24,118 nt of DNA from a virus: positions 1-24,118 of IMG/VR virus record IMGVR_UViG_3300045999_007352; one strand, given 5' to 3'. A program made the position numbers and the translations under genes. The notes beneath the pieces were generated by a model, which ran no database searches, was not told the origin of the DNA, and saw nothing but the letters and a program-made list of their open reading frames with translations. This document shows, in pieces, positions 1-24,118 of the stretch. The first letter of the stretch is position 1. Each line of letters opens with the position of its first letter.

Positions 1-9
1 AATATAAAT

Positions 10-225
10 TTGACACAAGCGGAATTGAATGAGCTGATTTATGCTTTAGGGGTAGCTCAAATAAATGGTAAAATGATACGTAAAGATGTATTTGAACAAT
101 TAGATGATAAATTGTTTAAAGCTTTAGTAGCTGAAAATTTGCGTATTCAAGAGCAAATTGAACAGGATAAGATTAGACGTGAATTGAATTTTAAGAGGAA
201 TTTTGTTAGACATGGTGATTACTAA
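10..225 (+). CDS. Small unrecognised protein, possibly 5'-truncated
   Basis: This is an open frame of 71 codons read from a TTG at position 10. The frame stays open to the left edge (codons for N-I-N precede it), so the true start may lie outside the window. The protein is hydrophilic and probably helical: after an N-terminal NELIYALGVAQINGK segment comes a charged stretch rich in Glu, Gln, Lys and Arg, which could be a short coiled coil. I recognise no domain. A non-ATG start would be unusual beside the other genes, although the upstream AATATAAAT resembles leaders used elsewhere in the window. It belongs to the rightward block of small genes, and its function is unknown. Confidence 0.55.
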   Translation: MTQAELNELIYALGVAQINGKMIRKDVFEQLDDKLFKALVAENLRIQEQIEQDKIRRELNFKRNFVRHGDY

Positions 226-272
226 TATATACTTATATAGGTAAGAAATTTTAAGTTAAAAAGTTAAAGGTT

Positions 273-416
273 ATGAGACGAATTAAAGCAATGGTTGAGT
301 CTGCCTTCACTAAATTAGAAGCAATAAACACACTTAACACATGGAGGTTGTTTGGTAACATTTCAGAAACACAATATAATAAGGGACGTGAATTGATTAG
401 AAAAGAATTTGAATAA
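273..416 (+). CDS. 47-residue unrecognised small protein
   Basis: This is a short reading frame starting at an ATG preceded by TTAAAGGTT, close to the AAAAGTT leader of the next gene. It encodes 47 residues beginning MRRIKAMVESAFTK and ending RKEFE. The protein is basic and probably helical, with no membrane segment and no motif I recognise. It ends 12 bases before the next ATG, within a run of small same-strand genes. Support comes from the leader and the tight spacing, not from homology. It could be a non-coding stretch, but packing and direction favour a gene. Confidence 0.5.
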   Translation: MRRIKAMVESAFTKLEAINTLNTWRLFGNISETQYNKGRELIRKEFE

Positions 417-428
417 AAAATAAAAGTT

Positions 429-632
429 ATGAAATACGAGATTACAGACAAAAAGAGTTACAAGACTGTATATTTTGCAATTGAACGTGAAGATGGAAGA
501 GAATATCGTGTTATTATAGCTGAGAATGATCTTTATGATGACTATCAAGTTATGGATGAAAATGGAGATATACTTGATAATGATGATCCATTAGCTGAAA
601 TGTTGATTGAAATGTGTGAAAAAAGTAAGTAA
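429..632 (+). CDS. 67-residue acidic protein, function unknown
   Basis: The gene starts at an ATG preceded by the A-rich leader AATAAAAGTT. The product is strongly acidic: an N-terminal probable beta-strand segment (KTVYFAIEREDGREYRVII) is followed by an Asp/Glu-rich tail containing DENGDILDNDDP. The alternation of hydrophobic and charged residues in the first half suggests a small beta-sheet fold. I recognise no family. Its stop codon ends one base before the ATG of the zinc-ribbon gene, so the two are probably co-transcribed and translationally coupled. Acidic small phage proteins are often host-inhibitory or DNA-mimicking, but nothing here shows that directly. Confidence 0.65.
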   Translation: MKYEITDKKSYKTVYFAIEREDGREYRVIIAENDLYDDYQVMDENGDILDNDDPLAEMLIEMCEKSK

Positions 633-633
633 T

Positions 634-864
634 ATGAAGGGCAAACATTGTTATAAGTGTAATAAATGGTATCCGCTATTCATGTTTAAGAAGGATAGCC
701 GCAAATTTCAATTACCAGTTGCTTTAGGTACAGTTAGGAACTGTAGGGTGTGTTTTTGGAAAGATAGTAGTAATGAGAATAAGGTTGTGAGGTGGCAAGA
801 TGGAAAATTTAACTTGGTACAACTAACATTTAAACAGCGATTAAAAGAATTATTCAGTAAATGA
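634..864 (+). CDS. Small two-CxxC zinc-ribbon protein
   Basis: The 76-residue product begins MKGKHCYKCNKWYP. One CxxC pair (CYKC) lies at residues 6-9 and a second (CRVC) near residues 38-41, the usual layout of a small zinc ribbon (C..C, a PLxxFxxD-like stretch, then C..C). Many phages of Bacteroidota carry such proteins, often with a basic or HNH-like tail; no HNH residues are visible here. The ATG at 634 is chosen over an upstream in-frame TTG at 607 because it sits one base after the preceding stop and does not run through the upstream gene. The basic C-terminus (RLKELFSK) would suit nucleic-acid binding. The role is not known. The stop overlaps the next ATG (ATGA). Confidence 0.7.
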   Translation: MKGKHCYKCNKWYPLFMFKKDSRKFQLPVALGTVRNCRVCFWKDSSNENKVVRWQDGKFNLVQLTFKQRLKELFSK

Positions 865-992
865 AAAATAAAATAAATATACATAAAATGGAGGAATTAG
901 GTTTCTTTATAGCAATGACTATAGTGTCAATTGTGATTGGAATGGCTATTGTGAGTGGCATAATTAAGTTAATAGATTTACTTAATAAATAA
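861..992 (+). CDS. 43-residue single-pass membrane protein
   Basis: The ATG at 861 overlaps the preceding TGA in an ATGA junction, which argues for real coupled translation. The 43-residue product has a short charged N-terminus (MKNKINIHKMEE), one long hydrophobic stretch of about 25 residues (roughly 13-37, FFIAMTIVSIVIGMAIVSG onward) and a short polar end, LLNK. It is therefore predicted to be a single-spanning inner-membrane peptide. No holin or antiholin signature can be assigned from so short a chain. Superinfection exclusion or a membrane-regulating role is possible but unsupported. Confidence 0.6.
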   Translation: MKNKINIHKMEELGFFIAMTIVSIVIGMAIVSGIIKLIDLLNK

Positions 993-997
993 TTGAT

Positions 998-1234
998 GTG
1001 ACACCAAAAGAAAAAGCATTAAACTTGATAGATAGGTTTGAAAATTATTCATTTATGGATATTGATAAACGAATATCGGCATTTTCATCAGCTAAAAAAT
1101 GTGCATTAATAGCAGTAGATGAGATAATAAACGCAAACCCAACTGGTGAATATGGTGATCCATTTATTGGTAATCATACTTATGATAATAAAGATTATTG
1201 GATAGCCGTAAAACAAGAAATAGAAAAGTTATGA
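998..1234 (+). CDS. Small protein of the MTPKEKA / VKQEIEKL family (copy 1)
   Basis: The 78-residue product starts at a GTG; no in-frame ATG exists near the start, and the N-terminus MTPKEKA matches that of the paralogue at 2041-2316. Both proteins also end YW..VKQEIEKL. Between these ends is a CALIAVDEII helix that corresponds to the MTVNEIINLL segment of the paralogue. I recognise this as a small uncharacterised family recurrent in phages of Bacteroidota. The composition suggests two or three helices and no membrane segment. The stop TGA overlaps the next ATG. The function is unknown, and duplication within this window is the main feature. Confidence 0.75.
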   Translation: MTPKEKALNLIDRFENYSFMDIDKRISAFSSAKKCALIAVDEIINANPTGEYGDPFIGNHTYDNKDYWIAVKQEIEKL

Positions 1235-1509
1235 CACGAAAAGAAATAGAACAACTAGCCGAAACACAATGGGAAGAATGTCATGGTTGTGATGAGAATG
1301 ATAAAGCATTTTGGATTAATGGTTTTGTTATTGGATACTTAAATGCTAGAGTAGATAATTTAAGTGATAGTATGGATAATTTAAATTTTAGAATAGATAA
1401 TCTAAATAATCAAATAGATCATAGTCAAAAGAAAATAGCAGACTTATTAATTAATGGTTTGGATTGTCATTATAGTGGCTTACCTTCACCTAAATCATAT
1501 GATATATGA
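1231..1509 (+). CDS. Small protein with a heptad-repeat coiled coil
   Basis: The 92-residue product starts at the ATG overlapping the previous stop (ATGA). An upstream in-frame ATG at 1198 would run through the end of the preceding gene and is not favoured. The middle (about residues 39-66) is built from four near-perfect seven-residue units, DNLSDSM, DNLNFRI, DNLNNQI and DHSQKKI, which spell a short parallel coiled coil. The N-terminal half has a WINGFVIGYLNA stretch like those in small phage proteins that carry an AYxxG motif. It is probably oligomeric. Function unknown. Its stop again overlaps the next ATG. Confidence 0.7.
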   Translation: MTRKEIEQLAETQWEECHGCDENDKAFWINGFVIGYLNARVDNLSDSMDNLNFRIDNLNNQIDHSQKKIADLLINGLDCHYSGLPSPKSYDI

Positions 1510-1772
1510 AACAACATACGGCAGTTAATTGGATTTTAATAGAATTACAAAATAAGTTTCCTAAAGAAATAGGTAATACGTATGAGGCTAATCAGTTTTT
1601 GTTTGAGTATTTATTTGAAAAAGCCAAAGCAATGGAGCAGGAGCAGTTGAAGAAATGTTACGAACACGCTATGTTAGCATTGTTAGAAACGGGTCATGGT
1701 GAATCATTTGAAGATTATTATAATAAAACATTTAAAGATAAAATATGGCACAACAAACAGACAATCCACTAG
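1506..1772 (+). CDS. Small protein of the AVEWL / QAKAME family (copy 1)
   Basis: The 88-residue product belongs to the same family as the genes at 1745-2044 and 2320-2616. All share an N-terminal (Q)xxAVxWL-type segment, here HTAVNWILIEL, then a central KAKAMEQEQL segment and a C-terminal aromatic motif, here EDYYNKTF. This copy has EQ where the other two have EKEQI. The ATG overlaps the preceding TGA. Its 3' end overlaps the next gene by 28 bases. I know this layout only as a recurrent uncharacterised small protein of Bacteroidota phages. The chain is helical and charged with no membrane segment. Confidence 0.75.
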   Translation: MKQHTAVNWILIELQNKFPKEIGNTYEANQFLFEYLFEKAKAMEQEQLKKCYEHAMLALLETGHGESFEDYYNKTFKDKIWHNKQTIH

Positions 1773-2044
1773 ACGAAAATGGCTATCCTGTGTATGGTAC
1801 ATTTAGACAACCAACAAAACAACAAAGCGCAGTAGAATGGTTATTTATGACATTAGCACTTACGCCAATGACTGATTGGTATAATGTTCTTGAACAAGCC
1901 AAAGCAATGGAGAAGGAGCAGATAATTAATGCTTATGGCGATGGTCAAGAGAATGGAATAAACTGTCAGAAAAAATTATCTAATGGTGATGATTGCAATA
2001 TAATTACTGCACTAGAATACTACAACGAAACTTATAATAAATGA
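1745..2044 (+). CDS. Small protein of the AVEWL / QAKAME family (copy 2)
   Basis: The 99-residue product has a polar N-terminal extension (MAQQTDNPLDENGYPVYG), then KQQSAVEWLF, EQAKAMEKEQI and the C-terminal EYYNETYNK. The last three blocks align with the copies at 1506 and 2320. The start overlaps the previous gene by 28 bases; no later in-frame ATG would keep the whole family domain, so the long overlap is accepted. Positions 1893-1936 match 2486-2529 in the third copy almost base for base. The stop overlaps the ATG of the next gene. Confidence 0.72.
   Translation: MAQQTDNPLDENGYPVYGTFRQPTKQQSAVEWLFMTLALTPMTDWYNVLEQAKAMEKEQIINAYGDGQENGINCQKKLSNGDDCNIITALEYYNETYNK
1893..1936 (+). repeat. 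Direct repeat, copy A (44 bp, one mismatch to copy B)
   Basis: Positions 1893-1926 are identical to 2486-2519 over 34 bases (beginning AACAAGCCAAAGCAATGGAG). After one mismatch, nine further bases match. It encodes the QAKAMEKEQI..AY block of the small-protein family. A third, shorter and more diverged copy lies at 1621-1646. Such nucleotide identity in otherwise diverged genes suggests recent duplication or gene conversion. Confidence 0.8.
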
Positions 2045-2316
2045 CACCGAAAGAAAAAGCAGAAGAGTTATTTCAAAGATATTTACGTGGAGTTTATTTC
2101 ATTAAATGTCCTAATGATATTAAAGAAACTTTAAACAAAATATACGAAAGACCTGAAATAACATTTGTAGAAATGGAAGACTATTCCAACACAAAGCCTA
2201 TAGCAAAGCATTATGCTTCAATGACAGTAAATGAGATTATAAATTTATTAAACAGTGATATTAACCCTTTAGTTAACTATTGGTATGAAGTAAAACAAGA
2301 AATAGAAAAACTATAA
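2041..2316 (+). CDS. Small protein of the MTPKEKA / VKQEIEKL family (copy 2)
   Basis: The 91-residue paralogue of the gene at 998-1234 has the same first seven residues (MTPKEKA) and the same C-terminus (YW.EVKQEIEKL). Its middle differs and is longer (ERPEITFVEMEDYSNTKP). The ATG overlaps the preceding TGA. The DNA encoding the VKQEIEK end (2289-2308) is identical over 20 bases to that of copy 1 (1207-1226), while the middles have drifted, so the ends are either under constraint or have been homogenised by recombination. Function unknown. Confidence 0.75.
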   Translation: MTPKEKAEELFQRYLRGVYFIKCPNDIKETLNKIYERPEITFVEMEDYSNTKPIAKHYASMTVNEIINLLNSDINPLVNYWYEVKQEIEKL

Positions 2317-2319
2317 ATT

Positions 2320-2616
2320 ATGGACAAGCTAGAATTTAACAACGAAAACCCAAGACTTGGCATAAAGGAAACTTCACCAAGTAAGAAACTTAACATAGGA
2401 GGACAACAAACGGCAGCTGAATGGTTATGGAGATGGCAAATGGATAACGAATTTGCATCATTTAAAGAAGGTGTAGATGCATATAAACAAGCCAAAGCAA
2501 TGGAGAAGGAGCAGATAATGAATGCTTATATTGCGGGTTATGATGATGCGAAATGTAATCATATAAACGATGTAGAGAATTATATAAATGACTTAAATTA
2601 TTTAAATAGTAAATAA
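2320..2616 (+). CDS. Small protein of the AVEWL / QAKAME family (copy 3)
   Basis: The 98-residue product has an N-terminal extension (MDKLEFNNENPRLGIKE), then GGQQTAAEWLWRWQ, KQAKAMEKEQIMNAY and a C-terminal NYINDLNYL segment in place of the EYYNETY motif of copy 2. The start ATG follows a CTATAAATT leader three bases after the upstream stop. Together with the copies at 1506 and 1745 it shows a family that has expanded in place. No catalytic motif is visible. Next gene begins one base after its stop. Confidence 0.75.
   Translation: MDKLEFNNENPRLGIKETSPSKKLNIGGQQTAAEWLWRWQMDNEFASFKEGVDAYKQAKAMEKEQIMNAYIAGYDDAKCNHINDVENYINDLNYLNSK
2486..2529 (+). repeat. Direct repeat, copy B (44 bp, one mismatch to copy A)
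   Basis: This is the partner of 1893-1936, lying inside the gene at 2320-2616 and in the same reading frame relative to the protein family. The single difference is G at 2520 against T at 1927. It is a possible site for homologous recombination that would delete or duplicate the genes between the copies. Confidence 0.8.
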
Positions 2617-2617
2617 T

Positions 2618-2815
2618 ATGTTTGTATACAATATTACTTTAGAACGTCTAGAAGAAATTGATCAAGAACGTCAAACCACTATGAATGATCCTAAATTTCA
2701 AGAGTGGATTAGTAAATTAAATGTTTCCCAATCATATGTTAACCCAGAGGGTTTATTAAAAGCCCGTGATTTAACAAGTCAATACAACTATTCAGAGTAT
2801 AGTTTTAGTCTATAG
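2618..2815 (+). CDS. 65-residue unrecognised protein
   Basis: This gene starts one base after the preceding stop. The product begins MFVYNITLERLEEIDQERQ and contains a PKFQEWISKLNV helix; the C-terminus (NYSEYSFSL) is rich in Ser and Tyr. There is no membrane segment and no motif I can name. It is the last member of the small-gene block, because a strong hairpin lies 26 bases after its stop. It is probably co-transcribed with the upstream small genes. Function unknown. Confidence 0.62.
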   Translation: MFVYNITLERLEEIDQERQTTMNDPKFQEWISKLNVSQSYVNPEGLLKARDLTSQYNYSEYSFSL

Positions 2816-2841
2816 TTGGTTAGTTTTTAATGTTTTATAAC

Positions 2842-2873
2842 AGGGAGTCCGGTTTTATTGACCGTGACTCCCT
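2842..2873 (+). terminator. 12-bp hairpin, probable transcription terminator
   Basis: The left arm AGGGAGTCCGGT (2842-2853) pairs with ACCG (2861-2864) and GACTCCCT (2866-2873). The structure has a 7-base loop and one bulged T at 2865. The stem is far more G+C-rich than the surroundings and lies just after a block of small genes. The downstream sequence is only moderately T-rich (TTGCTATCTTTATTATAT), with no long T run, so an attenuator or mRNA-stabilising hairpin is an alternative. Confidence 0.65.
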
Positions 2874-2904
2874 TGCTATCTTTATTATATAAGAAATTAA
2901 GAAA

Positions 2905-3009
2905 ATGATTTGGTTGTTTATAATATTAGTAATTGTGGTGAATTTGGTCGAAGTAGTGAAAGATGTTATCGATATTATTGGTTTGATTATTAAGCGAATT
3001 TTTAGATAA
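2905..3009 (+). CDS. 34-residue membrane peptide
   Basis: This very short reading frame has an A-rich leader (AAGAAATTAAGAAA). The product begins MIWLFIILVIVVNLVEVV and is hydrophobic for most of its length, with a basic end, IIKRIFR. It is predicted to be a single-pass membrane peptide with the basic tail inside. It lies alone between the hairpin at 2842-2873 and the RadA-like gene. Support is the leader, the composition and the lack of other content; no homology can be claimed. Confidence 0.45.
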   Translation: MIWLFIILVIVVNLVEVVKDVIDIIGLIIKRIFR

Positions 3010-3038
3010 TTGACCGCAACTCATTTAATAAATTTAGA

Positions 3039-3050
3039 TATAAATAAAAA
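3039..3050 (+). promoter_or_regulatory. Shared leader motif TATAAATAAAAA (copy 1)
   Basis: This 12-mer is identical to 5446-5457 and 6734-6745 and lies 9 bases before the ATG at 3060. It may be a promoter -10-type element (its first eight bases equal the T4 late consensus TATAAATA) or an A-rich translation-initiation leader as in Bacteroidota. A TTG at 3010-3012 and TAAATTT at 3029 could form a host-type promoter just upstream, but with short spacing. Confidence 0.45.
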
Positions 3051-3059
3051 GTAAATAGT

Positions 3060-3878
3060 ATGAACACAGGTAAAAAAAGAGGTCGTCCAAGTAAGAAACA
3101 AGTAACTGAGTATCAAGTTTCAATTCCAACTAAAATTGATTTTGATATTGTTAAGTTGAATAATTTGGATATTGACCCTAGAATGATGGAAACCATGAAA
3201 AGTGGAATGATGATCGATGATTTGATTTCACACGAAGGTGGTATACCGTGTTCAACTAATATTATGTGTATTGGTGATCCAGGGGTAGGTAAAACAACTG
3301 TACTATTAGATATTTTAGCAGGTGTTCAGAACCGCGGTAGAAAATGTTTGTTCATATCTGGTGAAATGGGTAAAAAACAAATGTTCAAATATACACAACG
3401 TTTTCCACAATTTGGTTCTATTCAAACATTGTTTATGTCTGATTATTTAGAACACAACACTAAAGATGTAATTGAACAGGTTATGAATATGGGTTGGGAT
3501 TTAATTTTGATTGACTCAATCGCTGAAATTATAGAAGGTGTTCGTGACGACAATAAATGGGATCGTAAACAAGCTGAATCATGGTTAGTTGATTTGTGTG
3601 TTAAGAATAATAAAGGTGAAAATAGAAAAGATGCTTATACATCGTTTTTATTAATTCAACAAGTTACTAAATCAGGTGAATTTGTAGGTTCAAATAAATT
3701 GAAACACATGACTGACGCGATGATGGAAATGCGCCGTGAATCAGAAAGAAATGGTGGTGGAACATATATGAATTTCATCAAGAATAGAAATGGTAATGTG
3801 GATATTAAGTTTGGTTATCAACTACAAAACGATAGCATTTATTACGGAACAATGGTTAATGAAGGTGATGATGAATAA
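3060..3878 (+). CDS. RadA/Sms-like RecA-fold ATPase, core only, with AT-hook
   Basis: The 272-residue product has a Walker A at 72-79 (GDPGVGKT), an SGE motif at 100-102, a Walker B at 148-153 (LILIDS), an LIQQVTKSGEFVGS stretch near 198-211 and a KNRNG motif at 241-245. The last matches the KNRFG signature of RadA, and the LKHMTDAMMEM segment corresponds to RadA's LEHMVD region. The N-terminal zinc finger and the C-terminal Lon-like domain of cellular RadA (about 450 residues) are both absent. A basic RGRPSKK at the N-terminus (7-13) is a classic AT-hook. RadA promotes branch migration in recombination; a phage version would act in recombination or recombination-dependent replication. A DnaB-like or KaiC-like role is less likely given KNRxG. 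Confidence 0.82.
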   Translation: MNTGKKRGRPSKKQVTEYQVSIPTKIDFDIVKLNNLDIDPRMMETMKSGMMIDDLISHEGGIPCSTNIMCIGDPGVGKTTVLLDILAGVQNRGRKCLFISGEMGKKQMFKYTQRFPQFGSIQTLFMSDYLEHNTKDVIEQVMNMGWDLILIDSIAEIIEGVRDDNKWDRKQAESWLVDLCVKNNKGENRKDAYTSFLLIQQVTKSGEFVGSNKLKHMTDAMMEMRRESERNGGGTYMNFIKNRNGNVDIKFGYQLQNDSIYYGTMVNEGDDE

Positions 3879-3912
3879 TTTTCACCTCAATTCTTTAATT
3901 AAATTTAAATAT

Positions 3913-4137
3913 ATGAAAGTTAAATATACACCCGGTACACCTGAAGGATTGGTAGGTAAAACATATACAGTAGAAATAATAGGCATGAGAATATCTAAGT
4001 TCAGAGCAGTACTTAATAAGCCAATGATCCAAGAGGTGAGAATCAAATATAAAGATGGTAAGACTGAATGGATTGATGGAATGAAATTCTTTAGTGATAC
4101 TCAGACAAATAAATTTTTAGAACATCACTCATATTAA
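3913..4137 (+). CDS. 74-residue unrecognised protein
   Basis: The start is the ATG at 3913, preceded by the A/T leader AAATTTAAATAT. A longer in-frame extension to 3790 would overlap most of the RadA 3' end in another frame and is rejected. The product begins MKVKYTPGTPEGLVGKTY and alternates hydrophobic and charged residues (TVEIIGMRIS, VRIKYKDGKTEWIDG), which suggests a small beta-barrel or SH3-like fold. No family is recognised. It lies between the RadA-like ATPase and a 46-residue gene in the same direction. Confidence 0.65.
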   Translation: MKVKYTPGTPEGLVGKTYTVEIIGMRISKFRAVLNKPMIQEVRIKYKDGKTEWIDGMKFFSDTQTNKFLEHHSY

Positions 4138-4148
4138 AATATAAAGTT

Positions 4149-4289
4149 ATGAATAAGAAAGAAAATTTTAAATGTATTGATGGTCTATATTATGTAGGTG
4201 ATATTATAGATATAGATGGTAACCCATGGGTTAATGAAGAACAACTTGAGTTAATTATTGAAGAAATTAATAATGGAATTGAAAATTAA
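4149..4289 (+). CDS. 46-residue acidic protein
   Basis: The ATG at 4149 follows the leader ATATAAAGTT, matching the AAAGTTATG pattern of neighbouring starts. The product begins MNKKENFKCIDGLYYVGD and continues with an acidic helix (EEQLELIIEEINNG). It is not recognised. It ends 13 bases before the ATG of the 377-residue gene. Leader and spacing are the main support. Confidence 0.55.
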   Translation: MNKKENFKCIDGLYYVGDIIDIDGNPWVNEEQLELIIEEINNGIEN

Positions 4290-4302
4290 TAAATAAAAAG
4301 TT

Positions 4303-5436
4303 ATGTTGAATAAAATTATTGAAATCAATATTGGAGAATTTTATGGTAATAGTAGCCAAAAATCATTAGATTGGAGACTTGTTCATCATTGGGGAGGCGA
4401 TTGTCGTTATTTTATTAAAGAAAAAGAAAGTAAAGAACTTCAATCATTATTTAAATTTGTAAATGATTCTAAAAATACTATTAATAAAGGAGATAAGGTA
4501 TACGCTTCTAAAGCCAGTGAATTACCTAGATTTAAATTGAAAGAATTTATTAAGGAAAAAGGTTTGAAAAAAACATCTCGTTATAACCAATCTGATATTA
4601 TTATTATCAATAGAGGTTATTTTGTAGATATGCTTAAGGAATGTAAATTTAAAGACTATGTTTTTATTAAAGGTGATTTTATAGAAACTAAAATTAAAAG
4701 AAAAGATACCAATGATGCCACTTATGATAATTTTAAAACAACTTTAAAAAATAGTAAGGATAAAGACACTGTGGTTATAGTATCTGACTATACAGTAAAT
4801 GAAATAGAAAAAAGAAACTTATTTCAAAACTACCCAACTGAGAGAGCTGTATATAATACTTATTCTACTAAAATGAAAGGTACATATATAAATTTCTATC
4901 GTAACCATCGTTTGGAAAATCTATTAGATATACTTTATAATAATAGAAAAGAAATAATGAATGGTAAAATAAAGATTATATTTGATGAAGATATGTTTGT
5001 TGAGTTGAATCAAGAAGGAATTGAACTTGATAATGAATATTTACAAACACTTCGTGATATGCTGTTTAGTAAAGATGAATCCAATATTAAATTAGGATTT
5101 GAAATGATGTCTAATTTAGTAGTTAATAACCATATGTTATTATCAGTTTCATTTTTGTTGAATGAATTAATTCATACAACTAAATTCAGACCAAGTTATT
5201 ATACATCGTCTAATACCAACTTAAAATCGTTATTTAAACTACTTAGAACAAAAGGCATACATTGGGAAAGTGATTGGAAAACGTTTGGTACTGGGTTGAG
5301 AAATAATTTTAGAGATGGTATTGAAGGTGATATTGTTAAAAAATTCTTATTAGACAATATTAATCGTGAATTCAAATTAAGTAATTCAGCTGCTGAATCA
5401 TTAGTAGATATTGTTTTTACGACCGAGGCTCAATAA
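4303..5436 (+). CDS. 377-residue protein of unknown function upstream of the VWA/MoxR pair
   Basis: The gene starts at an ATG with leader AATAAAAAGTT. The product is soluble, lysine- and asparagine-rich and has no membrane segment. The N-terminal ~200 residues include SDIIIINRGYF, KDYVFIKGDF and DTVVIVSDY, suggesting an alpha/beta fold with repeated strands. The C-terminal half is helical, with MLFSKDESNIKLGFEMM and NNHMLLSVSFLLNEL, resembling helical-repeat segments. I see no catalytic motif and cannot name a family. It lies 24 bases before the VWA-metallopeptidase gene on the same strand, so a working link with that pair is possible. A DNA- or protein-binding scaffold is as good a guess as any. 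Confidence 0.75.
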   Translation: MLNKIIEINIGEFYGNSSQKSLDWRLVHHWGGDCRYFIKEKESKELQSLFKFVNDSKNTINKGDKVYASKASELPRFKLKEFIKEKGLKKTSRYNQSDIIIINRGYFVDMLKECKFKDYVFIKGDFIETKIKRKDTNDATYDNFKTTLKNSKDKDTVVIVSDYTVNEIEKRNLFQNYPTERAVYNTYSTKMKGTYINFYRNHRLENLLDILYNNRKEIMNGKIKIIFDEDMFVELNQEGIELDNEYLQTLRDMLFSKDESNIKLGFEMMSNLVVNNHMLLSVSFLLNELIHTTKFRPSYYTSSNTNLKSLFKLLRTKGIHWESDWKTFGTGLRNNFRDGIEGDIVKKFLLDNINREFKLSNSAAESLVDIVFTTEAQ

Positions 5437-5445
5437 ATAAATTAA

Positions 5446-5457
5446 TATAAATAAAAA
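5446..5457 (+). promoter_or_regulatory. Shared leader motif TATAAATAAAAA (copy 2)
   Basis: The 12-mer is identical to those at 3039 and 6734 and sits three bases before the ATG at 5461. Its closeness to the start codon leaves room for almost no 5' leader if it is a -10-type element, so a translation role is at least as likely at this copy. Confidence 0.4.
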
Positions 5458-5460
5458 TAT

Positions 5461-6705
5461 ATGATAGATAATATTCACGCAGATATTGCTAAACATTCAA
5501 AAACATTAATGTTTAAGGAACCGTTTTATGGATTGTTTCTGATTAGTTTAAATAAAGAAATTAGTGATGCTGTTTCTACCGCTTGTGTAGCTAAAGATGG
5601 TATTAATACTAAACTAGTTATTAGTCCTAAATTTTGGGAGACAATTAGTGATCCATGTAAAGTAGCTGTTTTGAAACATGAATTGCTTCATATTGCGTTT
5701 AAACATCTTCAAATGTATGATGATTATTCAGAAAAAGAATTGTTGAATGTAGCTGCTGATTTAGAAATTAATCAATATATTGAAGATTCTTATAAAGATG
5801 AAACTTGGGAGGGTTTAGAAATAACTAAAGCACCTTGGGCTGCTCTTAATTTACCTGTTAAAGCGGGTACTAGAAAATATTATGAGTTATTACAACAAGA
5901 AATGCAAACTAATCCAGATGGTGATATTGCTAATTTTGTTCAAGCAATGAAAGCTGCTAATGGAGATGGTGAATCAAGAACTGTAACATTAGGTGATGGT
6001 ACTGAAGTTGAAGTTAAAGCATCTCATGAATTTTGGAAACAATATGAGGGTATGGATGAAGCAGAAAAGAAATTGATGGAGAAACAAATTGAACATCAAT
6101 TGAAAGAAACAGCTGATCAAGTACAAAGAAGTAGAGGTACTATACCTGGTGAGTTGAAAGAATTAATTGATAGTTTATATCTAAGTGAAGAAGCTGTTAT
6201 TGATTGGAGAGCATATTTAAGACGTTTCAATGGTATGGCTAATAAAATATTCACTAAAAAAACAAGACGTAAACCAAATAAACGTTTTTATGGTAATCCA
6301 GCTCTTAAAATTAAACAAAAGAAAAATACACTTGTAGCTGTTGATACATCAGGTTCAGTTGGTAAAGATGATTTAAAGGAGTTTTTAAGTGAAATTCATC
6401 ATATTTGGAAAACAGGTACACAAGTAACTGTTGTTGAATGTGATGCTAGAATTGGTCGTGTTTATGAGTATGTAGGTAAATTTGAAGAAGCTAAAGAAGT
6501 GACTGGTCGTGGAGGTACTGATTATGAACCAGTGATGCAATATCTTTGGGATCATAAAGATAAATATCAAAATTTGATTTATTTAACTGATGGTGAATGT
6601 GGAATTGGTCGTACACAACCATGTAAACCAACATTATGGGTTCATTGTTCAGGAAGACAAATAAATGATGAACTACCAGGTGCTAAAATACAAATAACAG
6701 CTTAA
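5461..6705 (+). CDS. Metallopeptidase-like (DUF2201-type) protein with C-terminal VWA domain
   Basis: The product has 414 residues in two parts. The N-terminal part has a zincin-type HELLH at 73-77, followed by H82 and a conserved-looking NVAADLEIN at 96-104, as in the putative metallopeptidase family that precedes VWA-like domains (DUF2201). A charged linker (about 165-235) follows. The C-terminal part has a complete MIDAS set: DTSGS at 295-299, GGTD at 351-354 and TDGE at 376-379. All metal-binding positions are retained, so both domains may be active. VWA proteins of this kind typically pair with a MoxR-type AAA+ ATPase, and such a gene follows 48 bases downstream. The pair probably acts as a chaperone-like machine on some protein complex; the target is unknown. 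Confidence 0.85.
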   Translation: MIDNIHADIAKHSKTLMFKEPFYGLFLISLNKEISDAVSTACVAKDGINTKLVISPKFWETISDPCKVAVLKHELLHIAFKHLQMYDDYSEKELLNVAADLEINQYIEDSYKDETWEGLEITKAPWAALNLPVKAGTRKYYELLQQEMQTNPDGDIANFVQAMKAANGDGESRTVTLGDGTEVEVKASHEFWKQYEGMDEAEKKLMEKQIEHQLKETADQVQRSRGTIPGELKELIDSLYLSEEAVIDWRAYLRRFNGMANKIFTKKTRRKPNKRFYGNPALKIKQKKNTLVAVDTSGSVGKDDLKEFLSEIHHIWKTGTQVTVVECDARIGRVYEYVGKFEEAKEVTGRGGTDYEPVMQYLWDHKDKYQNLIYLTDGECGIGRTQPCKPTLWVHCSGRQINDELPGAKIQITA

Positions 6706-6733
6706 TGACCTTAATTAATAACTTAAATTTAAT

Positions 6734-6745
6734 TATAAATAAAAA
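6734..6745 (+). promoter_or_regulatory. Shared leader motif TATAAATAAAAA (copy 3)
   Basis: The third identical 12-mer lies 8 bases before the ATG at 6754, in a 48-base gap between the VWA and MoxR genes. The TATAAATA core occurs once more at 11788-11795, before the ATG at 11798. By eye I found no exact copy of TATAAATA inside a gene. Confidence 0.45.
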
Positions 6746-6753
6746 ATAAATAT

Positions 6754-7947
6754 ATGGCTAAGAAATCAACATCAAAAACAAACGCATCTGTATCATTAAA
6801 CGTTCATGAATTAAAAGACTTTTTAAAACACATTATCGATAATAATCGTTATCTACAAGAAAATAGTAAACCAATGGTTAGTACTGAAGTAGTAGGTGAT
6901 TCAGGTATTGGTAAAACATCATCTATTATTCAGTTAGCAAATGAATTAGGATTGAATTTTGTTAAATTGAACCTTGCACAGATTGAAGAAATTGGTGATT
7001 TGGTTGGTTTTCCAATTCGTCAATTTGAAATGAAGGATAAGAAAGTAACTGAATGGGTAGATGAAAATTCAGTTGAGGATTATCGTAAAAAAGGATTTGA
7101 ATCAACAGGATTGAACCGTATGAGTTATTGTCCGCCAGAATGGATTAGTGGAAAAACAAATGGAGGTATATTGTTATTGGATGACTGGAATAGAGCTGAT
7201 ATGAGATTCATTCAAGCTGTAATGGAATTAATTGACCGTCAACAGTATATTAGTTGGAAACTACCTAAAGATTGGCATATTATATTAACATCAAATCCTG
7301 ACAATGGTGATTATTTAGTTAATAGTATAGATAACGCTCAGAAAACTAGATTTATTAGTGTTAATTTAAAGTTTGATCTTAAATGTTGGGGTAAGTGGGC
7401 TGAAGAGAATAAACTAGATGGTCGTTGTATTAATTTTATGTTGATGCATCCAGAACTAGTTACTAAAGAAGTTAATAGTAGAAGTGTGAGTATGTTCTTT
7501 AATAGTATTAGTTCAATTAAAAGTTTTGAAGAATCATTACCATTAATTCAGATGATTGGTGAGGGTTCAGTTGGTAGTGAATTTAGTACTTTGTTTACAA
7601 TGTTCATTAATAACAAATTGGATAAGATGATTTCACCAGAAAATATCTTAAATCAAGATGAACAATATGTGATGAACACACTTAAAAGTTTAGTTGGTAA
7701 AGATACAAATTATAGAGCTGATATTGCCTCAACATTAGGTACAAGGGTTGCTAACCATTTAGAATTTTATGCTAAAGAAAATAGTATTGAAAAACCACTT
7801 ATTGAACGTATCAGTAAGATTGTTACCGAGAAAATATTTGCTACAGATGTATGTTATAATATGGTTAAATCAATTTATAATAGTAATCCAGGTAAATTTA
7901 AATTGATGATGTTGAATAAAGAATTAGTTAAATACATTACTAAATAA
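6754..7947 (+). CDS. MoxR-type AAA+ ATPase
   Basis: The 397-residue product has a Walker A at 48-55 (GDSGIGKT), a Walker B at 140-149 (LLLDDWNRAD), a sensor-1 segment at 178-182 (LTSNP) and a candidate arginine finger in KTRF at 197-200. The NRAD after Walker B and the TSNPDNGDYLV stretch are typical of MoxR/RavA-like ATPases that remodel protein complexes. The N-terminus is short and Lys/Ser/Thr-rich; the C-terminal ~180 residues are helical. With the preceding VWA gene it forms the classic MoxR-VWA pair (compare RavA-ViaA). The gene ends the middle module: a terminator-like hairpin starts 26 bases after its stop. A dynein-like or McrB-like assignment is less likely because of size and neighbour. 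Confidence 0.87.
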   Translation: MAKKSTSKTNASVSLNVHELKDFLKHIIDNNRYLQENSKPMVSTEVVGDSGIGKTSSIIQLANELGLNFVKLNLAQIEEIGDLVGFPIRQFEMKDKKVTEWVDENSVEDYRKKGFESTGLNRMSYCPPEWISGKTNGGILLLDDWNRADMRFIQAVMELIDRQQYISWKLPKDWHIILTSNPDNGDYLVNSIDNAQKTRFISVNLKFDLKCWGKWAEENKLDGRCINFMLMHPELVTKEVNSRSVSMFFNSISSIKSFEESLPLIQMIGEGSVGSEFSTLFTMFINNKLDKMISPENILNQDEQYVMNTLKSLVGKDTNYRADIASTLGTRVANHLEFYAKENSIEKPLIERISKIVTEKIFATDVCYNMVKSIYNSNPGKFKLMMLNKELVKYITK

Positions 7948-7973
7948 TTTGATGATGAGGCTTAGCCAGCCAC

Positions 7974-7993
7974 GGGTGAGCGAAAGCTCACCC
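7974..7993 (+). terminator. 8-bp perfect hairpin with GAAA tetraloop, probable terminator
   Basis: GGGTGAGC (7974-7981) pairs perfectly with GCTCACCC (7986-7993) around a GAAA tetraloop, followed by ATTTTATATATTT. It sits shortly after the MoxR stop, in the largest intergenic gap of the window (7948-8078). It marks the end of the middle-gene transcript. The rest of the gap holds a candidate promoter motif at 8001 and nothing else I can assign. Confidence 0.8.
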
Positions 7994-8000
7994 ATTTTAT

Positions 8001-8009
8001 ATATTTATA
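8001..8009 (+). promoter_or_regulatory. Candidate phage promoter motif ATATTTATA (copy 1)
   Basis: The motif lies just after the hairpin at 7974-7993 and 69 bases before the glutaredoxin ATG. The same 9-mer recurs at 10372, 16828 and 19613, always intergenic. A looser relative (CCATATTTTTTATATA, 8039-8054) sits between it and the gene and might be the functional copy here. Confidence 0.5.
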
Positions 8010-8078
8010 TAGATAAAGTTTGGCCCTCCAAGAAATTTTCCATATTTTTTATATACGTCACTAAATAATTAGTTACTT

Positions 8079-8387
8079 ATGAATGAGGAAGTAAATATAA
8101 GGTTATTAACATTAAATGGTTGTGATTACTGTACATGGCTGAAGAGTGAGTTAGATAATGAGGGTATAGAGTATGTGAATATTGATGCTGATGTTTTTAG
8201 TGAATTCACTGAGAGTGTAGAGACATTATACCAAACAAATCATTATCCTGTTGTGTTTATTGAATATAAAGATAAAGTTGTTGCTTTACTAAGTGAGACA
8301 AGATTGGAACCATCAGATAATGTTCGTATATTCAACACAATACCAGAATTGATAGGAATGATTAAACAATATAAAAATGAGATATAA
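8079..8387 (+). CDS. Glutaredoxin-like thiol redox protein
   Basis: The 102-residue product has the thioredoxin-fold layout of glutaredoxins: a first strand (IRLLTLN), the active-site pair CDYC at 15-18 at the helix start, and a strand EYVNIDAD. The cis-proline turn HYPVVFI (Pro57) follows before the last strands. The length is normal for the family. Both active-site cysteines are kept, so dithiol chemistry is possible; a typical job in T4-like phages is reducing the phage ribonucleotide reductase, though no such gene is in the window. The C-terminal GG dipeptide of classic glutaredoxins is not evident. It overlaps the next gene by 11 bases and follows a candidate promoter. Confidence 0.82.
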   Translation: MNEEVNIRLLTLNGCDYCTWLKSELDNEGIEYVNIDADVFSEFTESVETLYQTNHYPVVFIEYKDKVVALLSETRLEPSDNVRIFNTIPELIGMIKQYKNEI

Positions 8388-8553
8388 ACAACCGATTCAA
8401 GATAAATTGGATCATTTAGAGAATATGTTAATAGGATTTGGATCTAGATTTACAGACCCTAAATTTAATGTTATTGTAGCTAAAGATTTACTTGACATAA
8501 TGAAAGAAAAATTAAATGAAATTCGCTCATTAGTAAACGCAGAACAAGACTAA
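8377..8553 (+). CDS. 58-residue helical protein
   Basis: The ATG at 8377 overlaps the end of the glutaredoxin gene by 11 bases, and the stop falls three bases before the HD-hydrolase ATG, so it fills the space between two firm genes exactly. The product begins MRYKQPIQDKLDHLENML and is largely helical, ending LVNAEQD. The two helix segments (DKLDHLENML and DLLDIMKEKLNEI) could form a helical hairpin. No family is recognised. It could be a small partner of either neighbour. Confidence 0.65.
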   Translation: MRYKQPIQDKLDHLENMLIGFGSRFTDPKFNVIVAKDLLDIMKEKLNEIRSLVNAEQD

Positions 8554-8556
8554 TAT

Positions 8557-9336
8557 ATGTTAACACCAGAACAAATTAAAGATAATTGGATTAAGTTTTT
8601 GAATAACATTGATACCTACATCTCAGGTGAACGAGGTGAAAAACTTAAAGCGTTCTATATTAAACACGAGGAACGTTTTATTATGATGCCCGCGTCTCAT
8701 AAATCTCAATATCATAATTGTTTTCCAGGTGGTTATATTGACCATGTGAATAGAGTTGTAGACGCAGCTATTGAGTTAGATGTTATATGGCGTAATTTTG
8801 GTATGATAGATACTTACACAACTGAGGAACTTATTTTCTCTTGTATCAATCATGATTTAGGTAAATTCGGAACTGAAGAACAAGAAGCATATATTGAACA
8901 AACAGATCAATGGAGACGAGATAAACTAAATGAGATTTATATGTTCAATGATCGTTTAGAATATATGTCTGTTCCTGATCGTGGTTTACATTTACTTTAT
9001 AGTAATGGTATCACACCTACTAAAAACGAGATGTTAGCTATTAAATTACATGATGGTTTATATGATGAATCTAATAAACCATACTTAATGACATTTAATC
9101 CAGAAACTAAACCACGTACATCACTTATTTATGTGGTACATCAAGCTGATTTATTAGCTGCTCGTGTTGAATTTGAACAAGAACATCTACCTAGACTATT
9201 AGGACCAAAGCAAGAAACACCTAAAGACTCTAAAAAAGACAATTTTAGTTTAAATAAAAATACATCGGCCACTAAACAGAAAGCCCTTAAAAAAATGGCT
9301 AACCCAGCTTTAGCCGAATTAATGAAGAATATATGA
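8557..9336 (+). CDS. HD-domain phosphohydrolase
   Basis: The 259-residue product carries an HD metal-binding set: H63 in the GGYIDHV segment, the H99-D100 pair in INHDLGKFG, H165 in IKLHDGLYD and D198 in VVHQADLLAAR. The GGxxxHV, HDLGK and HxADxL pattern resembles HD domains of the YhaM exoribonuclease group and of nucleotide phosphohydrolases, but the OB-fold of YhaM is missing. The C-terminal ~50 residues are polar and Lys/Ser-rich, probably disordered. Likely substrates are nucleotides or oligonucleotides; cyclic oligonucleotide signals of host defence are possible but unproven. Its TGA overlaps the next ATG. Confidence 0.78.
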   Translation: MLTPEQIKDNWIKFLNNIDTYISGERGEKLKAFYIKHEERFIMMPASHKSQYHNCFPGGYIDHVNRVVDAAIELDVIWRNFGMIDTYTTEELIFSCINHDLGKFGTEEQEAYIEQTDQWRRDKLNEIYMFNDRLEYMSVPDRGLHLLYSNGITPTKNEMLAIKLHDGLYDESNKPYLMTFNPETKPRTSLIYVVHQADLLAARVEFEQEHLPRLLGPKQETPKDSKKDNFSLNKNTSATKQKALKKMANPALAELMKNI

Positions 9337-9605
9337 TACTAGGAATTTTTTCAATTGCGCTTTGGGTATTCACAGTATTTGGATACATCATTTGGAATTT
9401 AAATCAAAAAGTAACTAAATTAGAGCAAATCGCTACTAAACAAAAATCCATTATTGATAGCATATCAGCTATAGTTGAGGAATCAAATAAACAACTCACT
9501 CAAGTTGAATTAACAGAGGCTTTCAAATCGGATGATCAAATTGGTTTCTTCTTCCGTAACTTACAAAATATCCAAGATTCGTTAAACCATTATTTGAAAA
9601 ATTAA
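9333..9605 (+). CDS. Membrane-anchored coiled-coil protein
   Basis: The 90-residue product begins with one hydrophobic stretch (residues 1-21, ILGIFSIALWVFTVFGYIIW) followed by a coiled-coil-like region (LNQKVTKLEQIATKQKSI) and an amphipathic C-terminal half ending QDSLNHYLKN. The start overlaps the HD gene's stop (ATGA). No lipobox or signal-peptidase site is evident, so it should stay as an N-in or N-out single-pass anchor. I know similar one-TM plus coil proteins near late sigma genes in T4-like phages of Bacteroidota, all uncharacterised. The sigma gene follows one base after its stop. Confidence 0.68.
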   Translation: MILGIFSIALWVFTVFGYIIWNLNQKVTKLEQIATKQKSIIDSISAIVEESNKQLTQVELTEAFKSDDQIGFFFRNLQNIQDSLNHYLKN

Positions 9606-9606
9606 G

Positions 9607-10356
9607 ATGAGTGAGGAAATATTATTAACAAAGAAAGGGACTGTACGTAAACGTAAACCAAAAAAAGCTAATGTCTATTTCACTCAAGAGACAGAAGATG
9701 CTATCATTGAATATTTGAAGTGTAAGAATCAAAAAAAAAGAAATAAAATTTTCAATGAGAAAATTAACTATGCTTTTCATAAGTTAGCTGAGAATATTAT
9801 TCATACTTTTAAATTTTATTATACTGAAGTAGATACAATACCTGATTTACAACATGAGGTTGTTGCTTTTTTACTTGAGAAACTACATCTTTATAATCAA
9901 GATAAAGGAAAAGCCTTTTCTTATTTTGGTACTATTGCTAAACGTTATCTGATTCTTTATAACAATGCTAATTATAAAAAATTAAAAGATAAAGCACCTG
10001 TTGAAGCTGTTGATGAGGATAAATCAATTTATATTGATCTAATCAATAATGATAATAGTATAAATGTTGATCAAACACCATCGTATTTAAAACAGTTCAC
10101 TAAATACGTAGATTCAAATATATTTGTTTTATTCCCAAAACAAAATGATGCTAGAATAGCTGACGCTATAATGGAGTTATTCCGTAAAAATGAAAATATT
10201 GATATTTTTAATAAAAAAGCATTATATATATTCATTAAGGAAATGACTGAGGCTTCAACACCTCAAATAACTAAAATAATTAAGCGTTTAAAAATAATAT
10301 ATGTTCGTAAGTATAATGAATATTATGAACATGGGTGTATTAATATGAATTCATAA
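9607..10356 (+). CDS. 55: Late-transcription sigma factor (T4 gp55-like)
   Basis: The 249-residue product has a sigma-70 region-2-like core at about residues 45-120: DLQHEVVAFLLEKLHLY, then KGKAFSYFGTIAKRYLI. This mirrors the D-L-x-x-E...F-D...G-x-x-F-x-T-Y/F-A pattern of sigma regions 2.1-2.3. A lysine/arginine-rich N-terminus precedes it. The C-terminal part (about 180-245) has helices and a TPQITKIIKRLK segment that could be a reduced DNA-binding element; no clear region 4 is seen, as in gp55. It would direct host RNA polymerase to late promoters. The position immediately before the virion genes fits, and the ATATTTATA motif 16 bases after its stop is a candidate target. Confidence 0.78.
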   Translation: MSEEILLTKKGTVRKRKPKKANVYFTQETEDAIIEYLKCKNQKKRNKIFNEKINYAFHKLAENIIHTFKFYYTEVDTIPDLQHEVVAFLLEKLHLYNQDKGKAFSYFGTIAKRYLILYNNANYKKLKDKAPVEAVDEDKSIYIDLINNDNSINVDQTPSYLKQFTKYVDSNIFVLFPKQNDARIADAIMELFRKNENIDIFNKKALYIFIKEMTEASTPQITKIIKRLKIIYVRKYNEYYEHGCINMNS

Positions 10357-10371
10357 TTCTTTTTACTCTCC

Positions 10372-10380
10372 ATATTTATA
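10372..10380 (+). promoter_or_regulatory. Candidate late promoter motif ATATTTATA (copy 2)
   Basis: The motif is in the 36-base gap between the sigma gene and the first gene of the tail module, 12 bases before the ATG at 10393. It is preceded by a pyrimidine-rich stretch, TTCTTTTTACTCTCC. If it is a -10-type element the mRNA would be nearly leaderless. Confidence 0.55.
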
Positions 10381-10392
10381 TAAAACCAAAAT

Positions 10393-10749
10393 ATGGATTT
10401 CAATCAAGTTATATTTAAAGATAAAACTTTTTCAAGCTTACTAGAAGATATATATAAAAACGCATCTCGTAAGGAAAAAGAAATTAAATCATTAATCGAC
10501 CAGCTCAAACCAATGATTCAAGAGCCAGGTGATGCAATGATGCTTGTTCCATTACTTAAAGAGTATATGGAAATCGCTGTTAAGAATGATGAGGCCTTAA
10601 TTAAAATGGCAGGTATTGTTCAACGTGCTATGTCTAATACTCAAGGTGATGGAGATGGTGGGGTATTAAGTGAGCGTGATAAAGAATTATTATTCCAAGA
10701 AATTAGCGGTGTTAAAATTGATGAACCTAAACAATTAGGAAATGGGTAG
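10393..10749 (+). CDS. 118-residue conserved-type protein at the head of the tail module
   Basis: The product begins MDFNQVIFKDKTFSSLLEDI and is mostly helical: KEKEIKSLIDQLKPMI, MLVPLLKEYMEIAVKNDEAL and IVQRAM. A glycine-rich hinge (GDGDGG) precedes a final helix. I recall proteins of this type next to late sigma genes in T4-like phages of Bacteroidota, but no function is known to me. It may be structural or an assembly helper, judged only from position. It overlaps the lysin gene by 8 bases, implying coupled translation. Confidence 0.7.
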   Translation: MDFNQVIFKDKTFSSLLEDIYKNASRKEKEIKSLIDQLKPMIQEPGDAMMLVPLLKEYMEIAVKNDEALIKMAGIVQRAMSNTQGDGDGGVLSERDKELLFQEISGVKIDEPKQLGNG

Positions 10750-11785
10750 AGGAAATACAATATCAACAGGCAATGTAGGAGGTAAAAGATTGAATAATTC
10801 TTATAATCAATCTTCTATTAATACTCAAAAATCTTTTCCAACATCCCCTTTTGATTATGGAATTGTGTCAAAATTTAATACAGAGGATAAAAGTATTTAT
10901 TTTACTCCACTTTATAATAATTTAACATTAACAAAACCAGGAACAGCTTTACCTTTATTTAAAAATGGTATGACTAGTCCTAAAGAAAATGAAATTGTTC
11001 CTTTATTAAGAGCCCCAGCAGGCTCATCCATAATTAGTAATGCGGCTGGTAGAGAAGTACAATCTATCTATTATTTAGATCCACTTATTATAGATGGTAA
11101 TATAAACGCTAATGTTGTTCCTTTAACAGTCAATCAAGCCGCTCTTGAAGCTCGAGTACAAAGTGGGATTGATCATGAGTTAGCGAAAACCGCTGTGAGA
11201 AGAACTGGTAATACTTATAAAGATGATGTTAAATTAGTTATAACTAAACTAAAAACAGTATTTAGTTCTAATGAAGTTATAGCGGGTATATTAGGTAATA
11301 TACATGAAGAAAGTGGATTTGATCCTAATGATCTTTTTTATGATACAAATGAAAGTGATAGCTATGGCTTAATACAATGGAATACAAATAGTAATTCAGC
11401 TTCAGATATGGCAAGTATTGGTTATGTACGTAGTGTTGGTTGTAGTGCGTGTACAGGTACTGTCACTGGACAAATGGATTTTCTACTCAGGTATCCTGAT
11501 TTTCAAAATTTTAAAAAATTTGTAGTGAATTTACCTAGTGAAAGTCCTGAACAATATGCTTTTGATTTTGCTAGAATAGTTGAAGGATGTAATGGATGTA
11601 CAGAGGCTGGAAGATTACATTTTAATAGATTAGTCCCATATACCACACAACCTCTTTATTTTAAAAAAATAGTTAACTATAAAGATAGAAATGGAAACAT
11701 AAGACCATTAGAACTTAACCAAGTGAAAAGAAGTTATTCAGCTCGTCGATTTTTTGAATCACTGACATCTGGTGAATTAGCATAA
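10742..11785 (+). CDS. Baseplate hub/tail lysin (phage tail lysozyme-type)
   Basis: The 347-residue product has an N-terminal ~125 residues (DYGIVSKF, TPLYNNLTL, KENEIVPLLRAP) that look like an OB-fold hub domain. The catalytic domain, about 160-300, contains VIAGILGNIHEESGFDP (179-195), SYGLIQWN (207-214) and a FARIVEG stretch near 276-282, as in the phage tail lysozyme family. E189 or E190 is the likely catalytic acid. Two CxxC pairs (CSAC 234-237, CNGC 283-286) lie in the domain and could bind zinc or form disulfides. It would cleave peptidoglycan locally as the tail tube penetrates, like T4 gp5. Next gene begins 12 bases downstream. Confidence 0.8.
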   Translation: MGRGNTISTGNVGGKRLNNSYNQSSINTQKSFPTSPFDYGIVSKFNTEDKSIYFTPLYNNLTLTKPGTALPLFKNGMTSPKENEIVPLLRAPAGSSIISNAAGREVQSIYYLDPLIIDGNINANVVPLTVNQAALEARVQSGIDHELAKTAVRRTGNTYKDDVKLVITKLKTVFSSNEVIAGILGNIHEESGFDPNDLFYDTNESDSYGLIQWNTNSNSASDMASIGYVRSVGCSACTGTVTGQMDFLLRYPDFQNFKKFVVNLPSESPEQYAFDFARIVEGCNGCTEAGRLHFNRLVPYTTQPLYFKKIVNYKDRNGNIRPLELNQVKRSYSARRFFESLTSGELA

Positions 11786-11797
11786 TATATAAATAAT

Positions 11798-13780
11798 ATG
11801 GCCGAAGAAAATAAAAAATTATTTTACCCAGAGACACTCCCAGGTGATGTCCAATTATTACATAAAGATGGAGGTGGCATCTTAATGAATAATGATGGTA
11901 GATTTATATTCGGAACATTATCAGATGAGAGACTTAAACAACTTTACACTGAAAATTTTAATGGTAATCTAAAAACTAACTTTAACTACACTTCTATTAT
12001 TGGTATAATGAATCAAAATTCAGAACCTAGAGTAGAAATGCAAGAAGGTAATACTAATAGAACAACAATTATCAATCCAAATGATAATTTAATGCCTGCT
12101 CCACAGCCAGATATATGTGGTACTGAGATAGATGATAAAAATAATGAATTTAGAGAAATAGCTAAAGTAATATCATATTGGGAAGATTTTAATAGTAATT
12201 TTAAAAGTGATTCGAAAATAGTAAATGAACAAACAGTTAAAACTTTTGAAGAAAATTATTATCCAAGAGATATAGATACATATAAACTTTATTTCCCTGA
12301 CCAAACATTATATGAAATTATAGCTAAAAATTACCCACCAGACCCATCTAAAAAATTTATAAATCTTGGTTGGGGTAGATATGGATCTGATGTTCTTTCT
12401 TTAGATTCTAATATAACCTTTATATTTAATTGTTTTTGGAAAGGAGATGAATATGATACATTTAACCAAGTTGTTAAAAGTAATATAGGTAATTTTATAA
12501 AAAAATCTTTTCAACAAAATAAAAAAATTTATAATCTTCCACTAAAAGAAGCTCGTCTTTTTCCTCCAGGATTTAGATCTTTAATAGTGAGATCTAAATA
12601 TAATACTAGCACATGGGTAGCTAGATTATTAACAGCTCTTGGACCTGATTATTTGGATACCGGACTTGGTATAACTAAATTAGAATCCACTGTTGGATTA
12701 GCTAAATCTTTATCTGACGCAGATAAAATTCAAAAATTTAGCAATAATTATGAAAAAATTATAGATCTTTATAATGGCTATTCAACAACAGATAAAATAA
12801 AATTTTTAAGTACTTTAGCTCAAGAACATAAAGATTGGTATGGTAGATTTGTTGATCAAGGAAGTGATAAAAGATTTGTAAATAAACCTAATGAATTTAA
12901 AACATTTTATAACACATATATTGATTTAGCTTTAGCTGTGGCTATAAAATATGTGGATTGTACTCCAGAATTTACTTTAGAAAAAAATATTACACCCCCA
13001 ACATCAACTCCAATCCCTACTCCTATCCCATCTGCTAGAGTTAAATCAGTTGTTAATGTTGAAGTAGGTGATGATGCTGGTATATATGATATTGATCTTG
13101 GTGAATACGAAGTTGATTTAATTAATTTACCTGATGAAGAACCAATTCCATCACCTCCACTCGCTACCCCAGCTGCATCACCAACTCCTGATAACGGTAA
13201 TATATTAATTGTTGGTGATTCTATATCAGTTGAACTAGCTGGAACATGGTCTTATAAATTTAAAAAATTAATTGAAGGTCCAAACTCAACTAGAAAAGTT
13301 AAAATTTTAGCTATTGGTGGTAAACGAGTGACAGATTGGATGAAACCTGAGTTAGATAAAGAACTTAAAAGAAATAAATATAGTAGAGTTTTAATTTATG
13401 GAGGCGTGAATGATCTTTTTTCACCACTCAAAGTTGAAAGAGTTATAAAAGATATTCAATATATGGCTAATAAAGTTGTATCAACTGGTGCTAAAGCTTT
13501 TATTATAGTAGGATATGACTCTGATATAGATATGGACTATAATAATATGAAACTAAATCCACCATATGTTACTAAAAAAGAAGGTTATATACCTTATATT
13601 GAAAAATATAGAGCTTATCAATTAGCACTTGAAACAGATACCCTACCTTTCCCAGCGAATACTTATATAATTGACAGAATATCTGTTGGAAAACTTGGAG
13701 ATGGAATACATCCTGGTGGTAACCAAACTACAATATTAAGTAATCATATAAAAAAATATTTTGACCTATATGACAATTAA
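11798..13780 (+). CDS. Putative virion protein with C-terminal SGNH/GDSL esterase
   Basis: The product has 660 residues. Residues 1-102 (KKLFYPETLPGDVQLLH onward) are about 70% identical, without gaps, to the N-terminus of the next gene. Residues ~110-400 form a unique, mostly helical, unrecognised domain. A Pro/Thr linker holds an NVEVGDDAGIYDIDL motif near 420-434. An SGNH hydrolase domain fills ~468-660 with all four blocks: GDSIS (S475), the AIGG turn (G507/G508), GGVND (N538) and DGIHP (D635, H638). It probably removes acyl groups from host surface polysaccharide from within the baseplate or fibre. No signal peptide is seen, consistent with a virion protein. The gene after the lysin overlaps the following one by 11 bases. 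Confidence 0.8.
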   Translation: MAEENKKLFYPETLPGDVQLLHKDGGGILMNNDGRFIFGTLSDERLKQLYTENFNGNLKTNFNYTSIIGIMNQNSEPRVEMQEGNTNRTTIINPNDNLMPAPQPDICGTEIDDKNNEFREIAKVISYWEDFNSNFKSDSKIVNEQTVKTFEENYYPRDIDTYKLYFPDQTLYEIIAKNYPPDPSKKFINLGWGRYGSDVLSLDSNITFIFNCFWKGDEYDTFNQVVKSNIGNFIKKSFQQNKKIYNLPLKEARLFPPGFRSLIVRSKYNTSTWVARLLTALGPDYLDTGLGITKLESTVGLAKSLSDADKIQKFSNNYEKIIDLYNGYSTTDKIKFLSTLAQEHKDWYGRFVDQGSDKRFVNKPNEFKTFYNTYIDLALAVAIKYVDCTPEFTLEKNITPPTSTPIPTPIPSARVKSVVNVEVGDDAGIYDIDLGEYEVDLINLPDEEPIPSPPLATPAASPTPDNGNILIVGDSISVELAGTWSYKFKKLIEGPNSTRKVKILAIGGKRVTDWMKPELDKELKRNKYSRVLIYGGVNDLFSPLKVERVIKDIQYMANKVVSTGAKAFIIVGYDSDIDMDYNNMKLNPPYVTKKEGYIPYIEKYRAYQLALETDTLPFPANTYIIDRISVGKLGDGIHPGGNQTTILSNHIKKYFDLYDN

Positions 13781-15116
13781 TGATAAAAAATTATTCTATC
13801 CTGAAACACTTCCTGATGATATCCAATTCTTACATCAGGATGGTGGAGGTGTATTAATGAATAATGAGGGTAGATTTTTATTTAGTTCTGTGTCTAAAGA
13901 AAAACTTGAACAACTTTACGCTGAAGATTTTAATGGTAATTTAATTACTAATTTTAATGATATATCTGTTATAGGACTATTAAATCAAAAATCACTTCCT
14001 AGAACAGAAATGCAAGAAGGTAATACAAATAAATTAACAATTATCAATCCAAATGATAATCTAATACCAGCCCCAGAGGTAGATAATTCTCCAACAATTA
14101 CACCTACCCCATCTCCTACACCACCAACACCTTCTTCAACTGTTAATGCTCCAAATATAGAACCTAAAAAACCACCTGTTTTTAATGTTGAAATTGGAGA
14201 TAATAATGGTATATATGAAATTGATCTTGATAATATGCCAGATGATGAAAATAATAGTGCATATGTAACAGATGATAATAATGATTATTTTGAGGATGAT
14301 TTTGTTTTAATATATGGTATATTACCAAATGGAGCTCCTCTTTTTATACCTAATCAAAAACCACCAACAACACAAAAAGAAGCAAATGATAATGCAGCTC
14401 AAACCGCTAAAAGTAATCAAGATGACCCACAATTTGATAACCAACAGAAAAAACAAGTTGTAACTCAAACTCCAAAACAAGCTCCTCAAAAACAAAAACC
14501 AGCAGTTCAACCTAAGGCTAAAGATGAAGGTAAAGGATATAGAGTTGGAAATCTAGAAAAAAATCATAACTTCTATGTCATACCAGGAAATCAAAATAAT
14601 TACAGATCAGCTCAAATGCCTGTTAAATTTAATAGTGAAACAAATCAATATGAAGGAGATTTTGTAGACGCTATTAAAAAGTATAATATAAAAAGAGTTA
14701 TAAGAATGAATGCTGATAAAGGAGATAATAAAAGAAGTAGCTTCCCAGCTATCACAACAGCGGTAGAAAAAGCAATGTGTGAAAGTCTTGGAGTTGAATA
14801 TATTTGGATAAACGCTCATCCACCTCAAAAAGTAAACTCTAAAATTAATGATTATTTAAAAAAGGGAAATACCTTAATACATTGTCTCCATGGCGCTGAC
14901 AGAACAGGAGGGCATGTTGGTGGATATTTATTTAAATCAGGCATAATGACAGATCCTAATAAAATTTGGGAATATACACTTAAATTTAATAACTGGAAAT
15001 ACTATATAAAAAATGGTGGATTTTATAGTAAAGGAGGTATGGGTACAGGATTTTCACAATATGCCTTAACATTTTTAACTGAAAAACAATTAGAAGCATT
15101 AGCTCCATCAAAATAA
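13770..15116 (+). CDS. Putative virion protein with C-terminal Cys-based (PTP/DSP-type) phosphatase
   Basis: The start is the ATG at 13770, not the upstream TTG at 13761, because the N-terminus then aligns residue for residue with the preceding protein. The 448-residue chain has the shared domain (1-102), a Pro/Thr linker, an NVEIGDNNGIYEIDL motif near 139-153, a long low-complexity Gln/Lys/Pro region (about 200-255) and a C-terminal domain of ~190 residues. That domain has the phosphatase P-loop HCLHGADRTGG, with nucleophile C372 and R378 in the canonical HC(x5)R spacing followed by T. The fold suits dual-specificity or inositol-phosphatase-like enzymes. The general acid cannot be placed with certainty. 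A substrate on the host surface or in the cell is unknown. Confidence 0.78.
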   Translation: MTINDKKLFYPETLPDDIQFLHQDGGGVLMNNEGRFLFSSVSKEKLEQLYAEDFNGNLITNFNDISVIGLLNQKSLPRTEMQEGNTNKLTIINPNDNLIPAPEVDNSPTITPTPSPTPPTPSSTVNAPNIEPKKPPVFNVEIGDNNGIYEIDLDNMPDDENNSAYVTDDNNDYFEDDFVLIYGILPNGAPLFIPNQKPPTTQKEANDNAAQTAKSNQDDPQFDNQQKKQVVTQTPKQAPQKQKPAVQPKAKDEGKGYRVGNLEKNHNFYVIPGNQNNYRSAQMPVKFNSETNQYEGDFVDAIKKYNIKRVIRMNADKGDNKRSSFPAITTAVEKAMCESLGVEYIWINAHPPQKVNSKINDYLKKGNTLIHCLHGADRTGGHVGGYLFKSGIMTDPNKIWEYTLKFNNWKYYIKNGGFYSKGGMGTGFSQYALTFLTEKQLEALAPSK

Positions 15117-15128
15117 AAATAATAAATA

Positions 15129-15593
15129 ATGGCTGATAATGAATTTAAAGATATAAGAGAATACGCTGGTGAGCAGATAATATTAGCTTCAAACCGACTA
15201 GTTTTTAACGCTAGATTGGATAGTATATTATTATCATCACGTCAATATATAAATCTATCAGCTGGTGATAAAGTGACTATTGATGTGGGTGTTATAGATA
15301 CAGATAATGAACAAAATATGTTTTTAGTTAACGCTCCAAGAATTCAATTTGGATTAGGTATAACAACTAAAACAATTGAACCTGTTGTTAAAGGAGATAA
15401 ATTAGAGGAAGTATTAAATGATATTATACAAGCTTTAATAGATTATAGCACGAATGTGTCAACATCTGTACCACCATGGTCTCCACTTTTAAAAATAGCT
15501 GAGTTAAAATTAACTGGTGATTTAAATAGAATAAAAAATAATAAAATCAAACCAGCTGGATCTATTAAATCTGATGTAACATATACAATATAA
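15129..15593 (+). CDS. Probable baseplate spike-like protein
   Basis: The 154-residue product has repeated short beta strands early on (EQIILASNRLVFNARLD, SILLSSRQYINLSAGDK, VTIDVG), a pattern typical of beta-helix tips in phage spike proteins. The C-terminal half (VVKGDKLEEVLNDIIQALI) is a helical segment also seen after such repeats in T4-like spike proteins of Bacteroidota phages. Position after the lysin and enzyme genes and before the wedge genes supports a central-spike or hub role. It is not a clear PAAR protein. Its stop shares one base with the next ATG (TAATG). Confidence 0.58.
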   Translation: MADNEFKDIREYAGEQIILASNRLVFNARLDSILLSSRQYINLSAGDKVTIDVGVIDTDNEQNMFLVNAPRIQFGLGITTKTIEPVVKGDKLEEVLNDIIQALIDYSTNVSTSVPPWSPLLKIAELKLTGDLNRIKNNKIKPAGSIKSDVTYTI

Positions 15594-16822
15594 TGGCTAA
15601 TAAATTTACATATAGTGTTCAAGCTGTAGGACCTAAAAATTCTATTATTGTTTATAACAATGAAAAAATTATATATACTGGTAAACCATCAGCTTTTGCC
15701 CCTGTTGAAGGACCAGGATCATTACTTGATGAAGCTAAAGCAGCTTTAATTAATACATATGGACCTGATATTAATAATATAACTAAAGTCCCATCAGGTG
15801 GTTTAAATACAACTTCATTAAATGTACAGTCATTATCTAATAACCCATCACAATCTCCTATTAACACAAGTTCAGCTAAAAATCAAGTTGAAAATTTAAA
15901 ACAGCAACAGCAAGCTAAAGTTGATGATGTTAAAGAATCTATTAATGATAAAAAGAAATTTTTAAAAGAACAACTGTCAGCTAAAAATATTAAAGCTCTT
16001 TTATTTTCTCTTTTAACACCAATTCTTTTAAAATTTATAAGAATTGAGAACATAGCCCAAACAAGTTTAGATTTAGCTTTATCTGTTTTAAAGAAACAAT
16101 TAGCTAAAAAAGGTACATTAGAAGTGAAAGGATTAACATATACATTCACACCTTATAAAACAGGAGACTATGTTAATTTTGTTAATAACTTTAATAAAGC
16201 TAAAGATAATATAGATAAATCATTAAAATCTTTAGAAGAAACATTAGCTCAACTTCAAAATATTTTAACTTTTTTAAATATAGCTGTGTCTGCTTTACAA
16301 GCATATCTTGTTGTTAAAAGAATAATAATTTATTCAAAACTAGCAACTGTAACAACTGATTTAGCTTCACCATCTCCAGTGAAAGTTTCCGCCCCTACAA
16401 TTTTTGATTTAATTCAAGAGGAACAAAAAATTAAAAATATACAAGATAAAATATCAGATTATCAACTTATAATAACAGCTGTTCAAACATTTATAGCAAC
16501 ATTTAGAGCATCTATAGATAAAATACGTAATAAAACTAGACAAATAAATATTATTATAAACACACCAAATATTGATCCAAAATCACCAGCTACTAATTTA
16601 AATGTTTCTTTAGATGAAGTAATTAACACTGTACCAGATGTTGAAGAGTATATGGATTCATTTGGAAAAACGTTTATTTTACAGTTTATATCATATCCTG
16701 ATGAATCTATACAATACCAAGCGTTAGATTCCTTTAGTAGATTAAAAGTAGCTCAAACAGCCCTTAGTAGAACCGCGTCAAAAGAACAATTATTATCAGA
16801 AATTAAGCAAATACTTGGATAA
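15593..16822 (+). CDS. 409-residue coiled-coil structural protein, baseplate region
   Basis: The product begins MANKFTYSVQAVGPKNSIIV. A beta-rich N-terminal ~80 residues leads to a long Ser/Asn/Gln-rich linker, then alternating helices: QQQAKVDDVKESINDKKKF, a hydrophobic LLFSLLTPILLKF, SLKSLEETLAQLQNILTFL and KIKNIQDKISDYQ. The hydrophobic stretches are short and not clean membrane spans. I cannot assign a family; length and context suggest a baseplate hub or tail-tube-associated scaffold protein. It starts in a TAATG junction with the spike-like gene, and a candidate promoter motif follows its stop. Confidence 0.68.
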   Translation: MANKFTYSVQAVGPKNSIIVYNNEKIIYTGKPSAFAPVEGPGSLLDEAKAALINTYGPDINNITKVPSGGLNTTSLNVQSLSNNPSQSPINTSSAKNQVENLKQQQQAKVDDVKESINDKKKFLKEQLSAKNIKALLFSLLTPILLKFIRIENIAQTSLDLALSVLKKQLAKKGTLEVKGLTYTFTPYKTGDYVNFVNNFNKAKDNIDKSLKSLEETLAQLQNILTFLNIAVSALQAYLVVKRIIIYSKLATVTTDLASPSPVKVSAPTIFDLIQEEQKIKNIQDKISDYQLIITAVQTFIATFRASIDKIRNKTRQINIIINTPNIDPKSPATNLNVSLDEVINTVPDVEEYMDSFGKTFILQFISYPDESIQYQALDSFSRLKVAQTALSRTASKEQLLSEIKQILG

Positions 16823-16827
16823 CGAAA

Positions 16828-16836
16828 ATATTTATA
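16828..16836 (+). promoter_or_regulatory. Candidate late promoter motif ATATTTATA (copy 3)
   Basis: The motif is in the 17-base gap before the ATG at 16840, only three bases upstream of it. A transcript started from this element would begin at or after the start codon, so this copy is the weakest functional candidate or works differently. Confidence 0.4.
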
Positions 16837-16839
16837 ATT

Positions 16840-17295
16840 ATGAAAGCAGATAACTTTATTAAAATTTTACGTAAAATTATACGTGAAGAAGTACAAGCTG
16901 TTGTTAGAGAAGAGTTAGGACTTTTGCTTGAAACATCAGATCCTAAACCAGTTGTGACAGAAACTAAAAATTCAACTGTGAAAAATTCAATGGTTGAATC
17001 AATTAAAACAACTAAACCAACTCAGCCTTTAAAACCAACCACATTTACTCAAAATAATATTTTAAATGAAATATTAAATGAGACAGCCCAATCTGGTGAA
17101 TGGAAATCAATAGCTGAAATGAAGTCAGGTGACGCTATAGGATTTGCAGGAGCTACTGAACCCTCTGTAGTTAGTAGTGTCACTGATATGTTAGCTAACA
17201 CAAGACCAGCTGGAGATATTAATGCTGTTAGAATTGATGTTGTGCCTGATTTTACTGGTTTAATGACTAAAATGAAACAAGAGGGACAAATTTAA
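16840..17295 (+). CDS. 151-residue protein upstream of gp25
   Basis: The product starts MKADNFIKILRKIIREEVQA with a strongly amphipathic basic/acidic helix (about residues 1-30), followed by a Thr/Lys/Pro-rich flexible middle (about 35-70). A C-terminal part contains SGEWKSIAEMKSGDAIGF and DVVPDFTGLMTKMKQ. I recall proteins with a very similar N-terminal helix next to gp25 in T4-like phages, all uncharacterised. It is probably a minor baseplate or assembly protein. The stop overlaps the gp25 start by one base (TAATG), implying coupled translation. Confidence 0.7.
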   Translation: MKADNFIKILRKIIREEVQAVVREELGLLLETSDPKPVVTETKNSTVKNSMVESIKTTKPTQPLKPTTFTQNNILNEILNETAQSGEWKSIAEMKSGDAIGFAGATEPSVVSSVTDMLANTRPAGDINAVRIDVVPDFTGLMTKMKQEGQI

Positions 17296-17714
17296 TGGGA
17301 TATAGAACTACATATACAGTCAATCCTCAAGATGTTGGACAACCTAAAGGTATAGGTATTAGTGTATTGTTCAATAATGGTAAGGATGTTTTTAATACAA
17401 CTACATCTACTAAAGAACAAGTTAAATCTAATTTAATTAATTATATATTAACAAATAAAGGCGAAAGAATGTTTGATCCTTTATTTGGAGGAGATTTAAG
17501 AGCATCTTTATTCAATCCAGACCTTGACTATATAGATGTAGCTGATAGATTAAAAGAAGAAATAATAGCTTATGTACCTAATATTATTGTTAAGAACATA
17601 AGTGTAAGAGCAATATCTGATGAAAATACAGTTAATGTTTCTTTATTTTATTCTATTAATAATGAGGATGATAATTTAGTTATAAACGCTTCAACAAATG
17701 ATTTAACACAATAA
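17295..17714 (+). CDS. 25: Baseplate wedge subunit, GPW/gp25 family
   Basis: The 139-residue product has the family's hallmark run at 54-73: NKGERMFDPLFGGDLRASLF. The upstream NLINYILTN helix and the downstream RLKEEIIAYVPNIIVKNISV strand-helix pattern also fit T4 gp25 and the lysozyme-like fold shared with gpW. Length is typical. gp25 sits at the inner core of the contractile baseplate and starts sheath assembly. No lysozyme activity is expected. The next gene encodes its partner gp6, 3 bases after the stop, as in T4-like phages. Confidence 0.92.
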   Translation: MGYRTTYTVNPQDVGQPKGIGISVLFNNGKDVFNTTTSTKEQVKSNLINYILTNKGERMFDPLFGGDLRASLFNPDLDYIDVADRLKEEIIAYVPNIIVKNISVRAISDENTVNVSLFYSINNEDDNLVINASTNDLTQ

Positions 17715-17717
17715 CAA

Positions 17718-19592
17718 ATGGCAAACATACCAGATATAAAATATTTTGATAAGGATTTTAGTACGTTAAAACAAAATCTAATAAATTATGCTAGGACATA
17801 TTTTCAAAATAACTATATGGACTTTAGTCCTTCAGCTCCAGGTAACATGTTTATGGAGATGGCAGCATACGTGGGGGATATTTTGTCGTTTTATACTGAT
17901 AATCAACTACAAGAAACATTACTTTTATACGCTCAAGAGAGGAAAAATATCATAGCTTTAGCTTACGCTTTAGGGTATAGACCTAAAATAACATCAGTAT
18001 CTACAGTTAATTTAGATGTTTATCAATTATTACCTTCAACTGGTAATCCAAATTATTTTCCTGATTGGAGATATGTTGTTAGAGTAAATGAAAACTCAAC
18101 TATCCAATCTATATCAAATCCAGATGTTACTTTTGTGACTCAAGATAGTGTGGATTTCTCATTTTCATCTTCATTTGATCCTACAGTTACAAGTGTTTAT
18201 CAATATTATACAGGAACTAGTAATCCACAATATTATTTACTTAAAAAATCAGTTAAAGCTATATCAGGACAATTTAAAACAGCTTATTTTAGCTTTGGAA
18301 ATCCTGAACAATTCCCAGTAGTAACAATAAATGATAGTAATATTATTGAAGTTGTTAGTGTTACTGATAGTGATGATAATGAGTGGTTTGAAGTACCATA
18401 TTTAGCTCAAGATACAATTTTTGATGAGACTTTAAATTTACCTTCTTTTGAGCCTAATTATTATAATGATGATGATAGTGCTCGTTTTCTTTTAAGAACT
18501 AAAAAAGTACAAAGACGTTTTGTCACTCGTTTTGATGATGATAATAATTTAATGCTAGAATTTGGTAGTGGTGTAGTATCATCTCCAGATGAAGTTATTA
18601 TTCCTAACCCTGATAATGTAGGAATGGGTTTTGTAGATGGTATTAGTAAATTAAATGTTGCTTATGATCCATCTAACTTCCAATTCACAAGTGAGTATGG
18701 TATAGCTCCTTCAAATACTATTATAACAGCTAGTTATTTAGTTGGTGGTGGCATTGACACTAACTTACCAGCTGATGATATTGGATTAAACACAGATGTT
18801 GCTATTAATATAAACACATATAATTTAGACTCAGAATTAGTTGATATTGTTTCTGGCTCAGTTAAATTTAATAATCCTCAACCTTCTTCAGGTGGTGGTC
18901 CTGGTGAAACAACAGAGCAAATTCGTTTACAAGCATTAGCGAATTTCCCAACACAAAATAGAAATGTAACTAAAGCTGACTACTTAATTAGAACATTGTC
19001 TATGCCAGCTAAGTATGGTTATATAGCTAAAGCATATGTTAATCAAGATTATTTAGTAGTGGATGACACAGACAGACAGAATTTTATGAATAATAATCCA
19101 TTAGCTCTTTCTGTATATATCTTATCAAATGATATAGATGGAAAAGTAACTAGAGCTTCTGATGTTATTAAACAAAATTTAAAAACATACTTATCATATA
19201 ATAAAATGATGAGTGATGCTATTATAATTAAAGATGCTTATTACGCTAATATAAAAGTAAATTTTGACATTTCAATACTTCCAGCTTATAATTCACAAGA
19301 TGTATTATCTAAATGTATTGATATATTAATTGATTATTTTGATATATCTAAATGGCAAATCAATCAACCTATAATATACTCAGATATATATAATACTATA
19401 GGATCTATTAAAGGAGTTCAATCTGTTATTAATGTTGAACTTGTAAATCTAGCTGGAGGAACTTACTCACCATACAGTTATGACATAAAATCAGCTACTA
19501 AACAAGGTGTTGTATATCCATCATTAGATCCTATGATTTTTGAGGTTAGATACCCAGAATCAGACATCTATGGTCGTATTATAGCTTATTAA
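17718..19592 (+). CDS. 6: Baseplate wedge protein, gp6/baseplate-J type
   Basis: The 624-residue product begins MANIPDIKYFDKDFSTLKQ. The N-terminal block (about residues 36-95) has DFSPSAPGNMFMEMAAYVGD and ERKNIIALAYALGYRP, the conserved start of gp6-type wedge proteins. The central part contains EQIRLQALANFPTQNRNVTK (about 398-417), a typical baseplate-J motif region. The C-terminus has PIIYSDIYNTIGSIKGVQSV, again a family feature. gp6 forms the inner ring of the contractile baseplate together with gp25 and gp53. No frameshift or truncation is seen. A 49-base gap with a promoter-like motif follows. Confidence 0.9.
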   Translation: MANIPDIKYFDKDFSTLKQNLINYARTYFQNNYMDFSPSAPGNMFMEMAAYVGDILSFYTDNQLQETLLLYAQERKNIIALAYALGYRPKITSVSTVNLDVYQLLPSTGNPNYFPDWRYVVRVNENSTIQSISNPDVTFVTQDSVDFSFSSSFDPTVTSVYQYYTGTSNPQYYLLKKSVKAISGQFKTAYFSFGNPEQFPVVTINDSNIIEVVSVTDSDDNEWFEVPYLAQDTIFDETLNLPSFEPNYYNDDDSARFLLRTKKVQRRFVTRFDDDNNLMLEFGSGVVSSPDEVIIPNPDNVGMGFVDGISKLNVAYDPSNFQFTSEYGIAPSNTIITASYLVGGGIDTNLPADDIGLNTDVAININTYNLDSELVDIVSGSVKFNNPQPSSGGGPGETTEQIRLQALANFPTQNRNVTKADYLIRTLSMPAKYGYIAKAYVNQDYLVVDDTDRQNFMNNNPLALSVYILSNDIDGKVTRASDVIKQNLKTYLSYNKMMSDAIIIKDAYYANIKVNFDISILPAYNSQDVLSKCIDILIDYFDISKWQINQPIIYSDIYNTIGSIKGVQSVINVELVNLAGGTYSPYSYDIKSATKQGVVYPSLDPMIFEVRYPESDIYGRIIAY

Positions 19593-19612
19593 TATAAATT
19601 TTTAGTTATTTC

Positions 19613-19621
19613 ATATTTATA
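19613..19621 (+). promoter_or_regulatory. Candidate late promoter motif ATATTTATA (copy 4)
   Basis: The motif lies in the 49-base gap after the gp6-type gene, 20 bases before the ATG at 19642. It is preceded by a T-rich stretch (AATTTTTAGTTATTTC) like the one before copy 2. The spacing allows a short normal leader. Confidence 0.55.
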
Positions 19622-19641
19622 CTAGATTAATACTAATATAA

Positions 19642-20733
19642 ATGGGTGTTTATAAAATATTTCCATCACAAGATGCAACAATATACACAGACTATAATAC
19701 TCTAAACTCTGGTTTAGATGAAATTTTAGACTTATCTAAAAAAGCACCATTATTATATGCTTCATCATCAACTAGCCGCGTTTTAATTAAATTTGATAAT
19801 GATGATATAGCTGAGGCTGTCTCTAAATCAGGAGCTAATTTTACAGCCTCATTAAAATTATATAACGCTAATGTTATTGATATACCAACAAATTTCAATA
19901 TTGTTATAAATCCAATATATCAAAGTTGGGATATGGGTACAGGTAGATTTAATAATATACCTGAAACAGACGATGGAGCAAGTTGGAAATATAGAAATTC
20001 TAATCAAACTAATCATTGGATAACATCTAGTTATCCAAGTGGTGTAACTGGCTCTTGGTATGATACAAATGGAGGAGGTGGATCATGGTATACATCTTCT
20101 GTAAGTCAATCTTTTAATTATTTTTCAAGTAAGGATATTAATGTTAATGTCACTCAATTTATTGGTTGGTACACATCTAGTATAATTCCAAATAATGGAT
20201 TTATAATTCGTAATACTGGTTCTATTGAATTTGATTACAATTATGACTATACTTTTAATTTCTATTCTAGAGATACTAACACTATATACCCACCATGTTT
20301 AGAATTTAAATGGGATGATAGTTCAATAAATCCTGGATCAACTCAATATATTGGAACTGAAGAATTAAACATAGCTGTAGCTAATAATAAGAATATATTT
20401 TATGATACAGAGTATGTTAAATTTAGAATTTATGCTAGAGAAAAATACCCTCAGCGTAATTATGTCACTTCTTCTTTATATATTTACAACAAATTATTAC
20501 CAACATCTTCATATTATTCAATTATAGATTTAGATTCAAATTTAAAAGTAATTGATTTTGATAATGTAGCTACTAAATTAAGTAATGACTCAACAAGTAG
20601 TTATTTTATGTTATATATGAATGGTTTAGAACCAGACCGTTATTATAAAATACAAATCAAATCTAATATTGGTAGCGGAACATATATATATGATGATGAT
20701 TATTATTTTAAAATATCACAAACTGTTGAGTAA
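19642..20733 (+). CDS. 363-residue tail protein with DNRLRE-like N-terminal domain
   Basis: The product starts MGVYKIFPSQDATIYTDYNT. The PSQDATIY.DY..LN.G.DEIL.L opening and the SSTSRVLIKFD segment resemble DNRLRE-type beta-sandwich domains that bind carbohydrate or mediate adhesion. The middle is rich in Ser, Trp, Tyr and Gly (GSWYDTNGGGGSWYTSS), and the C-terminal 120 residues look like an Ig- or fibronectin-like beta domain (VKFRIYAREKYPQRNYV). It may be a baseplate or tail-fibre-network protein that touches the host surface, in the place of T4 gp7/gp8/gp10. Assignment is by composition, not by catalytic motif. Confidence 0.62.
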   Translation: MGVYKIFPSQDATIYTDYNTLNSGLDEILDLSKKAPLLYASSSTSRVLIKFDNDDIAEAVSKSGANFTASLKLYNANVIDIPTNFNIVINPIYQSWDMGTGRFNNIPETDDGASWKYRNSNQTNHWITSSYPSGVTGSWYDTNGGGGSWYTSSVSQSFNYFSSKDINVNVTQFIGWYTSSIIPNNGFIIRNTGSIEFDYNYDYTFNFYSRDTNTIYPPCLEFKWDDSSINPGSTQYIGTEELNIAVANNKNIFYDTEYVKFRIYAREKYPQRNYVTSSLYIYNKLLPTSSYYSIIDLDSNLKVIDFDNVATKLSNDSTSSYFMLYMNGLEPDRYYKIQIKSNIGSGTYIYDDDYYFKISQTVE

Positions 20734-21083
20734 TGGAGAATATTGATATGAAAAAGACCATTTATGGTCTGCAAAGTTTTAATAATGTTATTGATACTAG
20801 TTTTACTCAATTAGTTAGTAACATATCAAATCAACCAACAATACCTCCACCACCAACTACTGATGATTTTTTTAACCAATATGATCTTTTATTTTTTAAT
20901 ATTCCACCTTCAGGCTCTGATAATTCTCATTTAGGGTTAGCTAGTAGGAGTTTAAGTTACTTAGGTGTATCTTTAGAAGATCTACAAGCTGAAGTTAGAA
21001 GTTTAAGACAAGAAAATGTTGAGTTAAAAAACCAAATTATTCAATTATCAAAACTTAATCCAGGGGATTTAGAAGATCTATAA
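20733..21083 (+). CDS. 116-residue protein with C-terminal coiled coil
   Basis: The start shares a base with the preceding stop (TAATG). The product begins MENIDMKKTIYGLQSFNNV, has a Pro-rich middle (PTIPPPPTTDDFF) and ends with a coiled coil, LEDLQAEVRSLRQENVELKN, around residues 82-105. It is probably a small oligomeric structural or adaptor protein of the baseplate periphery. No family is recognised. The next gene starts two bases after its stop, so coupled expression with the large tail protein is likely. Confidence 0.68.
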   Translation: MENIDMKKTIYGLQSFNNVIDTSFTQLVSNISNQPTIPPPPTTDDFFNQYDLLFFNIPPSGSDNSHLGLASRSLSYLGVSLEDLQAEVRSLRQENVELKNQIIQLSKLNPGDLEDL

Positions 21084-21084
21084 A

Positions 21085-24000
21085 ATGGCTACAGTTGTAA
21101 CACAAATAAGTAATAATAGTAACCTAATATTAACAGGTTCAGCCTCGTCTTTAGTACCATTTAAAGACATGGTTAGGAATTTTGGCCAACCTGAAGATTA
21201 CATTGAGTTACATATAGCAGATCCAACAGACAAAGTTTTATATACAATATCTCCTTTTAAAAATTTTAAAATACCTAGTGGTGGAGATGGTACTACTTAT
21301 CCTAACTCAATTACTGTTCAAAGTGTACAAGTCAATCCAGCTGAAGATGCTTCTAATTTTGGTTTAACAAATGGTACATATCATTTTACTTATAATATTT
21401 TTAGAGCTAAGGGTGATTTAAGTCCAAATAGATCATTCTTTATAAAAGAAATATCCCCAGATAGAAAAGAATTAAGATTAGTTAATAACACCATATCAAC
21501 ATTTACTTTAGAGCAAAATATTTTATCTTTTATAGATGAAAGAAAAAATTTAACTTACTTTAAAGAATTCTATTTAAATTTTGGCAGAAATAATGTAATA
21601 CCAGCTGTAAATATAACATATGATCCTGGTACAGTTGGAGCTGTAGCTGGTTCATTACGTCCACCATCTGTTCTAATTAAATTATTAAATCCTTTACCAT
21701 TAACTTATACAGTTAATGCTCTGTTAAGTATTGTTGATAAAATATCTAATTCTCCAACATTCAGAGTAGCGATAGAACAGGATATTATTCCTCCAGTTTT
21801 ACCAACACTTCGTGGACCTAATTTTGATTTAGATTTAGATAATTTAAGAGTTGGACCAACACCATATTATAACTTTAATCAAGTTACAACATTTAATGGT
21901 TCGTTCGCTCCTCAAATCCAACAACTATTAGGACAATTAAGTGCTTCTAATTTTTCTATAAATGTCAATTATGATGATTATGAAAATTTTGTTCATTTCT
22001 CTTCAGCGGCTAGAAGATTAGAAGGTTTTAGATATAAATTAATACAAATTGAAGGAACTTCTTCATTAAAAACATCAGCTTCAATTAGTGATTCTTTAAT
22101 AGCTCAATTAGATGTTCAAAAATATCAAAATAGTATAGATTCAATAATACAAAGTTTTGATGGTTGGGAGCAATATCTTTATTATGAGACTGGATCATAT
22201 TCTTGGCCTAAACAAAACTCAACTAAACCATATATAGTTCAATCATATACTTCATCTGAAGCTGTGACTTGGTATAGTGGAAATTACTCCTCAGCATCTT
22301 TATATGATGACAATAACCAAAATTATTTATTATACGCTTTACCTAGTTACATATATGAAAATAATGATAATGAGTTAGCTTTTAAATTTGTGGCTTCAAT
22401 TGGACAAATGTTTGATGATGTTTGGATCCATATTAAAGCAATCTCTGATTTATACCAAAGTAAAAATGCTTTAACCCAAGGTATATCTAAAGATATAGTG
22501 TATTTTGCTTTGCAATCAATGGGTATTGATGTCTACACAGATGAAGATGGAAATAATGTCTTTCAGTATATATATGGTGTCAATGATGACGGTAGTTATA
22601 AACCTATAACAGGTTCTTATGAGACATTAGTTAGTGCTTCTAATTATCAAATATCTGGTCAAGACCAACAAAAAGGAATTTATAAACGCTTATATCATAA
22701 CTTACCTTTATTACTTAAGGCTAAAGGTACTAATCGTTTTGTTCAATACTTAAATACAATATTTGGTATTCCTAGCACAGTGATGGGATATCTTGAATAT
22801 GGTGGTGTTGATAAAATAACATCATCTTTTGAATATGAATATGATAGATTTACTTATGGATTAAATGTTAGTGGTTCAAATAATATTACTGTACCTTGGA
22901 ATTATACTTCTCAAAGTGCTGAAAGAACAACATATACTGATATAGTCCCTAATGGTATTGAATTTAGATTTAAAGCAGCTGTGACTGGTAGCCCAGTAAC
23001 TCAATCTTTATTTTATAGTGGATCTAATTTATCCCTTAATTTATTATATACTAAAACAGGATCTAGTGACTCAATATACTCCGGATCTATAGGTGAATTT
23101 GGATATTTAGATTTTAGATTAGGAACAGAATATGTTACATCATCTACAATACCTATATTCACAACAGGATCAAATAAAGATACTAATTGGTATAGTGTAA
23201 TAGTACAAAGAAGAATACCTGATCTAAGACTTAATCAAACAAGTTCAGCTCAACAAATATATGATATCTATATTAAAAATAATGTTTGGGGAGAGATAGG
23301 TCATGTAGCTAGCGCTAGTTTAGACACAGATGAAGGTGTTAGAGTTAGAGGAAGTATTAATTCACTTTGGTATAAACAAGGAAATATAAAATTTGGAGGC
23401 GGTACTTTCCCATTCACTGGATCATATCAAGAAATTAGATTATGGTCTAATTATATTTCTGAGTCAGTATTTGATTCTCATGTTTTAAATCCTGAATCTA
23501 TTGAAGGTAATTTCACAACTTCATCATTTGAGGATTTAACAGCTAGATGGCCATTAGGTAATAATTTATTTACTTATAACCACAACACTGTAACAAGTGT
23601 AGCATCTGTAGCTTCAGATCAATATATTCAATCATGGACAGCATCATTTGCTAATTTTCCTAACCGAAATAATTACTCATCTTTTACAGAAACGTATTAC
23701 GCTGATGCTGCTAATTCAGGATATGCTAATCCAGTAACTGATAAAGTAAGAATATATAGTGGTAGTGAGTATGGTACTCAATTATTGCCTAATAAGAGTA
23801 TTGAAATTCAACCTAATATACCAATCACAAAAGATATTCATTTATTTGATGCTAGTTTATCACCACAAGATGAAATAGACAGAAATATAATTTCACAATT
23901 TGGTTCAACATATAGTATTGATGATATTATAGGTAATCCATCCACTGGATCTTATAATGAACTTCAATCATTACAAGCTGATTTCTTTAAGAAATTTAAT

Positions 24001-24118
24001 ACAAAATATAATTATAAAGATTTTATTCGTTTAATATCTTTCTTCCATAATCAATTATTTAGGACACTTAAAGATTTTACACCAGCTAGAACTAATTTAT
24101 CTACTGGTATTGTTATTA
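21085..24118 (+). CDS. Very large tail/baseplate protein with LamG-like domain, 3' end outside window
   Basis: An uninterrupted frame of 1,011 codons runs from an ATG at 21085 to the right edge. It begins MATVVTQISNNSNLILTG. Near residues 530-570 is PLLLKAKGTNRFVQYLNTIF, a motif I associate with large T4-like tail proteins, followed by an FGIPST..GYLEYGG stretch. Residues ~625-800 look like a concanavalin/LamG beta-sandwich, ending in YQEIRLWSNYISESVFDSH at about 781-799 and NPESIEGN. Such a domain would bind glycans. Low-complexity Ser/Thr/Tyr segments separate the parts. It probably builds the outer baseplate wedge or a fibre attachment. The C-terminus is not visible. Confidence 0.72.
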   Translation, partial: MATVVTQISNNSNLILTGSASSLVPFKDMVRNFGQPEDYIELHIADPTDKVLYTISPFKNFKIPSGGDGTTYPNSITVQSVQVNPAEDASNFGLTNGTYHFTYNIFRAKGDLSPNRSFFIKEISPDRKELRLVNNTISTFTLEQNILSFIDERKNLTYFKEFYLNFGRNNVIPAVNITYDPGTVGAVAGSLRPPSVLIKLLNPLPLTYTVNALLSIVDKISNSPTFRVAIEQDIIPPVLPTLRGPNFDLDLDNLRVGPTPYYNFNQVTTFNGSFAPQIQQLLGQLSASNFSINVNYDDYENFVHFSSAARRLEGFRYKLIQIEGTSSLKTSASISDSLIAQLDVQKYQNSIDSIIQSFDGWEQYLYYETGSYSWPKQNSTKPYIVQSYTSSEAVTWYSGNYSSASLYDDNNQNYLLYALPSYIYENNDNELAFKFVASIGQMFDDVWIHIKAISDLYQSKNALTQGISKDIVYFALQSMGIDVYTDEDGNNVFQYIYGVNDDGSYKPITGSYETLVSASNYQISGQDQQKGIYKRLYHNLPLLLKAKGTNRFVQYLNTIFGIPSTVMGYLEYGGVDKITSSFEYEYDRFTYGLNVSGSNNITVPWNYTSQSAERTTYTDIVPNGIEFRFKAAVTGSPVTQSLFYSGSNLSLNLLYTKTGSSDSIYSGSIGEFGYLDFRLGTEYVTSSTIPIFTTGSNKDTNWYSVIVQRRIPDLRLNQTSSAQQIYDIYIKNNVWGEIGHVASASLDTDEGVRVRGSINSLWYKQGNIKFGGGTFPFTGSYQEIRLWSNYISESVFDSHVLNPESIEGNFTTSSFEDLTARWPLGNNLFTYNHNTVTSVASVASDQYIQSWTASFANFPNRNNYSSFTETYYADAANSGYANPVTDKVRIYSGSEYGTQLLPNKSIEIQPNIPITKDIHLFDASLSPQDEIDRNIISQFGSTYSIDDIIGNPSTGSYNELQSLQADFFKKFNTKYNYKDFIRLISFFHNQLFRTLKDFTPARTNLSTGIVI

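Follow-up and report, generated by a model that had tools for sequence, protein, structure and literature searches.

The locus studied raises the question of whether three consecutive phage genes, encoding a putative lysozyme, SGNH hydrolase and phosphatase, specify parts of a single virion device. The analysed stretch, hereafter the window, is the whole IMG/VR virus record IMGVR_UViG_3300045999_007352, with a length of 24,118 bases. The products of the three genes are designated P1, P2 and P3; according to translation, their open reading frames are intact and consecutive within positions 10742–15116 of the plus strand. The cassette and its neighbours are as follows:

10393–10749, + strand: G118, a conserved gene of 118 aa, the upstream border of the cassette
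10742–11785, + strand: P1, 347 aa, hub part and Phage_lysozyme2 (PF18013 match; hub HMM)
11798–13780, + strand: P2, 660 aa, middle-spike mounting domain, X domain, proline-rich linker and SGNH hydrolase
13770–15116, + strand: P3, 448 aa from ATG 13770, mounting domain, long disordered linker and Cys phosphatase
15129–15593, + strand: P4, 154 aa, tip part of the spike, a probable beta-helix (HMM)
15593–16822, + strand: coiled-coil-rich gene of 409 aa, in a conserved position directly after the tip gene P4
17295–17714, + strand: gp25 baseplate wedge, context (PF04965, E 1.5e-6; phrog_261, E 2e-17)
17718–19592, + strand: gp6 baseplate wedge, context (phrog_219, E 1.5e-12)

Gene G118 is 82–94% identical across the four nearest loci aligned and precedes the spike slot in 140 fetched loci; the coiled-coil gene shows 28–37% identity to its counterpart in the nearest loci. 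The genes of gp25 and gp6 are located 2–4 kb downstream of the P1–P3 cassette, and gp6 has a full-length identity of 45% to the baseplate wedge protein of phage immuto. Judging by these matches, the surroundings of P1–P3 are those of a T4-type baseplate cluster, in agreement with the initial annotation, which placed the three genes inside the tail module. The fourth gene of the cassette, P4, was overlooked there.

In another part of the window, at 1506–2616, consecutive small open reading frames of 88, 99 and 98 aa were found, with a less similar frame of 91 aa between them; the first three have the common pattern QxxAxxWL...QAKAMEKEQI...AY and look like small phage proteins of one tandem family. 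At 5461–7947, a metallopeptidase/VWA-like gene adjoins a MoxR-like AAA ATPase gene, according to by-eye reading of the translations.

The first enzyme of the cassette is carried by P1, in which two parts were recognised:

10880–11128, + strand: hub part of P1, residues 47–129 (hub HMM)
11267–11602, + strand: Phage_lysozyme2 domain of P1, residues 176–287 (PF18013)

The match to PF18013 has an E-value of 7e-12 and a score of 46.1 bits against a curated cut-off of 28.2, which upholds the earlier reading of P1 as a tail lysin.

The second enzyme belongs to P2, which has the following domains:

11798–12094, + strand: mounting (middle-spike) domain of P2, residues 1–99 (HMM, E about 3e-38)
12110–12997, + strand: X domain of P2, residues 105–400, predicted all-helical (recurrence; pLDDT about 90)
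13193–13774, + strand: SGNH hydrolase domain of P2, residues 466–659 (Foldseek; motifs)

The Pfam match of this protein to GDSL/SGNH is weak (E 7e-5, under the cut-off). In the predicted structure, the first Foldseek matches are the SGNH hydrolases TesA/EstA (prob 1.00, E 5e-4; TM 0.61–0.65 of the target), and all SGNH blocks are present: I (GDS) with S475, II with G507/508, III (GxND) with N538, and V (DxxH) with D635/H638. By predicted fold and blocks, the C-terminal domain of P2 is assigned to the SGNH hydrolases, as had been proposed from its intact motifs. The X domain of about 300 residues had been overlooked; it recurs in 11 other mounting-domain proteins (carriers include L110, L135, L148, L086 and L142) ahead of unrelated VanY-, CHAP- or C39-like tails, has the motifs LGWGxYG, LPSGLRxM and QYDxIIxxYNxDKxKFL, and had no match in the PDB sequence search.

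The third enzyme is encoded in P3, for which the start codon ATG 13770 is favoured and the listed TTG 13761 is less likely:

13770–14066, + strand: mounting domain of P3, residues 1–99
14550–15113, + strand: dual-specificity-type phosphatase domain of P3 (profile comparison, prob 97.7, E 1.9e-12)
14880–14909, + strand: P-loop of P3, HCLHGADRTG (H371, C372, D377, R378)

The match to DSPc by Pfam alone has an E-value of 0.007, and it was regarded as doubtful until the profile test settled the matter. The profile of the dual-specificity phosphatase family, built from seven homologues (one Acinetobacter phage record and six bacterial plasmids), aligned with P3 over 103 columns with a probability of 97.7 and E 1.9e-12, against at least 0.066 for column-shuffled controls. 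The P-loop is nearly identical to HCQHGADRTG of the homologues and conforms to HCX5R. On this evidence, the C-terminus of P3 is read as a genuine dual-specificity-type Cys phosphatase domain. It had previously been termed intact, which holds for the profile match and the P-loop, including D377, but not for the general-acid loop upstream of it (HIEDEDI in homologues, for example), the acidic residues of which are not conserved in P3. In the AF2 model of P3 the mounting domain is confident, but the phosphatase is only half folded, with no meaningful Foldseek result; in the PDB, no sequence significantly matched the SGNH, phosphatase or spike regions.

The N-terminal domains of P2 and P3, described previously as 102 common residues, were found to be common over 99 residues with 69% identity. 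The nearest other copy of the mounting domain is 52% and 48% identical to the pair; accordingly, P2 and P3 look like a lineage-specific duplication with differing tails. The linkers of both proteins, predicted to be long and disordered (low pLDDT), also have a common motif (GIYEIDL...LP-acidic):

14199–14249, + strand: linker motif of P3, DNNGIYEIDLDNMPDDE, with the P2 counterpart at 13070–13141

The motif, (D/E)xGIYEANFLPxxED, lies between the mount and the enzyme and was also found in L086, L148, L144, L176, L159, L167 and L143; its strict pattern occurs in 9 of 62 distinct proteins with a middle domain and is absent from all of 2562 other open reading frames. The motif is possibly a docking or processing site; the idea that it serves universally for docking or cleavage was rejected, as the strict pattern is present in just nine of these proteins.

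About 190 loci were fetched via the anchors gp6, G118 and P4; scans of single-protein collections with P3 or the N-terminal domain, as well as tblastn of P2 and P3 against phage records, yielded nothing. In distant relatives, among them Flavobacterium phage immuto and Microcystis phage Mel-JY01, one chain of about 344–503 aa occupies the slot that follows G118, the same as that of P1–P4; it has an N-terminal hub part, a middle region reading 'PFEGDxIIEGRWGNSIRFGST...' and a C-terminal tip part. The HMM seeded on the N-terminus of P1 also matches the N-terminus of these single-gene spikes (E 1e-16 to 1e-30), and the HMM seeded on P4 matches their C-terminus (E 1e-24 to 1e-42). The mounting domain of P2 and P3 was aligned by hhalign with the middle of the single-gene spike colinearly over 78 columns (prob 87, E 3.8e-6), against E of at least 0.04 in the controls, which comprised 30 column shuffles and the other local families. 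A first resemblance between these regions (8 sequences, E 0.002) was not accepted until full families and controls had been run. Accordingly, P1 corresponds to the hub with a lysozyme, P2 and P3 to the middle with an enzyme each, and P4 to the tip; homology of the parts and their order are demonstrated at the level of sequence profiles.

In the Mel-JY01 locus (L003:9424–10455), the place of the coiled-coil gene, after the single-gene spike and outside it, is taken by a gene with a chitinase annotation, another enzyme in the vicinity of the spike.

The order of a hub with lysozyme in P1, the tip in P4, then gp25 and gp6 is that of a spike of the T4 gp5 type. Comparison of the hub and tip parts with gp5 of T4 and seven other phages by hhalign gave E of 0.5–0.9, no better than shuffles, and membership in gp5 is therefore not claimed. 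The single-gene spike has no match in Pfam/PHROG beyond weak DUF3540/DUF2345, and these VgrG-type matches touch the tip region. Judging from gene order, the hub would have an OB-fold and the tip a beta-helix.

In a tree of gp6 from 74 phages, a single branch with a support of 99 separates the three-gene state from the rest, and the one-gene and two-gene states also cluster; the three-way split of the spike originated once on this tree. Two-gene clades have enzymes at the same middle–tip junction, namely, Amidase_2 fused behind the middle part (L019, L033) or peptidase M15 as a separate gene ahead of the tip gene (L021, L055).

All 111 mounting-domain matches in IMG/VR loci are located in the slot between the hub and the tip in every case where the contig includes both borders. 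The listing of C-terminal partners proposed in the initial annotation thus gave one slot with many enzyme partners, and confinement of homologues of the domain to non-structural proteins, considered there as the opposite outcome, was not found in the approximately 190 loci. The 47 distinct complete cassettes contain 27 tail families in 28 combinations, with near-identical flanks; the families were delimited by single linkage at E<1e-3, and BLAST linkage may miss remote kinship between them. In pairs with G118 at least 95% identical, the terminal enzyme is common to only 15 of 47, by which swapping of enzymes between relatives is demonstrated at the sequence level. Pfam partners of the mounting domain are VanY, C39_2, Phage_lysozyme2, SLT, GH108, GH19, CHAP, DUF2272, DUF1287, DUF5675, TIG, GDSL and DSPc, several of these matches being weak. 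The hub domain and slot-resident genes are combined with Phage_lysozyme2, Amidase_2, M15_3, VanY and Hydrolase_2, as well as with GxSxG tails resembling alpha/beta-hydrolases, recognised by motif only. Since most partners are peptidoglycan hydrolases, peptidoglycan cutting is the common theme, and the SGNH hydrolase and, above all, the phosphatase are outliers among the slot enzymes.

The earlier view of a modular mount displaying different enzymes gains from this swapping and from homology to the spike; its assumption of one mounting domain does not stand, because P1 carries the hub part and P2 and P3 the middle part, so that two mounting domains are present.

Variants of the cassette were also observed. 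The hub gene is duplicated instead of the mounting-domain gene in L127, L142/L175 and L145/L187, with hub parts 61–79% identical and sometimes different tails. In L007, L009/L177, L097 and L190 (e.g. L009:2832–4442), an enzyme-free mounting-domain gene of 167–170 aa lies ahead of a CHAP-like gene that stands alone in these loci but is fused to the mounting domain in L006, representing fission or fusion of a carrier–enzyme gene.

It is likely, in our assessment, that P1–P4 constitute a naturally split, multi-enzyme central spike of a contractile tail, with P1, P2 and P3 assembled in the virion, as inferred from sequence in the initial annotation too. P1 would be the hub-side piece carrying the tail lysozyme, P2 and P3 the duplicated middle pieces, each with a different enzyme on a flexible proline-rich linker, and P4 the tip piece; together they would form one column, probably trimeric, under the tail tube. 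Contraction would drive the column through the outer membrane into the periplasm, where the lysozyme would open the peptidoglycan wall, and the esterase, with its TesA/lysophospholipase-like fold, and the phosphatase may strip envelope lipids or polysaccharides of acyl/acetyl and phosphate groups, respectively, these substrates being guesses. Splitting of the gene in the clade of the window would achieve what T4 does by proteolysis, and the enzyme-bearing middle would then have been multiplied. Against such a spike stand the difficulty of explaining how one threefold column accommodates two different middle paralogues, the lack of a direct sequence match of hub or tip to T4 gp5, the weakness of the Pfam/PHROG matches of the single-gene spike and the single occurrence of the phosphatase tail.

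According to another explanation, P2 and P3 are peripheral tailspike-like baseplate decorations for which the mount is only an anchor; before puncture, the esterase would deacetylate surface polysaccharide and the phosphatase would trim phosphorylated glycans of the surface. In other phages, tailspikes and tail-tip proteins do contain SGNH deacetylases (PMC5380687), and the long disordered linkers would provide reach; the mounting domain, however, is homologous to the central spike chain and not to a wedge or fibre, and most slot enzymes are peptidoglycan hydrolases, needing the periplasm. This placement is considered rather unlikely.

The phosphatase tail was seen only once among mounting-domain proteins, in this contig, and could therefore have been acquired recently and be of no lasting use; no close copy was found in the 19 related contigs, plasmids and bacterial genomes searched. 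The usual substrates of dual-specificity phosphatases are phosphoproteins or small phosphates. Together with the outlying position of this tail among peptidoglycan enzymes, this is consistent with a real spike from which the P3 phosphatase is injected as an effector acting on host cytoplasmic proteins or nucleotides after entry. Bacterial homologues have signal-like hydrophobic N-termini, and one adjoins a PAP2 phosphatase, which favours an envelope substrate; the nearest homologues thus look exported, and in the T4 model the spike part remains at the envelope (PMC3004832), so that injection appears distinctly improbable. That P2 and P3 are non-virion late lysis or intracellular enzymes with genes in the tail cluster by chance is very improbable given the invariant hub-to-tip position of the 111 matches and the fused single-gene form, despite the P3 enzyme being unique to this contig and the partial literature search revealing no proteomics of relatives.

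The preferred reading, a split central spike, has several known counterparts. T4 gp5 is a single chain composed of a hub OB-fold, a lysozyme and a beta-helix (PMC4576200), and it is cleaved after the lysozyme into gp5*/gp5C; the parts stay assembled, and the lysozyme is restrained until the helix detaches (PMC3004832). The window is similar in the order of hub, lysozyme and tip upstream of gp6, and differs in the use of separate genes instead of proteolysis, in a lysozyme of the unrelated family PF18013, in the added duplicated middle part with SGNH hydrolase and phosphatase, and in a hub and tip without detectable sequence homology to gp5. Single-gene spikes of immuto-like and Mel-JY01-like phages have the same slot and three parts in one enzyme-free gene. 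Specialised ('evolved') VgrG/PAAR proteins of type VI secretion likewise carry exchangeable enzymes, more than one on a spike, among them lipases and enzymes that act on peptidoglycan (PMC10433429), whereas the window would serve phage entry and not killing, has no gp27–gp5 fusion and has its cargo on hub and middle parts in separate genes, not behind the beta-helix tip. Protein gp44 (Tal) of phage phi11, a virion tail protein, also joins a peptidoglycan endopeptidase with an SGNH hydrolase (PMC5380687), but in one protein of a siphovirus of a Gram-positive host and without a phosphatase. An enzyme-bearing contractile spike is thus of a known kind, represented by gp5 and specialised VgrGs, while the splitting and duplication of its parts, their rapid re-arming and the presence of a phosphatase make the form new.

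In the partial literature search, neither virion data, including proteomics, for any relative nor a report of a virion-borne phosphatase was found. We tentatively propose that in a T4-related clade the spike was split, the duplicated middles became exchangeable enzyme modules, and P3 would be the first known virion-spike phosphatase, dephosphorylating the host envelope at entry.

If this is true, a contractile phage can build its central spike as a plug-in device of several parts, much as in type VI secretion. The defined mounting domain allows systematic collection of enzyme partners, represented here by 27 tail families in 47 cassettes, and the cassettes offer a natural system for studying how enzymes ride spikes and what phages must cut in different envelopes. 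A further testable idea, prompted by the phosphatase, is that the host envelope may be dephosphorylated by some phages during entry.
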